Source: Halapricum desulfuricans (GTDB taxonomy: Archaea; Halobacteriota; Halobacteria; Halobacteriales; Haloarculaceae). From it: 64,000 nucleotides of DNA. Position numbers and translations under genes: made by a program. The stretch lies in NCBI RefSeq assembly GCF_017094505.1, contig NZ_CP064787.1, forward strand, positions 2,852,001-2,916,000, in the 5' to 3' direction. The notes under the pieces are model-generated. The model was not told where the DNA came from and ran no database searches. It worked only from the letters and a program-made list of their open reading frames with translations. Each line of letters opens with the position of its first letter. Position 1 is the stretch's first letter. Positions 1-64,000 of this stretch are shown here, in pieces.

Positions 1-102
1 CCGATCGCGCTGGCGTTTTACTTCGGGCTGGCCGTGCTGTGGCTCACCACACTGGGCGGCCGTCGCGGCGGTGGCGGCACCAGCGTCGAGGAACCCGCGT
101 GA
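1..102 (+). CDS. C-terminal end of a membrane protein (partial)
   Basis: An open frame enters from the left edge and stops with TGA at 100-102. The 33 visible residues begin with a hydrophobic segment (PIALAFYFGLAVLWLTTL) followed by a Gly/Arg-rich polar tail ending in EEPA, which looks like a last transmembrane helix and a cytoplasmic tail. The family cannot be named from this fragment. The stop lies 77 bases before the ATG of the next gene on the same strand. Confidence 0.5.
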   Translation, partial: PIALAFYFGLAVLWLTTLGGRRGGGGTSVEEPA

Positions 103-178
103 CACCGGTGGCCATTATGCGCTTCGTCGGGATGCGAGCGACCGCCTCACTTTTTCCGGTTCGTTCCCTCTGGCCGGT

Positions 179-790
179 ATGGACGAGCCCTCGAGCCCCT
201 CCTTGTCGCTGGCTGCTCTCGCCGTCGTCGTCGGCGTCGCACAGATACTGCTGGCGATCGTCGGCGTCGACCCCTACGCTCTCGCGCTCGCCTGGCCGCT
301 CGGCGAGGACCCCTGGACGCTGTTGACCAGCGTCTTCGCCCACAGCGGGCCCGGGCACCTCCTGTCGAACCTGATCGGGCTGGTGGTCGTCGGCCTGTTT
401 CTCGAGCGCAGAACCTCTCCAGCCCGGTTTTACGCGTTCTTCCTCGCGACCGGGATCGTCGCCGGAGTGATGGAGGTGACCGTCTCGACGCTCGTGTTCG
501 ACCACCGGGCAGCGGTACTCGGTGCCAGCGGCGCGGTCTTCGCGCTGTTCGGCTACGTCCTGGGCGGAAACCGCCTGACCGAGTTCGTCGCGGGCGGCAT
601 CACGGTCAGTCCGGTCGTGCAACTGGGCGTCCTACTCGTGGTGGCGGCCGGCCTGACGCTCGCGACCGCCGGGCCACAGACCGCTCTGATCGCACACTTC
701 ACCGGTCTCGCGGTCGGCGTCCTCGCCGGTCGCCGACACCTGCTTCGGTCGTCTACCAGTCCGTCCTCGGCACATTACAGCCGGCGATAA
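179..790 (+). CDS. Rhomboid family intramembrane serine protease
   Basis: This 203-residue polytopic membrane protein should cleave membrane substrates within the bilayer using a Ser-His dyad. The nucleophile motif GASG is at residues 115-118 (Ser117), followed by the hydrophobic helix AVFALFGYVL. The catalytic His is probably His173 in IAHFTGLAVG. The conserved loop pattern HxxxxHLLSN is at 55-64. About six hydrophobic segments are visible, the basic rhomboid core. I chose the ATG at 179; an upstream in-frame start at 71 would only add an unconserved, arginine-rich polar stretch. A second, larger rhomboid with a fused C-terminal domain lies at 46601-48436. Substrates are unknown. Confidence 0.85.
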   Translation: MDEPSSPSLSLAALAVVVGVAQILLAIVGVDPYALALAWPLGEDPWTLLTSVFAHSGPGHLLSNLIGLVVVGLFLERRTSPARFYAFFLATGIVAGVMEVTVSTLVFDHRAAVLGASGAVFALFGYVLGGNRLTEFVAGGITVSPVVQLGVLLVVAAGLTLATAGPQTALIAHFTGLAVGVLAGRRHLLRSSTSPSSAHYSRR

Positions 791-825
791 AGCCGATCTC
801 CACTGGAAACAGAAGGGTCGTCTCG

Positions 826-1581
826 CTACCGCAGCGTCGCCGTCTCCGGCAGGACGGAGCGCTCGAGGCGCTCGTTGACTCGTTCCGTGAGCGGTTCGAG
901 GTTCTCGACGTCCTCGCGGTTGTACGAGATGAGCGTTTCCAGTGCAGATTCGTCGCCGCGCTCGTACTGGTGCCACAGCTGGACCGCTTCCCGGCCGCTG
1001 ATGTCCGGTCGGTCGCGGTCGATGCCGATCTCCCCCTCGATGGTCTTCAGACCGCCCGTGAGATCCAGGCGACGGCAGGGATACATGAGATCGAGGTGAG
1101 GCGTGTCCGACAGCGAGACGTCGAAGTTCGCCTCGAGGAAGGGGACGTCGAAGCGCTTGCCGTTGAAGGTCACGAGCAGGTCGGCGTCGGCAAACAGGTC
1201 CCGCAGGGCGTCGTCGTGGAGATCGCGGCCCTGCACGAGCGTCGTCGTCTCGCCGCCGAGTCGGGCGCTGACGGTCGTCACCTCGTTGCGACGTTCGTCC
1301 AGTCCCGTCGTCTCGATGTCGAAGAAACACGCGTTCTCGCGGAAGGTCTCGAACAGCCGCCACTGCTCGGCGCTGGGGAACTCCCGGGCGAAGAAGTCTG
1401 CGTCGCCCGCCCGGAGACGGTCGCTCGCCCGGTCGATGAACGACTCGATGCGTCGGCCGGTCGTCTCGCCGACCGCGTCCGGGTAGAACTCCTCCCAGTG
1501 GGTGATCCCCTGCTCCCAGAGGCGTCGCTCGGTCGTCTCGCCGACGCCCTCGACCGGAATGAAGCTGTTCTCGACGCGCAC
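826..1581 (-). CDS. DEDDy 3'-5' exonuclease, ribonuclease H-like (YprB type)
   Basis: The 251-residue protein has an RNase H-like exonuclease fold. The DEDD acidic residues are visible: Asp88 and Glu90 in FFDIETTG, Asp145 in FNGKRFDVPF, and Asp224 in YNREDV, with Tyr220 making it the DEDDy subtype. Residues 8-30 (VEGVGETTERRLWEQGI) resemble a helix-hairpin-helix DNA-binding motif. This arrangement matches the YprB-like exonucleases common in haloarchaea. It probably trims single-stranded nucleic acid in repair or turnover, but the substrate is not shown by the sequence. It is convergent with the rhomboid gene, with a 35-base gap. Confidence 0.8.
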   Translation of the reverse strand: MRVENSFIPVEGVGETTERRLWEQGITHWEEFYPDAVGETTGRRIESFIDRASDRLRAGDADFFAREFPSAEQWRLFETFRENACFFDIETTGLDERRNEVTTVSARLGGETTTLVQGRDLHDDALRDLFADADLLVTFNGKRFDVPFLEANFDVSLSDTPHLDLMYPCRRLDLTGGLKTIEGEIGIDRDRPDISGREAVQLWHQYERGDESALETLISYNREDVENLEPLTERVNERLERSVLPETATLR

Positions 1582-1705
1582 ACTCTCCGTGAGATTTCGA
1601 GCACTGTAAATCTCGCGTTTGCCGCGTTCGACAGTCCGTTACTGATAGTGACCGATCACCGTTGCGGATCGCTACGAGGGGACCCGGCTGAGCGATCGGT
1701 CGTAG

Positions 1706-2090
1706 GAAGGAACGCACTTGCTGGATACGAAGCGGTTCCGAGTCGTCTGCGTCCCCGTCACAGACGCAGACGACTACCATCCGTGCATCACGAACTTGCC
1801 GCGAGACGAGTTCTTCCCGGCAGATCTAGCAACGCTGTATCGGTGTCGCTGGGAGGTAAAGACGCTGTTCCGTGAGCTGAAGACGCAGTACGAGTTGGAT
1901 GAGTTTGACACAAGCGACCCGGACGTCGTGAAAATTCTGCTGTACGCGGCGTTGCTGTCACTGCTGGTGAGTCGTGGGCTGTTGGACCTGGTCACCGAGC
2001 AGGCCGGCGACGAGATCGTGTTCCCGCCGGAACGCCGGGCGGCGACCTTCCGGCGCACGCCCAGCCCATCCACACCGGAAATATCTCAGA
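1706..2090 (+). pseudogene. Remnant of an ISH8-type (IS4 family) transposase
   Basis: The frame from 1706 (GTHLLDTKRFRVV) to about 2058 encodes the C-terminal half of an IS4/ISH8-like DDE transposase, including LATLYRCRWEVKTLFRELKT, the Y-(2)-R-(3)-E-(6)-K signature with the last catalytic Glu. The N-terminal two thirds are missing: a TAG at 1703-1705 precedes the homologous stretch in frame. Near 2052 the expected continuation (HAQ-I) moves into another frame, showing a one-base indel. No IS ends or target duplication can be recognised. It is a dead fragment, cut at both ends, next to the convergent nucleotidyltransferase gene, and marks this stretch as a former insertion hotspot. Confidence 0.8.
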
Positions 2091-2095
2091 GCGGT

Positions 2096-3748
2096 CTACT
2101 TGATCTCATACGTGTTGAGCTTCCCTTCCCTGTCTACTTCGATCAGGTCTTCGTCTTCGAGTTTTCGGAGTTTGTTGTAGATCCTATGGTCGGGGAAGTC
2201 GAGTTCATCTCGAAGATCCTTGATTGTTTTCGGTTCGTCCAGTGAGACAAGCAACGCCTTTTCCAGGCAGTATGAAACCAGTTTCTGATGTACCGGAGGA
2301 TCGATGTCCTCGCGTTGTTTCAGGAGATCAATGGTGTCGAGGACGGCAAACGAAAAGTATTGGCCTGTGATCTCATCCTGCTGCTTGATCTCTTCGAACA
2401 TCGCTTTCCAGTCTAGACTGGCCTGACGTGTGATCAGGGCTACGTCCTCCAAGTCGCCTTCACGTTCGGTAATAGATTTGAACAGAAAGACATCAGTTAA
2501 GCAGAGCAGATGCATACGCAGACTCCCGTGTGCGAAAGTCTGGTCGATCCGACCCATCATCTCCTCGGTTAATTGTAGTTTGCCGGCCACCGCCTCGACG
2601 AAGACATCGTACCGCGGCGATCCTTCTTTCTCGAACACGATTGCAGGGTCGAGTTCTTTGTATGCCTCTTCCAGGTCAGTTCGCTCCTCGTATCCGATCT
2701 CACGAAGTGCCTCACCCAATGCCAGGAACGATCGCCTGTCGTCGACGACGATATCCAAGTCTTTGGTCGAATCCTTCAAACCTCGGAAAATCAAGTTTCC
2801 GCCGCCCAGCAGGTACGCATCGACTTCCGTATCGAGCGCTTCTCCCAGTTGTTCAAGTCCTTTCCGAAGGCTTTCCTCCGGGTGGTATCCGCGGAGGAAG
2901 ACATCGTAGTCCTGAGCCAGCGACGTAAATTCGTCCCAGGGCAGGAACCGGTCCCCGTGTTTCGGGTCGCGTTGGTCCGCATATGCCAGGGTGTCGGCCC
3001 ACTCCTCGACACAGTCCCACTCATTAGCGAGTTTCCACAGTTCCGAGGTCGTCAGGATCGACCGATGCTTGAGGTAGAAAACAACGGCTATCGTGGCCTG
3101 TTTACGGCTTTCAGCGACTCTGACCGCATGGATCAGGACGTCCTCGATACCGAGGTCGGCTTCGCCTTGGTAGCGATACTCCTGCGCAGGATAGTATTCA
3201 ATACCGTATCGGGTGAAGGCGGAGAACGCCGTGGACTCACCTTCTACCTCTGCTTCGCTGTCGGCGACCACGATCTTCCCCTCTTCTCCCCCATACCCAC
3301 CCATATGCGTGTCTTCAGGATCTGACGCTGTGAGATACTGCTGTAGTGTCTCATCGGTAATCCCGTATCGGTCGTCGTCCTGTTTTGTGACTGCTCCCAG
3401 TGTCTGGAGGTCTTCCAGTGCCGCATACACGGTCGATGAGGCATAACCTTGCTTCTCAAGATCAGCTACTGTCCGTGGCTCTCTGTTCAGTTCTCGAAGG
3501 AGGTCTTCCTTCGTCCCCACGAGTAACCCTTTTGGATTGTATCTCTCGAAGAGGTCGCTCAGCAGCCGTGCCTCGAACGTGTCTGCGTATGCTACCCGTC
3601 CGTCTTTCTCGATCAGGTGTTGGTCTGTCAGTTCCGAAACGACCTCTGAAATCCATCCCTGGTTCTTATCTAACCGTTGCGCTAGTTCTGAGATAGACCG
3701 GGACTCCGTCCGTAGCTCCTCCAGTATCTCGACCCCGATACGCCTCAT
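2096..3748 (-). CDS. Winged-helix/nucleotidyltransferase fusion protein (AbiEii/DUF6036-like NTase)
   Basis: The 550-residue protein has two predicted winged-helix regions at the N-terminus (about 1-55 and 75-130), a middle region of unknown fold (about 175-290), a nucleotidyltransferase core, and a third winged helix near the C-terminus (about 490-550). The NTase signature is GGGNLIFRG at 315-323 followed by STKDLD at 327-332, with Asp330 and Asp332 as likely metal ligands. This resembles MNT/AbiEii/DUF6036 nucleotidyltransferases, some of which are toxins. I chose the ATG at 3748 over a TTG at 3757 because a TATA box centred near 3775 would place transcription start at this ATG (leaderless). 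The promoter is wrapped by a perfect 18-bp inverted repeat. Codon use and base composition are less GC-rich than in neighbours, suggesting transfer. Function is inferred only. Confidence 0.75.
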   Translation of the reverse strand: MRRIGVEILEELRTESRSISELAQRLDKNQGWISEVVSELTDQHLIEKDGRVAYADTFEARLLSDLFERYNPKGLLVGTKEDLLRELNREPRTVADLEKQGYASSTVYAALEDLQTLGAVTKQDDDRYGITDETLQQYLTASDPEDTHMGGYGGEEGKIVVADSEAEVEGESTAFSAFTRYGIEYYPAQEYRYQGEADLGIEDVLIHAVRVAESRKQATIAVVFYLKHRSILTTSELWKLANEWDCVEEWADTLAYADQRDPKHGDRFLPWDEFTSLAQDYDVFLRGYHPEESLRKGLEQLGEALDTEVDAYLLGGGNLIFRGLKDSTKDLDIVVDDRRSFLALGEALREIGYEERTDLEEAYKELDPAIVFEKEGSPRYDVFVEAVAGKLQLTEEMMGRIDQTFAHGSLRMHLLCLTDVFLFKSITEREGDLEDVALITRQASLDWKAMFEEIKQQDEITGQYFSFAVLDTIDLLKQREDIDPPVHQKLVSYCLEKALLVSLDEPKTIKDLRDELDFPDHRIYNKLRKLEDEDLIEVDREGKLNTYEIK

Positions 3749-3750
3749 AC

Positions 3751-3799
3751 ATTCCAACTATAGCAATATAGGTTATAAATGTATTGCTATAGTTGGAAT
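3751..3799 (-). promoter_or_regulatory. Promoter embedded in a perfect 18-bp inverted repeat
   Basis: The arms 3751-3768 (ATTCCAACTATAGCAATA) and 3782-3799 are exact reverse complements. The 13-base spacer 3769-3781 carries, on the minus strand, TTTATAA, a good archaeal TATA box. The box lies about 27 bases before the ATG at 3748, so one arm covers the transcription and translation start and the other covers the BRE side. A dimeric protein bound here would block TBP/TFB or RNA polymerase. The downstream protein carries winged-helix domains, so autoregulation is the simplest reading. Confidence 0.8.
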
Positions 3800-4054
3800 A
3801 ACGGCTGCGAAGAGCCGCCCAGAAGACAGACCGGCGGTTGCGCAACATCGAACACGAACTGTAGTTCCTGTTCGGAGAGATCCGTGACCTGGTCGAGGTA
3901 GGACTGCCTCACCACGCACCAGCACCGAGTCGACCAGTTTTGTCTGCTGTTGCTTCGCAGGGTTCGCTTTCAGCAAGCAGATCAGAGATCAGCTGCGAGA
4001 GAAAACAGTACCCGACACCAAACCTGACGATTGCGTTCCTCCGTGGGTTCCTCT
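3800..4054. other. Gene-poor stretch with possible decayed coding sequence
   Basis: No intact gene is supported. On the minus strand, short frames such as SYLDQVTDLSEQELQFVFDV (about 3850-3910) and LLKANPAKQQQTKLVDSVLV (about 3915-3975) read like protein but lie in different frames and are interrupted. This suggests a frameshifted remnant of an accessory gene that I cannot name. It sits between the nucleotidyltransferase promoter and the tRNA-Gly 3'-end copy. Confidence 0.35.
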
Positions 4055-4084
4055 CAGAAGTACGCCGGCCGGGAATTGAACCCG
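4055..4084 (-). repeat. Copy of the tRNA-Gly 3' end (att-like)
   Basis: This 30-base stretch matches 4174-4203, the 3' part of tRNA-Gly plus six flanking bases, at 29 of 30 positions (A versus G at 4062). It contains the T-arm and acceptor 3' strand, 119 bases downstream of the real gene. Such copies usually arise when an element integrates into the 3' end of a tRNA gene, leaving attL/attR. No integrase gene remains nearby. Confidence 0.75.
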
Positions 4085-4179
4085 ATGGCGAGACGGTCGC
4101 TCACGTTCGTTCGCGCTGGGACTCACGTGATTCAATTCGCGCTGGCAACTTCGCTCGTCACGTCCGTTCTTCCCAGAAG

Positions 4180-4250
4180 TGCGCCGGCCGGGAATTGAAC
4201 CCGGGCTATGAGCTTGGGAAGCTCATGTCCTACCACTAGACCACCGGCGC
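4180..4250 (-). tRNA. tRNA-Gly (anticodon CCC)
   Basis: On the minus strand the acceptor stem GCGCCGG pairs with CCGGCGC. The anticodon stem TGAGC/GCTCA closes the loop TTCCCAA, giving anticodon CCC, which reads GGG. The T-arm is CCGGG-TTCAATT-CCCGG. The discriminator base A is at 4180; CCA is not encoded. The gene is surrounded by partial copies of itself: the 3' end downstream at 4055-4084, and the 5' end upstream at 4305-4329 and, more loosely, near 4369-4392. Confidence 0.95.
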
Positions 4251-4392
4251 TCGTTCACTGCGTTCACATCGCGCCGAGGCTCGCAAATCCGACGGATTTG
4301 CTCACCACCGGCGCTCGTTCACTGCGTTCCTCACGCCACATGCATCGACGGACTCTGTCCGTCTCAACACCGGCGCGCTCGTCACTACGTTC
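4241..4392. repeat. Repeated tRNA-Gly 5' end with flank, and small hairpins
   Basis: A 25-base sequence at 4241-4265 (the first 10 bases of tRNA-Gly plus 15 upstream bases) is repeated exactly at 4305-4329, with a third, diverged copy at about 4369-4392. Between them are short hairpins, for example AAATCCG/CGGATTT near 4286-4299 and GACGGAC/GTCCGTC near 4347-4363. No gene is seen in 4251-4500. The repeats suggest slippage or repeated insertion around the tRNA. Confidence 0.7.
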
Positions 4393-4500
4393 CTGAACGG
4401 GCGTCGCACTTCAATATAGCGTTTCGAACCGTTCGACGGTCGTCCAGTTCTGCCGACCGGACGAATGCCTATTTACTCGTTCGTGCCGAACCCCCCATAC

Positions 4501-5331
4501 ATGACCGACGAGGAAACGATCGCACAGGCCGAGGAACCGCTCGACCTCTCGCTGACCGACGCGGAACTCGAGGACAGACGCGAGCACATCACCGCGTTCA
4601 TCCGCGAACAGATGGACGCGGCGGGGACAGAGACGGCCGTCGTCGCGATCTCCGGCGGGGTCGACAGCGCCCTCGTGGCCGGACTCGCCGCCGACGCGCT
4701 CGGTCCCGACCGGGTCCACGGGCTGGTGATGCCCAGCGAGGTCAACGACGACGAGACGATGAGCGACGCCGTCCGCGTTGCGGAGACGTTCGAACTCCCG
4801 CACGACGTGATCGAGGTCGGCCCGATCGTCGACGCCTTCCTCGAGGCGTACCCCGAGGAACGTAACCACCAGATGGCAGCCGGAAACGTCCGGGTCCGAA
4901 CGCGAGCGGTCCTGAACTACCTCGTGGCCAACACCGAGAACGGGCTGGTGATCGGGACGGGCAACCGGACGGAAGCGCTCATCGGCTATTTCACCAAGTA
5001 CGGCGACGGCGCGGTCGACTGCCATCCGATCGCCAACCTCTACAAACAGCAGGTGCGCCAGCTCGCCCGTCACGTCGGCGTCCCCGAATCAGTCGCCTCG
5101 CGCACGCCCACGGCGGGGATGTGGGTCGGCCAGACCGACGAGGAAGAGCTCGGGATCGAGTACGACACGCTCGATTCGATCCTCGCCTTGCACGTCGAAG
5201 GCGGCGTGCCCGTCAGTGCGACCGCCCGCGAGATCGGCGTCGAAGAAGCGGTCGTCGAGCGCGTCCGGGCGCTGTACGAACACAGCGCCCACAAGCGCCA
5301 GGTCCCGCCCGGTCCCGATGCGCCGTACTAG
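4501..5331 (+). CDS. nadE: NH3-dependent NAD+ synthetase
   Basis: This 276-residue enzyme adenylates nicotinic acid adenine dinucleotide and amidates it with ammonia to give NAD+. The ATP pyrophosphatase PP-loop SGGVDSA is at 51-57. The family motifs GTGNRTE at 152-158 and YFTKYGDG at 163-170 are present, and the tail HKRQVPPGP matches the family C-terminus. There is no glutaminase domain, so it needs free ammonia. I chose the ATG at 4501, which gives the acidic N-terminus MTDEETIAQ; an upstream ATG at 4465 would add 12 unconserved residues. Confidence 0.95.
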   Translation: MTDEETIAQAEEPLDLSLTDAELEDRREHITAFIREQMDAAGTETAVVAISGGVDSALVAGLAADALGPDRVHGLVMPSEVNDDETMSDAVRVAETFELPHDVIEVGPIVDAFLEAYPEERNHQMAAGNVRVRTRAVLNYLVANTENGLVIGTGNRTEALIGYFTKYGDGAVDCHPIANLYKQQVRQLARHVGVPESVASRTPTAGMWVGQTDEEELGIEYDTLDSILALHVEGGVPVSATAREIGVEEAVVERVRALYEHSAHKRQVPPGPDAPY

Positions 5332-5434
5332 CTGTCGTCTCCCGTTCGGAAAATAGGCGGGTACTCGATCGCCAGAACGACAGCGAGTGGTCGTTTCCAA
5401 AGGTCTTTGCCTGTCCCACCACTAGAACTACTCG

Positions 5435-6091
5435 ATGCAGGAAGCCGGGGCAATCCGGGCGGCTGCGCTCGACGCCGTCGACGACGTCGACCCGCAGGTC
5501 ATCTACGATCGGATCGACGAGTTACTCGACCGGGAGTCGATGGCCCCGGGCGTGTTCACGGTCGCGTGTGCGAACGCGATCCGTGAACGCTCGGGCCGGG
5601 CGACCGACGACCTCGAGGCCGACGACGCGCTCGCCGAGCGAGCGGCCGGCGTCCAGCTCATCTATGTCGGTCTCAGCCGGACGCGGACGCTCGCTGCCGA
5701 CCAGCCGTGGACGACCGGCGATGGCGAAGCGGGCAATCTCGATATTCTCGTCGCGGATATCCTCGTCGCCCGCGGCTTTTATCTGCTCGCCCGGACCGAA
5801 GCCAGCGACGAAGCCGTCGCGGTCGTCAGAGCCTTCGGCCGCGATCAGACCGTCGCCCGTGAGACCGGCGAATCGCTCGACGCGAACCTCGAGCGTGACG
5901 TCTTCGAACTGGCCGCCGTCGCCGGCGTGACCGCCGCCGGCGTCAGCCCGACCCCTCAGCTGCGCGAACTCGCGACGGATCTCGGGGGCTCCGACGCGTC
6001 CCTGCCCCGGACGCTTCACGAACAACTCACGGCCGTCGTGAACGTCGACTCCGGCGGCACCGACGGCGTCCGGACCTCTGTCGATCACTGA
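5435..6091 (+). CDS. DUF7114 family haloarchaeal protein
   Basis: A 218-residue, mostly helical, acidic protein without signal peptide or membrane segments. It contains AERAAGVQLIYVGLSRTRTL, DILVADILVARGFYLLART and VVRAFGRDQTVARET, which I recognise as the haloarchaeal family labelled DUF7114. The helical pattern recalls all-alpha polyprenyl-synthase-like folds, but no aspartate-rich DDxxD motif is visible, so no reaction is assigned. It lies between nadE and tRNA-Thr on the same strand, each separated by about 100 bases. Confidence 0.65.
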   Translation: MQEAGAIRAAALDAVDDVDPQVIYDRIDELLDRESMAPGVFTVACANAIRERSGRATDDLEADDALAERAAGVQLIYVGLSRTRTLAADQPWTTGDGEAGNLDILVADILVARGFYLLARTEASDEAVAVVRAFGRDQTVARETGESLDANLERDVFELAAVAGVTAAGVSPTPQLRELATDLGGSDASLPRTLHEQLTAVVNVDSGGTDGVRTSVDH

Positions 6092-6181
6092 GCGGGCGCG
6101 TGTCGAGTCGCGACCGTCGCCACTGAGCCTGCCGCCAAATCGAAACGCCTAAAGACAACTCGGGGTAACCAACAGGTGCGT

Positions 6182-6253
6182 GCCTGGGTAGCTTAGCGGT
6201 AAAGCGCGTCCTTGGTAAGGACGAGAGCCCGGGTTCAAATCCCGGCCTAGGCT
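6182..6253 (+). tRNA. tRNA-Thr (anticodon GGT)
   Basis: The acceptor stem GCCTGGG pairs with CCTAGGC, with one G-T pair. The anticodon stem CGTCC/GGACG encloses TTGGTAA, giving anticodon GGT, which reads ACC. The T-arm is CCGGG-TTCAAAT-CCCGG. The discriminator base is T at 6253 and CCA is not encoded. Unlike tRNA-Gly and tRNA-Leu in this window, I see no partial copy of this tRNA nearby. Confidence 0.95.
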
Positions 6254-6572
6254 TTCTCTCTGTTACGTCTGGAGGATATCGACCCGATCATCGACGAGTG
6301 AATGATCGAACCGCTCCGGACGTCGACAAATATCTTCCCGTGCGTTCGTATCTCGATGTGAACCTCCAGCGCCCATCGTTGTGGGCCGAACAGCCAGTTG
6401 GACGGAAGACACCCCAACACCTTTGTCAGTGGTCCGCGTACGCACGGATAGCGCCAGCGGGGGGTCGCCAATAGCTGTTGCAGGCGGTTTTAACAAGCGT
6501 TAAGTGCGTCCCGGCAATACGTCGCTGTAGTATCTCGAACAGCCTTCTCTAGCCGGTCAGACCCCACCACAC
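6254..6572 (+). promoter_or_regulatory. Leader and probable promoter of the RNA polymerase operon
   Basis: No gene is supported in these 319 bases between tRNA-Thr and rpo5. An AT-rich box GGTTTTAAC at about 6486-6495 is the best TATA candidate on the plus strand. It would start transcription near 6515 and leave a leader of roughly 60 bases before the rpo5 ATG at 6573. The bases 6260-6470 show no coding pattern or strong hairpin that I can support. Confidence 0.4.
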
Positions 6573-6800
6573 ATGGTAGACGTAAGCCAACACGAACTCG
6601 TCCCGGACCACACCGTCCTCGACAGCGACGAACTCGAGGACGTACTCGCAGAGTATGACATCAAGAAAACCGACCTGCCGAAGATCAAACGCACCGACCC
6701 CGCGCTGCCAGACGAGGCCGGCGTCGGCGACGTGATCAAGGTCGAACGCGATTCACGAACGACAGACCGAGCGGTCGTCTATCGACTCGTTATCGAATAA
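6573..6800 (+). CDS. rpo5: DNA-directed RNA polymerase subunit Rpo5 (H)
   Basis: The 75-residue protein is the archaeal RpoH, equivalent to the C-terminal domain of eukaryotic RPB5, which sits at the jaw of the enzyme. Diagnostic sequence includes [21 protein letters not shown] and [13 protein letters not shown], followed by YRLV near the C-terminus. It is the first gene of the polymerase operon and is followed after 2 bases by rpo2N, so the subunits are probably translated from one mRNA. The length is typical. Confidence 0.97.
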
Positions 6801-6802
6801 GC

Positions 6803-8371
6803 ATGGATACAGAACAACGCCGAACGGTTTCACGGGCATACTTCTCGAAGGATCGACTCGCCGAACATCACTTCCGGTCGTTCAACGCGTTCCTCGAACG
6901 CGGCATGCAGGAGGTCGTCGACGAGAAGGCGACCATCGAGACCGACATCGGAGACAAGGAAGGTCAGGAGCCCGTCTGGGTCGAACTTGGCGACGTCCGC
7001 GTCGTCACGCCCCGGGTGCGGGAGGCCGACGGCTCCGAAGAACTGCTCTATCCCCAGGAGGCCCGACTGCGCAACATCACCTACGCCGCGCCGGTCTTCA
7101 TGGAGATGGCGATCGTCAAGGGCGGCGAGGAAGAGGAGGAGCGCGTCGTCGACCAGACCGAGACCAAGATCGGCCGCATGCCGATCATGGTCGGGTCCGA
7201 GAAGTGTAACATCGCCGGGTTCTCCGACGAGGAACTGATCGACATCGGCGAGGACCCAGCCGACCCCGGTGGCTACTTCATCGTCAACGGCTCGGAGCGA
7301 GTGCTGATGACCAGCGAGGACCTCGCGCCGAACAAGATCCTCGCGGAGTACGACACCAAGTACGGCGACGAGGTGCAGGTCGCAAAGACCTTCTCTCAGC
7401 GGCGGGGGTACCGCGCGCTGGTGCTGACCGAGCGCACCCGCGACGGGCTCCTCGAGGTGTCGTTCCCCTCGGTCTCGGGTTCGGTCGACTTCGTCACGCT
7501 CGTGCGCGCGCTCGGACTCGAATCCGACGAAGAGATCGTCCACCGGGTCAGCGACGATCCCGAGATCGTGAAGTTCATGCTCGAGAACCTGGAGGCCGCC
7601 GACGTCCAGACGACAGAGGAAGCCATCGAGAAGCTCGGCAAGCGCGTCGCGTCGGGCCAGGGCAAAAACTACCAGCTCAAGCGCGCCAACTACGTCATCG
7701 ACCGGTATCTGTTGCCGCACCTCCACGAGGAGGGCGTCGACGAAGAGGAGGTCCGGATCAACAAGGCCTACTACCTCTGTCGGATGGCCGAGGCCTGCTT
7801 CGAACTGGCGCTGGACCGCCGAGAGGCCGACGACAAGGACCACTACGCCAACAAGCGCCTGAAGGTCTCCGGCGACCTGATGAGGGACCTGTTCCGGACG
7901 GCGCTGAACAAGCTGGCGCGCGACGTGAAATACCAGCTCGAGCGTGCGAACATGCGCAACCGTCAGCTGTCAGTCTCGACGGTCGTGCGCTCGGACGTGC
8001 TGACCGAGCGCCTGGAGCATCCGCTCGCGACGGGCAACTGGGTCGGCGGGCGCTCCGGCGTCTCCCAGCTCGTCGACCGGACGGACTTCATGGGGGTGTT
8101 GAGTCACCTCCGGCGGCTCCGCTCGCCGCTGTCTCGCAGTCAGCCCCACTTCGAGGCGCGCGACCTGCACGCGACCCAGTGGGGTCGCATCTGTCCCTCC
8201 GAGACGCCGGAGGGCCCGAACTGTGGGCTCGTGAAGAACTTCGCGCAGGCGATGGAGCTGAGCCAGAACGTCGAGGACGAACAGAACCTGAAACAGTCGC
8301 TCGCCGAGATGGGAGTCCAGGGCATCCCCGGCATCGAGAGCATCGAAACACAGCAGCCCGCAGACGATTAA
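6803..8371 (+). CDS. rpo2N: DNA-directed RNA polymerase subunit B'' (Rpo2N)
   Basis: The 522-residue protein is the N-terminal half of the beta-like subunit (protrusion and lobe), split from B' as in many Euryarchaeota. It contains MPIMVGSEKCNI, GYFIVNGSERVLM and SPLSRSQPHFEARDLHATQW, leading to GRICPSETPEGPNCGLVKN, all classical beta-subunit motifs. The split falls after the fork region, and the next gene starts 3 bases after the stop. There is no intein here, in contrast to A''. Confidence 0.97.
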   Translation: MDTEQRRTVSRAYFSKDRLAEHHFRSFNAFLERGMQEVVDEKATIETDIGDKEGQEPVWVELGDVRVVTPRVREADGSEELLYPQEARLRNITYAAPVFMEMAIVKGGEEEEERVVDQTETKIGRMPIMVGSEKCNIAGFSDEELIDIGEDPADPGGYFIVNGSERVLMTSEDLAPNKILAEYDTKYGDEVQVAKTFSQRRGYRALVLTERTRDGLLEVSFPSVSGSVDFVTLVRALGLESDEEIVHRVSDDPEIVKFMLENLEAADVQTTEEAIEKLGKRVASGQGKNYQLKRANYVIDRYLLPHLHEEGVDEEEVRINKAYYLCRMAEACFELALDRREADDKDHYANKRLKVSGDLMRDLFRTALNKLARDVKYQLERANMRNRQLSVSTVVRSDVLTERLEHPLATGNWVGGRSGVSQLVDRTDFMGVLSHLRRLRSPLSRSQPHFEARDLHATQWGRICPSETPEGPNCGLVKNFAQAMELSQNVEDEQNLKQSLAEMGVQGIPGIESIETQQPADD

Positions 8372-8374
8372 ACA

Positions 8375-10201
8375 ATGAGTCAGGGACGAGAAGCGAAAGT
8401 CTACGTCAACGGAAGTCTGGTCGGGACCCATCCCGACCCCGAACAGCTCGCCGAACAGATCCGTCAGGCTCGCCGGCGGGGCGAGATCAGCGAGATGGTC
8501 AACGTCTCGGTCAAAGACCGGACGCGCGAGGTCATCGTCAACGCCGACGCCGGCCGGGCGCGACGCCCGCTGATCGTCGTCGAGGACGGCGAGCCGCTGT
8601 TGACCGAACGCGAGGTCGAACTACTCGAGGAGGACGAGGTCGACTTCCAGGATCTGGTCGATCGCGGCTACATCGAGTTCATCGACGCCGAGGAGGAAGA
8701 GGACATCCTCGTCGCCGTCGACCGCGAGGAACTCACCGAGGACCACACCCACCTCGAGGTCGATCCTCAGCTCATCTTCGGGATCGGTGCCGGGATGATC
8801 CCCTACCCCGAGCACAACGCCAGCCCGCGCATTACGATGGGGTCGGGGATGATCAAGCAGTCGCTGGGCCTGCCAAGCGCCAACTACCGGGTCCGCCCGG
8901 ACACGCGCCAGCACCTGCTGCACTACCCGCAGCTGTCGATGGTCAAGACCCAGACGACCGAACAGATCGGCTACGACGAGCGCCCGGCCGCCCAGAACTT
9001 CGTCGTCGCCGTCATGTCCTACGAGGGGTTCAACATCGAGGACGCGCTGGTCATGAACAAGGGCAGCGTCGAGCGGGCGCTCGCTCGTTCGCACTTCTTC
9101 CGGACCTACGAGGGCGAAGAACGGCGCTACCCCGGCGGTCAGGAGGACCGCTTCGAGATCCCTGACGACGAGGTCCGGGGCGCTCGCGGCGAGGACGCCT
9201 ACACCCATCTGGACGAGGACGGACTGGTCAACCCCGAGACGAAAGTCGACGAGAACGCGGTCCTGCTCGGCAAGACCAGCCCGCCGAGGTTCCTCGAGGA
9301 GCCGGACGACATGGGCGGACTCTCCCCACAGAAGCGCCGCGAAACGTCGGTGACGATGCGCTCGGGCGAGTCCGGCATCGTCGACACCGTCACCCTCATG
9401 GAAGGCGAGGACGGCTCGAAGCTCTCGAAGGTCAAGGTGCGAGACGAGCGCATCCCCGAACTCGGGGACAAGTTCGCCTCTCGGCACGGCCAGAAGGGCG
9501 TCGTCGGTCACATCGCACCCCAGGAGGACATGCCCTTCACCGAGGAGGGCGTCGTGCCGGATCTCATCCTCAATCCCCACGCGCTGCCCTCGCGGATGAC
9601 CGTCGGTCACATCCTCGAGATGATCGGTGGGAAGGTCGGCGCGCTGGAAGGCCGCCGGGTCGACGGCACGGCCTTCACCGGCGAAGACGAGGACGAACTC
9701 CGCGAATCGCTCGAAGAGCACGGCTTCGAATCAAGCGGCAAAGAGACCATGTACTCCGGTGTCACCGGCGAGAAGATCGAGGCCGACATCTTCGTCGGCG
9801 ACATCTTCTACCAGAAGCTGTATCACATGGTCTCGAACAAGATCCACGCCCGCTCGCGCGGCCCGGTCCAGGTGCTGACCCGCCAGCCCACCGAGGGTCG
9901 CGCCCGCGAAGGCGGCCTGCGTATCGGGGAGATGGAACGGGACGTGTTCATCGGCCACGGGGCGGCCATGACGCTCAAAGAGCGCCTGCTCGATGAGTCC
10001 GACCGGGAGTACATCCACGTCTGTGCCGAGTGTGGGATGACCGCCGTCGAGGATGTCGAGCAACGTCGCGTCTACTGCCCCAACTGCGGCGAGGAGACCG
10101 ATGTCCACGAGATCGAGATGAGCTACGCGTTCAAGCTCCTGCTCGACGAGATGAAGGCCCTGGGCATCGCCCCGCGGATCGAACTGGAGGACGCAGTCTG
10201 A
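8375..10201 (+). CDS. rpo2C: DNA-directed RNA polymerase subunit B' (Rpo2C)
   Basis: The 608-residue C-terminal half of the beta-like subunit carries the hybrid-binding region and wall. Visible motifs include [44 protein letters not shown] and [14 protein letters not shown], with the late zinc site CAECGMT...YCPNCG near the C-terminus. RHGQKG carries conserved basic residues near the active centre. It is tightly spaced with rpo2N (3 bases) and rpo1N (3 bases). Length is normal. Confidence 0.97.
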
Positions 10202-10204
10202 ACC

Positions 10205-13126
10205 ATGTCAGGACACGCACCGAAATCGATCGGGAGTCTCAGCTTCGGGCTGATGGACCCCGAGGAGTATCGCGACATGAGCGCCACGAAGGTCATCACG
10301 GCCGACACCTACGACGACGACGGGTTCCCCATCGACATGGGATTGATGGACCCGCGCCTGGGCGTGATCGACCCCGGCCTGGAGTGCAAGACCTGCGGCA
10401 AACACAGCGGGTCGTGTAACGGCCACTTCGGCCACATCGAACTCGCCGCGCCGGTGATCCACGTCGGGTTCTCGAAGCTCATTCGCCGGCTGCTTCGCGG
10501 GACCTGCCGGGAGTGTTCGCGGCTGACGCTTGACGAGCGCGAGCGCGAGGAGTTCCGCGACCGGCTCGACCGGACACGCGAACTCGGTGACGACCTCAAC
10601 GACGTCACCAAGGCCGCGATCCGCCAGGCCCGCAAGAAGGACTACTGTCCCCATTGTGGCGCGGTTCAGTACGACATCAACCACGAGAAGCCGACGACCT
10701 ACTACGAGGTCAAGCAGGTGCTCTCCTCGGAGTACCCCCAGCGGATCGCCGCCGCGATGGAGCCCGACGAAGAGGACGAAGACGGAGAGCCGATCGCGCC
10801 GCACGAGCTCGCTGACGAAACCGGCATCGACGACAGCCGGATTCAGGAGATCCTCTCCGGGGAGTTCCGTCCCCGCGAGGAGGATCGGCGCGCCATCGAG
10901 AAGGCGCTGGACGTCGATCTGACCGAGGAGGACATGGACAAGCTGATGCCCAGCGACATCCGGGACTGGTTCGAGGACATCCCGGACGAGGACCTGGAAG
11001 TGCTGGGGATCGATCCCGAGAAGTCACGGCCGGAGTGGATGATCCTCACCGTGCTGCCCGTGCCGCCGGTGACGGCGCGGCCGTCGATCACCCTCGACAA
11101 CGGCCAGCGCAGCGAGGACGACCTCACGCACAAACTTGTTGACATCATCCGGATCAACCAGCGGTTCATGGAGAACCGCGAGGCCGGCGCGCCACAGCTG
11201 ATCATCGAGGACCTCTGGGAACTGCTCCAGTACCACGTCACCACCTTCATGGACAACGAGATCAGCGGGACGCCGCCGGCCCGTCACCGTTCCGGGCGAC
11301 CGCTGAAAACCCTCTCCCAACGCCTGAAGGGCAAGGAGGGGCGCTTCCGTGGCTCGCTGTCCGGAAAGCGCGTCAACTTCTCGGCGCGGACGGTCATCTC
11401 GCCGGACCCGACGCTCAGCCTCAACGAGGTCGGGGTCCCTGACCGGGTCGCAACGGAGATGACCCAGACGATGAACGTCACCGAGCGCAACCTCGAGGAG
11501 GCCCGCCGGTACGTCCGCAACGGCCCCGAGAGTCATCCCGGCGCGAACTACGTCCGACGACCGGACAACCGCCGGCTGAAGGTGACCGAGAAGAACTGCG
11601 AGGAACTCGCCGAAAAGGTCGAGCCCGGCTGGGAGGTCTCCCGGCATCTCGTCGACGGCGACATCGTGATCTTCAACCGCCAGCCGAGCCTCCACCGGAT
11701 GTCCATCATGGCCCACGAGGTCGTGGTGATGCCCTACAAGACCTTCCGGCTGAACACCGTCGTCTGTCCCCCCTACAACGCCGACTTCGACGGCGACGAG
11801 ATGAACATGCACGCGCTGCAGAACGAGGAGGCCCGGGCGGAGGCTCGCGTGCTCATGCGCGTCCAAGAGCAGATGCTCAGCCCCCGCTTCGGCGAGAACA
11901 TCCTCGGCGCTATCCAGGACCACATCTCGGCGACGTACCTGCTGACACACACCAATCCCACGTTCAACGAGACGCAGGCGCTGGACTTGCTGCGGGCGAC
12001 CAGCGTCGACGAGTTGCCCGAACCCGACGGTCACGAGGACGACGGGACGGAGTACTGGACCGGCCGTTCGATCTTCTCGGAGCTGCTGCCGGACGGGCTC
12101 GACCTGGAGTTTACCTCCAGCGCCGGCGACACGGTCGTCATCGAGGACGGCCAGCATCTGGAGGGGACGATCGACGAGGACGCCGTCGGCGCGTTCGGCG
12201 GCGAGATCGTCGACACGATCGCCAAACAGTACGACAAGACCCGCGCCCGCATCTTCATCAACGAGGTCGGAACGCTGGCGATCCGGACGATCATGCACTT
12301 CGGGTTCTCGATCGGGATCGACGACGAGTCCATCCCGGCGGAGGCCCAGGAGCAGGTCGACGAGGCCATCGGGAACGCCTACGAGCGCGTCGAGGAACTC
12401 ATCGAGACCTACGAGCGGGGCGAACTCGAATCGCTGCCCGGCCGGACTGTCGACGAAACGCTGGAGATGAAGATCATGCAGACGCTGGGCAAGGCCCGCG
12501 ACAGCGCGGGCGACATCGCCGAAGATCACTTCGACGACGACAACCCCGCCGTGATCATGGCCGACTCCGGTGCGCGTGGGTCGATGCTGAACCTCACGCA
12601 GATGGCCGGCGCGGTCGGCCAGCAGGCGGTCCGCGGCGAGCGGATCAACCGCGGCTACGAGGACCGCACGCTCTCCCATTACCGCCCGAACGACCTGAGC
12701 GCGGACGCACACGGGTTCGTCGAGCACTCCTACCGGGAGGGGCTAGAGCCCAAGGAGTTCTTCTTCCACGCGATGGGCGGCCGCGAGGGACTGGTCGACA
12801 CGGCCGTCCGGACCTCGAAGTCCGGGTACCTCCAGCGGCGGCTGATCAACGCCCTCTCTGAACTGGAGACCCAGTACGACGGGACCGTCCGGGACACCTC
12901 GGACACGATCGTCCAGTTCGAGTTCGGCGAGGACGGCACCTCGCCGGTCGAGGTCTCCTCGGGCCAGGACGAGGCGGCCGTCGACGTCGAGGAGGTCACC
13001 GACCGGATCCTCGAGGAGGAGTTCAAAGACGAGACCGAAAAACAGCAGTTCCTCGGCACCGAGAAGCGCCCGACAAACCTCTCGGAACACGCCGACGACT
13101 GGTGGTACGCGGAGGGTGATGACTGA
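10205..13126 (+). CDS. rpo1N: DNA-directed RNA polymerase subunit A' (Rpo1N)
   Basis: The 973-residue A' subunit holds the clamp core and catalytic Mg2+ site. The active-site loop [12 protein letters not shown] is at about residues 523-534. Zinc-binding clusters appear near the N-terminus ([17 protein letters not shown] at about 62-78) and in the clamp (CRECS...YCPHCG). The bridge-helix side is at the C-terminal end ([20 protein letters not shown]). An acidic insertion around residues 180-255 ([26 protein letters not shown]) resembles other haloarchaeal A' subunits. It overlaps the start of rpo1C by one base (TGATG). Confidence 0.97.
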
Positions 13127-14961
13127 TGAGCGAGACACAATACCACGCCACGGACCGATTCGAGTACGTCGACGAGGACGTCGAACTGCTCGTCGAGGAC
13201 ACCGAGTTGCCGCGACGACTGAAGAACGAACTGTACGAGACGATCAACGACCGCGGCGGGATGGACCTCGACGCGGTCGAGGAGATCGCCTCCGCGGTCG
13301 AATCCCGGTACATCGACACGCGCGTCGACCCGCTCGACCCGGTCGGGACCGTCTCCGCCCAGTCGATCGGGGAACCCGGCACGCAGATGTCCGTTCCATA
13401 CGACGAGAAAGTTCTCGTCCGGCGCGACGGCGAGACTGACGTTACCGAGATCGGATCGCTGATCGACGGGCTGATGGCTGTGCGAGAGTCCGCCGACGTA
13501 GATGGACACGAAGTCACGTCTGGTCCCGAGGGCATGGAAGTGCTCTCGCTTCGAGCCGACGAGCGCGTCGAGTGGAAACCGCTCGAACAGGTGAGTCGCC
13601 ACGAAGCGCCCGAGGAACTGCTCCGGTTCGAACTCGAATCGGGACGGTCGATTCGAGCGACGGAAGCTCACTCGTTCGTCGTGCAAGACGACAGCGGTGA
13701 CATCGTCCCGATCGCCGGTGACGAACTCGCTGTCGGTGACGAACTACCAGTCGTCGGCGAGTACGACGTGCGGGCCGGTGAAGCAGACGTTTCGACGCTG
13801 GAAGCCGAGACGGCGCTTACCGACGGAGGCGTTGTCGCTTCGAAAGCATCACAGCAATCAAGTATCGTCGGGACAGCCTCGTGGGACCGCATCGAGTCCA
13901 TCGAGACCGTCGAGCCGGATCACGAGTACGTCTACGACTTCTCGGTGGCCGGGCTGGAGACGTTCACGACCGCGCAGGGCGTCGTGACCCACAACACGAT
14001 GAACACGTTCCACTACGCGGGCGTCGCCGAGATCGACGTCACGCAGGGGCTGCCGCGGCTCATCGAGCTGGTGGACGCCCGCAAGACCCCGGACACCCCG
14101 ATGATGACGGTCTACCTCGAGGACGAGTACGCGACCGAGCGCGAGCGCGCCCACGAGGTCGTCTGGAAGATCGAGGCGACGAAGATCCTCGCGCTGGGGG
14201 ACATCTCCACGAACGTCGCGGACATGCTCGTCCAGATCGACCTCAACCCCGACACGCTGGCCGAGCGGTGGCCGACCGTCGAACACGTCGAGGACGTCGT
14301 CGACGAGATCGCCTCGACCATCGAGTCCGCGCTGGGTGTCAAGACCCGCCAGTCGGGCACTGTCATCGAGTTCGGTCCCGAGGAACCGTCCTATCGGGAT
14401 CTGCTCCAGCTGGTCGAGGACCTGCGCGAGATCGTCTTCAAGGGGATCGAAGACGTCTCCCGGGTCGTCATCCGCAAGGAGGACACCGAAGAGGGCGAGG
14501 AGTTCGTCCTCTACACCGAGGGGTCGGCCCTGGGCGACGTGCTCGACATCGAGGGCGTCGACGCCTCCCGGACGACGTGTAACAACATCCACGAGATCTA
14601 CCGACAGCTGGGCGTCGAGGCCGCCCGCGAGGCGATCATCAACGAGACGATGGACACCCTCGCCGAACAGGGGCTCGACGACGTGAACGTCCGGCACCTG
14701 ATGCTGGTCGCGGACATCATGACCAACGACGGCGAGATCGAGTCCATCGGTCGACACGGCATCTCCGGGAGCAAGGACAGCGTGCTTGCCCGGGCGGCCT
14801 TCGAGGTGACCGTCTCGCACCTGCTGGACGCCGCGATCCACGGCGAGATCGACGCCCTCGACGGCGTCACCGAGAACGTCATCGTCGGCAAGCCGATCAA
14901 GCTCGGCACCGGCGACGTCGACCTGCGGATGAACCCCGGAAAGGGCGGCTCCGCGGACTGA
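13126..14961 (+). CDS. rpo1C: DNA-directed RNA polymerase subunit A'' (Rpo1C) with intein
   Basis: The 611-residue precursor contains the C-terminal part of the alpha-prime-like subunit, including the trigger loop, interrupted by a 202-residue intein (residues 89-290). Removing it leaves 409 residues, the usual haloarchaeal length, and restores the trigger-loop motif [16 protein letters not shown]. The rest reads normally: [36 protein letters not shown] and GTGDVDL near the end. The GTQM/TMNTFH junction aligns with yeast Rpb1 Met1079/Thr1080, just before the NTP-contacting Leu1081, Asn1082 and His1085. An unspliced subunit should therefore be inactive. Confidence 0.97.
13390..13995 (+). other. 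Mini-intein in the RNA polymerase A'' trigger loop
   Basis: The insertion begins with Ser89 ([15 protein letters not shown], block A) and ends with Val-Val-Thr-His-Asn at 286-290, followed by Thr291 of the host protein. Block B is visible as [12 protein letters not shown] (TEAH at about 179-182), and block F as [15 protein letters not shown] (about 269-282). All residues needed for class 1 splicing are present: Ser at position 1, the TxxH, the His-Asn pair, and Thr at +1. At 202 residues it lacks the LAGLIDADG endonuclease; the stretch between blocks B and F (about 190-265) is a short acidic linker. The element can probably splice but not home. Confidence 0.95.
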
Positions 14962-14962
14962 T

Positions 14963-15388
14963 ATGACGGTCACGCTCAGCGACGAGGCGCGCCAGCTCAT
15001 CCCGATCATCGAAGACGAGACCGGTGCGACCGTCCGCGACTGCGTGATCGACGAGGCGTACGATCGCCTGCTCGTCCTTGTCAAGGCCGGCGAGATGGCA
15101 CAGGCGATCGGCCCCGGCGGCGAGACCGTCCGCGCGCTCGAAGACCGACTCGATCGGTCGATCAAGTTCGTCGAGGACGGCCCCACGGCCGAGGACGTCA
15201 TCGCCAGCGCGCTCGCACCGGCGGCGGTGTACAACGTCACGATCAGCGAGAACGACGATACCGTCGCCTACGTCGAGGTCGACCAGCAGGACACCGGCGT
15301 CGCGATCGGCGCGGACGGTCGCAACATCGACGCCGCGCGAACGCTGGCGAAACGGCACTTCGATATCGACGACGTGGAAATCGCCTGA
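14963..15388 (+). CDS. nusA: Archaeal NusA-like KH-domain transcription factor
   Basis: The 141-residue protein has the two KH domains of archaeal NusA and no S1 domain. The KH loop motif AIGPGGETVRALE is at about 47-59, and a second AIGADGRNIDAARTLAKRHF at about 115-134. It probably binds nascent RNA during elongation or termination. It follows rpo1C by one base, the canonical position at the end of the polymerase operon. The usual next genes (rps12, rps7) are not present; the next gene is convergent. Confidence 0.93.
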   Translation: MTVTLSDEARQLIPIIEDETGATVRDCVIDEAYDRLLVLVKAGEMAQAIGPGGETVRALEDRLDRSIKFVEDGPTAEDVIASALAPAAVYNVTISENDDTVAYVEVDQQDTGVAIGADGRNIDAARTLAKRHFDIDDVEIA

Positions 15389-15542
15389 GTGCGATATCGC
15401 CGTCGTATTTCACACAGACCGATACGCCGTCGTCACGACCGTTCTCGGCGGCAAGGCGTGCGGACGCCGGAGAGGACACTCACCGTCTCGAATAGTACGG
15501 CCACCGACACGGGATCGAACGGATTCGTGACGCCCGTACCAG

Positions 15543-16145
15543 TCACGCTCGTCTGGCCAGCCCGGCGAGGTGGCCGACGACCTCGACGACGATCTCCTCG
15601 GTCCCCAGCCGGGCGGCGTTCTCGCTGCCGGGCAGACAGAACACGGGGACGCCGTCGGCGACGCCGGCGGTCGCGCGCGTCGCGATCGCCCGCGTCCCGA
15701 TCTCCTCATGCGAGAGTCGCCGGAACAGCTCGCCAAAGCCCGGCAGGCGCTTCTCGAACAGCGGTTCGACCGCCTCGACGGTCACATCGTCGGGCGTGAC
15801 GCCCGTCCCGCCGGTCGTCACGACGGCGTCGACGTCCGAGCGACCGACGAACCTGTCGACCGCGCTCTGGACGTTGTCGTAGGCGTCCTGGACGACGTCT
15901 CGCGTGGCGACCTCGTGCCCCTCGGCCTCGAGCGCGGCGACGATCGCGTCACCCGCCGCGTCGTCGTCCCGCGTACGCGTCGACGAAACGGTCAGCACTG
16001 CGACCCCGAGCGTTTCGAGGTCGTCCGCGTGATGGTCGTGGTGTCGATGCTCCGAATCGCGCTCGTGGTGAGCCTGCTCGGCGCCGGGTTCGTCACGCTC
16101 GTGGTCCGTTCGGTCGGCTTGGGAACCGTCGTCGCTGTCGGTCAT
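15543..16145 (-). CDS. moaB: MoaB/Mog-type molybdopterin adenylyltransferase
   Basis: The 200-residue protein belongs to the MoaB/Mog fold that adenylates molybdopterin before metal insertion. Core motifs are [28 protein letters not shown] and [17 protein letters not shown], followed by VFCLPGS. I chose the ATG at 16145 (MTDSDDGSQ); the open frame extends further upstream only as low-complexity arginine/serine-rich sequence. Residues 15-39 form an unusual His/Asp/Glu-rich stretch with eight histidines, possibly a metal store. A Fe-S/NrfD module of molybdoenzyme type appears at the right edge of the window. Confidence 0.88.
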
Positions 16146-16275
16146 ACCGGACGCTTCGAGCGCGCGGGCGAAAACGTTCCGCTCGATCAGCGGTCGCCAG
16201 ATCGACCTTGCGAGTGCGCTCGATCGGCCGGCGGTTCTTGCGGGTCGTCGCCGGACGGGGCGTGACTCGTCACCG

Positions 16276-17094
16276 CTAGAACGATCGGGGAGCGAGCTCG
16301 TCGAGGACGCGACCGGCGTTGTTCGAGAAGGCCTTGCGCATCGCGTCCTGCGAGACGTCAAGCGTCAGGACCTCCATGACGGCGACGTTCGGGTGGGCGC
16401 TGGGTGCGCTACTGCCGAACAACACCCGGTCGGGGTGTTCCATCAGCGCCCGTTCGAGCGGGTCGCGAAACCGGACAGAGCTGGTGTCGAGATAGCAGTC
16501 GTCCCACGACGCAAGCAGGTCGATCGCTCGTTCCATCGCGTCCTGGTCGAGCGGATAGCCGCCGAAACTCGCGACGACCGTCGTGATCCCCTCGGCCAGC
16601 AAGGTGTCCGCGACCGACTCCGGGGGAAACGCCGTTCCGGCGTGGACGAGCACCGGCAACTCGACCTCGGCGAGCGTCGCGAGCACCTCGTCGTCGGGCA
16701 GGCCGTCGCGGGCCGGGTGGACGACGAACCCGGCGAACCGGTCGTCGTAGGCGTACCGTTCGACGTCTTCGGGCGCGGTGTAGTCCTCGGTGCGTCTGGC
16801 CGCGAGGTTCCTGAGTTTCGATCCGGTCCCGGTCCCCGGATCGAGCGCGCCGGTGAGCCGCGCCAGCGGCACGAACGGCCGGCCGACGCTCATCCGGGCG
16901 ACGGCGTTGTTGGCCTTGAGGTAGTTCCGATCGCGTCCCGGCGGGTAGACGACCGACCGGACGATCCCCGCCTGATGCATCTCCCGTTCGAGGCGCTCGG
17001 GACCGCCGGTCCCCTCGCGCGGCCGGCGCTCGACGTCCGGCTCCAGCCGGGCGTTGACGTCCACGATCCGGAACTCGTGCTCCAGCTCGAGCAT
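16276..17094 (-). CDS. Amidohydrolase family protein (COG2159-like TIM barrel)
   Basis: The 272-residue protein starts MLELEHEFRIVDVNARLEPD and contains FAGFVVHPARDGLPDD, LPVLVHAGTAFP, DCYLDTSSVRF and DRVLFGSSAPSAHP, the strand-end pattern of metal-dependent amidohydrolase-2 TIM barrels. The usual first HxH is replaced by VDVNARL, so metal binding may be reduced; His in LVHAG and the Ser-Ala-Pro near the fifth site remain. The substrate is unknown. ATG 17094 is preferred to a GTG at 17115 because conserved sequence begins there. It is on the same strand as moaB, 130 bases away. Confidence 0.7.
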   Translation of the reverse strand: MLELEHEFRIVDVNARLEPDVERRPREGTGGPERLEREMHQAGIVRSVVYPPGRDRNYLKANNAVARMSVGRPFVPLARLTGALDPGTGTGSKLRNLAARRTEDYTAPEDVERYAYDDRFAGFVVHPARDGLPDDEVLATLAEVELPVLVHAGTAFPPESVADTLLAEGITTVVASFGGYPLDQDAMERAIDLLASWDDCYLDTSSVRFRDPLERALMEHPDRVLFGSSAPSAHPNVAVMEVLTLDVSQDAMRKAFSNNAGRVLDELAPRSF

Positions 17095-17171
17095 CCTCCC
17101 GGTGATGGGACGCACTCACTATTAGTACTCCCGGCCACCGGGGTCGTCAGATCGGTCCGTCTCCGCGCAGT

Positions 17172-17252
17172 TGATACTGCCGGCTGTAACAAACTGAAGG
17201 AATTCGCCACCCCGTGGTGGCGAATATCTTTACGAACTTACAGCCGGCAGTA
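17172..17252 (+). repeat. 78-bp nested palindrome, copy 1
   Basis: Outer arms 17175-17189 (TACTGCCGGCTGTAA) and 17238-17252 are perfect 15-bp inverted repeats. Inner arms 17202-17211 and 17216-17225 (ATTCGCCACC/GGTGGCGAAT) are perfect 10-bp repeats. Both pairs share the same centre (17213.5). A TGA directly precedes the element at 17172-17174. It lies in the 324-base gap between the divergent amidohydrolase and DUF5786 genes; the rest of that gap shows only a T-rich stretch near 17385-17392 that may serve the DUF5786 promoter. Related copies are at 39612, 60748 and, by architecture, 60629. Confidence 0.85.
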
Positions 17253-17418
17253 TGAAATGCCGATCGAAGCGAGGCGTTTTCGCGCTCCATCTACCCACTC
17301 CAATATCGGTCCAGTGTTTCGTCGCGCTCGGTAAGAGCATCGACCCATTTTCCATACCCGAAATGCGGACAATTTTCGAAGACATTTTTTGGATTCCGAC
17401 CCACACGTCTAGACGAAC

Positions 17419-17598
17419 ATGGGGTTCGGGAGCTACGACGAATCCGAACAGGAGAACCAGGAGTACGACACGGACCTCGATGACGACGACGGCGTTTCTG
17501 CCGAGCAAAACACCCACGACGGCGACGTTGAGTTCGAGTTTACGGCCTCGAACGACGAACTGATCGACCGCCTCTCGGACATCAAGGAGAACACCTGA
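17419..17598 (+). CDS. DUF5786 family small acidic protein
   Basis: This 59-residue acidic protein begins MGFGSYDESEQENQEYDTD and ends FTASNDELIDRLSDIKENT, the pattern of the haloarchaeal DUF5786 family. It has no cysteines, membrane segment or signal. The first part is probably disordered and the last 20 residues look helical. Function is unknown. It is followed after 36 bases by the DUF99 gene on the same strand, so they may share a transcript. Confidence 0.8.
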   Translation: MGFGSYDESEQENQEYDTDLDDDDGVSAEQNTHDGDVEFEFTASNDELIDRLSDIKENT

Positions 17599-17634
17599 CG
17601 TGGCCGAAGCCGATCGAACCGTCCCCGAATCGCC

Positions 17635-18198
17635 ATGAAGTCGGGGGTTCGAGTCCTCGGCGTGGCCGAGTCCTATCGCGGGGCGACGAGCACGCTCGCC
17701 GGCGCGGTCGTGCGTGCCGACCGCGTCGTCGACGGCTTCGTTTTCGGGCAGTGTACGGTCGGTGGTAGCGACGCGACCCCGTCGGTGATCGAACTGTTCG
17801 ACCGGCTGGATCGCCCGGACGTGCGGTACGTCCTGCTGTCCGGGATTGCCCCCGCCTGGTACAACCTGCTTGACCTGCACGCGATCGCCGAGGCGGTCGA
17901 TCGGCCGGTGCTGTCGGTCTCTTTCGAGGACAGCGAGGGGCTGGAGCCGGCCCTGCGGGACGCCTTCGACGGCGAGGCGCTCGTGCGCCGGCTGGAGACC
18001 TATCGCGACCAGCCGCCGCGGCGGGCGGTCGATCTCGACGGCGAGACCGTCTACGTTCGAGCCGTCGGGTGTTCGGGGTCGGAGGCCGACCGAATCGTCC
18101 GGGCGTTCACGCCGGAGGGCGGCCGGCCCGAACCGTTGCGAGTGGCGCGGGAGGCGGCCAGAGCCGCCGCGGCGTTCCGGCGAAATTGTGAGCGTTAA
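17635..18198 (+). CDS. DUF99 (UPF0215) family protein
   Basis: The 187-residue protein shows the DUF99 hallmarks GVAESYRG (about 9-16), FGQCTVGGSDAT and YVLLSGIAPAWYNLLDL. The fold is related to endonuclease V/RNase H-like proteins, but activity is not established for the family. Its stop overlaps the first ATG of the uracil-DNA glycosylase gene (TAATG at 18196-18200), pointing to cotranslation and perhaps a shared role in DNA repair. That link is inference from context. Confidence 0.85.
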   Translation: MKSGVRVLGVAESYRGATSTLAGAVVRADRVVDGFVFGQCTVGGSDATPSVIELFDRLDRPDVRYVLLSGIAPAWYNLLDLHAIAEAVDRPVLSVSFEDSEGLEPALRDAFDGEALVRRLETYRDQPPRRAVDLDGETVYVRAVGCSGSEADRIVRAFTPEGGRPEPLRVAREAARAAAAFRRNCER

Positions 18199-18803
18199 TG
18201 GTTCCGGCCCCCTCACTCGACAGCATGGACGAGCAGTTGCGCGTGACAGACTGCAAGCGTTGTAGCGGCCTCGTCGACTCGCGGAGCCGGATCGTCAACG
18301 GCGTCGGCCCGACCGACGCGGATCTACTGTTCGTCGGCGAAGCGCCGGGCGCACAGGAAGACCAGGAGGGCGAACCGTTCGTCGGCCGCAGCGGTGACGT
18401 CCTCGACGAGGCGCTGCGCGACGCCGGACTGGCGCGGGCGGACGTCCGGATCACCAACTGCGTGCGGTGTCGCCCGCCCGAGAACCGCGATCCGACGAGC
18501 GCAGAACTCGAAAACTGTCGGGGATACCTCGAGACGGAGATCGATCGGGTCGATCCGGAGGTGATCGTCACGCTCGGGAAAGTGCCCAGCGAGCACCTGC
18601 TGGAGCGAGACGTGGCCGTCACGAGCGAGGCCGGCGAACTGTTCGACGCGCGGGTCGCCGGAGAGACGCGACGCGTCCTCGTGTCGGTCCATCCGGCGGC
18701 GACGCTGTACGACCGCAGTCAGGAAGCGACCTTCGCGGCGACGATCGAGCGCGCCGGCGAGTTCACCGACGGCGGCGATCAGGCGCGACTCGGGGAGTTC
18801 TAG
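18198..18803 (+). CDS. Family 4 uracil-DNA glycosylase (Fe-S type)
   Basis: The 201-residue enzyme removes uracil from DNA to start base excision repair. The active-site motif GEAPGAQEDQEGEPFVGRSG is visible (about 48-67), followed by ITNCVRCRPPENRDP and the late motif VSVHPAATL. Cysteines in DCKRC (about 19-22) and NCVRC (about 95-99), with a further Cys in ENCRGY, fit the 4Fe-4S cluster of family 4/5 enzymes. The ATG at 18198 overlaps the preceding stop; an internal ATG at 18225 (MDEQLRVTD) is an equally good start and would shorten the protein to 192 residues. Confidence 0.9.
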   Translation: MVPAPSLDSMDEQLRVTDCKRCSGLVDSRSRIVNGVGPTDADLLFVGEAPGAQEDQEGEPFVGRSGDVLDEALRDAGLARADVRITNCVRCRPPENRDPTSAELENCRGYLETEIDRVDPEVIVTLGKVPSEHLLERDVAVTSEAGELFDARVAGETRRVLVSVHPAATLYDRSQEATFAATIERAGEFTDGGDQARLGEF

Positions 18804-20356
18804 TTCGAATCGAGGCCCGCGTCGTCGTCACCGCTTCGTCGAAACAGCGTCGTCAGCGCGTCGTCATACTGGGGTTTGCGGCGGAGACACCGGTTCGTTC
18901 GCGGCCCGTCTTCGGGGTCCGGGTGTTCGGCGTCACACCGGGAGCCGAAGGCCGCACGAATCTCCGCTGCGGCCGCCTCGTCGTCGCCGTGTCGGGCGGT
19001 CTCGAAGGCCGATTCGACGATCTCGAGAGCGTCTTCCGGCAGCTCGTGGGTGTCGATCAGTTCCGAGCGAAGTTCGGTGAGCGCCGAGCTGTCGATCTCG
19101 CGGCCGAGCAGCCGGTTCAGGTAGTCCACCGCCGAGGTTTCCGATCGGGCACGGGTGCGAAAGACCGCATACAGCGTGTCGAGCGCGCGCCACGTCGCCT
19201 CCGGGAAGTCCCAGTCGTCCGGTCGGATCTTCGCCGGACACCGCGTCGCGAACGGACACCCGGCGGGCGGATCGCGGGGGCTCGGCGGCGTCCCGCGGAG
19301 CGTGATGCGGTCGCCGTCCCACGGCGACCCGCTCCCCGGGATGGCCGACAGCAGTGACACCGTGTAGGGGTGTTCGGGATCGGTGAAAATCTCCGCTGCG
19401 GGTCCCGACTCGACGATCGTTCCGAGATACATGACTGCGACTCGGTCGGCGATGTGCCTGACGACCGAGAGGTCGTGTGCGATGAACAGGTACGTGAGCC
19501 CGAGGTCTTCCTGCAACTCCTCGAGGAGGTTGATGATCCGGGCCTGAACGCTCACGTCCAGCGCGGAAACGGGCTCGTCGAGCACGAGCAACTCGGGGTC
19601 GAGCGCGAGCGCGCGGGCGATGCCGACCCGCTGGCGCTGTCCGCCGGAGAACTGGTGGGGATAGCGGTAGTAGTGCTCCTCGTTGAGTCCGACTTCCGCC
19701 AGCAGATCGAACACGCGGTCCTGGCGGATTTCCTCCGGGTGTTTTCGGAGTTCGACTGAGATCGTGTCGCCGTCGAGCGAGACGGCGACGTCGTCGGGAC
19801 GCAGCGGCAGTCGGTCCCGGACCGTCACCTCGGGGTCGGGCCCGGTGACATCGGCGAACAGGTCGGGGTTGTCCCCTTCGGCGGGCACGGCGTCGCCGGC
19901 GACCGCGAGCGGCTGACCGACCGTCTCGACGGTGATCGTCGGCCAGTCGTGGACCTCCAGCGGTTCGCGGACGATCTCGCCGACCGTCATCCGCTCGTTC
20001 ATGCTCTCTTCGGGGTCCTGAAAGACGAACGCGGCCTTCTGTTGCCACTCCCGGCGCTCGTTACCGGAGAGGGCGGTCACGTCCCGCCCCTCGACTTCGA
20101 CGGTCCCGGCGTCGGCGTCTTCCAGCCCCAGTAGCGTCCGCCCGAGCGTTGTCTTCCCGGAACCGGACTCGCCGACCAGGCCGACGGTCTCGCCCTCGTG
20201 GATGTCCAGCGAGACGCCGTCGACGGCGCGGACCGGATCGGACGACGTGACGATCCCGGAACTGTCGTAGTAGGTCTTGAGGTTCCGGATCGAGACGAAC
20301 GGTTCGTCGGACGACTCGTCGGCGGCGTCGTGACGTGGAGATGCGCGATTGCTCAT
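18800..20356 (-). CDS. Dpp/Opp-type ABC transporter ATP-binding protein (second ATPase)
   Basis: The 518-residue ATPase energises uptake by the peptide/solute transporter encoded upstream. The Walker A GESGSGKTT and signature SGGQRQRVGIARALALDPEL are present, with Walker B LLVLDEPVSALD. A stretch of about 75 residues between the Q-loop region (VFQDPEESMNERM) and the signature (TVETVGQPLAVAGDAVPAEG...) is longer than in bacterial DppF. The oligopeptide C-terminal motif GCPFATRCP is followed by an additional cysteine-containing tail of about 150 residues. ATG 20356 overlaps the stop of the preceding ATPase gene (ATGA). Confidence 0.9.
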   Translation of the reverse strand: MSNRASPRHDAADESSDEPFVSIRNLKTYYDSSGIVTSSDPVRAVDGVSLDIHEGETVGLVGESGSGKTTLGRTLLGLEDADAGTVEVEGRDVTALSGNERREWQQKAAFVFQDPEESMNERMTVGEIVREPLEVHDWPTITVETVGQPLAVAGDAVPAEGDNPDLFADVTGPDPEVTVRDRLPLRPDDVAVSLDGDTISVELRKHPEEIRQDRVFDLLAEVGLNEEHYYRYPHQFSGGQRQRVGIARALALDPELLVLDEPVSALDVSVQARIINLLEELQEDLGLTYLFIAHDLSVVRHIADRVAVMYLGTIVESGPAAEIFTDPEHPYTVSLLSAIPGSGSPWDGDRITLRGTPPSPRDPPAGCPFATRCPAKIRPDDWDFPEATWRALDTLYAVFRTRARSETSAVDYLNRLLGREIDSSALTELRSELIDTHELPEDALEIVESAFETARHGDDEAAAAEIRAAFGSRCDAEHPDPEDGPRTNRCLRRKPQYDDALTTLFRRSGDDDAGLDSN

Positions 20357-21351
20357 TGTTCGACAGGGTCCTCCTCGAGGTGATAGCGGTCGTCGTGCAA
20401 CAGACACGCGGCCGTGTGCTCGGTGTCGCCGTCTCCGACATCCATCGTGTCGGGACGGGTGTTCCGGCAGGCCGGTCCGGCGGCCGGACAGCGGTCGGCG
20501 AACCGACAGTCGGTCGCGGGTTCGGTCGGCGTCGGCACTTCGCCCTCGATGGCCGGGAGTCGCTCGTCGGGGTCGACCTGTCCGGGAATGCTCTCGAGCA
20601 GGGCGCGCGTGTAGGGGTGGGCCGGCTCGTCGAACAGCTGCTCGGTCGGTGCCGTCTCGACGATCTCGCCCGCGTAGATCACGTTCACGCGGTCGGTCGC
20701 CTCCTCGATGACGCCCATATCGTGCGTGATGAAGAGCAGCGAGAGGTTTTCCTCGCGCCGAAGGTCCTCGAGGAGGTCCAGGATCTGCGCCTGGGTCGTG
20801 ACGTCGAGCGCGGTCGTGGGTTCGTCACAGACCAGCAGGTCCGGGTCACACGCGAGCGCGATCGCGATGACGGCCCGCTGTTGCATCCCGCCGGAGAGCT
20901 GGTGGGGGTACTCCTCGACGCGAGTGCCCGCGTCAGGAATGCCGACCGCTTCGAGCAGTTCGATCGCTCGCTCGGTGGCTTCCTTCCCCCTGAGACCCTC
21001 GTGGATCTTCAGCGCCTCCTTGATCTGGTTGCCGACCGTGTAGACGGGGTTGAGCGACGTCCCCGGGTTCTGGAAGACGATCGAGATGTCCCCGCGGTGG
21101 CGTTCCCAGTTGTCCTCGGTCAGGTCCTCACCCCGGAAGACGATCTCGCCGTTCTCGATCGAACCGGGTCGCTCGACGAGGCCGAGGATCGAGCGGGCCG
21201 TCACGGACTTGCCCGAGCCGGACTCGCCGACCAGGCCGACCGACTCGCCTTCGCGGATGTCGAAGCTGACGCCGTCGACGGCGTGGATCGCCTCCCGCTC
21301 GGTGTGGAAGACCGTCCGGAGGTTTCGAACTTCCAGCAAAGGGTCGCTCAT
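20353..21351 (-). CDS. Dpp/Opp-type ABC transporter ATP-binding protein (first ATPase)
   Basis: The 332-residue ATPase has Walker A GESGSGKSV (about 40-48), Q-loop IVFQNPGTSLNP, signature LSGGMQQRAVIAIALACDPD and Walker B LLVCDEPTTALD, then the switch His in FITHDMGVI. The C-terminal CRFADRCPAAGPAC is the Cys-rich motif of the oligo/dipeptide subfamily. It overlaps the permease gene before it and the second ATPase after it by four bases each (ATGA), so translation of the operon is coupled. Confidence 0.93.
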   Translation of the reverse strand: MSDPLLEVRNLRTVFHTEREAIHAVDGVSFDIREGESVGLVGESGSGKSVTARSILGLVERPGSIENGEIVFRGEDLTEDNWERHRGDISIVFQNPGTSLNPVYTVGNQIKEALKIHEGLRGKEATERAIELLEAVGIPDAGTRVEEYPHQLSGGMQQRAVIAIALACDPDLLVCDEPTTALDVTTQAQILDLLEDLRREENLSLLFITHDMGVIEEATDRVNVIYAGEIVETAPTEQLFDEPAHPYTRALLESIPGQVDPDERLPAIEGEVPTPTEPATDCRFADRCPAAGPACRNTRPDTMDVGDGDTEHTAACLLHDDRYHLEEDPVEQ

Positions 21352-22817
21352 GCGCCACCTCCGGTGCTTGCGACCCCGCCGTCCGCGGCGTCGGACTGCG
21401 GATCGATCGCGTCTCTGATCCCGTCACCGAGGGCGTTGAAGCCAGTGACGACGACCGTGATGAGGACGCCGGGGATCAGCGAGATGTGCCAGGAGCCGGT
21501 GTTGACGTACTCCTGGCCGATTTCGATCGCCCGGCCCCACTCCGGCGTCGGCGCCGAGACGCCCAGTCCGAGATACGACAGCCCGGCGATCGAGATGATC
21601 GCACCGCCGAGGGTCATCGACCCGTAGATCAACAGATAGCCCGTGATGTAGGGCAGCATGTGCTTGCGCATGATCTTCCGGGGCGTCTGACCGTAACTCC
21701 GGGCGGCGTCGATCCACTGCCGTTCGGAGAGCTGGAGGGCCGGGCCACGCAGCGACCGCCACATGTACGTCCAGCCGGTGAACGCGAAGATGAGCGCCAG
21801 CAGGAACCCGCCGCTGTAGATGCCGTCGATCCACGTCCCGGCCAGGACCGACGTGAGCATGATCAACAACAGCAGCTGCGGCATCGCCATCACCGAATCG
21901 GACGTCAACACGAGTCCGAGGTCGACACGGCCCTTGTAGTAGGCCGCGACCAGCGCCAGCGACGTCGCCAGAAACGCGCTCAGACCCACCGCGAGCAGCC
22001 CGATCAGCAGCGAGATACGCGACCCAGCGACGATAAAGGTAAACAGGTCACGGCCGTTGGGCAGCGTCCCGAAGGGGTGATACCGACCGTACTGGTCGGT
22101 CTGGAAGGGCATGACCGTCTGGGGGTTGTCACCGCGAGACTGCGTGTTGAGATTCGCTTCCCCAACGGTGATCGTCTCGACCTGCCCCGTGTCCGCGTTC
22201 CAGTAGTCGATTTCGTGGGTGTATGAGTTGCGCATGTTCTGATCGACCGTCGTCGGGCCGAGCGTCGGGGCGAAGACCGCCATCACGACGAACATGAACA
22301 CGACGACGAGGCCGAACTTGCCCCACCCGTGCGAGCGGAAGCGATCGACCATGTCGTCGCGCGGCGTCCACCGGGCGGTGCGGTAGTGGCGTCGATACAG
22401 CCGGTAGCCGACGAAGGCCCACGCGGCGAACCCGAAGGCGTAGACGTACACCGCAAGCACTCGGACCGCCCAGGCGATCCCCGGCCGGAACCCCATGAAG
22501 GTCCCGACCCAGCGCTCGCCGTTCCAGTATCCCTCGTTGGGGAACACCGCCCGCGAGAGCAGCGTCGGGACCTCGGCGGCCGCGGCGTCGGCCGTCTTCG
22601 CCGCGCCGACCAGCCGCGACAGTACCGGATCGAGCGGCCCGACGGCGGGCACGAACGCCAGCGCGTCGGCGAGAAAGCCGAAGACGAACTCCCCGAGTGC
22701 GCCGGCCTGGACGGCGACCAGCAGAAAGCCCGCGCTCGACCACGCGAGCACGCGCCAGTCCGACGGGACAGCCATCGACCACCGTGACTCCGCTTCGTCC
22801 GCGGTCGTTCCGGCCAT
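21348..22817 (-). CDS. Dpp/Opp-type ABC transporter permease, DppC-like, with long N-terminal extension
   Basis: The 489-residue integral membrane subunit carries the binding-protein-dependent EAA motif region (WIDAARSYGQTPRKIMRKHM) in the C-terminal half, with hydrophobic segments before and after. It is well above the usual 300 residues of DppC: the first 170 residues add about three hydrophobic segments, and a polar loop of about 80 residues (from TVDQNMRNSYTHEIDYWN) probably lies outside the membrane. ATG 22817 is taken because it begins 2 bases after the stop of the upstream permease gene. Confidence 0.88.
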   Translation of the reverse strand: MAGTTADEAESRWSMAVPSDWRVLAWSSAGFLLVAVQAGALGEFVFGFLADALAFVPAVGPLDPVLSRLVGAAKTADAAAAEVPTLLSRAVFPNEGYWNGERWVGTFMGFRPGIAWAVRVLAVYVYAFGFAAWAFVGYRLYRRHYRTARWTPRDDMVDRFRSHGWGKFGLVVVFMFVVMAVFAPTLGPTTVDQNMRNSYTHEIDYWNADTGQVETITVGEANLNTQSRGDNPQTVMPFQTDQYGRYHPFGTLPNGRDLFTFIVAGSRISLLIGLLAVGLSAFLATSLALVAAYYKGRVDLGLVLTSDSVMAMPQLLLLIMLTSVLAGTWIDGIYSGGFLLALIFAFTGWTYMWRSLRGPALQLSERQWIDAARSYGQTPRKIMRKHMLPYITGYLLIYGSMTLGGAIISIAGLSYLGLGVSAPTPEWGRAIEIGQEYVNTGSWHISLIPGVLITVVVTGFNALGDGIRDAIDPQSDAADGGVASTGGGA

Positions 22818-22818
22818 G

Positions 22819-23838
22819 TCAGGTCCCCTCCAGTCCGACTCGCGGGTCGATGATCGTATACAACAGGTCCTGCAGGAGGTTGATTCCAACTGTCATGAGT
22901 ATGAATATGTACATCAGCGTGCCGACCAGCGGCAGGTCGCCCGAGGTAGCCGCCTCGAAGAACAGGTAGCCGATCCCGTTGATACCGAAGACCTTCTCGA
23001 CGAGGACGCTCCCGCCGATGAGCAGGAAGGCCTCGGTCGTGACGATGGGGACGAGCGGGACCAGCGCGTTGCGGAAGATGTGCTTCCAGACGAGCGCGCG
23101 GTCGGAGACGCCCTTGGCTTTCGCCAGGTCGACGTAGTTCTGGTTTTTGACTTCGAGGACGGCCGTCCGGCCGATCCGCATCTCGTTGCCCATCGAGGCC
23201 GACCCGAGCACGAGCGCCGCGGGCAGGACTTTCTTCGTCGCCGCCAGAAAGCCATCGACAGTCCCGATACGGGACATGTCGGGGCTGCCGGTGAGCCCGT
23301 CGAGCGGGACGAAAAACTGCTGGTAGTCGAAGCCGAACAGCCAGGCCGGCGTGCTCAGAAGCGTCAGGAGCATGATCGCGAGCCAGAAGTTCGGCATCGC
23401 CCGCCAGACGATCCCGCCCATAGAGGCGACGTAATCGGAGACGCTGTTCGAGCGCATCCCCGCGTAAAAGCCCATCGAGACGCCGATGAACACGGCGATG
23501 AGCACCGACCACAGCCCCAGCCACAGCGTGCGCGGCAGGAAATCGAGGATGAGCGCGTTCACGTCTGAGCCCTGATAGAGCAGCCAGGTTCGGCCCAGAT
23601 CGAACGTGAGCAGGCTCGTCATCCAGTCGACGTAGTGTTGCAGCGGCGGCTGGTCGAGTCCGAGCTGGGTCTGTGCGGCCTCGTAGGCTGCCGGATTGCG
23701 AATCTGGCCCTGACTGAGCAGCCGCGAGGCCGGGTCGATCGGCCCCATGTAGATGATGAACCAGGTCATCGAGGTGCCGAGCCAGATGACGGGGATGCTC
23801 AGCGCGAACCGTTTGGCGAGATATTTGAATCGACTCAT
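22819..23838 (-). CDS. Dpp/Opp-type ABC transporter permease, DppB-like
   Basis: The 339-residue permease starts MSRFKYLAKRFALSIPVIWL, a typical DppB N-terminal helix, and continues with TWFIIYMGPIDPASRLL. The cytoplasmic coupling loop is DLAKAKGVSDRALVWKHIFR, followed by NALVPLVPIV, as in this family. About six hydrophobic segments are visible. The ATG at 23838 is preferred to a GTG at 23847. It lies 86 bases downstream of the binding-protein gene and directly before the second permease. Confidence 0.92.
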   Translation of the reverse strand: MSRFKYLAKRFALSIPVIWLGTSMTWFIIYMGPIDPASRLLSQGQIRNPAAYEAAQTQLGLDQPPLQHYVDWMTSLLTFDLGRTWLLYQGSDVNALILDFLPRTLWLGLWSVLIAVFIGVSMGFYAGMRSNSVSDYVASMGGIVWRAMPNFWLAIMLLTLLSTPAWLFGFDYQQFFVPLDGLTGSPDMSRIGTVDGFLAATKKVLPAALVLGSASMGNEMRIGRTAVLEVKNQNYVDLAKAKGVSDRALVWKHIFRNALVPLVPIVTTEAFLLIGGSVLVEKVFGINGIGYLFFEAATSGDLPLVGTLMYIFILMTVGINLLQDLLYTIIDPRVGLEGT

Positions 23839-23924
23839 CGTTACCACTCGGGAGAGACGTTCGTCGGGCGTCGAGCGGTCGCCCGCACAGTCACATACAG
23901 AGATATCACAGCCGGTCGACTCCG

Positions 23925-25853
23925 TTATCGGCGCAGCGTCACGTCGTCGAAGGTCTGGTTCTCCATGACGCCGTACATCTCGACATCGACGTGATCGTGC
24001 CAGAAGCGCTGGGCCGTCGGGTGGACGGTCGGCAACTCCTGAACGGACGCCCAGTTGATTTCCTCGATCGCCTGGAAGGCACGGTTGCGGGTGGCCTGGG
24101 TCGCGTCGTCTGCGGCGTAGTGCTCTTCCCAGGCGTCGAGTGCCTGCTGGCGGAGGTCGGCGTCGTGGTAACTTCCCTCAGCACCCCACCGGGTGAACTG
24201 CCCGCTCGGACTCTCGCCGTAGAGGAACCGCAGGAAGTTCTGGGGGCCGGGATATTCCATCCCGTCACCGAGGGCAAAGACCTCCATGTCGCCGCTGATC
24301 GCGCGGCTGATGATCGTCCCGAACTCGGCCTCTTCAATGCTCATGTCGATGTGTGCGGCCCGCAACTTCGGCTGGAGGCGCGTGAACACGGACTGGTAGC
24401 CGCTGTCGCCGGTGATCGTCGTCGCCGTAATCGAATACATGTCGTCCGGCCCGTACCCCGCGTCTTCCATGACGGCGGTCGCCTCGCCGACGAGGCTCTC
24501 CCCGTAGCCGTAGGGATAGCCGTCCGCGCCGTAGTCGGTGACCGACTGGTAGCCGGATTCGGCGTGGCGGTCGTAGGTCTCGACGGACGAGACGCCGTCC
24601 TCGAAGGTCGGATACGGGGCCGGGGGCGTGATGTGGTAAGCTGGCTTGGCGACGCCCTTGTAGACGTTCTGGGCGATCTCGTGTTGGTTCATCGCGTAGG
24701 CGAACGCTTTCCGGACCGGAATCGGCACCTCGAGCGTATTGAACACGAGGTACTCGGTCGTCAGCGCCGGGATCTGCCCGTAGTTGACTTCCGTCCCGTC
24801 GTCGAGGGTATAGGTGCCCGTCGATCGGTTCCCGCTCGTCTGCTCGATGGAGACGTTGCCGGGGTTGAACGACGCCGTCGGCATCCCCTCGAGGATGTCC
24901 GCGTTCCCGTTTTTGAACCGCCGGAGGCGCGTCTGGCCGCTCCCGACGACCGTGTAGGTGATCCCGTCGAGCAGCGGTCCGTCCCCGTAGTAGTCCTCGA
25001 ACTTCGTGAGCTTGATCTGGCTGCCCTTCGTCCAGGAATCGACCTCGAACGGCCCCAGCCCGGCGTATGTCGGCCCCCCGTTTTCGGTGCTGAAAAACTC
25101 GTTGTAGCTGTACTCCCCGTCGTAGCCTTCGATGTCCCCGACTGCGTTCTCCGGGAGCACCGCGAACGCGCCGCCAGCGATCTGGAAGAGCGTGTACTGG
25201 AACGGGCTCTCGAGTTCGAACCGGAACGTGTAGTCGTCGACCGCCTCGACCGCGAGTGAACCGGGGACGTAATCCGAGAGCGTCGTCTCGTCTGTCGGTT
25301 CTGTCCGTGATGGGTCCTTCTCGTGGGCGATCGTCATCGTCTCGCCGATGATGTCGTCCCGGTTGCGGGAGTTCTCAGAGCCGGCCAGCCGACGGTAGGA
25401 GTAGACGATGTCGTGTGCGGTCAGCTCCGAGCCGTCGTGGAACGTGACGCCCTCGCGCAGGTCGAAGGTGTAGGTCAGCCCGTCGTCGGAAACCGTGTAG
25501 TCGGTTGCCAGTTCAGCTTTCGGGGGGTACAGTCCGTCTTTGAACTCCATGAGCGACCGACCGTACTGGTCGTAACCCGCACCAGAGCCCTTCGCGTTGA
25601 TCGGATCGAGCGTCTGGATGGAGCCGCTCGCCATCATCTGCAACGTCCCGCCCGGCTCGGCGGGCGTCTCCTCTTCGTCGGTGTCGGTCTGTCCGGACAC
25701 CGTGTCGCCGTCACCACCGTACGACGGCGCTCCGTCAGTCCCGGTCGGCGTCGATCCATCGTCGGATGGCCCGCTCGAACAACCGGCCAGTGCCGCCGCT
25801 GCGCCCCCGCCTGCTGCTGTCAGGAACCCGCGTCGAGTCGTTTTCTCGGGCAT
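23925..25853 (-). CDS. ABC transporter substrate-binding lipoprotein (family 5, peptide/solute)
   Basis: The 642-residue protein is the extracellular receptor of the downstream transporter. It begins with a Tat signal (TTRRGFLTAAGGG) and a lipobox ALAGC, so it should be exported folded and anchored by the Cys, followed by a Ser/Thr/Gly/Asp-rich linker (about 25-65). The SBP family 5 core is seen in YTFDLREGVTFHDGSELTAHDIVYS and IPVRKAFAYAMNQHEIAQ. The ligand cannot be told from sequence; peptides are only the default guess. ATG 25853 is preferred to a GTG 9 bases upstream. Confidence 0.92.
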   Translation of the reverse strand: MPEKTTRRGFLTAAGGGAAAALAGCSSGPSDDGSTPTGTDGAPSYGGDGDTVSGQTDTDEEETPAEPGGTLQMMASGSIQTLDPINAKGSGAGYDQYGRSLMEFKDGLYPPKAELATDYTVSDDGLTYTFDLREGVTFHDGSELTAHDIVYSYRRLAGSENSRNRDDIIGETMTIAHEKDPSRTEPTDETTLSDYVPGSLAVEAVDDYTFRFELESPFQYTLFQIAGGAFAVLPENAVGDIEGYDGEYSYNEFFSTENGGPTYAGLGPFEVDSWTKGSQIKLTKFEDYYGDGPLLDGITYTVVGSGQTRLRRFKNGNADILEGMPTASFNPGNVSIEQTSGNRSTGTYTLDDGTEVNYGQIPALTTEYLVFNTLEVPIPVRKAFAYAMNQHEIAQNVYKGVAKPAYHITPPAPYPTFEDGVSSVETYDRHAESGYQSVTDYGADGYPYGYGESLVGEATAVMEDAGYGPDDMYSITATTITGDSGYQSVFTRLQPKLRAAHIDMSIEEAEFGTIISRAISGDMEVFALGDGMEYPGPQNFLRFLYGESPSGQFTRWGAEGSYHDADLRQQALDAWEEHYAADDATQATRNRAFQAIEEINWASVQELPTVHPTAQRFWHDHVDVEMYGVMENQTFDDVTLRR

Positions 25854-26002
25854 CAACGCCACCTCGGGATGGAACTGTTACGAAAGCTGCTAATTGAGGT
25901 ATAATGAGATAATAAAGAAATGTTCCGAACGGTGTTCTATATATCACTATCAAATGGCCACGAAGACAGAATATTCTTGTATCGGTACTCGAAAGCGCCG
26001 AT

Positions 26003-26479
26003 ATGGCAGCCAATTCTGACGGCGACGAGAACGCGTGGGGACGGACGCTCTCGACGGCGACCGAGATGGCCGAGTCGATGGCCTCCGAGGGCTGGGAGGT
26101 GACGACCGTGCGGGCGGCACACGTCGCACCCGAACCGCCCGCGGCGGGCGAGACCGACCGGTTCGGATTCGTCTACGTCGCTCCGGGCGACGTCGCGGCG
26201 GACGCCGAGTCGGCGATCGCCGACGGCTCTTTCGACGCCTACGAGGTCTTCAACCGACGGCTCGGCAGCGACCTGTTCACGATCACGAGGGTCACCGATG
26301 TCGACCGGAAGGTGGCCGTGTTGCTCGTCGGCGGCGTGGACATGACACACGCGGGTGGACTCGTGGCGGCTGTCCGCGAGCGCGGCGAGATGTATTCGCA
26401 CGTCCAGACGCTCGACGGCACTCGCCTCGGGAGCTTCTATCACGACGATCCGACGCCGTTCTTCCCGGGGGAACTATGA
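26003..26479 (+). CDS. DUF7529 family haloarchaeal protein
   Basis: A 158-residue soluble protein with DRFGFVYVAPGD, SFDAYEVFNRRLG, KVAVLLVGGVDMTHA and MYSHVQTLDGTRLGSFYHDD. I recognise this pattern as a haloarchaea-specific family that I believe is DUF7529. No catalytic motif is obvious. Its stop overlaps the start of the phosphoesterase gene by four bases (ATGA at 26476-26479), so the two are coexpressed. It is divergent from the substrate-binding protein gene, with an AT-rich 149-base spacer holding both promoters. Confidence 0.65.
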   Translation: MAANSDGDENAWGRTLSTATEMAESMASEGWEVTTVRAAHVAPEPPAAGETDRFGFVYVAPGDVAADAESAIADGSFDAYEVFNRRLGSDLFTITRVTDVDRKVAVLLVGGVDMTHAGGLVAAVRERGEMYSHVQTLDGTRLGSFYHDDPTPFFPGEL

Positions 26480-27420
26480 CGGCGTCGGGTCCCGTCCTCG
26501 CACACCTCGACCGGCCCCGGGGACCCGAAGCGCGTGTCGGCGTCGTCGCCGATCCGCACCTCTCGACCCGAGCGGAGGGGACCTCGAAGCTGTTCGAGCA
26601 CACCGTCGATCACTTCGCGGCAGCGGTCGAGGACATGCGCCGGCGCGACGTCGACGCGGTCCTGTCGCCGGGCGATCTGACGAAGGACGGCGAACCCTGG
26701 AACTACGGGGCCGTCGACGACGTACTCGCGGACCTCGACGTGCCGTTTCTTGCCGTGCCCGGCAACCACGACGTGCCGAAGGCGAGCGACGAACACGAGA
26801 CGCCCCCACTCGAGCGGTTCGCACGAAAGTACGGTCCGGGCGAGCTGCCCTTCCACGCCGAGGTCGCCGGGCTCGACGTCTTCGGCGTGAACAGCGCCGG
26901 TACCGCCGAGCGCCTCACCGAGAGTCACGACGGCCACGTCGAGCAGTCCCAGCGCGACTGGCTGGCCGAAGCGCTCGGGGACGCTACTGACCCCGTCGTG
27001 CTGGTGCATCACAACTTCCCACCGGTCTCGGAGCAACTGGCGGCCCACCAGGAGATCGAACCGGAGATGGCTGTCCCGCCGACGATGCGCGAACCGGAGC
27101 CGCTGGCCGAGACACTCGCGGCGGGTGACACGGCCCTGGCCCTGACCGGCCACTACCACCTGCCGACGGCCGATCGCTACCGTGGCGTCCGGGAGATCGC
27201 CGCGCCGACGACGTGCTCGTTCCCGCAGTCGTATCTCCTGCTCGAGGTCTCGCCCGAGGGAACGACCGTCCGGTTCGTCCCGGTCGCCGACGAGACGGGC
27301 CTCGAGATGGCCCACGCCCGCCGGAGCGCGGACTCGACGACCGCCCGCGGCCTCACTGCGATCGCCGCCGCTCGCGTCGCTTCGTTCCCCCTGATCGACG
27401 ACCGCCAGACTCCGCGCTGA
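26476..27420 (+). CDS. Calcineurin-like metallophosphoesterase
   Basis: The 314-residue protein carries the full two-metal phosphoesterase signature: ADPHLS (DxH), SPGDLTKDG (GDxx), PGNHD (GNHD), LVHHN and TGHYH (GHxH). The substrate is unknown; related enzymes act on cyclic nucleotides, dinucleotides or nucleic acids. There is no signal peptide, so it is cytoplasmic. It is coupled to the DUF7529 gene by a 4-base overlap. Confidence 0.88.
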   Translation: MTASGPVLAHLDRPRGPEARVGVVADPHLSTRAEGTSKLFEHTVDHFAAAVEDMRRRDVDAVLSPGDLTKDGEPWNYGAVDDVLADLDVPFLAVPGNHDVPKASDEHETPPLERFARKYGPGELPFHAEVAGLDVFGVNSAGTAERLTESHDGHVEQSQRDWLAEALGDATDPVVLVHHNFPPVSEQLAAHQEIEPEMAVPPTMREPEPLAETLAAGDTALALTGHYHLPTADRYRGVREIAAPTTCSFPQSYLLLEVSPEGTTVRFVPVADETGLEMAHARRSADSTTARGLTAIAAARVASFPLIDDRQTPR

Positions 27421-27559
27421 CCGCCGACCGACCCGGCACACCTCGGCGGCGGCACCGGCTGTCCGCCCATCACGACTCGGCCCTATTTTTCGATACGTAC
27501 TGATATATATTCGATATCCGATCGATACTGATACATATGAGGTCGCCGACGGCCGGAGT

Positions 27560-28363
27560 ATGGCGATTACGGACCTCGCTCGCGAGGCCGCCGAAGCCGG
27601 AGCGACGACCGCCGTCGACCTGTTTCGGACGGATCTCTCGGTCGAGCGCAAGGACGGCAAGACCGATTACGTGACCCGGGCCGACCGCCAGGCACAACGG
27701 CAGATCGTGTCGACGATCCGGGAGTCGGACCCGGAGAGTGTGATTGTCGGCGAGGAAAACGACGCCAGAACGGACGTGCCCGACGACGGGCGAGCCTGGG
27801 TGATCGATCCGATCGACGGGACGAACAACTACGTGCGCGGGATGCGCTACTGGGCGACGAGCGTCGCAGTCGTCGAGGACGGCGAGCCGATCGCGGCGGC
27901 GAACGTGCTGCCGGCGGTCGGCGACACCTACGTCGCCGGACGGGACGGGGTCCGTCGCAACGGCGAGTCGGTCTCCGTCTCGGGACGGACTGACCCGGAG
28001 ACGTTCACCGTCGCCCCGACAGTGTGGTGGGACCTCGATCGCAGAGACGAGTACGCGGCGGCCGCCGAGGGGATCGTAACCCGGTTCGGTGACCTCGTCC
28101 GGCTGAAATCCGTTCACGTCGCGCTCGCTCTCGTCGCCGCCGGGTCGATCGAAGGGGTGGTCACCAACGTCCGGCCGAACCCGTGGGACTCCATCGCGGG
28201 CGTGCATCTGGTCGAGCAGGCCGGCGGACGGGTCACCGATATTGAGGGCCGGGACTGGCACCACGACAGTCGAGGACTTGTCGCCTCGAACGGACACGAC
28301 CACGAGGCGATGTTGGCAGTAGCCCGCGAGGCCGACCGGCTGCGCGAACGGAAAGGAACTTGA
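27560..28363 (+). CDS. Inositol monophosphatase family phosphatase
   Basis: The 267-residue enzyme belongs to the Li+-sensitive phosphatase superfamily (IMPase/FBPase/PAP phosphatase). The metal site is visible: Glu65/Glu66 in VGEEND, WVIDPIDGTNNYVRG at 80-94 (Asp83, Asp86), and a late PWDSIAGVHLVEQAGG motif. Archaeal members can act on inositol phosphate or fructose-1,6-bisphosphate, and sequence alone does not decide. AT-rich promoter sequence (ATATATATTCGATATCCG, near 27503-27520) lies upstream. hisH follows after 22 bases on the same strand. Confidence 0.88.
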   Translation: MAITDLAREAAEAGATTAVDLFRTDLSVERKDGKTDYVTRADRQAQRQIVSTIRESDPESVIVGEENDARTDVPDDGRAWVIDPIDGTNNYVRGMRYWATSVAVVEDGEPIAAANVLPAVGDTYVAGRDGVRRNGESVSVSGRTDPETFTVAPTVWWDLDRRDEYAAAAEGIVTRFGDLVRLKSVHVALALVAAGSIEGVVTNVRPNPWDSIAGVHLVEQAGGRVTDIEGRDWHHDSRGLVASNGHDHEAMLAVAREADRLRERKGT

Positions 28364-28385
28364 CGACACTCCACCAACAGCGGGT

Positions 28386-29036
28386 ATGAGCAACACGCGA
28401 GCGACCACGGCGTCGATCGTGGTGGTCGATTACGGACTGGGGAACCTCCGCAGCGTCACGCGGGGGCTCGAACGCGCCGGCGCCGACGTCGAGATCAGCG
28501 ACGACCCCGCTGACTTCGAGGCCGCAGACGGGATCGTCCTGCCGGGTGTCGGGGCGTTCTCCGAGGGGATGGACAACGCCGGCCCGTTCCGTGAGACGCT
28601 GGTCGAACTCGCGGCGGACGGAAAACCCCTGTTCGGGATCTGTCTCGGCATGCAGATGCTCCTCACGACGAGCGAAGAGGCCGAACACGCCGGCGAGGGC
28701 GACGTCGAAGGGCTGGACCTGATCCCGGGGGCGAACCGTCGGTTCACCGGCGACCGCAAGATCCCGCACATGGGCTGGAACCAGCTGTCAGTCGAGCGCG
28801 AGCATCCCCTCGTCGAGGGCGTCGACGGGGAGTACGCCTACTTCGTCCACTCCTACTACGCCGATCCCGAGGACCCCGATGCCGTCGTGACGACGACCGA
28901 CTACGGCCCCGAGTTCGCGAGCGTCGTCGCCAACGAGGCCGGCAACGTCTTCGGGACGCAGTTCCACCCGGAAAAGAGCGGAGAAACGGGACTGCGGATC
29001 TTGCGGAATTTCGTCGACTACTGTGCAGAGCGGTGA
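28386..29036 (+). CDS. hisH: Imidazole glycerol phosphate synthase subunit HisH (glutaminase)
   Basis: The 216-residue class I glutamine amidotransferase supplies ammonia to HisF in histidine synthesis. The catalytic triad is visible: Cys86 in FGICLGMQ, and His194 and Glu196 in FHPEKSG. Other family motifs are DYGLGNLRSV near the N-terminus, LPGVGAF, and HMGWNQL. hisF is not in the window, so the his genes are dispersed, as usual in haloarchaea. It follows the IMPase-like gene closely. Confidence 0.95.
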   Translation: MSNTRATTASIVVVDYGLGNLRSVTRGLERAGADVEISDDPADFEAADGIVLPGVGAFSEGMDNAGPFRETLVELAADGKPLFGICLGMQMLLTTSEEAEHAGEGDVEGLDLIPGANRRFTGDRKIPHMGWNQLSVEREHPLVEGVDGEYAYFVHSYYADPEDPDAVVTTTDYGPEFASVVANEAGNVFGTQFHPEKSGETGLRILRNFVDYCAER

Positions 29037-29089
29037 GCGGACGCCTCGCAGGCGCGTTGTACCGGCTGTCAGCTTGGTTGACGGCCGTG

Positions 29090-29911
29090 TCACTCGGCCG
29101 GTTTCTCGGCCTCGATCCGTGCCGAGAGCAGCGATCCGCCGAGATCGTACTCGTCGTGCCACTCGTCGATGACCTCGCGACTGTCGGGATCGAGTTCGAC
29201 GCTGATATCGACGAATCCAGCCGCTTCGAGCAGGGTCGTGATCGTCTCCGGCGACTCGGCACCGCTGATACAGCCCGCCAGTGCTCCGGGGTCCCCTCGG
29301 ACACCCTCTGGAAGCGAGTCGGTTCGGACCGGATCGGTTATCGCCAGCCGACCGCCCGGCCGGAGGACCCGATAAGCCTCCTCGAACACCCGGTCTTTCG
29401 CCGGCGAGAGGTTGACCACGCAGTTTGAGATGATGGTGTCGACGACACCGTCGGCGACCGGCAGGTGTTCGATCTCTCCCAGGCGAAACGAGACGTTCCC
29501 GGCGTCGTTCTCTCGGGCGTTCGCACGGGCCTTCTCGATCATCTCCGGCGTCATGTCGACGCCGATGACCCTGCCTTCGGGACCGACTTCCCGGGCTGCC
29601 AGAAAGCAGTCGAAACCCCCGCCGGAGCCCAGATCGAGGACTGTCTCGCCCGGCTCGAGGTCGGCGATCGCCGTCGGGTTGCCACAGCCCAGTCCGAGGT
29701 TGGCCTCGCCCTCGACGGTCTCGATCGACTCGTCGTCGTAGCCGATCTCGCGGGCGATCTCGTCGGCATCGCTGGCTGTATCACTGGCATCCGAGCCGCT
29801 GTCGCCGTCCCCACAGCACGACGTCTCAGCACCGCCACAGCATTCATCGCTCGCGGCGTCGGCGTAGCGATCCCGGACCAGCCGTCGAACCGCGCTTTCG
29901 TCGTCTGTCAT
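29090..29911 (-). CDS. arsM: Arsenite S-adenosylmethionine methyltransferase
   Basis: The 273-residue enzyme methylates As(III) using SAM. The SAM site is VLDLGSGGGFDCFLAA (about 91-106), and GVDMTPEMIEKAR follows. The three conserved As-binding cysteines are Cys76 (GLGCGNP), Cys164 (SNCVVNL) and Cys214 (LAGCIS). There are two extra Cys pairs near the N-terminus (Cys24-25, Cys32-33) that may also bind arsenic. The gene overlaps the upstream arsR by four bases, so the regulator and enzyme form a two-gene arsenic-responsive operon. No arsenite pump is visible in the window. Confidence 0.93.
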   Translation of the reverse strand: MTDDESAVRRLVRDRYADAASDECCGGAETSCCGDGDSGSDASDTASDADEIAREIGYDDESIETVEGEANLGLGCGNPTAIADLEPGETVLDLGSGGGFDCFLAAREVGPEGRVIGVDMTPEMIEKARANARENDAGNVSFRLGEIEHLPVADGVVDTIISNCVVNLSPAKDRVFEEAYRVLRPGGRLAITDPVRTDSLPEGVRGDPGALAGCISGAESPETITTLLEAAGFVDISVELDPDSREVIDEWHDEYDLGGSLLSARIEAEKPAE

Positions 29912-30258
29912 CGGCGATCCCCCCGAATCCCGTCCAGCGTCGCGAGCAACTGCTCGGCCTCGTCGGTCAGCCCGTAGTATCGCCAGTTGCCGTCTTTCCG
30001 CCGTGTCACCAGCCCCGCAGTGTACAATCGCGAGAGGGCCTGACTCACGGCACTCTGGCTGACGCCGACGGCCGATTCGAGGTCACAGACGCAGACCTCG
30101 CCGTCCGCACCGTCGATTCGCCGGAGCAACTCGTAGCGCGTGTCATCACCCATCGCCGACAGCAACTCGACGTCCGCCGCCAGCGCGCCGGTGTCGACCG
30201 CCCCGACCGGCACACAGCAGTCGGCTTCCTCGGTCGCCACATCTACGTTGCCATCCAT
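29908..30258 (-). CDS. arsR: ArsR family metalloregulator
   Basis: The 116-residue winged-helix repressor has LSAMGDDTRYELLRRI, the recognition helix SQSAVSQALSRLYTAGLV and the wing RRKDGNWRYYGL. Cys residues in ADCCVP (about 13-16) and EVCVCDLE (about 55-60) provide the likely As(III) site, matching classical ArsR (CVC). Its stop overlaps the arsM start. The TATA region just upstream contains an inverted AT repeat (30272-30293), which suggests autorepression relieved by arsenite. Confidence 0.92.
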   Translation of the reverse strand: MDGNVDVATEEADCCVPVGAVDTGALAADVELLSAMGDDTRYELLRRIDGADGEVCVCDLESAVGVSQSAVSQALSRLYTAGLVTRRKDGNWRYYGLTDEAEQLLATLDGIRGDRR

Positions 30259-30271
30259 ATTAACTATCTCT

Positions 30272-30293
30272 TATATTGGTGTTCCCTAATATA
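30272..30293 (-). promoter_or_regulatory. Probable arsR promoter/operator
   Basis: TATATTGG (30272-30279) and CCTAATATA (30285-30293) form an inverted repeat with one extra base in one arm. The AT-rich core is the only good TATA element before the arsR ATG at 30258 and is close enough for a leaderless or nearly leaderless transcript. A dimer of ArsR is the expected ligand. Confidence 0.5.
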
Positions 30294-30359
30294 GATGCTT
30301 TGATCGTCACCAAATCCGCAGAGAGCGATCAATCGGCATTCAGTGGACGACGGGGGCAA

Positions 30360-30962
30360 TCAGCCGGTGTCTCGGTCGAGGACAGCCCGGATGCCGAGGA
30401 CGACAAGACCGCCGAAAATCGCCAGTATAGATAGATGGCCGACAGATATCCCGCCGCCCTGAGCGAAGACGTTCTCACCCGCAACAGCACTCAGGTACGT
30501 CGAGAAGACAGAGACGCCGAACACCCCGACCCCGATCAGACCGACCGTCGCAACGATCGCCAGTCCGCCGGTCACCAGCGAGAGCCCGATAGCGATCTGC
30601 TCGAGGTTTACGATCGCACGGGCTGTCCCCTCTTCGAGCGGTTCGTGCCCCACGCGATACCAGTACAGGGCGGCGAGCGCCAGCGCCGAGGCGACTTCGA
30701 TCGCCCAGCCGACCAGCCCCAGAAACAGGATCTTCGGGGCCGCGAGAAACGGATCGAGCGTCCCGACGTGCGCGCCGATAGTCGGCGGATAGAGCGAATA
30801 CAGCGGCAGGATCGAGGCCAGCAGCGCGAGCAACACGGCCTGGTAGGTCAGGGCCCGGGAGACGGGAACAGTGATGATCCCCTCGGCATAGCGGAGCCGT
30901 TCGTACTGAGACGTCGAGAGGATCGCGTCGGTTATCGGATCGTCGGACGGCCGGTCGTCCAT
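30360..30962 (-). CDS. Membrane protein of unknown function
   Basis: A 200-residue protein with about four to five hydrophobic segments, including YQAVLLALLASILPLYSL, ILFLGLVGWAIEVASALALA, and IAIGLSLVTGGLAIVATVGL, ending with a short charged tail (VLDRDTG). The N-terminus (MDDRPSDDPITDAILSTSQY) is polar. I do not recognise the family. Start at 30962 is preferred to an upstream start at 30977 because the shorter form has the usual acidic start. It stands alone between arsR and the next small membrane protein gene, all on the minus strand. Confidence 0.6.
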   Translation of the reverse strand: MDDRPSDDPITDAILSTSQYERLRYAEGIITVPVSRALTYQAVLLALLASILPLYSLYPPTIGAHVGTLDPFLAAPKILFLGLVGWAIEVASALALAALYWYRVGHEPLEEGTARAIVNLEQIAIGLSLVTGGLAIVATVGLIGVGVFGVSVFSTYLSAVAGENVFAQGGGISVGHLSILAIFGGLVVLGIRAVLDRDTG

Positions 30963-31045
30963 GGTTCGTGTGAGCACGACTAGAGGACGTTTTTCGTGTT
31001 AATCGTTTCGCCCGGTCGGATACGGTCAGCGTGCGAAGACGCCGG

Positions 31046-31429
31046 TCACACCGACACCGCAGCCCCGTAGATGACGCTGACGAGGAACACGGCGGCGGCG
31101 AGCGCCTTGGCGGAGAGCAACAGCGCCTGACGGATGTCCTGCGAGCGGGCGTCGCTGTCCTCGACGGACCCCTCGGCGTCGTCGAAGCCGTAGTGGCCGG
31201 CCACCGCGTAGCCGGCGCAGAACTGCCGGCGGGCCTGCAACACTCCGAGAACGCCACCATACAGGAAAATGAAACTCCCCAGAACGTAGGTCTCGGGGTA
31301 GTCGGCGAGCAGGACCGCCGCGATGTAGGCGAACGCGACGGCGAAACTCGCGTAGCCGAGCAGGCGGCGCTTTCGCTGTTCGCCCGCGCCGATGTTACAC
31401 ACTCCGGGCTGGTACGCTTCGTCGGCCAT
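31046..31429 (-). CDS. Small membrane protein with CNIG motif
   Basis: The 127-residue protein begins MADEAYQPGVCNIGAGEQRKRRLLGYASF, with a CNIG-x-x-x-x-R-R motif directly before the first hydrophobic segment. A second Cys lies in RRQFCAGYAVAGHYG after two membrane segments, and there is a third segment near the C-terminus. The spaced Cys residues at membrane borders suggest a metal or redox site, but I know no function. It lies 33 bases upstream of... the 31463 gene on the same strand, in the order 31463 gene then this gene in transcription. Confidence 0.55.
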   Translation of the reverse strand: MADEAYQPGVCNIGAGEQRKRRLLGYASFAVAFAYIAAVLLADYPETYVLGSFIFLYGGVLGVLQARRQFCAGYAVAGHYGFDDAEGSVEDSDARSQDIRQALLLSAKALAAAVFLVSVIYGAAVSV

Positions 31430-31462
31430 ATCCCGGCTACGGGCGGGGCGTTGAAAAGTCTG

Positions 31463-31975
31463 CTAGGGCTGGGTCGCCGCGTGCTGGAGCGCGCCCCCGA
31501 GCGCGCCAGCGAAGGCGGGCAACAGGAGGTTGCCGAAGACGAGCGCGAGATAGCGCAGCGGGATGGCCGTGTTCGAGACGGGCGTCGAGGGGATGAGGTA
31601 CAGCGCGAGCGCCGCGAGCGTCGCCAGACAGACGCCGACGCCGACGGTCGCGCCGGCTTTCGTCGCGGCCCAGCCGTCGTCGAGTCGCCCGGCTCGCACC
31701 GGGACGATCGCCCCGCCGGCGACGGCGACGAGCAAGCCGACGAACGCGGGGACAGCCATCAACAGTGGCGGGACGCCGCCCGACAGAGCCAGCAAGACGA
31801 ACGCGGAGCCGAACACGTAGATCGCACCGGCGTATCCGGGCGGCGAGAAGGACCCGATGGCCGGCGGTCGAACGGCGACGACCAGGATCAGCGCGACGAG
31901 ATAGCCGACGATCCAGACGCCGATTCCGACGCCGACGCCGGTGAGAAACGGAGAGGGCTGACGGCGATAGGACAT
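31463..31975 (-). CDS. Polytopic membrane protein of unknown function
   Basis: A 170-residue protein starting MSYRRQPSPFLTGVGVGIGV with about five hydrophobic segments, for example IVGYLVALILVVAV, AIYVFGSAFVLLALSG and LLMAVPAFVGLLVAVAGG. I cannot assign a family. The frame is open further upstream, but that part is arginine-rich and unlikely to be translated. The ATG at 31975 is followed directly by a normal membrane-protein N-terminus. It precedes the 31429 gene by 33 bases on the same strand. Confidence 0.55.
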   Translation of the reverse strand: MSYRRQPSPFLTGVGVGIGVWIVGYLVALILVVAVRPPAIGSFSPPGYAGAIYVFGSAFVLLALSGGVPPLLMAVPAFVGLLVAVAGGAIVPVRAGRLDDGWAATKAGATVGVGVCLATLAALALYLIPSTPVSNTAIPLRYLALVFGNLLLPAFAGALGGALQHAATQP

Positions 31976-32094
31976 ACGCGTGTCCCGGACCGGCGCGAGT
32001 AAATAGTTGCCGACGGCAGACCGCCCGTCACCCCGGATTGACACCCTCCTCCGCCGACCCCCGATTTCTTGACACTCGGGCACGTGGGGCCGGT

Positions 32095-33075
32095 ATGCCG
32101 ACAGTCTACGCGGCACTGGACGACCGCGTGCTGGCAGCCCGGGGGTCGTCGGGGTCGTGGCGGACCGCCGTCAGACTCCAGGGGCGGAACTTGCAGGCAC
32201 TGGCGGCCTCGCCGGCCCGACCGGAACGGGTTTTCGTCGGCGCGGACGGCTCCGGGCTGTGGCGAGGGACCGAGAAGGGTCGGGCATTCGATCGCGTCTG
32301 GCTGGCCGACGCGCCGGGATCGGTGACGGCAGTGGCGGTCTCGCCACACGACCCGGACGTAATCTGGGCCGGGACCGAGCCCAGCGCGGTGTATCGCTCC
32401 CGGGACGCGGGCGAGACCTGGAGCCGGAAATCGGGGCTGACGGACCTGCCGTCAGCGAGCGAGTGGTCGTTCCCGCCGCGGCCGGAGACCCATCACGTCC
32501 GGTGGATCGAGCCCGATCCTCACGACCGGGGCCGACTCTACGTCGGGATCGAGGCCGGCGCGTTCGTTCGGAGCGGCGACGGCGGGTCGACCTGGAAAGA
32601 CCGTCCGGAGAGCGCGCCGCGAGACGTCCACGAGATCGTGACTCACCGGGCGGCCGGACGGGTGTACGTCGCGGCCGGGGACGGGTACGCCGAGTCGGCC
32701 GACGGCGGCGACAGCTGGCGGTTCCGACAGCGGGGGCTGGACCACCGCTACGTCTGGAGTGTCGCTGTCGACCCGGACGACCCCGAGCACGTGCTGGTCT
32801 CGGCGGCGACCAGCGCCCACCGGGCGCACGACCCCGACGGGCAGAGCCACGTCTATCGCCGCGTCGGTGACCGATGGGAACTCACTATGGACGGACTTCC
32901 CGGACCGGACGGCCTCGCGCGGGCAGTCCTCGGGACCGGGCCAGACGGGGCATGTTACGCGCTGACTAATCACGGTCTGTTCCGGTCGCCGACAGGCGAC
33001 GGCTGGCACCGCCTGCCCGTCGACTGGCAACGGCGGTACCGGGAGTCGCTCCCCCGCGGGCTGGCAGTCGTTTGA
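32095..33075 (+). CDS. BNR/Asp-box repeat beta-propeller protein
   Basis: The 326-residue protein has repeated Asp-box motifs: SRDAGETWSRK, SGDGGSTWKDR and SADGGDSWRFR, spaced about 50-60 residues apart. Between them are VAVSPHDPDVIWAGT and VAVDPDDPEHVLVSA, as in the sortilin/YCF48/sialidase-like propellers. There is no signal peptide, so it is probably cytoplasmic. Propellers of this type usually serve binding rather than catalysis; no glycosidase residues are obvious. It is divergent from the 31463 membrane protein gene. Confidence 0.75.
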   Translation: MPTVYAALDDRVLAARGSSGSWRTAVRLQGRNLQALAASPARPERVFVGADGSGLWRGTEKGRAFDRVWLADAPGSVTAVAVSPHDPDVIWAGTEPSAVYRSRDAGETWSRKSGLTDLPSASEWSFPPRPETHHVRWIEPDPHDRGRLYVGIEAGAFVRSGDGGSTWKDRPESAPRDVHEIVTHRAAGRVYVAAGDGYAESADGGDSWRFRQRGLDHRYVWSVAVDPDDPEHVLVSAATSAHRAHDPDGQSHVYRRVGDRWELTMDGLPGPDGLARAVLGTGPDGACYALTNHGLFRSPTGDGWHRLPVDWQRRYRESLPRGLAVV

Positions 33076-33250
33076 TGCGCTGTCAGCTGTACCAGTTCGG
33101 CGGGATTTCGGCATGTAGGGTGCTGGAATCCCGGCGGAATATGTCACCGGAGGATATCTCCCAGCTCGTCTCTGCGTCGACCCGACTCCCCCGTGTGGTC
33201 ACGGTGTCGCGGGGAAAAGACATATCCCGGGAGTCTGACTTCGAAGAGAT

Positions 33251-33778
33251 ATGCGCCGCATCGCCCTGATCGCCGGGATCGGTCTGATTCTTCTGATCGG
33301 ACTGCTCAGCTACAGCGTCCTGTGGGCCGCCTCGACAGGTGGCAGTGATACGGAGGGGACAGTAAACGCGACTATCACCGGGCTCGAACCGCGCGTGTCG
33401 GTCAACACGCTCTCGCTCGAGCAGGCACTCGCCGGCGACGGGACGACGAGCTGTGTCAGCACTGTGCCGATGCCCGACGGCTGGCAACTCGCGGGGAGCG
33501 CGCGTCTCGAACGCCGGGGGAACGCGAGCGGCCAGCGAACGCTCTCGTGGTCGCTGACTGTCGACGGTCGGCGACTGTCGAACGGGACGGAAACGCTCGA
33601 TCGCTACGGCTCCGAGCGACTCCTGTTCGTCGACGCCGGCGAGTGGGACGGGGCGCTCGAACCTGGCTCGACGGCGACGGCGAACCTGACAGTATCGTAC
33701 AACGGGACGCGAGTCACGAGCGAAACCCGATCGATCACGGTTCACAACAGGAGCGAACCGCCCTGCTCGGACAAGTGA
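33251..33778 (+). CDS. Membrane-anchored exported protein, unknown function
   Basis: The 175-residue protein begins with a signal anchor (MRRIALIAGIGLILLIGLLS), followed by an acidic, Thr/Ser/Asn-rich beta-type domain with several N-x-S/T sites (for example NATIT, NGT, NLT and NRS). Two Cys residues (TTSCVST and the final EPPCSDK) could form a disulfide. I do not recognise the family. It is probably a single-pass protein facing outside. A strong pair of hairpins follows the gene at 33800-33849. Confidence 0.55.
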   Translation: MRRIALIAGIGLILLIGLLSYSVLWAASTGGSDTEGTVNATITGLEPRVSVNTLSLEQALAGDGTTSCVSTVPMPDGWQLAGSARLERRGNASGQRTLSWSLTVDGRRLSNGTETLDRYGSERLLFVDAGEWDGALEPGSTATANLTVSYNGTRVTSETRSITVHNRSEPPCSDK

Positions 33779-33799
33779 TAGCGGTTACTGTAACGATGT

Positions 33800-33849
33800 G
33801 CCGGTGTGACCGCACACCGGCGGACTCGCAAGGCTCAATCGCCGAGTCC
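33800..33849. other. Two adjacent stem-loops
   Basis: GCCGGTGTG/CACACCGGC (33800-33808 and 33813-33821) form a perfect 9-bp stem with a 4-base loop. It is followed at once by GGACTCG/CGAGTCC (33822-33828 and 33843-33849), a 7-bp stem with a 14-base loop. They lie between the 33251 gene and the aldo/keto reductase gene. No T-tract follows, so transcript processing or mRNA stability is as likely as termination. Confidence 0.5.
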
Positions 33850-33896
33850 AGTTCCGGAGCCAGAGGGTTTTGGCCCCGGGGGCCATAGGCCAGCGT

Positions 33897-34715
33897 ATGG
33901 AATACGAGACCACCCAGGGCGTGGAGGTGCCGGCGCTCGGCCTGGGAACGTGGCAACTCACCGGACGGGACTGCGCTACAGCCGTCGAGACGGCCCTGGA
34001 AGTCGGCTACCGACACATCGACACCGCACAGGTCTACGGCAACGAGGCGGAGGTCGGCGAGGGCATCGCCGCCGCCGGCGTCGATCGCGAGGAGGTCTTC
34101 CTGACGACGAAACTGGACGCCCGAAACCGGACCTACCAGCGAGTGGTCGACTCGACCCGCGAGAGTCTCGAGAAACTGGGGACCGACTACGTGGACCTGC
34201 TGTTGATCCACCAGCCGAACTACCTCACGCGGGCCAGCCACGAGGAGACGCTGCGGGCGATGGCCGACCTCGTCGACGAGGGACTAATCCGTCACGTCGG
34301 CGTGAGCAACTTCGGCGTCGAGAAGCTCAAACACGCTCGGGAGGTCAGCGACGTCCCCATACTCACCGATCAGGTCCAGTACCACCCCTACTGGGACCAG
34401 CGGACGCTGCTGGATTACTGTCGCGTTCACGACGTGCTCCTGACGGCCTACAGTCCGCTGGCCCGGGGGAGCGTGCTGGACGATCCGATCCTCGAACGGA
34501 TCGGGACGGCCTACGGCAAATCGCCGGCACAGGTCGCCCTGCGGTGGTTGCTCCAGCAGGACGGCGTCGTCACGATCCCCAAGGCGACGAGCCGCGAGCA
34601 CATCGAATCGAACCTGGATGTCTTCGACTTCTGGCTGAGCGACGCCGAGATGCGCGAGATCCGCCAGCCCTCGAAGCTCCGGACGGCCGCGGCCTACCTG
34701 CGGTCGATGGTGTGA
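33897..34715 (+). CDS. Aldo/keto reductase
   Basis: The 272-residue NADPH-dependent TIM-barrel reductase has VPALGLGTWQL, YRHIDTAQVYGNEAEVG (catalytic Asp and Tyr), TTKLDARN (Lys) and LLLIHQPN (His), giving the complete Asp-Tyr-Lys-His tetrad, and late cofactor-binding VVTIPKATSREHIESNL. It resembles 2,5-diketo-gluconate reductase-type enzymes. The real substrate is not predictable. ATG 33897 gives the usual short N-terminus MEYETTQGVEVP. The MBL hydrolase gene follows after 31 bases. Confidence 0.9.
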   Translation: MEYETTQGVEVPALGLGTWQLTGRDCATAVETALEVGYRHIDTAQVYGNEAEVGEGIAAAGVDREEVFLTTKLDARNRTYQRVVDSTRESLEKLGTDYVDLLLIHQPNYLTRASHEETLRAMADLVDEGLIRHVGVSNFGVEKLKHAREVSDVPILTDQVQYHPYWDQRTLLDYCRVHDVLLTAYSPLARGSVLDDPILERIGTAYGKSPAQVALRWLLQQDGVVTIPKATSREHIESNLDVFDFWLSDAEMREIRQPSKLRTAAAYLRSMV

Positions 34716-34746
34716 CTTTTCGGGGCTGGCACGAGTACGCTCGCGC

Positions 34747-35412
34747 ATGGCGACGGAACTCATCGAGGGCGTCTGGTGGCTCGATCTCCGCGGTGTGAAC
34801 GCCTATCTCGTCGATGACGGTGACAGCCTGACGCTCGTGGACGCGGGCACGCCGCTGTCGCGCCGTAAGCTGGCGCGGGACCTTCGGGACCTCGGCCGCG
34901 GCTTCGCCGATATCGACCGGGTGCTGGTGACCCACTACGACGTCGACCACGTCGGCGTACTGGACCGGATCGATGCACCCGTCTACGCCGGCGCGACCGA
35001 CGCTCCGCTGGTGGCAGGCGAGCGCCGGCCGGGCGTAGGCGGTCGCAAGGGACTGAGTCAGCGTCTCGCGGCCCCGTTCTGTCCACCGCCGGCCGGTCCA
35101 GTCCGCTCGATCGGTGACGGCGACAGCGTCGGTTCGTTTACGGTCTTCCACACTCCTGGCCACACGCCGGGGCACGTCAGCTACGTCAGCGAGCGCCTGT
35201 CGGCGGCCTTTGTCGGTGATCTGGTCCGGGAGTCGGACGGGCGACTCGAGCCCTCACCGTGGCTTCTGAGCCACGACACCGAACAGGTGCGAGCGAGCAT
35301 TCGGCGACTGGCTGCGGAGCTTCCCGAGGTTGACGTCCTCGGGATGGGCCACGGGATCCCGTTCAAGCGGGACGGTCGCGAACGGCTGCGAGAACTGGCC
35401 GACCGGCTGTGA
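34747..35412 (+). CDS. MBL-fold metallo-hydrolase
   Basis: The 221-residue metallo-beta-lactamase-fold protein has the metal motif THYDVDHVG (HxxxDH, with Tyr in place of the usual first-loop His partner), plus FHTPGHTPGHVSY, FVGDLV and a final GMGHGIPF. These provide most ligands of a two-metal site, though the first motif is HYDVDH rather than HxHxDH, so the metal set may be altered. The substrate is unknown; small thioesters or lactones are common in this group. It follows the aldo/keto reductase gene closely. Confidence 0.85.
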   Translation: MATELIEGVWWLDLRGVNAYLVDDGDSLTLVDAGTPLSRRKLARDLRDLGRGFADIDRVLVTHYDVDHVGVLDRIDAPVYAGATDAPLVAGERRPGVGGRKGLSQRLAAPFCPPPAGPVRSIGDGDSVGSFTVFHTPGHTPGHVSYVSERLSAAFVGDLVRESDGRLEPSPWLLSHDTEQVRASIRRLAAELPEVDVLGMGHGIPFKRDGRERLRELADRL

Positions 35413-35536
35413 CCGTCTGGTTCGGATCGACTGGCCCGGCAGTGCCAGACGACGTGGGGCCCGCAGGAAGTGTTAGCTATCCACACGACGTTTCAGGACC
35501 GATACGACCATGTCGGCGGCGCGAGCACGGAGAGAC

Positions 35537-36127
35537 ATGTACGTCGGACGATTCGTGATCGTCGGCCCGGAGGTCGGCGCGTACCGCGTGTCCTCGCGCT
35601 CGTTTCCGAACCGCCGGGCCGTCGACCGTGACGGTACCGTTACGATCGAACCCACGCCCGATGCGCCGCCGTCGGACAACCCCTACATCTCCTACAACGG
35701 GCTGCGGGTGACCGACCGGGGCGCGGTCGTCGGCAACGGCAGCCACGTCGACCCCATCGCCGAGAAACTGCAACTGGGCTATCCCGCCCGGGACGCGCTG
35801 GCCGAACCGCTGCTGGCGCTCGATTTCGAGAAAGACGACTACGACACCCCCCGGATCGCCGGCATCGTCGGGCTGGACGACGACCCCACGGCCGAGGACG
35901 CCGTGATCGGGACGGTCCGCCGAGACGCGCTGCTCGTCGAGGACGTCACCGAACCGACGCTGGTCGCGACCTACGAGAAAGCGAGTCCCGAGGCGTTCGA
36001 TTTCGCGGCGAGCGACGCCGCCGAGGCCGCCCGCGAGGCCTACGATCTCGACTTCGAGCACGCCGTCTGTGCGGCGGGCGTCGCCGTCGACGGCGACGGC
36101 TTCGAGACGGCGGTAGTCAACGAGTAG
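35537..36127 (+). CDS. purO: Archaeal IMP cyclohydrolase PurO
   Basis: The 196-residue enzyme closes the purine ring in the last step of IMP synthesis (FAICAR to IMP) in archaea. Recognisable sequence is [41 protein letters not shown] and [21 protein letters not shown] 35537 is taken because the family begins MYVGR and the preceding GGAGAG could act as a ribosome binding site; an upstream ATG at 35510 would add nine residues. It is convergent with rfcC with a 21-base gap. Confidence 0.92.
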
Positions 36128-36148
36128 ACAGGCGAACCGTCGCGCGTG

Positions 36149-37159
36149 TCACGCCCGCGTTTCCGCCGGCAGCGACGCCAGGAAATGCGAGAGGTGCAGC
36201 CGTTCGTCTGTCCCCTCGACCAGATCGAAGTCGATCTCGCCGGCGAGCCGGTGGACCCGGGCGAGTTGCCGCCCGGTGTAGCGTGATCGGGCGGTCCGCA
36301 GGATCGCCTCCATCAGCTCGGCACCGCTGTAGCCCTCGTCGACGAGCAGGTCGTCGAGCGTCGAGCGCGCGTCGTCGAAGCGCCCCTCTTCGGCGGCGAC
36401 GAGCATCGCCTCGACGTCGTCGTCGGCCTCGACCTCGCCGAGTACCTCGTAGGCCGCGTTCATCGTGATCTCGCCTTCGGCCTCGGCGGTGGTCTGGGCG
36501 CTCAACACGGCCGTCCGGACGTCGCCGTCGGCGTAGCCGGCGACGTACTCAAGCCCCTCCTCGTCGTGGTCGACGCCTTCGGCTTCGACGATCCGTTCGA
36601 GGACGGCGACGAGTTCCTCGTGGGTCGGCGCGCGCACGGGAACGGGGAAGCAGCGCGAGCGGATCGGCGCGATCAGCGTGCTGGGCTGGCGCGTCGCGAT
36701 GACGAACTGCGTGGCCTCGTAGTACTGCTCCATGACCCGACGCAGCGCCTGCTGGAAGTCCTCGCGCATCGACTCGGCGTTGTCCAGCAGGATCGTCTTG
36801 TAGCTCCCGCCCACCGGCGTGTAGCTGGCCGACTCTTTGAGCACGTAGTTGATCATCTCCCGCTTTGGGAGGTCGCTCTTGCCGGCGAGAAACGACCGAA
36901 ACCGGGGGTCGTTCTTGATCTCGGTCTTCGAGCGGTCGAAGAAGTCGGCGACGTTGAGTTCGATGAAGTCGTTCTCGGCACCCTCGTGTACGTCGGCCGC
37001 GAGCGCTCTGACGGCGGCGGTCTTGCCGGCCCCTTTCGGTCCGTGAACGAAGAGGTTCATCGGTTCCTCGCGGGCGCGTTCCATGCGCTCGCGCACCGTC
37101 CCCTGGGGCAAGTCGTCGATCGCCGGCGCGTGCGCCTCGGTCCACAGCGGCCCGTCCAT
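36149..37159 (-). CDS. rfcC: Replication factor C small subunit (clamp loader)
   Basis: The 336-residue AAA+ subunit loads PCNA onto DNA. Walker A is HGPKGAGKT at 39-47, and the arginine-finger motif is Ser168-Arg169-Cys170 (SRC). The Walker B/DExx box reads LLDNAE at 124-129, changed from the canonical LDEAD, so this subunit may bind ATP without normal hydrolysis. It resembles the extra small subunit RfcC of haloarchaea, which is less conserved than RfcA. The C-terminal collar domain follows after about 230. It is convergent with purO and divergent from the Idi-like gene. Confidence 0.85.
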   Translation of the reverse strand: MDGPLWTEAHAPAIDDLPQGTVRERMERAREEPMNLFVHGPKGAGKTAAVRALAADVHEGAENDFIELNVADFFDRSKTEIKNDPRFRSFLAGKSDLPKREMINYVLKESASYTPVGGSYKTILLDNAESMREDFQQALRRVMEQYYEATQFVIATRQPSTLIAPIRSRCFPVPVRAPTHEELVAVLERIVEAEGVDHDEEGLEYVAGYADGDVRTAVLSAQTTAEAEGEITMNAAYEVLGEVEADDDVEAMLVAAEEGRFDDARSTLDDLLVDEGYSGAELMEAILRTARSRYTGRQLARVHRLAGEIDFDLVEGTDERLHLSHFLASLPAETRA

Positions 37160-37318
37160 CGGATCGGCGTAGGCGGGCGGCGTTGAAGTATCCTGCGAGC
37201 GACGGGCGGGCGAGTCGAAAGAGAGGTCCCAGTCGGCAGGCGTCGGCCCGCGGGAACCGACTGCGATCGGTCCGGGAAGTCGAAGAGCGTATGAACCAGC
37301 CAGCCTACCTGACAGCTA

Positions 37319-37870
37319 ATGAGCACCGACGAGACCCACGAGAACGCCGAGCAGGACGTCATCGCGGTCGACGCCGAGGACAACGAGCAGGGGCTGGTCA
37401 ACCGACTGGATGCCCACACCGGCGACGGGATCCGCCATCGCGCGTTCACCGCGCTGCTGTTCGACGGGGACGGGAACGTTCTGCTGGCCCAGCGCGCCCC
37501 GGAAAAGCGGCTGTGGAACACCTACTGGGACGGGACGGTCGCCTCTCACCCGCGGGAGGGACAGACACAGAAGGAGGCGACGGAGATCCGTCTGGAGGAG
37601 GAGCTCGGCGTCACGCCGGATCAGTACGAGAACCTGCGGGTGACCGATCGCTTCGAGTACAAGCGCTACTTCGAGAACGCGGGCGTCGAACACGAGGTCT
37701 GTACGGTGTTACAGGCGACGCTGACCGACACGACCCTCGACCCCGACCCGGAGGAGGTCGCCGGCCTGCTGTGGGCCCCTTACGAGCGCCTGCAGGCCCA
37801 TCCCGAGCAGTACCGCCAGCTTCGGCTCTGCCCCTGGTTCGAAATCGCGATGCGCCGCGACGCTGAGTAG
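37319..37870 (+). CDS. idi: Isopentenyl-diphosphate delta-isomerase-like Nudix protein
   Basis: The 183-residue protein has a Nudix domain closest to type I IPP isomerase, which interconverts IPP and DMAPP for archaeal lipids and carotenoids. It has LLAQRAPEKRLWNTYWDG, the Nudix helix EATEIRLEEELGV, and EHEVC with Glu124 and Glu126 matching the catalytic/metal glutamates. At the position of the essential Cys of Escherichia coli Idi (NSVCGHP) it has Ala75 (GTVASHP). I recall this Ala in other haloarchaeal homologues, so isomerase activity by the standard mechanism is uncertain. Confidence 0.8.
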   Translation: MSTDETHENAEQDVIAVDAEDNEQGLVNRLDAHTGDGIRHRAFTALLFDGDGNVLLAQRAPEKRLWNTYWDGTVASHPREGQTQKEATEIRLEEELGVTPDQYENLRVTDRFEYKRYFENAGVEHEVCTVLQATLTDTTLDPDPEEVAGLLWAPYERLQAHPEQYRQLRLCPWFEIAMRRDAE

Positions 37871-37910
37871 CGATACCGCGCTTTCTCGTTCGAGTGGACG
37901 ACGGATCCAC

Positions 37911-38618
37911 TCAGACCAGTCGCCACTCGGTTTCGCCATCGGGGCGTTCCCCGGCGCGTTCGATCACGCCGCGGCGCTCCATCTCCTCGAGGACTTCCCC
38001 GAGGCGGTCGGGCTGGGCGATCTCCATCTCGATGCGCTCGATCTGGTGGTACTCCCGCAGCGCCGCGCGGATGTCTTCCCGGTCGAAGGTCTCGGCGTCG
38101 GCTTTCTCCATCACGCCCGAGACGAGATCGACCATGTCCTCGATGAAGTTCCAGGGATAGACGATCCAGGCCCACTGCTCGAGGCGTTCACCGACGAAAT
38201 CGGGCTCGAACTCGCTGGTGCCAAGCAGTTGCAGCGTCGCCGTCCGGACGGCGCTGGGGTCGCGCTCGCGGACGTAGTCGGCGGCGTGAGCCATCGACTG
38301 ACCGGTGTCGGCGATGTCGTCGACGATGAGAACGTCCTTGCCCTCGACGGACCCTTCCGGCATCGGGTAGCGCACCTCGGGTTCGTCGCTCTTGGCGGCT
38401 GCGCCGACGTAGTGCTCGATCTTCAGGCTCGTCAGGTCGTCAAGTCCGAGGAAATCACAGAGCGTGCGCCCGGCGAACCAGCCGCCGCGGGCCAGCGCGA
38501 CGACGACGTCCGGCTCGAAGTCGTCGGCCTTGATCTCGTCGCTGACCTCCCGCGTGAGGCCGTAGATGTACTCCCAGTTCGTGATCGTGCAGGGGAACTC
38601 CTCCGGCAGGTCGCTCAT
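37911..38618 (-). CDS. Phosphoribosyltransferase (COG2236-like, purine type)
   Basis: The 235-residue protein has the PRPP-binding motif DVLIVDDIADTGQS (about 104-117) and VVVALARGGWFAGRTL near the N-terminus, as in the xanthine/hypoxanthine-type phosphoribosyltransferases of archaea. The C-terminal 70 residues add a winged-helix-like region (EVLEEMERRGVIERAGERP). The substrate base cannot be decided from sequence. ATG 38618 (MSDLPEEFPC) is the conserved start; an open frame further upstream antisense to phzF is not coding. It is divergent from the PhzF-like gene. Confidence 0.82.
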   Translation of the reverse strand: MSDLPEEFPCTITNWEYIYGLTREVSDEIKADDFEPDVVVALARGGWFAGRTLCDFLGLDDLTSLKIEHYVGAAAKSDEPEVRYPMPEGSVEGKDVLIVDDIADTGQSMAHAADYVRERDPSAVRTATLQLLGTSEFEPDFVGERLEQWAWIVYPWNFIEDMVDLVSGVMEKADAETFDREDIRAALREYHQIERIEMEIAQPDRLGEVLEEMERRGVIERAGERPDGETEWRLV

Positions 38619-38720
38619 CCGGTAGTCACCGTCCGAACGATTGCCCCGACCGGCCATTAAGCCGGCGGGTTCGAGCGGGAACGCCAAACCGTTAACCGGC
38701 CGGCCCACCCACCGACAGCC

Positions 38721-39611
38721 ATGGACACTCGCGACGCATACCTCGTCGACGCGTTCACCGACGAACCGACCGACGGCAACCCCGCCGGTGTCGTTCCCGA
38801 TGCCGACGACCTCGACGCCGACCAAATGGGCGCGATCGCGAACGAACTCGGGGCCAGCGAGACGGTCTTTCTCCGAGACAGCGACAGCGCCGACCGCCAG
38901 CTCCGGTATTTCACCCCCGAGACGGAGGTCGACCTCTGTGGGCACGCAACGATCGCGGCCCACGCGTGGCTCGACGAACACGGCGTCATCGAGGCCGGCG
39001 AGCACACCGTCGAGACGGCCGTCGGCGTCCTCGACGTCCGCGTCGAGGCGGACGGCACGGTCTGGATGACCCAGAACGATCCCACAGTGGTAGAACTGGA
39101 CGCGGACGCGGCGCAGGTGGCCGACGCGCTGGGGATCGAAGCCGACGCGATCAGGGCGGTCGGGTTGCCGATCGCGCGCACCTCGACGGGCCTGCCCTTT
39201 CTCGCGGTGCCGGTCGAGTACTTCGCGCACCTCTCGTCGATGGAGCCGGACATGCGCGCGATCGAGCAACTCTGTGCGACTCACGACGCGACCGGGATCT
39301 ACGCGTTCACCTTCGACACGCTCGAGGGCGACTCGACGCTGCACGGGCGGATGTTCGCCCCCGGCGCGGGCGTCAAAGAGGACCCGGTCACCGGGACCGC
39401 CAGCGGGGCAGTCGGGGGCTATCTCGCTCATCAGGGCGCGCTGGAGGAGACGACGGACATGGTCTTCGAGCAAGGACACTTCCTGAATCGGCCGGGGACG
39501 GTCTCGGTCAGCGTCGGCTCGACGGTCGAGGTCGGCGGACGAGCCGTCACGACGCTCGAGGGAACGGTCGTCGTCCCCGAGAGCGACGACGACGAGATCA
39601 TCGAAGTGTGA
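38721..39611 (+). CDS. PhzF family isomerase/epimerase-like protein
   Basis: The 296-residue protein has the two-lobed PhzF/diaminopimelate-epimerase fold. Motifs are [16 protein letters not shown] near the N-terminus (Asp/Glu region of the active site), [27 protein letters not shown], and [17 protein letters not shown]. Members isomerise small hydroxy- or amino-substituted rings, but no phenazine genes are nearby, so the substrate is unknown. The TGA stop at 39609-39611 is also the conserved TGA of palindromic element copy 2. Confidence 0.85.
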
Positions 39612-39689
39612 TACTGGTGGCTATACGGTCGGAACGATATCTGGCACGACGGCGTGCCGGATCATTTCGAAACGGTATCGCCACCAGTA
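39609..39689 (+). repeat. 78-bp nested palindrome, copy 2
   Basis: The outer arms are 39612-39626 (TACTGGTGGCTATAC) and 39675-39689 (14 of 15 pair). The inner arms are 39639-39648 and 39653-39662 (ATCTGGCACG/CGTGCCGGAT, 9 of 10). Both share the centre 39650.5. The preceding TGA (39609-39611) is the stop codon of the PhzF-like gene, so the element begins at the very end of that gene. Sequence is closely related to copy 3 at 60748-60824. Confidence 0.88.
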
Positions 39690-39795
39690 CGGGCCCGGAT
39701 CGGTCGACCGTCGCCCGACATTCTCAACGGTTTATCGGACGAAATCGGCCGATAGCGCAACTCCTATACGGAAGAAAGACAAATGTGTGGCCAGT

Positions 39796-40851
39796 ATGCA
39801 GCGGCTCGAGTCGGCGCCGCAGGACTTCGATCGGGTGCTGTCCTCGATGTGTACCGAGCCACATCCCGCGGCCCGACGGGCGGCCGAGCGGTTTCTCGCG
39901 ACGAATCCGGGCGACCCGGAGACCTACCGGACGGTCGCCGATCTGGAGCGCGACGCCGTCGAGTTGCTCGGGACGGTGACCGGCCTGCCCGAACCAGCGG
40001 GCTACGTCACGAGCGGCGGGACCGAGGCGAACATCCAGGCGGTGCGGATCGCGCGCAACAGCGCCGAGACCGACGACCCGAACGTCGTGGTCCCGACACA
40101 CGCCCACTTCAGTTTCTGGAAGGCGGCGGACCTCCTGGGGGTCGAACTCCGGACCGTGCCGGCTCGCGACCACCGCGCGAACACCGACGCAGTAGCCGAG
40201 TCGATCGACGCCGATACCGTGCTCGTCGTCGGCGTCGCCGGATCGACCGAGTACGGCTACGTGGACCCGATCCCGGAACTGGCCGAGCTGGCCCACGACG
40301 CCGGCGCGCTCTTTCACGTCGACGCCGCGTGGGGCGGGTTCTATCTGCCCTTTACCGAGCACCGGTGGCACTTCGGTCACGCGGACGTCGACACGATGAC
40401 GATCGATCCCCACAAGGTCGGGCAGGCCGCGGTGCCCGCGGGCGGGTTGCTCGCGCGGTCGCCGGCGCTGCTTGACGTGCTGGCGATCGACACGCCCTAT
40501 CTCGAATCGACCAAACAGGTCACGCTGACGGGCACGCGCTCGGGGGCCGGCGTCGCCAGCGCGGTCGCGGCCATGGAAGCGCTGTGGCCCGACGGCTACC
40601 GCGAGCAGTACCGCCGCTCGATGGAAAACGCCCGGTGGCTCGCCGACGAGCTGGCCGAGCGAGGCTACGACGTGGTCGAACCGGAACTCCCGCTTGTCGC
40701 CGCGGACGTCTCCCAGTCGCTGGTCGAGAAACTCCGCGACAGGGGCTGGCGCGTCGCCAGGACCGGATCGGACGAACTCCGGGTGGTCTGCATGCCCCAC
40801 GTCACCCGCTCGATGCTTCGGTCGTTCGTCGCTGATCTGGACTGGTACTAG
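39796..40851 (+). CDS. mfnA: L-tyrosine/L-aspartate decarboxylase (MfnA family)
   Basis: The 351-residue PLP-dependent group II decarboxylase has [12 protein letters not shown] (about 73-84), [26 protein letters not shown] (PLP Asp) and [13 protein letters not shown] with Lys207 as the Schiff-base lysine. In haloarchaea, which lack methanofuran, the likely role is decarboxylating aspartate to beta-alanine for coenzyme A; this is inference from the family. ATG 39796 gives [10 protein letters not shown]; a GTG at 39787 is less likely. A TATA-like box (GGTTTATCGG, near 39729-39738) lies upstream after the palindrome. Confidence 0.88.
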
Positions 40852-40903
40852 CGCCGAGCCGAAACCGATACGTTTTATCAACCCGTCCGATCCAGTGACT
40901 ACC

Positions 40904-41470
40904 GTGTCCGTGGAACTGGTCCCCGTCCTTGCGAGTGGCACACTCGAAGGGCTCTACGCGACGATCGAAGGTGCAATCAGGACAGCGACGGGGCCAGTCG
41001 GGCTACTCCTGATCGGGGTCTACTCGTTTCTGATCGCGTTCGTGCTCCCGCTGCCCAGCGAGATCGTCCTGGCTCCCGCGAGTCACATGAACCTCGGGCT
41101 GCCGACGGAGGCGAACGTGGCGCTGATCGTCCTCGTCAGCGGGCTCGGCAAGGCGGCCGGCAGCGTCTTCGCCTTTCACATCGGACAGGAGGCCAAGCAG
41201 TCGGGCCCGGTCATCCGGTTCGTGCGTCGATCGCGGTTCGACATCGTCAGCTGGTCGGAAAAGAAGACGGTCGAGCTCGCCCAGAAGTACGGCTACGTCG
41301 GCATGGCCCTGGCGCTGTCGGTCCCGGGCTTTCCCGACACGATCTCGATCTATGCCTTCTCGGTGCTCGAGACCGATTACTACCGCTTCGCGGCGGCGAC
41401 ATTCGCCGGCAGCGTCGGCCGGCTCGTCGTCACGATAGCGGGGTTCGCCAGCGTGACTGCCCTGCTGTGA
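40904..41470 (+). CDS. VTT-domain (DedA/YqaA-like) membrane protein
   Basis: The 188-residue membrane protein has the VTT/SNARE-associated core: FVLPLPSEIVLAPASHMNLG, an amphipathic half-helix, and YGYVGMALALSVPGFPDTISI, followed by AGSVGRLVVTIAG. Related proteins act as lipid scramblases or flippases. I start it at GTG 40904, because TTTTATC at about 40873-40879 is a suitable TATA box about 28 bases upstream, fitting a leaderless mRNA; a second in-frame GTG at 40910 is possible. It lies 52 bases after mfnA. Confidence 0.75.
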   Translation: MSVELVPVLASGTLEGLYATIEGAIRTATGPVGLLLIGVYSFLIAFVLPLPSEIVLAPASHMNLGLPTEANVALIVLVSGLGKAAGSVFAFHIGQEAKQSGPVIRFVRRSRFDIVSWSEKKTVELAQKYGYVGMALALSVPGFPDTISIYAFSVLETDYYRFAAATFAGSVGRLVVTIAGFASVTALL

Positions 41471-41548
41471 CGGGTTTTCTGCCGAGAACCGCGCCGTGAT
41501 ATCCTGTCACTCAGATACACTTATCCCCTCAGTCGTCGTCTAGAATGC

Positions 41549-42223
41549 ATGCAAACTCGTCGCATCTCCTCGCAGTCGATTCTCGGAGCGCTCGTGATCG
41601 TCATCGGACTCGCACTCCTGGCGGAAACGACCGGCTACGCCGACGTCAGCGTCTTCTGGACGTACATCCCGTCGCTTTTCGTCCTGCTGGGTGTGTTCGC
41701 GCTGGTCGCCAGCGGGTTCCGGAACGTCGTCGGACCAGTGGTCGTAATCGCCGTCGCCAGCGCGTGGCAGCTCGTCACGCTGGAATATCTCACCGCCGAG
41801 GAAGTGGTCCAGCTGTGGCCGCTCGCGATCGTCCTCTTCGGCCTCTCGATCGTGCTGGGACAGTACCGCTCGCGGGTCAAGAGCGTCGACGGATCGTACG
41901 TCAGTGGGCTGGGCGTGTTCGGCGCATCCGAAAAGCGGGCGTCGAAGCTGTTCACCGGCGGGTCGCTGACGGCGCTATTCGGCGGAGCCACTCTGGACCT
42001 GCGTGACACGACGCTCGAGGACCGTCCCGTGACCGTCACGGCGACGGCCGCGTTCGGCGGCGTCGACCTCATCGTCCCCCGCGAGTGGAACGTCTCCCTC
42101 GACGTGTTGCCGGTCTTCGGCGGGGCGAGCGACGACCGGCTCCGGGCGCAACACCAGCACGAGGAAATCGATCTGATCGTGACCGGATTCGCCGTCTTCG
42201 GCGGCGTCACCGTCAAAGACTGA
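41549..42223 (+). CDS. LiaF-like membrane protein
   Basis: The 224-residue protein has three to four N-terminal membrane segments (for example SILGALVIVIGLALLAET and IPSLFVLLGVFALVASG), then from about residue 115 a soluble beta-rich domain with repeated ALFGGATLDLRD, AAFGGVDLIVPR, PVFGGASDDR and AVFGGVTVKD motifs. This FGG pattern is the LiaF/cell-wall-active antibiotic response domain. In bacteria LiaF restrains a stress-sensing kinase; no such kinase is next to it here. The lipoprotein gene starts 3 bases after its stop. Confidence 0.82.
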   Translation: MQTRRISSQSILGALVIVIGLALLAETTGYADVSVFWTYIPSLFVLLGVFALVASGFRNVVGPVVVIAVASAWQLVTLEYLTAEEVVQLWPLAIVLFGLSIVLGQYRSRVKSVDGSYVSGLGVFGASEKRASKLFTGGSLTALFGGATLDLRDTTLEDRPVTVTATAAFGGVDLIVPREWNVSLDVLPVFGGASDDRLRAQHQHEEIDLIVTGFAVFGGVTVKD

Positions 42224-42225
42224 CA

Positions 42226-42774
42226 GTGCCCGTGACCGACCCTGACGCCCCTCTCTCGCCGAGAATCGAGAGACGAACGCTCCTGGTACTGACGGGAACA
42301 GCCAGTGCCGCGGCCATCTCCGGGTGTCTGTCCGCGCCGTCTTCCCGCGGTCCGTCCTACGAGCGTCTCGAAATCGACGGCAGTCCGCCCTTTGAGCCCG
42401 GTCTGCAGGACGTGACCGATCGGGGCCGCTACGCCGCACTGGTCGTCACCGAACGTCAAGCGGAGCTGTTCGACTTCCGGCGACTGTCAGACCCAGAGGC
42501 GGCATTCGTCGGGGAGACGGATTTCAGCGCGTCCTACCTCGGGGTAGTCCAGGTCTGTCCCCTGAATTCCTCCATGCGATTCGAGGTCGTGGACGTTCAC
42601 GAGAGCGATGTCACACTGACCGTCGGCGCGGTCGTCCGAGACGAACCGCCGCACTCGGACGATCGAGTCATCTCAACCCTGCTGCTCCGAATTCGCCGTC
42701 CGGCCCCGGACCGTATCACCGTCGAACTGGACATCGCCAACCGGCGTGAGACGTTCTCCGGGGCTCGTCTGTGA
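42226..42774 (+). CDS. Predicted lipoprotein of unknown function
   Basis: The 182-residue protein begins with GTG at 42226 (VPVTDPDAPLSPRIERR), 3 bases after the LiaF-like stop. A signal with twin arginine (ERRTLLVLTGTASAAA) ends in a lipobox ISGC, so the mature protein would be lipid-anchored. The mature part contains ERQAELFDFRRLSDPEAAFVGET and a beta-rich C-terminal half (LTVGAVVRDEPPHS, TLLLRIRRPAPDRITVEL). I do not recognise the family. A second GTG at 42232 is also possible. It is probably co-transcribed with the LiaF-like gene. Confidence 0.65.
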   Translation: MPVTDPDAPLSPRIERRTLLVLTGTASAAAISGCLSAPSSRGPSYERLEIDGSPPFEPGLQDVTDRGRYAALVVTERQAELFDFRRLSDPEAAFVGETDFSASYLGVVQVCPLNSSMRFEVVDVHESDVTLTVGAVVRDEPPHSDDRVISTLLLRIRRPAPDRITVELDIANRRETFSGARL

Positions 42775-42780
42775 GCTACG

Positions 42781-43095
42781 ACCACCTTTTTCTCGTCGGG
42801 TCCGCTCGCTCCGCTCGCGAACCGCTCCTCGAAAAAGCTGGACCAAAAAACCGCGTCTCACTTCCCTCGACGCGGTCCTACCCCAGCGCTTCGATATCGA
42901 ACTCGAATGCCACGACCGGCAGCTCCAGATCGTGTTACAACCACCTTTTTCTCGTCGGGTCCGCTCGCTCCGCTCGCGAACCGCTCCTCGAAAAAGCTGG
43001 ACCAAAAAACCGCGTCTCACTTCCCTCGACGCGGTCCTACCCCAGCGCTTCGATATCGAACTCGAATGCCACGACCGGCAGCTCCAGATCGTGTT
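42781..43095. repeat. 159-bp tandem duplication covering the 3' end of pheT
   Basis: Bases 42781-42936 are identical to 42940-43095 (156 bases, repeat period 159). The unit contains the last 19 codons and stop of pheT plus about 100 bases of downstream sequence with an A/T-tract and the hairpin-forming GGTCCGCTCGCTCCGCTCGCGAACC-like stretch (shown here only in description: positions 42959-42983). Perfect identity means the duplication is recent or kept identical by conversion. Gene function is not damaged, because the true pheT stop (43037-43039) is intact. Confidence 0.93.
42990..43009 (-). terminator. Probable terminator of pheS-pheT
   Basis: On the minus strand, a T6 run (complement of 43004-43009) follows the pheT stop by about 28 bases, and a second T5 run (42991-42995) comes soon after. 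Archaeal termination mostly needs such T-tracts. The same pair of tracts is repeated at 42832-42850 by the tandem duplication, giving a doubled terminator. Confidence 0.55.
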
Positions 43096-44767
43096 CGACC
43101 AGTACTTTCGGATGGACCTCGCCGATCACCCCGACGGCGTCGCCGTCGACGACGATCTCGGCGGTTCGACCCGAAATGAAGGTCGGGTGGTCTGTGGGCG
43201 GCGTCTCGACATCGGCTCCGAAGGACTCGACGAGCGCCTGCAGGCGGGCCTTGCCGTCCTCGAAGGACACCTCGTGGCGTGCGAGCACGGCCGCGACATG
43301 GCGCGATTCCGCGACGCCGGTGTTTCGCTCGTCGTCGCGGTGCGCGACCCAGCCGACCTCCGCCAGATCCTGGGGATAGCTCCGGTGGGTGTTGTTCTCA
43401 AGCACCTGCATGATCGAGGGCAACAGCCACGATCGGGTGATGGTGTAGTCCTCGCTGTAGGGGTTCCGGATCTGAACCGGCTCGGCCGCTCCCAGCACGT
43501 CCTCGCTGTCGCCGAGGTTCATCCGATCGCTGATCTGCTCGCTATCGGTCATGTGGAAGTTCAGCAGGTCCTGAAAGCCCAGGCCGACCAGCGTCTCGCG
43601 GACGGCCCGCTCCAGTCGCGACCGCTCGTGGCGACCGCCGATCGTCCCCACGTCCGGATACCGCGGCTCCAGTTCGTTGAACCCGTACGCTCGACCGATG
43701 TCGTCGATCACGTCGACCGGATGGCGCACGTCCACGCGATAGGGCGGAATCGTGACCTCGTAAGCCGGCTCGCCGTCTTCGGTCTCGGTCGACTCCCCGT
43801 CGAGTCCCGAGCGTTCCAGCAGGTCGATCACGTCGGCTTCCGAGAGGTCGATCCCCAGCGTCGTCTCGATGTCGTCGTGGGCGACGGTCTTCTCGGTCGT
43901 CGAGAAGTCCGGCCGGATCAGCTCGGCCGGATACTCCTCGGGTGCGGTCTCGTACTCGACGCGGACGTCCTCAATGGTCCCGCCGCGGGCCGCCAGCGCG
44001 TAACAGACGATGTTCAACATGTGGTCGATCGTCCACTGATCGGTGCCGGTCATCTCGATAAACAGGTCCCGCGAGTCGGTCGTCACCTCGGTCCGGCGAC
44101 CGTTGACGACCGGCGGGAACGAGAACAGACCGATCGAGTCGTAGATCGCGGGCACCCGATCCATGTCCTCGACGAGGTGGCCGTACTCCGTGCCGATGTG
44201 GTGGTTCTCGATGACTTCGGCGGGGGTCATCTCCGCGTCGCTCTCCAGGGGGACGAACCGTGCCTCGTCGGGATCGACGCCGGTGTAGCGGATGGTCTTT
44301 CCGCTCCCTTCCACTGCCGCCTCTCCCTTGAGCATCGTCAAATCGTGGACGCCGATCGCGCCTTTCGCGCGCTTGCGCCCCATCGTCGCGTGGAGCTTCT
44401 CCTGCAGCTGGATCAGCGAGTCGAAGGCGGCCTCGCTGAGATCGAGCCCGCGAACGACCGCGCCCGTCACGTACGGTCGCTCTTCGGGCACGTCCTCGAC
44501 CTCGATCGTCCACTCGGCGCTGTTGGTGCTCGGGACGTGCACCCCGCGGCTGTCGCCGTAGTGATACTGCAGCGAGCGCGCCACGCCCTCGACCGAGAGG
44601 CGATCCAGCCGGTCGGGCTCGAACTCGAAGCGCAGCTCGCCCTCCTCGGTCTCGCCCTCGTACTCCAGCCCCAGCTCGAACAGGTCGTCTCTAAGCTGCT
44701 CGTCGCTTTTGTCCTCGTAGCCGGTCAACTCGCGCAGTTCGTCGGTGTCGATGTCGACAGTGGGCAT
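43037..44767 (-). CDS. pheT: Phenylalanine-tRNA ligase beta subunit
   Basis: The 576-residue beta subunit of the (alpha-beta)2 enzyme charges tRNA-Phe. It has the archaeal/eukaryotic-type domain order: N-terminal B1-like region, B3/4 editing region, B5 domain with LGIDLSEADVIDLLERSGLD, then the catalytic-like module with IRNPYSEDYTITRSWLLPSI and HPTFISGRTAEIVVDGDAVG, ending ELPVVAFEFDIEALG. Its start overlaps the pheS stop by three bases at 44765-44769. The last 19 codons are duplicated downstream (see repeat). Confidence 0.95.
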   Translation of the reverse strand: MPTVDIDTDELRELTGYEDKSDEQLRDDLFELGLEYEGETEEGELRFEFEPDRLDRLSVEGVARSLQYHYGDSRGVHVPSTNSAEWTIEVEDVPEERPYVTGAVVRGLDLSEAAFDSLIQLQEKLHATMGRKRAKGAIGVHDLTMLKGEAAVEGSGKTIRYTGVDPDEARFVPLESDAEMTPAEVIENHHIGTEYGHLVEDMDRVPAIYDSIGLFSFPPVVNGRRTEVTTDSRDLFIEMTGTDQWTIDHMLNIVCYALAARGGTIEDVRVEYETAPEEYPAELIRPDFSTTEKTVAHDDIETTLGIDLSEADVIDLLERSGLDGESTETEDGEPAYEVTIPPYRVDVRHPVDVIDDIGRAYGFNELEPRYPDVGTIGGRHERSRLERAVRETLVGLGFQDLLNFHMTDSEQISDRMNLGDSEDVLGAAEPVQIRNPYSEDYTITRSWLLPSIMQVLENNTHRSYPQDLAEVGWVAHRDDERNTGVAESRHVAAVLARHEVSFEDGKARLQALVESFGADVETPPTDHPTFISGRTAEIVVDGDAVGVIGEVHPKVLVEHDLELPVVAFEFDIEALG

Positions 44768-46272
44768 CAGTAACGCACCTCCTCGGTCCGCAGATAGTCA
44801 AGATCCACGAGCGTCCCGTGGACGTCGCGGATGTCCTCCGCGCCGGTCACCAGCATCATCAGCCGCTCCAGGGCCAGCCCCCAGGCCATCACGTCACAGT
44901 CGACGCCCAGCGGCTCGAGCATCTCCGGGCGGAAGATCCCGGAGTTGCCGATCTCGACGACCTCGCCCGTAACGGGGTGTTCGCCGAACAGCTCGAAGCT
45001 CGGCTCAGTGTAGGGGTTGTAGGTGGGCTTGAACTGCAGGTCGGTGATCCCGAACTGCTCGTAGAACTCCGTGAACGTGCCCATCAGGTCACGCACGGAC
45101 AGGTCCTCGGCCATCACCCAGCCCTCGATCTGGAAGAACTCAAGCAGGTGGGTGGCGTCGATCTCGTCGTTTCGGTAGGCTTTCTCGATAGAGAAGTACC
45201 GCTGTGGCGGCTCGAGGTCGCCCTCGGCGATCCCCGAGAGATACCGGGCCGACAGCGAGGTCGTGTGCCCGCGCAGGTCGATCTGGCGGGCCATCTCCTC
45301 GCCCCACGGGGAGTGATAGCCCTCGCCGTCCTCGCCGACGCCCTCGCGGTGAGCGCCTTCGACGCGCTCGCGAACGCCGTCGGGGAGCTCTCCCATCGGC
45401 GGCACGTCCAGGGCGAACTGGTCCCAGTGGGTGCGGGCGGGGTGGTCCTGGGGCATGAACAGACAGTCGTTGATCCAGAACTCGGCGTCAGCGTGTGGGC
45501 CCTGCATCTCCTCGAAGCCCATCCCGACCAGCACGTCCTTGACGCGCTCGGCCATCGCCCGCAGCGGGTGGTGTTTTCCCCCGTCGATCTCGGGCGCGTC
45601 GGCCGCGACGTTGTACTCGCTGAACTCCGCGTCGCGCCACTCGCCGCTTGTGAGCAGCTCGGAGGTGAGCCGATCGACTGCCTCGGCGACCTCGATTCCC
45701 TCCATCAGCGCCGTCACGCCCTCATCGGTGAGTTGTACCGATCGAACCGTCCACTCGGAGCGCTCGATCAGCCCGCGTCGCTCGAGCTGGTCGAGCGTGT
45801 CCTCGGCCACGAGGTCGGCGTCACCGCTCTCGATCGCTTCCAGGGCTGTGACCTCCTCGTCGGCGTCCGGGTCGGCGTCGGGATCGGGCGAGATCTCGCC
45901 GCTGTCGATCTCGCCGTAGCCCTTCCGGGCGAGGTTCGACAGCGCGATGTCGACGGCTCCGCCCTCGAGACCGGACGCGCCGATGACCTCCCCCATCTCG
46001 ACGGGGTCGCCGTCCGCGGTCTCGAGTGCGGCCTCGTACAGCCGTATCTCGGGGAGCCCGTCCTCAAGGTATGTCCGTCCCTCGTCGGTCAGCGAGACCG
46101 ATTCCTCGGTCGATTCGAGCACGTCCAGCAGCCCGCTGTCTTCGAGTTCGAAGACCGCACGGGTGATCGATTCCGGTTTGTGATCAAGTTCGTCGGCGAG
46201 CGATTCGACTGTCCGTGCTTCGGTCGCGCTCGCGGCCTCGACGACCGCGACCTGCGTTTCCGGGAGTTTCAT
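44767..46272 (-). CDS. pheS: Phenylalanine-tRNA ligase alpha subunit
   Basis: The 501-residue catalytic alpha subunit has the archaeal N-terminal winged-helix repeats (about 1-200, for example TVESLADELDHKPESITRAVFELE) and the class II core: motif 2 region YFSIEKAYRNDEIDATHLLEFFQIEGW and motif 3 DVMAWGLALERLMML near the C-terminus. FKPTYNPYTEPSFEL is the Phe-binding region. A TATA box CTATAAG on the minus strand near 46310-46316 suggests a leader of about 15-20 bases. pheT follows with overlapping start. Confidence 0.95.
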   Translation of the reverse strand: MKLPETQVAVVEAASATEARTVESLADELDHKPESITRAVFELEDSGLLDVLESTEESVSLTDEGRTYLEDGLPEIRLYEAALETADGDPVEMGEVIGASGLEGGAVDIALSNLARKGYGEIDSGEISPDPDADPDADEEVTALEAIESGDADLVAEDTLDQLERRGLIERSEWTVRSVQLTDEGVTALMEGIEVAEAVDRLTSELLTSGEWRDAEFSEYNVAADAPEIDGGKHHPLRAMAERVKDVLVGMGFEEMQGPHADAEFWINDCLFMPQDHPARTHWDQFALDVPPMGELPDGVRERVEGAHREGVGEDGEGYHSPWGEEMARQIDLRGHTTSLSARYLSGIAEGDLEPPQRYFSIEKAYRNDEIDATHLLEFFQIEGWVMAEDLSVRDLMGTFTEFYEQFGITDLQFKPTYNPYTEPSFELFGEHPVTGEVVEIGNSGIFRPEMLEPLGVDCDVMAWGLALERLMMLVTGAEDIRDVHGTLVDLDYLRTEEVRY

Positions 46273-46600
46273 TTCTTGGTTGTGAAACCGTGGGTCCGTC
46301 AGTTAACGGTTCTTATAGTGTCGCGCGCGACCACACCATCGATCAGCAGGCCACGCGCTGAAGCGATCAACGACAGAGCGGTTTCGTGCGGGGTGACGCG
46401 CCAGCGTCGGCCCGCAGTCCGCCGCTCCTAACTCGGGAAAAAGAAACCGAACCCGTCGAACACAGTCGGCTGGCGGGCGCGACGCCTGCTTTCGGGTTCG
46501 GCCGTCATGCTCGCCCGTTCCTTGTCAGACCGTCTCAATAAGGGTTGTGATCGCTCACGGGGACCGAACCATTATACGATCGCTGGCCGTCGAATACGGT
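46273..46600. other. Intergenic region with a 9-bp stem-loop
   Basis: The 328-base gap holds the divergent promoters of pheS (TATA near 46310-46316, minus strand) and of the rhomboid fusion (ATTATACG near 46571-46578, plus strand, about 26 bases before its ATG at 46601, so probably leaderless). CCGAACCCG (46447-46455) and CGGGTTCGG (46493-46501) form a perfect 9-bp stem around a 37-base GC-rich interior. This could be a small RNA, but I see no box C/D or H/ACA signature. No protein gene is supported here. Confidence 0.45.
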
Positions 46601-48436
46601 ATGGTCTCGCTGGCTGTCGCCGCCCTTCTGGTGACGCTGAGCGTCGCTGCGGGCACGGTCCTCTACTACGGCGGGTGGGAGCGGTGGCGCGCGCTCACGG
46701 CGGATCGACTCGTCTACGGGATTCCGTGGGGAACCCTGATCGCCGTCGCGCTGGTCACGGCGTTTTACCTGCTGGCACAGAACGGCCTCACCGACTGGGG
46801 CGATCCCCTGACACTGCCCTTCGTCTCGTGGTCGTACTTCTACCCGCTCGGCGTGGTGAGTTCGGGGTTCGCCCACGGTTCGCCGGCCCATCTCGTCAGC
46901 AACATGACCGGGACGCTGGCGTTCGGGCTCGTCGCGGAGTACGCCTGGGGACACTACCCGCCGGCCAGGCGCGACCGCGACTCGCTTCTGGCCGGCGACG
47001 GCGGCTGGCGGTCTCGTCCCCGCGTGCGGATCGCGCTCGTCCCCGCCGCGATGTTCGGCGTCGCGCTGCTGACGGGCGTCTTCTCGATGGGGCCGGGACT
47101 GGGCTTTTCGGGCGCGGTCTTCGCGGTCGCGGGCTTTGCGGTCGTGACGAAGCCGCGAGCCGCGATCGGTGCCGTCGTGGGCTCGAGCGCGCTGGACGTC
47201 CTCTATCAGGCGGTCGTGAACCCGGTCGTCACCGGGTCGATTTCGGCCGGCGGGCCGTCACCGCCGTCGTGGGCGTCGATCGCGTTTCAGGCGCACATGC
47301 TCGGGTTCGCCGTCGGCGCGGTGGCGGCGATCGCGCTCCTCCGGTCGCGCCGACAGCAGCTCCCGCCCGCCCGGCTGTTTCTCGGTACCGCGGGCTTCGG
47401 ACTCGCGCTATCGCTGTGGTTGCTCGTCTTCCCCGGCGAAGACGTCTTCTACCTGTATCGCGCCGTCGGCGTGATCGTCGTCACCGTGCTGGCCGGGCTG
47501 GTGACGGTCGCGGTCTCGGGTAGCGACCGGTCGATCCCGCGGCTGGTCGCGATCGGCTGGCTGGTTCTCCTGGCGCTCCCGTTCGCGCTTCTCGCCGGCG
47601 TCCTCGCGTTCTCGCTGGTGGTTTCGGTCTCCGGACTCGTGCCGGAAGTCGGCGGTATCGCGCCCTTCATGGCACTGCTCGTGCTCGCGGTCGTCGTGCT
47701 CGCCGTCCCCGCGATTCCGACCGCACTCCGGGGGCAGGACACCCGGTGGTCGAGCCACCGGAACGTCGCGCTGCTCGGCCTCGGGACGGTCGGACTCCTA
47801 TTGGTCGTTCCGGGCCTGCTCTACGGCCCGATCACCGTCGATACTGACTCGGTGACCGACACGGGCGAGGTGACGGTCGGCGACTACCTGGTGACCTACG
47901 AGGAAGACGCCGCTCCCGGGCAGACGCTGCTCCTGCTGGACGTCGAGAACGCCACGGAGACGACCCAGGACGGGCTGATCGTCGCCAGCGAGTCCCGAAG
48001 CATCTGGACGGTCGCCGAGCGGGCGGAATCGATTGCATTCGACGGGGAAGCGAGCGTCAACGTCGGCGGGCTCGGCTGGCGCGAGACCGTCCGCGCCGAC
48101 CGGACTGGCTGGGACGTCACCGGCAACGAGTCGGCCTACGCGGTCGATCTGACCGTCGACGGCGAGACGACGCGCTCGTTCGCGACTGATCCAGTGCAGG
48201 CGGACGTGACGATCGACGACCACCGGATCGGGGTCGTCCCCACTGACGACGGGTTCGAAGTGCGTGTCACCCGAGACGATGTAACGGTCGGCACGGCAGC
48301 GATCCCCGAAACCAACGAGACCGCGACGGTCGGGCCGCTGACGGTCCGGACCAAAGCCGACGACGGATCGACCGCTGTCGTGGTCGCCTCCGACGGGACG
48401 AGCGTGACCGTCGCCGAAAGAGAGACGTACGAATAG
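46601..48436 (+). CDS. Rhomboid family protease fused to a C-terminal extracytoplasmic domain
   Basis: The 611-residue protein has a rhomboid core in its first 240 residues: HGSPAHLVSN around 92-101, the nucleophile motif GFSG with Ser170, and the catalytic His232 in FQAHMLGFAVG. More membrane segments follow (about 255-420), the last being NVALLGLGTVGLLLVVPGLL. The remaining 180 residues form an acidic beta-rich domain (VTVGDYLVTYEEDAAPG ... TSVTVAERETYE), probably outside the cell. This layout recurs in haloarchaea. The C-terminal domain may bind substrate or envelope components; that is inference. Confidence 0.85.
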   Translation: MVSLAVAALLVTLSVAAGTVLYYGGWERWRALTADRLVYGIPWGTLIAVALVTAFYLLAQNGLTDWGDPLTLPFVSWSYFYPLGVVSSGFAHGSPAHLVSNMTGTLAFGLVAEYAWGHYPPARRDRDSLLAGDGGWRSRPRVRIALVPAAMFGVALLTGVFSMGPGLGFSGAVFAVAGFAVVTKPRAAIGAVVGSSALDVLYQAVVNPVVTGSISAGGPSPPSWASIAFQAHMLGFAVGAVAAIALLRSRRQQLPPARLFLGTAGFGLALSLWLLVFPGEDVFYLYRAVGVIVVTVLAGLVTVAVSGSDRSIPRLVAIGWLVLLALPFALLAGVLAFSLVVSVSGLVPEVGGIAPFMALLVLAVVVLAVPAIPTALRGQDTRWSSHRNVALLGLGTVGLLLVVPGLLYGPITVDTDSVTDTGEVTVGDYLVTYEEDAAPGQTLLLLDVENATETTQDGLIVASESRSIWTVAERAESIAFDGEASVNVGGLGWRETVRADRTGWDVTGNESAYAVDLTVDGETTRSFATDPVQADVTIDDHRIGVVPTDDGFEVRVTRDDVTVGTAAIPETNETATVGPLTVRTKADDGSTAVVVASDGTSVTVAERETYE

Positions 48437-48514
48437 CGCCCGGTTGTCACCCACCTCTGTCGTGTCACAATTTGTCACTGAATCTATATCTGCTCACGGC
48501 GCGTCAGTAGCGGT

Positions 48515-49255
48515 ATGTCAGCATCCACAGCGGAGACGACAGTAAAGCAGCGCCGACCGGACGAGCCCCTGGCTCGATTCGTCGAGTGGTTCGTCACCGG
48601 CATGCTAGTCCTCGGCGGCCTGGCGGTCGCCGCCATCGGGCTGGCCGTCTACGGGGGCGCCGACCGGGCGTGGATCGCCCAGCTCGTCGCGGAGGGGCGA
48701 ATCGAGTCGGCCGAGCTCACGAACGCGGAACTGATCGACGTCACCTACGCCCTCGCGTGGTGGCTCGGTATCGGCCTGCTGGTGACGGGGCTCCTGCTGG
48801 TCCTCGCCGGGATCGGGTTCCTGGCGTATCGCCGCCGCGCCCGGGCGCGACGTGTGGACGAGGCGGACGGCATCGCGTCGCCCGACACCCTGACGAACGC
48901 CGTCGCCGGCGGTATCGTGACCGTGCTCACGTCGTTCGTGCCGTTCTCGCCGGTCGTCGGCGGACTCGTCTCGGGGTATCTCCAGGCGACCGACCGGACG
49001 GACGGCATCCGCGTGGGCGCCTACGCCGGGCTGGTCGTCGCCGCGCCGCTCGCGTTGCTGCTCCTGTTCCTTGTCGGCGCTGCCGCCGTCGTCGCCACGG
49101 AACTGTCCCTGGCCGTGCCGGCACTCGTCGGCATTGCCGGACTGACCGTCGGCCTGCTCGTCGCCGTCGCGTACCTCGTAGGCCTGAGCGCGCTCGGCGG
49201 CTACCTTGGGGTCGCGGTGAGCGAGCGAACGACCGACGCCGATGCTGGGCTCTGA
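48515..49255 (+). CDS. DUF5518 domain membrane protein
   Basis: The 246-residue protein has two N-terminal membrane segments (FVTGMLVLGGLAVAAIGLAV and LLVTGLLLVLAGIGFL) and, from about residue 128, the DUF5518 pattern NAVAGGIVTVLTSFVPFSP, VVGGLVSGYL and GIRVGAYAGLVVA, followed by two more segments. The family is common in haloarchaea and has no known function. It stands alone between the rhomboid fusion and the YchF-type GTPase gene on the same strand, with promoter-like AT-rich sequence upstream (ATTTGTCACTGAATCTATAT). Confidence 0.7.
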   Translation: MSASTAETTVKQRRPDEPLARFVEWFVTGMLVLGGLAVAAIGLAVYGGADRAWIAQLVAEGRIESAELTNAELIDVTYALAWWLGIGLLVTGLLLVLAGIGFLAYRRRARARRVDEADGIASPDTLTNAVAGGIVTVLTSFVPFSPVVGGLVSGYLQATDRTDGIRVGAYAGLVVAAPLALLLLFLVGAAAVVATELSLAVPALVGIAGLTVGLLVAVAYLVGLSALGGYLGVAVSERTTDADAGL

Positions 49256-49378
49256 TCGCGGCTCCGCGGAACTGTTTCTCACATTTTGTGCGCGAGATCT
49301 CATCCCGTGTGTGGGACTTACACTCGCTGAGCGATCGTTTCCGAACGTTTTACTCTCGGATTCGACTCTGGTTCGCCA

Positions 49379-50566
49379 ATGAGCTATCGGATCGGTCTCG
49401 TGGGCAAGCCCTCGGTGGGCAAGTCCACGTTCTTTAACGCCGCGACGATGAACGACGTCCCCGAAGGGGCCTATCCCTTCACGACGATCGACCCCTCGGT
49501 GGGCGAGGCGTACGTCCGCGTCGAGTGTGCCGCCCCGGAGTTCGGCCACACCTGCACGCCCAACCACGGCTACTGCGCCGACGGCGTCCGGTTCGTCCCG
49601 ACGAAACTGGTCGACGTGGCCGGACTCGTCCCCGGTGCCCACGAGGGGAAGGGGCTGGGCAACCAGTTCCTCTCGGACCTGAACGAGACCGACGTGCTCG
49701 TCCACGTGGTCGATTTCACCGGCGAGACCGACCTCGAGGGCGAGCCGACTGACGATCACGATCCCCGCGAGGATATCGATTTCCTGGAGAACGAACTCGA
49801 CATGTGGTATCTCGACGTCCTGGAGAAGGGGATCGATCGCTATCACACGGGCTATCACGGCGCGGAGCGGGACATCGAGGCCGATCTGGCCGAGCAACTG
49901 TCGGCGTTCGGGATCACCGAAGACGAGATCAAGCAGGTCATCCTCGCGCTGGATCTGGCGCTCGATCCCGACACCTGGGACGCGGCCGACCGGGAGGCGC
50001 TGGCCCGCGAGATCAGGATCCGGACCAAACCGATGGTAGTCGCGGCCAACAAGATGGACACCGGGGCCGCACAGGACAACTGGGAGCGAGTCACGGCCGA
50101 TCCCGACTACGACCACCTCACCTTCGTCCCCGTCTCGGCGCACGCCGAGAAGGCGCTGAAGCAGGGCGACGAGCGGGGCGTGCTCGAGTATCGGCCCGGC
50201 GACGCGGACTTCGAGGTGACAGCGGACCTCCCCGCGGAGAAAGCCGCCGGGCTCGAACGGATCCGGGAGTTCGTCGACGCCTACGGCGGCACCGGCGTCC
50301 AGGAGGTGCTGGAAACGGCGCTGTTCGAGGAACTCGGCGCGATCGCCGTCTTCCCGGGCGCGAGCAGCCCGCAGGACGACGGCACGTTCCTGCAGGACTG
50401 TTTCGTCCTCCCGGACGGCTCGACCGCCGAGGACTTCGCGTACTTCCTCCACTCCGACATCGGCGACGGCTTTCTCCACGCTCACGACGTCCGCTCCGGG
50501 CGCCAGGTCGGTGCCGACGCGGAACTCGACCACCGAGACGTGATCGAGATCACGACGACGAACTAG
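49379..50566 (+). CDS. YchF/Obg-family GTP-binding protein
   Basis: The 395-residue P-loop protein has G1 GLVGKPSVGKST (about 6-17), a switch I region with YPFTTIDPSVGEAYVR, G3 LVDVAGLVPGAHEGKGLGNQ, and G4 NKMD, so guanine specificity is kept, unlike bacterial YchF (NxxE). The Cys-containing insertion HTCTPNHGYC and a C-terminal TGS domain (about 315-395) are visible. Members associate with ribosomes and take part in translation or stress control. Full length for the archaeal family. Confidence 0.9.
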   Translation: MSYRIGLVGKPSVGKSTFFNAATMNDVPEGAYPFTTIDPSVGEAYVRVECAAPEFGHTCTPNHGYCADGVRFVPTKLVDVAGLVPGAHEGKGLGNQFLSDLNETDVLVHVVDFTGETDLEGEPTDDHDPREDIDFLENELDMWYLDVLEKGIDRYHTGYHGAERDIEADLAEQLSAFGITEDEIKQVILALDLALDPDTWDAADREALAREIRIRTKPMVVAANKMDTGAAQDNWERVTADPDYDHLTFVPVSAHAEKALKQGDERGVLEYRPGDADFEVTADLPAEKAAGLERIREFVDAYGGTGVQEVLETALFEELGAIAVFPGASSPQDDGTFLQDCFVLPDGSTAEDFAYFLHSDIGDGFLHAHDVRSGRQVGADAELDHRDVIEITTTN

Positions 50567-50668
50567 AGGCGGCTTCTCGGCCGGGATTAGCACTGCTACC
50601 GCCAGACTGGGAGACGACCGACGCTGACGGCGCGCCGGAACGCCGAAACCCCCGTGCTAGCCTCACTC

Positions 50669-50686
50669 AGTACGTATTTATGTACT
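50669..50686 (+). promoter_or_regulatory. Operator-like dyad overlapping the TATA box of the ABC exporter
   Basis: AGTACGTA (50669-50676) and TATGTACT (50679-50686) are inverted repeats with one mismatch, around and including the TATA element TATTTAT (50675-50681). The element lies about 28 bases before the ATG at 50706, so the transcript is probably leaderless and the dyad would compete with TBP. A dimeric repressor is implied; no candidate regulator gene is adjacent. Confidence 0.55.
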
Positions 50687-50705
50687 AACAAGTAGTCTGT
50701 ATGGT

Positions 50706-51692
50706 ATGGGACCTGATATTGAACTCACAGGATTGACCAAGCACTTCGGTGACGTGATCGCGCTCGACGGCGTCGATCTCACCGTCGAGACGGGCGAGAT
50801 TTTCGGCTTTCTCGGGCCCAACGGGGCCGGCAAGTCGACGACGATCGACACCTTGCTGGACTTCGTCCGCCCGACGGCCGGCTCGGCGCGCGTCCTCGGG
50901 ATGGACGCTCAGGAAGACACCCTCGAGATCCGGCGACGGACCGGCGTCCTGCCGGACGCCTACCAGGTCTACGGCCGCCTGACCGGTCGCCAGCACGTCC
51001 AGTTCGCGATCGACTCCAAGGGGACCGACGACGATCCGCTGGCCCTGCTGGAACGGGTCGGTATCGCCGACGCGGCCGACCGGCCCGCCGGCGGCTACTC
51101 CAAGGGGATGCGCCAGCGGCTCGTCCTCGCGATGGCGCTGGTCGGCGAACCCGAGATCCTGATTCTCGACGAGCCCTCGACCGGGCTGGACCCCAACGGG
51201 GCCCGCGAGATGCGCCAGCTCATCCGCGAGGAGAACGAACGCGGTGCGACGGTGTTCTTCTCCTCGCACATCCTCGAACAGGTCGAGGCCATCTGCGATC
51301 GCGTCGCGATCCTCAACGAGGGCCGGATCGTCACCGTCGACACCATCGAGGGACTGCGCGACACCGCCGGGACGGCCACGCAACTGACGATCCGCGTCGA
51401 CGCCGTGCCCGAGGACTCGGTCGGGGCTATCGAGATGCTCGAGGGCGTCCACAGCGTGACCGCCACCGGGACGACCGTCACCGTCCGGATCGAGGACGGG
51501 AGCAAGACCGCGATCCTCGACGTGCTCGAATCCGCGGGCGCGGAGGTGCTGGACTTCTCGACTGCCGAGACTTCACTGGAAGAACTGTTCGCGCAGTTCA
51601 CCACTGAACCCCGGCGTGAGGCCGCCGACGCTATGCAGGATACTGCAGTCCAGCCGGACGCCGAGGACGACTCCGCGGAGGTGGCCCGATGA
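50706..51692 (+). CDS. ABC-2 type transporter ATP-binding protein
   Basis: The 328-residue ATPase has Walker A LGPNGAGKST (about 38-47), signature YSKGMRQRLVLAMALVGEP and Walker B ILILDEPSTGLD, then SSHILEQVEAIC. The C-terminal 100 residues (about 215-300) form the extra domain of drug/Nos-type exporters, ending in a linker DAEDDSAEVAR. It overlaps the permease start by four bases (ATGA). Together the two make a half-transporter pair of exporter type; the cargo is unknown. Confidence 0.9.
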   Translation: MGPDIELTGLTKHFGDVIALDGVDLTVETGEIFGFLGPNGAGKSTTIDTLLDFVRPTAGSARVLGMDAQEDTLEIRRRTGVLPDAYQVYGRLTGRQHVQFAIDSKGTDDDPLALLERVGIADAADRPAGGYSKGMRQRLVLAMALVGEPEILILDEPSTGLDPNGAREMRQLIREENERGATVFFSSHILEQVEAICDRVAILNEGRIVTVDTIEGLRDTAGTATQLTIRVDAVPEDSVGAIEMLEGVHSVTATGTTVTVRIEDGSKTAILDVLESAGAEVLDFSTAETSLEELFAQFTTEPRREAADAMQDTAVQPDAEDDSAEVAR

Positions 51693-52522
51693 GCTGGGCC
51701 GTCGTCGCGCGCAAGGACTTCAACGACGCTCGCCGGTCGCGCTCGCTGTGGGCGCTCTCTGCGACGTTCCTCCTGCTGGCGTTGCTGTTCGCCGGCCTCT
51801 ACGCGTTCGTTCCCGAGGTCACGGCAGACGAGGAGGTTTCCACGCTCGGGCTGATGACGTTCCTGTCGGCTCCCGTGGCGCTTTTCGTCGCCGTTGCGGC
51901 GCTCGTCGTCGCCTACAAGTCGATCGCCGGTGAAGCCGAGTCCGGCTCGGGCAAGCTCCTGTTGAGCCTGCCTCACACCCGCGCTGACGTCGTCCTCGGA
52001 AAGGTCGTCGGCCGCTCGCTCGTGCTGACGATTCCCGTCCTGGTCGGGCTGGTCGCGATGCTCGCCGTCGTCTTTGTCGGCGACGTGAGCTTCTCGGCCG
52101 TCGACTACGTCCTGTTCGGCCTGGTGACGATGCTGTTCGTGCTGGTCTACGTGGCCTTCTACGTCGGTATCTCGGCCAGTACCACCTCGACCGCCAGGGC
52201 AGCCACGCTCAGCGTGCTCGCGCTCGTGTTCCTTGAGTTCGCCTGGGACATCGTTCCGCTCGGTGCCTGGTTCGTCGCCAACGGCTTTCAGGTCCCGCCG
52301 GGCCTGTTCAGCGGCGCGCCGATGCCCGACTGGGTCGCGTTCCTCGCGAGCATGCCGCCCAGCTCAGCCTACCTGAACGCCGTCGGCGGCGTCCTCACGG
52401 GCTCGATGAGCGGTGCCGGCCCGTGGTACCTCTCGCAGTGGGCCAGCCTGGTCGTCCTCGGCATCTGGGGGATCGTCCCCGTCGTCGTCGGCTACCTGCG
52501 CTACGACCGCGCCGATCTCTAG
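51689..52522 (+). CDS. ABC-2 type permease (NosY-like)
   Basis: The 277-residue permease has about six hydrophobic segments, starting with VVARKDFNDARRSRSLWALSATFLLLAL, a typical ABC-2 N-terminus. It contains GEAESGSGKLLLSLPHTRADVVLGKV, conserved in NosY-like permeases, and ends in a short basic/acidic tail (YLRYDRADL). The start overlaps the ATPase gene, so expression is coupled. After its stop there is an AT-rich 106-base gap before the DUF998 gene. Confidence 0.85.
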   Translation: MSWAVVARKDFNDARRSRSLWALSATFLLLALLFAGLYAFVPEVTADEEVSTLGLMTFLSAPVALFVAVAALVVAYKSIAGEAESGSGKLLLSLPHTRADVVLGKVVGRSLVLTIPVLVGLVAMLAVVFVGDVSFSAVDYVLFGLVTMLFVLVYVAFYVGISASTTSTARAATLSVLALVFLEFAWDIVPLGAWFVANGFQVPPGLFSGAPMPDWVAFLASMPPSSAYLNAVGGVLTGSMSGAGPWYLSQWASLVVLGIWGIVPVVVGYLRYDRADL

Positions 52523-52628
52523 ATTTTATTTGTTTCTGATAGTATCGGTTGCCAGACCTCATACACGAGATGAGAATCACCGTATAAAGCTATTACTTCT
52601 CCGAACATTCATATAGATGTGAAATTAT

Positions 52629-53261
52629 ATGAACGAGATAGTTACTGACACGGTCCCGGTTCGCGAGTCGCTGGCCACACCCCACCGACGTGCCGGTATG
52701 TTCTTCCTCGTGCTCTCGGCCCAGTTCATGACCGCTATCATGCTGGCGGCCGCGATGGCACCCGACTACGACTTCGGGGCCGGCGCGATCAGCGACCTGG
52801 GCGTGTTCCCGGAGACGGCGCTGTTGTTCAACGGCTCGCTCGTCCTCGTGGGCGCGCTCAACGTCCTCGGGGGCGTGTACTTCTACCGGGCCCACGGCAA
52901 GCGGTGGCTCCTGTCGCTGTTCGTGCTGGCCGGCATCGGTGCGGTCGGGACCGGACTCGTCCCGCTGGACGTCAGTGACGCCCACGGGCTGTTCGCACTC
53001 ATCGCGTTCCTGTTCTTCAACGTTCAGGCGATCGGAACCGCGACGTGGCTCGACGGACCGATGCGCGTGCTCTCGATCCTGGCCGGCGCGATCGGCCTGG
53101 CCTTCCTCGTCCTCATGGCAATTGGTGACGCTGGGACCACGGCCGCGTTCGGGCCGATCGGCCACGGCGGCACCGAGCGGATGATCGTCTATCCGGTCAT
53201 GATCTGGCTGGTCGCCTTCGGCGGCTACCTGCTCGGCGCGGACGAGTCAGTGGCGCGATGA
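52629..53261 (+). CDS. DUF998 family membrane protein
   Basis: The 210-residue protein has six predicted membrane segments, including MFFLVLSAQFMTAIMLAAAM, LLFNGSLVLVGALNVLGGVY and VIYPVMIWLVAFGGYLLG-type sequence. The motifs PDYDFGAGAISDLGVFPETALLFNGSLVL and GLFALIAFLFFNVQAI are those of DUF998. Function is unknown. Its stop overlaps the start of the next small membrane gene by four bases (ATGA). Upstream is AT-rich (ATTCATATAGATGTGAAATT near 52606-52625), probably the promoter. Confidence 0.8.
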   Translation: MNEIVTDTVPVRESLATPHRRAGMFFLVLSAQFMTAIMLAAAMAPDYDFGAGAISDLGVFPETALLFNGSLVLVGALNVLGGVYFYRAHGKRWLLSLFVLAGIGAVGTGLVPLDVSDAHGLFALIAFLFFNVQAIGTATWLDGPMRVLSILAGAIGLAFLVLMAIGDAGTTAAFGPIGHGGTERMIVYPVMIWLVAFGGYLLGADESVAR

Positions 53262-53632
53262 CCGGCCGAACCGTCGCCATCGCGCTCGGCACGGGATTCA
53301 CGACCGCGCTTCTCGTCGCGGTTTCCGTCATCGAGGCGCTTCCGTACGAGTTCTCGGCGATAATCGGCCTCCCGGTCGGGCTCGTCGCCGGCGTTGCCGT
53401 CGCCGTACTGGTCGGCTGGCGCTACGAACGTGCGAGCCCCGCTGTCAGAAGTGTCGCTGGCGGAGCCGCCGGCTTCGGCTACGCGGTCGTGTCGTTGCTC
53501 GCCGTTCGATACGCCGATTTCCTCGGGCTCGAATCCGCCATCACGTTCGAGCGACTCGTCGTTGCTTCGGCTGTGGTCGGGGTGGCTGCACTGGTCGTGT
53601 CCTGGCTGCACGCCTCGCGCCCCTCGAGCTGA
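53258..53632 (+). CDS. Small membrane protein of unknown function
   Basis: A 124-residue protein with four hydrophobic segments: VAIALGTGFTTALLVAVSVI, IGLPVGLVAGVAVAVLVGW, AGGAAGFGYAVVSLLAV and LVVASAVVGVAALVVSWL. It overlaps the DUF998 gene by four bases and is probably produced with it, perhaps as partner subunits. I do not recognise the family with confidence. Confidence 0.6.
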   Translation: MTGRTVAIALGTGFTTALLVAVSVIEALPYEFSAIIGLPVGLVAGVAVAVLVGWRYERASPAVRSVAGGAAGFGYAVVSLLAVRYADFLGLESAITFERLVVASAVVGVAALVVSWLHASRPSS

Positions 53633-53667
53633 TCGGACTCTCTACCAGTCTGACGCCCGTCGACACG

Positions 53668-54069
53668 TCAGTCGTCGTCGAGACAGCGACCGCTCGTCTC
53701 GGTACCGGCCTCGTTGAGCCGGACGACGGCCAGTTTCTCTCCACATTAGTGGCCGGCCCATCCGATCGTCGTCGCCCCCAGCGGCAGTTCGACCCCCAGT
53801 TCGTACGTCCCCGCCTCCAGGTCCCGTGGGTCGGCTCCCCGGGACGTTCCGGGTTCGATATCCGTGAGCCTGAAGAACTCGTAGCGATCCGCCCCGGCGG
53901 TCCGGACGTCCAATCGGAACGTAACGTCGTGGATCTCATCGCTCTCGTTCTCGACGCGGATCCGGAGTCTCGACGGCCGGGGCGTCGGCGTCGAAGTCGC
54001 CTGCTCATCCGGGTCGGCACAGCCCGCGAAGCCACCGGCTGCCAGTCCGGCTCAGAGAACGGTCAGCAT
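53668..54069 (-). pseudogene. Broken lipoprotein gene with two in-frame stops
   Basis: Read from ATG 54069, the frame gives MLTVL, then TGA (54054-54052), then AGLAAGGFAGC (a lipobox) followed by ADPDEQATSTPTPRPSRLRI, a Thr/Pro linker and a beta-rich domain (VENESDEIHDVTFRLDV, FRLTDIEPGTS, GTYELGVELPLGATT). A TAA (53748-53746) interrupts after IGWAGH, and the frame continues CGEKLAVVRLNEAGTETS to the final TGA. The frame is otherwise preserved over 134 codons, so the two stops look like recent point mutations in a haloarchaeal lipoprotein gene of unknown function. Confidence 0.75.
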
Positions 54070-54095
54070 GCGTCGGCGATACATACTTGTTCTTC

Positions 54096-54294
54096 GACCC
54101 CGGCCAGCTTGTGAACCGCCTCGGGGTCAAGTGGTTCGAGAGACTTCGTCTCTCGTCATCTGCTCACGGCGCTTGCGCCGTTCGCAGGTTCGTGGGACTT
54201 CGTCCCACGCCCATCACGGAACTCTTCGATTTCCGTACGACCCCGAGGCACTCGGCCTGCTCCGCCTGTAGATACCCCGCGGTTCGGCTCCGCG
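54096..54294. repeat. Cluster of short perfect hairpins
   Basis: Five inverted repeats lie in 200 bases: GACCCCG/CGGGGTC (54096-54102 and 54122-54128), GAGAGAC-TTC-GTCTCTC (54138-54154), CGGCGC-TT-GCGCCG (54167-54180), CGTGGGAC-TTC-GTCCCACG (54191-54209) and CGCGG/CCGCG (54278-54282 and 54290-54294). Two share the loop TTC closed by C-G. No gene is seen between the broken lipoprotein gene and rtcA. Similar small hairpins occur around tRNA-Gly and upstream of tRNA-Leu. Confidence 0.7.
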
Positions 54295-54328
54295 AACGCT
54301 TTCCTCGCTGGGCGTCGATGGCTCACAC

Positions 54329-55354
54329 ATGCTCACGATCGACGGCTCCGACGGCGGGGGGCAGCTCCTGCGGACGAGTCTCTCGCTTGCGGTGATCACC
54401 GACCGACCGGTCCGGATCGAGTCGATCCGCGGCTCGCGTCCGAAGCCGGGGCTCAAACCCCAGCACCTCGCGGCGGTCGAACTCCTCGCCGAGTACTGCG
54501 ACGCCGACCTCGAGGGGGCCGCTCTCGGCTCGGAGACGCTGACCTTCGAGCCCGGCGACGTGCGCCGGCAGACGCTGTCGGTCGATATCGGGACCGCCGG
54601 GAGCGTGACGCTGCTGCTCGATACTGTCCTGCCACTGGCGACCGTGATCGACGACCCGCTCACGGTGACGGCGATCGGCGGTACGGACGTCAAGTGGTCC
54701 CCGCCTGTGGCGTATCTCCAGCACGTCAAACTCCCGTTGCTCGCCCGGTTCGGACTGGACGCCGAACTCGAGGTCGATCGGGTCGGCTTCTACCCGAAAG
54801 GCGGCGGGGACGTGACACTCGGGATGTCGCCGTCGTCGCTCTCGCCGATCGACCTCGACGCCCGCGGTTCGCTGCGGGCGGTCGACGTCTACTCGACAGC
54901 CTCGGTTGATCTCGAAGACAGCGACGTCGCGGATCGACAGGCCGATCGCGTCCGCGAGCGACTCGACGGGGCCGGCGTCCCGATCGGCGAACGGACGGTC
55001 GAGTACGTCGAGACCCGCTCGACGGGCTCGTCGCTCGTCGTCCGGGCGCGCTACGACCGGACGCTTGCCGGGTTCGACGCGCTCGGCGAACCCGGCCGTC
55101 CCTCCGAGACTGTGGCCGATCTGGCACTCGAAGACTTCGAGCAGTTCCGCGAGATCGACGCGGCCGTCGACCGACACATGGCCGATCAGCTGCTGGCGTT
55201 TCTCGTGATCGCCGGCGGTCGCGTCGCCGTTCCGGAACTCACCGATCACGTCCGGACCCACCGATCGCTGCTCTCGGAGTTCGGCTACGACGTCTCGATC
55301 GACTCGGGCGACGAGACCGTCCTTCTCACGTCGGCAGGTCACGATCCGGCTTGA
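54329..55354 (+). CDS. rtcA: RNA 3'-terminal phosphate cyclase
   Basis: The 341-residue enzyme converts RNA 3'-phosphates to 2',3'-cyclic phosphates using ATP. Motifs include LTIDGSDGGGQLLRTSLSLA at the N-terminus, RPKPGLKPQHLAAV, FYPKGGGDVTL, and DRHMADQLLAFLVIAGG with the conserved His that is adenylated in the family. Length is normal. The ATG at 54329 follows a run of small hairpins. It is convergent with the flavodoxin gene. Confidence 0.93.
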   Translation: MLTIDGSDGGGQLLRTSLSLAVITDRPVRIESIRGSRPKPGLKPQHLAAVELLAEYCDADLEGAALGSETLTFEPGDVRRQTLSVDIGTAGSVTLLLDTVLPLATVIDDPLTVTAIGGTDVKWSPPVAYLQHVKLPLLARFGLDAELEVDRVGFYPKGGGDVTLGMSPSSLSPIDLDARGSLRAVDVYSTASVDLEDSDVADRQADRVRERLDGAGVPIGERTVEYVETRSTGSSLVVRARYDRTLAGFDALGEPGRPSETVADLALEDFEQFREIDAAVDRHMADQLLAFLVIAGGRVAVPELTDHVRTHRSLLSEFGYDVSIDSGDETVLLTSAGHDPA

Positions 55355-55414
55355 ACAGTCCCGGGCCACAGTCCAGCGTACGAAGATTCCCGGTCACGCT
55401 CCGACGTGATACCG

Positions 55415-55975
55415 TCACTCCTCGAGTGCGGTCGCGCCCACTCGCCCTTCGACGAACGCCGCGAAGTCGTCCGCGAACGCCTCGACCTCCGTCCAGTCGG
55501 TGTACTCGTAGTCTCTGGAAGTGTCGGTGTCGCCGGTCGCCTCCGCAGCGATCCGCTTGAGCATCACCCGCTTGAGGAAGCCGTACTTCGAGTAGCGTAG
55601 CGCCCCGCCGAACAGCCCGATCCGGTCCGGGTCGAACCCGGTCTCCTCGACGAACGCCTCGGCATACGCCGCGGCCTCGGCTCGCCGCTCCTCGTCGTCG
55701 GTCGCCGAGGACAACGACACCTGGAAGAACCCGGTCGGTCGCTCCGACAGCGCCGCTCCGTGGTCCGTGACGAACTCGGCGACGGCCGGCTGGTGTTTGC
55801 CGACGTGGATCGACGAGCCGACCAGCACGGCGTTCGACGCCGTCACGTCGTGTTCGCCCTTCACGTCCAGTGCGGTCGCGTCGTGACCGCGCTCGCGGAT
55901 CGTCTCGGCGATCCGATCGGCGACTTTCTCCGTCTGTCCCTCGCTGGTTCCGTATGCGATCAGAAACGAAGCCAT
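55415..55975 (-). CDS. Flavodoxin-domain protein, HemG-like
   Basis: The 186-residue protein begins MASFLIAYGTSEGQTEKVAD, with the FMN phosphate loop YGTSEGQT at 8-15. VLVGSSIHVGKHQPAVAEFV is the HemG-type loop (GKHxP). GLFGGALRYSKYGFLKRVML is conserved in menaquinone-dependent protoporphyrinogen oxidases. It may oxidise protoporphyrinogen IX or act as a general flavodoxin; the haem genes are not nearby. ATG 55975 gives the normal flavodoxin start. Confidence 0.85.
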   Translation of the reverse strand: MASFLIAYGTSEGQTEKVADRIAETIRERGHDATALDVKGEHDVTASNAVLVGSSIHVGKHQPAVAEFVTDHGAALSERPTGFFQVSLSSATDDEERRAEAAAYAEAFVEETGFDPDRIGLFGGALRYSKYGFLKRVMLKRIAAEATGDTDTSRDYEYTDWTEVEAFADDFAAFVEGRVGATALEE

Positions 55976-56048
55976 ACGTCGTGTACGTCGAGAAACATAA
56001 TAAAGGCGCATCGTCGCGTGTCAACACGCTCGTCGGTCCCGTCGGCGA

Positions 56049-57149
56049 TCAGATCGCGCCAGCGTCGCTGTCGTCAGGTTCGATCGGCGGCTCGGTCGCC
56101 GGCTCGGACCCGTCGCCGTCCCCGCGCCGGAGTTCGACCAGCACGAGCGAGATCGCGCCGAGCCCCAGCAGGAACGTCGCGAGGCTGAGCAACCCGCCCA
56201 GGATCGGGATCCGGCCGAGCACCCCGAACCCGACGATACCGGCTACGAGCGCGAGCCACCGGTTGTCGATATCGGCCTGCCGGAGCGCCCACGCGGCGAC
56301 CGCGATCCGGCCGTACAGCAGCGCGACCCACGCGAGCAGCGCGAACACGATGAAGCCAGCCAACGTCAGCGGGATGCCGATTACCGTGATCGCGAGCAAC
56401 ACGAGGCCGATCGGGATCCCCAGCGCCGCGAGCACGCCGACCCCCGCCGACTTCGCCGCCTCGGTGCTGACCGTCTCGTCGACGCGCCGGGAGAAGCCGG
56501 GCATCGCAACGAGCAGCGCCGCACCGAGCACGAGGTTGACGAGGATCGCGTACCCGGTAAACAGCCAGCCCGGCACGTCCGGGAGATCGAACCCGTCCGC
56601 TCCGATATCGGGATCGGCGCTGATCGAGCCGCCGACTGTCGCCCCCTCGTTAGTGAAATCAGCGTTCTCGGCGTACCTGACGTTGCCGTTGATACTGGCC
56701 GTCTCCGCCAGCGTGATCGAATCTCCGCCGAGCGTCGCGTCACCGCCGACCGTTCCCGCGAGCCGTATCGAGCCGACCCCGGCGTTCAGGTCCCCGTCGA
56801 CCGTGCCGGTCGGTGCCAGCGTCAACGACCCTCCCGCCACGTCGACGTTGCCGTTCACCTCGCCGGCGACGGTGATGCTCCCGGCGGTCACGGCGAGATT
56901 GCCGGTGACGACGCCCGACTCCTCGATGACGACCGTCCCGGCGACGCCGTCGAGGTTTCCGTCGACCGTCCCGCGGACGATGACCGTCCCGCTGAACGTC
57001 GACAGCCCGTCGATCGTCTCCCCTTCTTCGACGACGACTGTCCCACCCGTTCTGGTTTCGGCTGCCGCGACGCCGGTGAACGCCCCCGCGACGACCGCGA
57101 TCGCCACCAGCAGCACGAATCCCCCGCTGACCGCTTGCTGACGCTTCAT
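56049..57149 (-). CDS. Exported bactofilin-like beta-solenoid with membrane domain
   Basis: The 366-residue protein begins MKRQQAVSGGFVLLVAIAVV, a Sec-type signal ending near VAAAETRTGG. Residues about 40-160 form a repetitive beta-solenoid (GTVIVRGTVDGNLDGVAGTV, GSITVAGEVNGNVDVAGGSL, GSIRLAGTVGGDATLGGDSI), as in bactofilin/polymer-forming proteins. Residues about 200-345 carry four to five membrane segments (for example YAILVNLVLGAALLVAM and PIGLVLLAITVIGIPLTLAG). Unlike cytoplasmic bactofilins, the solenoid should face outside. It may form an envelope scaffold; that is inference. Confidence 0.82.
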   Translation of the reverse strand: MKRQQAVSGGFVLLVAIAVVAGAFTGVAAAETRTGGTVVVEEGETIDGLSTFSGTVIVRGTVDGNLDGVAGTVVIEESGVVTGNLAVTAGSITVAGEVNGNVDVAGGSLTLAPTGTVDGDLNAGVGSIRLAGTVGGDATLGGDSITLAETASINGNVRYAENADFTNEGATVGGSISADPDIGADGFDLPDVPGWLFTGYAILVNLVLGAALLVAMPGFSRRVDETVSTEAAKSAGVGVLAALGIPIGLVLLAITVIGIPLTLAGFIVFALLAWVALLYGRIAVAAWALRQADIDNRWLALVAGIVGFGVLGRIPILGGLLSLATFLLGLGAISLVLVELRRGDGDGSEPATEPPIEPDDSDAGAI

Positions 57150-57233
57150 ACCAGTACTCTTCTCTCTCACGTGTAATAAAACGGATTGCTCGTGCGCGGC
57201 GACAGGATCACTGCCGTGTCTTGGACCCCGCAG

Positions 57234-57893
57234 TCACCGCACTGACCGGATCAACTCGAGGAGTTCGTCCCGGTACTCGCTCGGGTCTGTGACGGGGTGC
57301 TCGCCGTCGGCGGGATCGAGCAGCGTCTCAAGCCCCCCGATCGGATAACAGCCGCCGGCGATCCGGAAGGAGCCACCGGTCGACCACACGCCGAGCCAGC
57401 CCTCGATATCGAGCGCGTCGATCGGCCCGTCTTCGAGCGGGTGGCGTGCGGTCAGTTTGGTCAGGCTCACGCGCTCGCCGCTGCGCGTCCGAGCGCGCTG
57501 ACCGCGACCGCGGTCGACGTCCTCGAACCCCCGTGCGCGCATGTCGTCCTCGAAGGACCGTCTCGCCTCGCTGACCACGGTCGGCCGCATCGACGCCGTG
57601 CCGAGCCCGGGTGCCAGCGGCGGCCGAAACGAAAGCGCCGTCGCGAAGAAAAACCGCCAGAATCCGCCCCCGTCACCGGTATCGATCATCCGGTCCGCGC
57701 TGTCGTCCCCGTCCGAGAGAGAGCCGCGTGCGTCCCCGAGCGCCGTCCGGAGCGTGGCGTCGCCGTACAGGACTGTGTGGCCGACGATCGAGGCCGTCGG
57801 CGTGTTGAACACCGTCGATTCCGTGCGCGCTCGCTGTTCCCAGTCGCTGTCTTCGAACCCGTCGCTGGCGATCTCGGGGAAGGCGTCTGACAT
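57234..57893 (-). CDS. Haloarchaeal protein of unknown function
   Basis: A 219-residue protein without signal peptide: MSDAFPEIASDGFEDSDWEQRARTES..., with VVSEARRSFEDDMRARGFEDVDRGRG and LTKLTARHPLEDGPIDALDIEGWLG, then SFRIAGGCYPIGGLETLL. It shows a mixed alpha/beta pattern and a hydrophobic stretch FWRFFFATALSFRPPLAPGL that might touch a membrane. I cannot assign a family with certainty. It is separated from the RPA gene by 55 bases, both on the minus strand. Confidence 0.55.
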   Translation of the reverse strand: MSDAFPEIASDGFEDSDWEQRARTESTVFNTPTASIVGHTVLYGDATLRTALGDARGSLSDGDDSADRMIDTGDGGGFWRFFFATALSFRPPLAPGLGTASMRPTVVSEARRSFEDDMRARGFEDVDRGRGQRARTRSGERVSLTKLTARHPLEDGPIDALDIEGWLGVWSTGGSFRIAGGCYPIGGLETLLDPADGEHPVTDPSEYRDELLELIRSVR

Positions 57894-57948
57894 CGAGCGC
57901 GATAGGTGCCGGTCGCCCTTGCACCTTGGGAATGTTTGTCGCGGAACG

Positions 57949-59355
57949 TCAGAACAGCTCCTCGGCGTCGACCCGGTCGGCCCGTCGCTGGCCGCGCACG
58001 GTGACCTGCTGGCCGAGCTGGACGTGTTCGTCGGTCTCGACGCTGACGGTCTCCTCGCCGTCGTCGACGATCACCGGATCGCCCGTCTGGACGACCGTCC
58101 CCGTCACCTCGATGGTCTCACCGTCGGCCGGTTCGTCCGTGCCGTTTGTCCGGGACGTTCCGTCACTATTGCCCCGGTCGTCCGCGAACGCGTCGAGCCC
58201 TGTCGACCCCTCGTCGGCGCTCTCCGGCGCGTCCGACCCGCCCGTCGAACCGTTCTCGAGCACGACGACCGCCGATCCCCAGCCCGCGGACGCTTCGAGG
58301 TCGTCCTGCCAGCCGTCCTGAATCTCGGCGTCGGCGACGAACACCTCGTCGCCCGGCCCGAGGTCGATGTCGGCCTTTTCCCCCCACAGCGCCACCCGGA
58401 TGTCGCCGGTGTCGTCCTGAATGCGGACGTTTCGGACCTGACCCTCGCTGCCGTCGTCGCGATCGAACGTCCGCTTCGGGTCGGCCGACCGGACGACACC
58501 GCCGATATCGACCGTCTGGTCGAGCTCGACACCGTCGATCGGGTCGGTCTCCGGACTGAAGTCGATCTCGTCGTCGATCGCCTCGACCGCGCCGCGGTCG
58601 CCGACGTGCAACTCCAGGTCGCCGTCTCGCTCGCGGACGTACCCGTCGACGACCTCGACCGGCGTGCCCGCCTCGAGCTGTTCGGCGCGGTCTGCCCGGT
58701 CGTCCCACAGCGTCACGCGGATCCGCCCGGACTCGTCGCCCAGCGTGAGGTTCGCGACTCGCCCCTCGCTGCCGTCGTCGCGGTCGAACGTGCGGACCGA
58801 CTCGGTGTCGAGGACGATCCCCCGGACGGTGACGTCCGACTGGCCCATCGACAGCGAGTCGACTTCGGTCCGCCCGTCGAGGTCGACCTCGATCTCGGCG
58901 TCCTCGTCCGGTTCGGCCTTGTCGACGCTGACCTCCAGGCCGCTGTAGCCGTCTTTCGGCCGGCCCTTGACGCGCAGGACGTCACCCGCCTGGAGTTCCC
59001 CGTCGTCGATCGAGCGGGCCTGTTCGTCCCAGAACGACAGCCGCACCTGCCCCGTCTCGTCGGCGGCCTCGACGTTGATGACGCGGCCGTCCTCGTCCTC
59101 GCCGTCGCGCTCGAACGTGCGCAACTCCCCGATCGAGGTCACCTTCGCGAGGAACTTCACCTCGTCCATGCCGGGCTCGATGTCGGCGATCGCGTTGACC
59201 TCGTTCTCACTGAGCTCGTGGGCGATCAACATCGCCGCCGTCTCCTCGTCCGCGAGTCCCCCCATCTGTTCGACTTTCTGCTCGACGGCCTCCCGGAACT
59301 CCTCCTCGGAGACGTCGGCCTCCAGATCCGCGTAGACGTCCTCGATTGCACCCAT
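57949..59355 (-). CDS. Replication protein A-like single-stranded DNA-binding protein
   Basis: The 468-residue protein has an N-terminal helical region (about 1-55) and at least three OB folds (about 65-160, 168-265, 275-370), each with the pattern GxVxxxxxxRTFxRDDGSEGxVxNLxxxDxxGxIRVxLWD, for example VRTFDRDDGSEGRVANLTLG and RTFDRDDGSEGQVRNVRI. A Gly/Ser/Asp/Thr-rich linker (about 375-420) leads to a fourth short OB-like domain. There is no zinc finger. It should coat single-stranded DNA in replication and repair, equivalent to haloarchaeal RPA2. Confidence 0.88.
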   Translation of the reverse strand: MGAIEDVYADLEADVSEEEFREAVEQKVEQMGGLADEETAAMLIAHELSENEVNAIADIEPGMDEVKFLAKVTSIGELRTFERDGEDEDGRVINVEAADETGQVRLSFWDEQARSIDDGELQAGDVLRVKGRPKDGYSGLEVSVDKAEPDEDAEIEVDLDGRTEVDSLSMGQSDVTVRGIVLDTESVRTFDRDDGSEGRVANLTLGDESGRIRVTLWDDRADRAEQLEAGTPVEVVDGYVRERDGDLELHVGDRGAVEAIDDEIDFSPETDPIDGVELDQTVDIGGVVRSADPKRTFDRDDGSEGQVRNVRIQDDTGDIRVALWGEKADIDLGPGDEVFVADAEIQDGWQDDLEASAGWGSAVVVLENGSTGGSDAPESADEGSTGLDAFADDRGNSDGTSRTNGTDEPADGETIEVTGTVVQTGDPVIVDDGEETVSVETDEHVQLGQQVTVRGQRRADRVDAEELF

Positions 59356-59432
59356 GGCTAGCGGTGTTGACGGCTGGATCGCGTTTAAACAATACGGTCA
59401 CGGGATCCCCGACGTTCGAAACGATCGGAAGT

Positions 59433-60233
59433 TCACTCACGAGCCCCGGGCACTCGGCCGACAGTCACGTAGAACGGGACCGTCTCCCGTCGGCGATAGT
59501 CGCGCCGCTGCATCTGTTCGACGACCGACCGGCCCATCGACCGCCACTCCTCGCGCAGCCGTTCGTAGGCCTCGGGACTGTCGCCGGCGACAAGTTCGGC
59601 CCGGCTGTCGGCCAGTCCGTCCCCGGTGGCCTTCCGGCGGGCGTCCTCGACGGCCTGCTCGGAGTAGGGCGGTTCGACGGTCCGGACGTGGTCGTACCGG
59701 CGGGTCCGGACCGCCTGCAGGCCGGCGGCTTCGAACCGTTCGCGTACGCCCGCACCCAGCGTGACGTCGGTCTCGACGCCGTCGAGATACCGCTCGCGGG
59801 CGCGGCGGGCCAGCGACGACTCGGACTCGACCGTCGACTCGACGGTGACGGCCCCGTTGTCGGGCTCGACGGCCGCGACGAGGTCCGTCGAAACGCGGGC
59901 GAGTTCCTCGATCGCGGCGTCGGGATCGGGCAGGTTGATCAACAGCGCCTGACAAACGACGAGATCGAAGCTGTCGCTCGCGAAGGGCAACCGCGTCGCG
60001 TCCCCGAGAACGGTCGGGGGTTCGAGACGGGCGAGCAGATCTGGGTCTGCGTCGCAGCCGACGACGGTGCCCGGAGCCTCCTCGCGGAGGACGCGCGTGA
60101 GTTCGCCGGTCCCACAGCCGACATCAAGCACGCGCTGGCGACTGGCCAGTCGCAGGTCAGACAGGGCCTCGCGGCTGTCAGCCCACATGCCCTCGCGGGT
60201 GGTCTCGAGGTACTCCGCACTGAACTGGCGCAC
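59433..60233 (-). CDS. SAM-dependent methyltransferase, class I
   Basis: The 266-residue protein has motif I RVLDVGCGTGELTRVL (about 34-49), the acidic loop VVGCDADPDLLARLEPP, VLGDATRLPFASDSFDLVVC and LLINLPDPDAAIEELARV, a standard class I Rossmann methyltransferase. The C-terminal part (about 165-266) is specific and gives no clear substrate. It is close to the UbiE/COQ5-like small-molecule group only by the general motifs. It lies upstream of tRNA-Leu on the same strand, with 247 bases between. Confidence 0.85.
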   Translation of the reverse strand: MRQFSAEYLETTREGMWADSREALSDLRLASRQRVLDVGCGTGELTRVLREEAPGTVVGCDADPDLLARLEPPTVLGDATRLPFASDSFDLVVCQALLINLPDPDAAIEELARVSTDLVAAVEPDNGAVTVESTVESESSLARRARERYLDGVETDVTLGAGVRERFEAAGLQAVRTRRYDHVRTVEPPYSEQAVEDARRKATGDGLADSRAELVAGDSPEAYERLREEWRSMGRSVVEQMQRRDYRRRETVPFYVTVGRVPGARE

Positions 60234-60357
60234 AGCCGCGGTTACGAAGCCAGAGAGAAAAGTCGGCCGATCCGTGCCGGCGGCCGGGTGTGTGAAGTGA
60301 TAGTTGTCGTTGTACAGCAGTCAGCGAGCAAGGTCACGAGTCGATCGTGGCCGGTAT

Positions 60358-60380
60358 GCGCGGGACCGGATTTGAACCGG
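60358..60380 (-). repeat. Copy of the tRNA-Leu 3' end (att-like)
   Basis: Bases 60358-60380 match 60481-60503, the acceptor 3' strand and T-arm of tRNA-Leu, with one mismatch (T versus C), 123 bases downstream of the real gene. The spacer also holds a decayed T-arm-like sequence in the opposite orientation (GGGGTTCGAATCTGG, near 60417-60431) and the hairpin AAACTGC/GCAGTTT. No integrase gene is near. The layout mirrors that at tRNA-Gly. Confidence 0.75.
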
Positions 60381-60480
60381 ATGAAGGCGTGCTCACTTCG
60401 TTGCGCGCGTCTTCCGGGGTTCGAATCTGGTCCTGCTCTTTCACCGCAAACTGCTCGCTACGCTCGCAGTTTTTGTTCAG

Positions 60481-60565
60481 TGCGCGGGACCGGATTCGAA
60501 CCGGCGGACCCCTACGGGACAGCGTCCTAAGCGCTGCGCCTTTGGCCTGGCTCGGCAACCCGCGC
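60481..60565 (-). tRNA. tRNA-Leu (anticodon TAG)
   Basis: On the minus strand the acceptor GCGCGGG pairs with CCCGCGC. The anticodon stem CAGCG/CGCTG closes CTTAGGA, giving anticodon TAG, which reads CUA. A long variable arm (TGTCCCGTAGGGGT region) marks a class II tRNA. The T-arm is CCGG-TTCGAAT-CCGG. The discriminator A is at 60481 and CCA is not encoded. A 3'-end copy lies at 60358-60380. Confidence 0.93.
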
Positions 60566-60628
60566 GCATGCGTCGCTATTCCGGAAATGCCCAAGAACCT
60601 ATCGCTTCGTCGTCGCCGACTGTATCAG

Positions 60629-60710
60629 AGTGACCGTTGTGCGTCCCTTCCGGGTCGACCGCACTACCTCGTGCGATCGTACCGGTAAATCGGTACAACG
60701 GTCACTATCA
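60629..60710 (-). repeat. 78-bp nested palindrome, copy 4 (divergent)
   Basis: The outer arms AGTGACCGTTGT (60629-60640) and ACAACGGTCACT (60695-60706) are perfect. The inner arms CGACCGCAC (60656-60664) and GTGCGATCG (60671-60679) pair at 8 of 9. Both share the centre 60667.5 and the total is 78 bases, exactly as in copies 1 and 2. Sequence is otherwise different. On the minus strand the element is preceded by TGAT, giving TGATAGTG, comparable to TGATACTG in the other copies. It lies between tRNA-Leu and copy 3. Confidence 0.75.
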
Positions 60711-60747
60711 TCGTACCCGTCGGATCGGCCCGCACGGCCGACGGCCA

Positions 60748-60827
60748 TACTGGTGGCGATACGTTCCTACGAGTATCTGGCACGACGCGTGCCAGATCAT
60801 TTCGAACTGGGATAGCCACCAGTATCA
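60748..60827 (-). repeat. 77-bp nested palindrome, copy 3
   Basis: The outer arms are TACTGGTGGCGATAC (60748-60762) and 60810-60824 (13 of 15 pair). The inner arms ATCTGGCACG/CGTGCCAGAT (60775-60784 and 60788-60797) are perfect. Both share the centre 60786. In minus orientation the conserved TGA (60827-60825) is the stop codon of the small zinc protein. It is closely related to copy 2 at 39612-39689, including the conserved inner hairpin. Confidence 0.88.
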
Positions 60828-60959
60828 GGAAATGACCAGCGGCTTCTTGTTCGAGCCCGCAAGCGGTTTGTCCCCGGTCCCGTTGCAGGCTTCACAGGTC
60901 TCGGTTCCTCGAGTGCCGGTGCCACCACATTCGGGACAGTCTGCGGTTTTCCCGGTCAT
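60825..60959 (-). CDS. Small DnaJ-like zinc-finger protein
   Basis: The 44-residue protein reads MTGKTADCPECGGTG, then TRGTETCEACNGTG and a basic tail GSNKKPLVIS. The two CxxCxGxG motifs (Cys8/Cys11 and Cys22/Cys25) would bind a single zinc ion, as half of a DnaJ central domain. Small proteins of this sort are frequent in haloarchaea and mostly uncharacterised. Its TGA stop is the first triplet of palindromic copy 3, so the element directly ends the gene. Upstream, AT-rich sequence (CTTTAATCAACC near 60986-60997) may hold the promoter. Confidence 0.75.
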   Translation of the reverse strand: MTGKTADCPECGGTGTRGTETCEACNGTGDKPLAGSNKKPLVIS

Positions 60960-61164
60960 CACTGCCGAATATGTGCTAATTCTCCTTTAATCAACCGATA
61001 CTTAATCGAATTTTCAAAACGCTCCTGAGACGAGCCTGCCGCTCGCACCCGGACGCCCACCACCGGGAGACGACTGATCGGCCGCGAACAGACCGCGCGA
61101 GGGTATTTAAATATCTGCATATTCAATCCAAATCCGCATCCGGGGGATAGCCGTATCGACAGGT

Positions 61165-62100
61165 ATGGACAGACGTCACGCGAGCGATGACGGACCGGAA
61201 AAGGCGGCCGAGACCGAGTCGTCGGAGGCCGCGGAACGACCTGCAGACACTGAATCGGGACTCGACAGCGCGCTCCGCCGGCGGTTGCTCGCCAGCACGG
61301 CCAGCGTGGGCGCGCTCGCGACTGCGGGCTGTCTCGGCATCCTCGGCGACGGGAGTGAAACGGGGCCGCGACCCGGAGAGCCGACGAGTGTCGAAGAGAC
61401 GACGGACGATACGACGCCCAATGGAACGACGACGCCGGGAGGCGACGCGTTCGACATCGAGTTCCTCAACGAGGAAACGACACTCAGTATCGGTAGTGAC
61501 ACGGCGATTCTCGACGCCGCGCTCGACGCGGACCTAGACGTACCATACCAGTGTCAGGTCGGCGTCTGTGGCCAGTGCACGTCGAAAATCACGAGCGAGG
61601 GGAATCCGACAGAGCTGGTCGAACACGACGGCAACCAGTACCTCAGCGACGCACAGATCGAAGCGGGGTTCATGTTGACCTGTGTCGGCTATCCGCGCGG
61701 CGACTTCTCGCTCGAGACCGATGTCAAAGACGAGGCCGATTCCTACACGCCCGGCGAAGGGACCGAGACGCCGACAGAGACGCCCACGCCCGGCGAGGTC
61801 GAGTCTTACAGCATCAACTACGTCGAGCAGGGGGGCACGATCGACGTCGCAAGTGACGAATCGCTGCTCGACGCCGGCGAAGACGAGGGCTGGGAGCTCC
61901 CGAAACAGTGCGAAGTCGGCGTCTGCGGGCAGTGTACCTCCAAGGTCGACGGCGACGGGTCGGAACTGGTCGAACACGACGGCAACCAGTACCTCAGCGA
62001 CGAACAGCTCGAAGAGGGCTACGTGCTGACCTGCGTGGGCTACCCGCGCGACGACTTCGAACTGACGACCGGCAAGAAGGACGAAGCAGATCAGATCTGA
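61165..62100 (+). CDS. Lipoprotein with two tandem [2Fe-2S] ferredoxin domains
   Basis: The 311-residue protein has an N-terminal polar stretch (1-35), a Tat-like signal with RRR at 38-40 and a lipobox ATAGC (Cys56), then a Thr/Glu/Pro linker. Two plant-type [2Fe-2S] domains follow, with Cys130-x4-Cys135-x2-Cys138...Cys173 and Cys249-x4-Cys254-x2-Cys257...Cys290, joined by ETPTETPTPG. The domains are near copies of each other. Facing outside, they could pass electrons to the NrfD/Fe-S complex encoded downstream. A TATA box (TATTTAAATAT near 61104-61114) precedes it. Confidence 0.9.
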   Translation: MDRRHASDDGPEKAAETESSEAAERPADTESGLDSALRRRLLASTASVGALATAGCLGILGDGSETGPRPGEPTSVEETTDDTTPNGTTTPGGDAFDIEFLNEETTLSIGSDTAILDAALDADLDVPYQCQVGVCGQCTSKITSEGNPTELVEHDGNQYLSDAQIEAGFMLTCVGYPRGDFSLETDVKDEADSYTPGEGTETPTETPTPGEVESYSINYVEQGGTIDVASDESLLDAGEDEGWELPKQCEVGVCGQCTSKVDGDGSELVEHDGNQYLSDEQLEEGYVLTCVGYPRDDFELTTGKKDEADQI

Positions 62101-62196
62101 AAACTGGCGTCACGCCGACTTTCTGCGGAGAAGGCTATATAAAAGTCTGTAAAATGAATATATACTGGTATCGCTGAGAGGGGCGGATATACGTGT

Positions 62197-62289
62197 ATGA
62201 AGTGGCGCGTGCAACCGACGAATGCGATTCCACACGCGGTCGTATCGTGGTCTGACTCCCGGGCGGACGGCTGGAGGGCGTCGCGATGA
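62197..62289 (+). CDS. Possible 30-residue leader peptide
   Basis: ATG 62197 opens a frame MKWRVQPTNAIPHAVVSWSD followed by ten more residues, ending in TGA at 62287-62289. It overlaps the nrfD-like start by four bases (ATGA), the coupling arrangement used by real genes here. Two TATA-like boxes lie upstream (CTATATAAAAG near 62132-62142 and ATATATACTGG near 62158-62168). The peptide has no recognisable domain. It may be a translated leader controlling the operon, or chance. Confidence 0.35.
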   Translation: MKWRVQPTNAIPHAVVSWSDSRADGWRASR

Positions 62290-63308
62290 CGGCCGTGAGT
62301 CCGCTGCTGCCCAGCCAGTTCTGGAGCCTCTCAATCGGCGTGTACCTGTTCCTGGGTGGGCTCGCCGGCGGCGCGTACGTCACCGGTGCGGTCGCGGACT
62401 TCCTGAGCGTCCGGGATCCGTCCCGCCGGGAGGGGTATCTGGCGACGGCTCGCTGGGGCATGGTGCTCGGCGTCCTCGCGCTGGCGATCGGCGGCCCGAT
62501 ATTGCTCTTTCACCTTGGAGAGCCTCAGCACGTCCTGCTGTTCTGGCTGTTCACGAACTTCGATTCGTGGATGACTATCGGGATCTGGGTCATCGTCCTG
62601 TTCATGGTCCTGTCGATCCTGCAGGCGCTGTGGCTCGGGTTCGGTGCTGACCGCGGCTTCTCGATCCCCGGTGACGTACTGTCGGGGGTCACCGAGCTGA
62701 TCGACACGATCGCGGACGTGACCCGGCCGAGCGAGGGCGTCCGGCGCGGGCTCAACGCCTTCGGCGCGCTCGTGGGCGTCCTGCTGATCGTCTACACGGC
62801 GCTGTTGCTCAGCGCCTCCTCGCAGGTCGTCCCGATGTGGGACGCGACGTGGCTCCCGCCGCTGTTCCTGGCGAGCGGACTCTCGATGGGGATCGCCGCC
62901 GCCGTCGGCGCGACGACGCTCACCAAAGGCGTCACCGACACGGGCGTCACGATGTTCAGCGTCGCCGACGACGTGATCATCGTCGCCGAGATGGTGGTCA
63001 TCTACCTGCTGTTAGCGACGCTGGTCAACGGCGGCCCGACCGCCGTCGAGACCCAGACCTACCTCCTGACAGAGGGGAACCTGATCTTCTGGGGCGGGGT
63101 CGTCGCTGCCGGGCTGCTGTTGCCGCTTGCGATCTCCGGCGGGCTACTCGCCTTAGAGTGGCGCTACGACCTCCACGAGAACCCGCGGCTCGAGCGGCTG
63201 GCGACCGCCGGCTACGCGACGAAGTTCGGCTTCGTCATCTTCGGCGGACTGATGCTTCGGCTGACGATCATCTACGCGGCGCTGAACGTGCCGCTGTTCG
63301 GAGTGTGA
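62286..63308 (+). CDS. NrfD/PsrC family membrane quinone-interacting subunit
   Basis: The 340-residue protein has eight to nine predicted membrane segments. It starts with FWSLSIGVYLFLGGLAGGAY, the conserved NrfD opening, then GPILLFHLGEPQHVLLFWLF and FASGLSMGIAAAVG-like sequence, characteristic of the family. NrfD proteins carry electrons or couple proton movement between quinone and Fe-S/molybdoenzyme subunits. It lies between the [2Fe-2S] lipoprotein and the 4Fe-4S subunit genes (5 bases before the latter), forming one operon. Confidence 0.92.
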   Translation: MTAVSPLLPSQFWSLSIGVYLFLGGLAGGAYVTGAVADFLSVRDPSRREGYLATARWGMVLGVLALAIGGPILLFHLGEPQHVLLFWLFTNFDSWMTIGIWVIVLFMVLSILQALWLGFGADRGFSIPGDVLSGVTELIDTIADVTRPSEGVRRGLNAFGALVGVLLIVYTALLLSASSQVVPMWDATWLPPLFLASGLSMGIAAAVGATTLTKGVTDTGVTMFSVADDVIIVAEMVVIYLLLATLVNGGPTAVETQTYLLTEGNLIFWGGVVAAGLLLPLAISGGLLALEWRYDLHENPRLERLATAGYATKFGFVIFGGLMLRLTIIYAALNVPLFGV

Positions 63309-63313
63309 TTCCC

Positions 63314-64000
63314 ATGAGCGACAACTACGATCTAGACGACATCGAGGACCGGGCCGAGGAACGACTTGCACACGTCGAGTTCGACACCGAACTCGGCAAG
63401 CAGATGGCACGCGACGCGCGGCGGGTCTCGAACGGCGAGCTCTCGCGGGCGGCCTTCGAGGAGAAGTACGTCGACGACGTCCGCGAGGAGTTCGGCGTCG
63501 ACCTGCGGGGCGACTCGCAGGCGGACACCGAGCCCACGCCGGGCGTCCCGCCGACCGAGAGCAAGGCCTCCCGACGAGACATGCTCAAGGCGACGGGTGC
63601 GCTCGCGACGGGCGCAGTGGCAGCCGGGGCGGGCAGCAGCGTGGCCGGCGATCTCGTCTCCGGTAGCACCGGCGGCACTGCGGCCGCCCAGAGCGGCGGC
63701 GACGTCCAGATGGGAATGGTCGTCGACACCGAGACCTGTATCAAGTGTCTCCGCTGTGTCCAGGGCTGCAAGGAGGAGAACAACACGCCCGACGGACACT
63801 TCTGGCAGGAAGTCTTCCGCTACCGGCGCGAGGACAAAGAGTACGAGGGTGCTCCCAACGAGGAGAACGGGTGCGATCCGATCCAGCGCCCGTGCATGCA
63901 CTGCGACGACGCGCCCTGCATCGAGGTCTGTCCGAACAACTCCCGGTTCAAGACCGAGAACGGTCGCGTCCTCTGTGATTACGACACCTGTCTGGGCTGT
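63314..64000 (+). CDS. Tat-exported 4Fe-4S ferredoxin-type subunit (NrfC/DmsB-like), partial
   Basis: The first 229 residues are seen; the gene runs off the right edge. A Tat motif SRRDMLKATGALATGAVAAG occurs only at residues 86-105, after an acidic 80-residue extension, so the extension is either cytoplasmic or the signal is unusually long. The first cluster is Cys141, Cys144, Cys147 and Cys151 (CIKCLRCVQGCKEEN); then PCMHCDDAPCIEVCP and CDYDTCLGC provide the next clusters. Such subunits connect NrfD to a molybdopterin oxidoreductase, expected beyond the window. Confidence 0.9.
   Translation, partial: MSDNYDLDDIEDRAEERLAHVEFDTELGKQMARDARRVSNGELSRAAFEEKYVDDVREEFGVDLRGDSQADTEPTPGVPPTESKASRRDMLKATGALATGAVAAGAGSSVAGDLVSGSTGGTAAAQSGGDVQMGMVVDTETCIKCLRCVQGCKEENNTPDGHFWQEVFRYRREDKEYEGAPNEENGCDPIQRPCMHCDDAPCIEVCPNNSRFKTENGRVLCDYDTCLGC

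Follow-up and report, generated by a model that had tools for sequence, protein, structure and literature searches.

A double [2Fe-2S] ferredoxin lipoprotein encoded beside an NrfD-type module in haloarchaea, a candidate haem-free electron partner

In Halapricum desulfuricans and several other haloarchaea, a predicted lipoprotein with two plant-type [2Fe-2S] ferredoxin domains (LIPO) is encoded next to an NrfD-family membrane protein and a Tat-exported four-cluster iron-sulfur subunit (FES). The gene arrangement makes it likely that LIPO is the electron-exchange partner of an outward-facing quinone module, replacing a cytochrome c or a catalytic subunit. In several haloarchaea, LIPO probably carries electrons in the place that haem proteins occupy in the known versions of such modules.

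The window, that is, the whole stretch of 64,000 nucleotides analysed here (G000:C1:2852001-2916000 of a 2.94-Mb genome), ends within this module (Table 1). Its gene anatomy agrees with the initial annotation, which described two plant-type [2Fe-2S] domains on a lipid-anchored protein beside NrfD and a Tat Fe-S subunit. Gene calling relied on a simple script based on codon usage; it overlooked some genes, including FES in locus L006, and a second scan of all frames was added.

Table 1. Features of the LIPO-NrfD-FES module, in window coordinates
Feature	Position	Strand	Remark
LIPO, predicted Tat lipoprotein, two plant-type [2Fe-2S] ferredoxin domains, 311 aa	61165..62100	+	
LIPO twin arginine (R38-R39) to lipobox (A54-G55-C56)	61276..61332	+	invariant, 12 homologues
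LIPO first [2Fe-2S] domain, about residues 94-190; Cys 130, 135, 138, 173	61444..61734	+	
LIPO second [2Fe-2S] domain, about residues 210-307; Cys 249, 254, 257, 290	61792..62085	+	
TATA-like box with CTGYA motif, 5' of LIPO (TATTTAAATATCTGCATATTC)	61104..61125	+	kept in Halapricum relatives
TATA-like box with CTGTA motif, between LIPO and nrfD (TATATAAAAGTCTGTA)	62136..62151	+	kept in eight genomes/contigs
NrfD-family membrane protein, PsrC type, 340 aa, 8 hydrophobic segments	62286..63308	+	
FES 5' part, Tat-exported four-cluster [4Fe-4S] subunit	63314..64000	+	runs 549 bases beyond window

The Pfam Fer2 family (PF00111) matches LIPO in two stretches (5.5e-25), and the NCBIfam model fdx_plant matches at 1.4e-38, with 130.6 bits against a cut-off of 81.15. 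The CX4CX2CXnC ligand set is complete in both domains, which are identical in 53 of 95 aligned residues. The nine cysteines of LIPO are the one of the lipobox and the eight cluster ligands, and these eight, the twin arginine and the lipobox are unvaried across 12 homologues. The twin arginine, the hydrophobic stretch and the lipobox cysteine identify LIPO as a predicted haloarchaeal Tat lipoprotein, and we infer its [2Fe-2S] cofactors from the family match and the ligand pattern. LIPO shares this fold family and ligand pattern with the plant-type and haloarchaeal [2Fe-2S] ferredoxins, but differs from them in being Tat-exported, lipid-tethered and duplicated. An AlphaFold prediction on four LIPO sequences had a pLDDT of 31, too poor for a fold search, and a search of the PLSDB plasmids at 1e-15 gave no match. 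The common haloarchaeal [2Fe-2S] proteins of about 200 aa (L019-L037) were considered as lipoproteins; this was dismissed for the 12 inspected, which start with a hydrophobic stretch and have no lipobox.

The window NrfD belongs to the NrfD-like family PF03916 (2e-30, 106.9 bits against a cut-off of 25.8), and its hydrophobic segments agree in number with the 8 to 10 transmembrane helices expected of that family. Residues Y20, H76, S94, Y170 and T171 are unvaried in ten homologues and can be paired, by motif and spacing only, with the proposed quinone-site residues that a review of this family discusses (PMC8076601), a site expected to include a Ser and an acid or His in TMH2. A PDB sequence search with the NrfD profile at a threshold of 0.01 found nothing. 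The full FES gene (L006:7315-8550) encodes 411 aa with Ferredoxin_N and 4Fe-4S domains, a twin arginine and 16 cluster cysteines in four sets of four. The module stays below the NCBIfam equivalog cut-offs for NrfD (84.3 of 347.6 bits for the window NrfD), NrfC (111.9 of 377.6 bits) and DsrO (137.7 of 200 bits for FES). A molybdopterin subunit just beyond the window was considered and dismissed, as the next 10 kb hold no such gene. Because FES and LIPO both carry export signals, the chain of clusters is expected outside the cell. The initial annotation contrasted the [2Fe-2S] lipoprotein with known complexes that take electrons through 4Fe-4S subunits, haem or quinone; a correction is that FES is present too, so that LIPO would stand in for the catalytic or haem partner and not for the 4Fe-4S subunit.

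In our trees, the window-type NrfD falls among the NrfDs of haloarchaeal Psr-like operons (dividing branch 100/100, with a long-branch warning), whereas FES clusters with the FES of a family of larger NrfDs and not with PsrB (100/100, also with a long-branch warning). The module is thus mixed: its membrane subunit is of PsrC type, whereas its Fe-S subunit is of a Tat-exported, DsrO-like type. It resembles the PsrABC and haloarchaeal Psr-like operons in that its NrfD is nested in the Psr branch, but differs from them, and from other complex iron-sulfur molybdoenzymes (CISM), in having no molybdopterin subunit; its Fe-S subunit is of a longer, Tat-exported type and not PsrB. Among NCBIfam models FES is nearest to DsrO of DsrMKJOP (4e-40, below the cut-off), and DsrP gives a weak match to the larger NrfD of the paralogous modules; however, neither a DsrJ-like haem protein nor DsrMK is encoded in the loci, and the family cut-offs are missed. 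NrfABCD, as treated in sections of the NrfD review (PMC8076601), likewise has an NrfD membrane subunit, a four-cluster Fe-S subunit with its own signal and a separate external electron partner, but there the partner is a multihaem cytochrome c, here it would be the double [2Fe-2S] lipoprotein, and neither NrfA nor NrfB is encoded in the loci read.

The LIPO-NrfD-FES order, whose conservation the initial annotation had proposed to check, is kept beside orthologous nrfD genes in eight genomes or contigs of Halapricum and Halodesulfurarchaeum, which belong to two families. These are G000 with three other genomes of its genus; G001 and G007; a contig of Halapricum sp. CBA1109, where FES is interrupted by the contig end; and a contig of a Halodesulfurarchaeum MAG. 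Locus L088 is the same as G258 and was counted once, and the G258 contig carries the same genes as Halapricum hydrolyticum JAOPKD010000004. In the closely related genomes where the genes adjoin, NrfD is 62 to 98% identical, so the arrangement is not due to chance. The three genes also lie within about 6.5 kb in G033 and G141, where LIPO adjoins a second lipoprotein gene, LIPO2; G165, of the same genus, has neither a full-length LIPO nor a close NrfD relative.

Across 391 sampled haloarchaeal genomes, all of one class, we counted by hand at least 19 double-ferredoxin lipoprotein genes among the matches listed, a number from which weaker copies may be missing. Sixteen of these 19 lie no more than about 6.5 kb from an FES-NrfD pair. 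The binomial chance of this linkage is 2e-24 if 3 Mb of genome is taken to carry about five NrfD genes, which is an order of magnitude at best, because the relatives are not independent. The linkage includes a second NrfD type, since in G317, G359 (AArc-Sl), G120 and G366 the lipoprotein gene stands beside FES and a larger NrfD of about 425 to 454 aa, often together with a membrane protein of about 70 aa. The module of G366 adjoins a gene for a Tat lipoprotein with a CARDB and an ethylbenzene-dehydrogenase-type haem domain (L077:7308-9332). On the NrfD tree, the presence of LIPO needs at least three changes. LIPO and FES distances are correlated over 17 loci (r 0.87, with none of 5000 permutations as high) and, after dereplication, over 8 loci (r 0.51, with 15 of 5000 as high). 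LIPO and a molybdopterin subunit never occur in the same locus among the 43 NrfD genes placed, many of whose loci were chosen for holding LIPO, so that this is a pattern and not a census.

Larger NrfDs have matches in 157 of the 391 genomes, and of the larger-NrfD FES modules that we read beyond the LIPO genomes, most lack an adjacent LIPO. Modules of FES, larger NrfD and the small membrane protein with neither LIPO nor a molybdopterin gene are found at L287-L290, L292, L294 and L295, often with a neighbour of about 360 to 400 aa that we judged from its start to be Mrp/NBP35-like.

The arrangement of the promoter-like boxes bears on whether these genes form one operon. In all eight genomes or contigs compared, the nrfD ATG is preceded, about 130 to 155 bp upstream, by a TATA...CTGYA box, and a similar box lies 5' of LIPO. 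The initial annotation had the operon open with the lipoprotein, which finds no support here, as LIPO and nrfD each have a TATA-like box of their own. It had also named a separate promoter and regulation as a finding that would refute its reading; the separate box before nrfD is there, but the motif it shares with LIPO points to co-regulation. The arrangement is better explained by separate transcripts with a common control than by a single operon headed by LIPO, with read-through possible. A CTGYA-type box also stands 5' of LIPO2 in Halapricum and, in G178, 5' of the gene for a TIG-domain protein (TIG). In the whole genome, the strict pattern occurs at two distinct sites, one 5' of nrfD and the other 5' of LIPO2; as the pattern was derived from these same sites and its reversed control also has one site, its specificity is only suggestive.

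In the mechanism we propose, NrfD and FES would make up a membrane module that faces outwards and reacts with quinone, of the type seen in NrfCD and PsrBC, and LIPO would be its external, lipid-tethered one-electron carrier, connecting the menaquinone pool with an electron acceptor or donor outside the cytoplasm. The partner role of LIPO is argued for by the linkage of 16 of the 19 genes among the matches listed, the conserved order, the two NrfD subfamilies and the co-divergence with FES. It is also argued for by the molybdopterin-free LIPO loci, by six LIPO genomes, G000 included, that gave no match to Pfam Cytochrom_C, the sole family searched, and by reductases in G359 and G317 that carry a lipobox and have no adjacent NrfD gene. 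Sections of a genome study of natronoarchaea describe these as having neither complex III nor c-type cytochrome genes (PMC6176080). We counted against the partner role the apparently separate promoters, the three LIPO genes without FES-NrfD nearby among the matches listed, the larger-NrfD modules that have no LIPO, and the halocyanin-type copper proteins, alternative carriers present in five of the six LIPO genomes and absent from Halodesulfurarchaeum HSR6 (G007).

We infer the electron transfer between LIPO and FES, its direction and its terminal partner from gene content. For the direction we lean towards outward flow, in which NrfD-FES would oxidise menaquinol and LIPO would hand the electrons on, either to reductases outside the cytoplasm or straight to sulfur compounds; taken by itself, this version has a little less than an even chance. 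The named LIPO carriers mostly belong to sulfur-respiring groups (Halodesulfurarchaeum HSR6, AArc-Sl). In G359 and G317, neither a Psr-like enzyme with a lipobox in PsrA nor an Arr-like pair whose ArrB bears a lipobox has an adjacent NrfD gene, and the published account of the AArc-Sl genome likewise gives a Psr operon without psrC (PMC6176080). The ArrB-like lipoprotein of G359 (L299:11457-12470) and a LIPO (L073:7068-7979) are 64% identical over the 73 aa of signal and linker, with the low-complexity filter off, and the string AGCLGMFE-PEE-RYVGRSD, present in both, suggests that the 5' ends of the two genes share an origin. Taken together, the NrfD-less reductases and this likeness favour outward flow and make it plausible that an external carrier serves these Psr-like and Arr-like molybdoenzymes, which could be the partners in G359 and G317. 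The lone LIPO copies at L087:7673-8557 and G359:C1:2863816-2864154, which are not close to any NrfD gene, lie about 20 to 25 kb from the NrfD-less molybdoenzyme genes of their respective genomes.

Against outward flow, an NrfD-less reductase was not found among the molybdopterin matches examined in Halapricum G000; of six matches, the sixth a partial one at 167149, five were examined: four lie no more than about 3 kb from an NrfD gene, and one lies beside a gene judged to be cytochrome b-like. In Halapricum and Halodesulfurarchaeum, the adjoining lipoprotein LIPO2 is a candidate partner. Plant-type [2Fe-2S] clusters are usually of low potential, so that menaquinol oxidation by LIPO would be uphill; with clusters near -350 mV, outward flow would have to be driven by the membrane potential. 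This low potential favours inward flow, in which an external donor would pass electrons through LIPO and FES to NrfD and menaquinone, in the manner of Qrc. The NrfD review gives Qrc and Nhc as carrier:quinone complexes and thus as precedents within the family (PMC8076601), but no donor enzyme was identified in the LIPO loci, and we consider inward flow, the direction given in the initial annotation, possible but the less likely of the two.

Another reading links the module to the genes that follow it. The gene after FES encodes the second Tat lipoprotein, LIPO2, which has no Pfam or NCBIfam match; beyond it, on the opposite strand, are ABC-transporter genes with an NMT1-type binding protein, TIG and an HTH_10 regulator, and relatives have a CoxG-like gene at the same place (L006:8706-17437, downstream of the window). 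LIPO2 gave two weak matches and TIG none in PDB sequence searches, and an AlphaFold prediction for the Halapricum hydrolyticum LIPO2 alone had a pLDDT of 45, too poor for a fold search. TIG occurs in 24 and LIPO2 in 26 of the 391 genomes, and all 24 TIG genomes have LIPO2. Elsewhere the locus holds flavin-reductase-like, UbiD or xanthine-dehydrogenase-like genes, which point to the uptake and conversion of an organic compound. In G268 the locus adjoins an Arr-like molybdoenzyme whose Fe-S subunit bears a lipobox (L235:54-3817); the enzyme was dismissed as a part of the locus, as it was not seen there in the other genomes read. The LIPO-NrfD-FES module might serve redox steps on the transported compound and not be a general respiratory carrier system. 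All ten genomes with the window-type module belong to the 24 LIPO2/TIG genomes (Fisher 1e-13, kinship ignored), and the CTGYA-type boxes before LIPO, nrfD, LIPO2 and TIG agree with such a service. However, 14 of these 24 genomes have no window-type module, and the larger-NrfD modules of G120 and G366 sit in TIG-less genomes, which leaves this reading unlikely.

More doubtful still is the reading of LIPO as an exported ferredoxin with a role of its own, for instance in redox stress or iron handling, that shares only regulation or neighbourhood with NrfD-FES; the separate boxes, the stand-alone copies in G317, G359 and G282 and a single-domain Tat lipoprotein ferredoxin in G213 would suit it, but the linkage among the matches listed, the two NrfD subfamilies and the co-divergence with FES speak against it.

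A LIPO that partners NrfD-FES would extend what is described for this family. In the complexes that the NrfD review lists, electrons pass to subunits with haem, molybdenum or NiFe, or to carriers that are cytochromes or HiPIP (PMC8076601). Among these, Qrc, Nhc and alternative complex III are likewise quinone complexes that trade electrons with an external carrier (PMC8076601), but their carriers are cytochromes c or HiPIP, whereas a [2Fe-2S] carrier is proposed here. The term "2Fe-2S" does not occur in the main text of that review, in keeping with the view of the initial annotation that the combination is not known to have been described. We found no description of a double-[2Fe-2S] lipoprotein with NrfD-FES in the open-access literature, and no open-access paper joining haloarchaea, sulfur respiration, NrfD and ferredoxin.

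If the partner role of LIPO is true, plant-type ferredoxins would be placed on the outer face of the cell, and NrfD-FES modules without a catalytic subunit would gain a testable role. A [2Fe-2S] lipoprotein partner would also suggest how respirers that have no cytochrome c move electrons outside the membrane. More tentatively, haloarchaea without cytochrome c may have evolved haem-free carriers, in which LIPO-type ferredoxins and dedicated NrfD-FES modules would form an interchangeable link to several lipid-anchored reductases.
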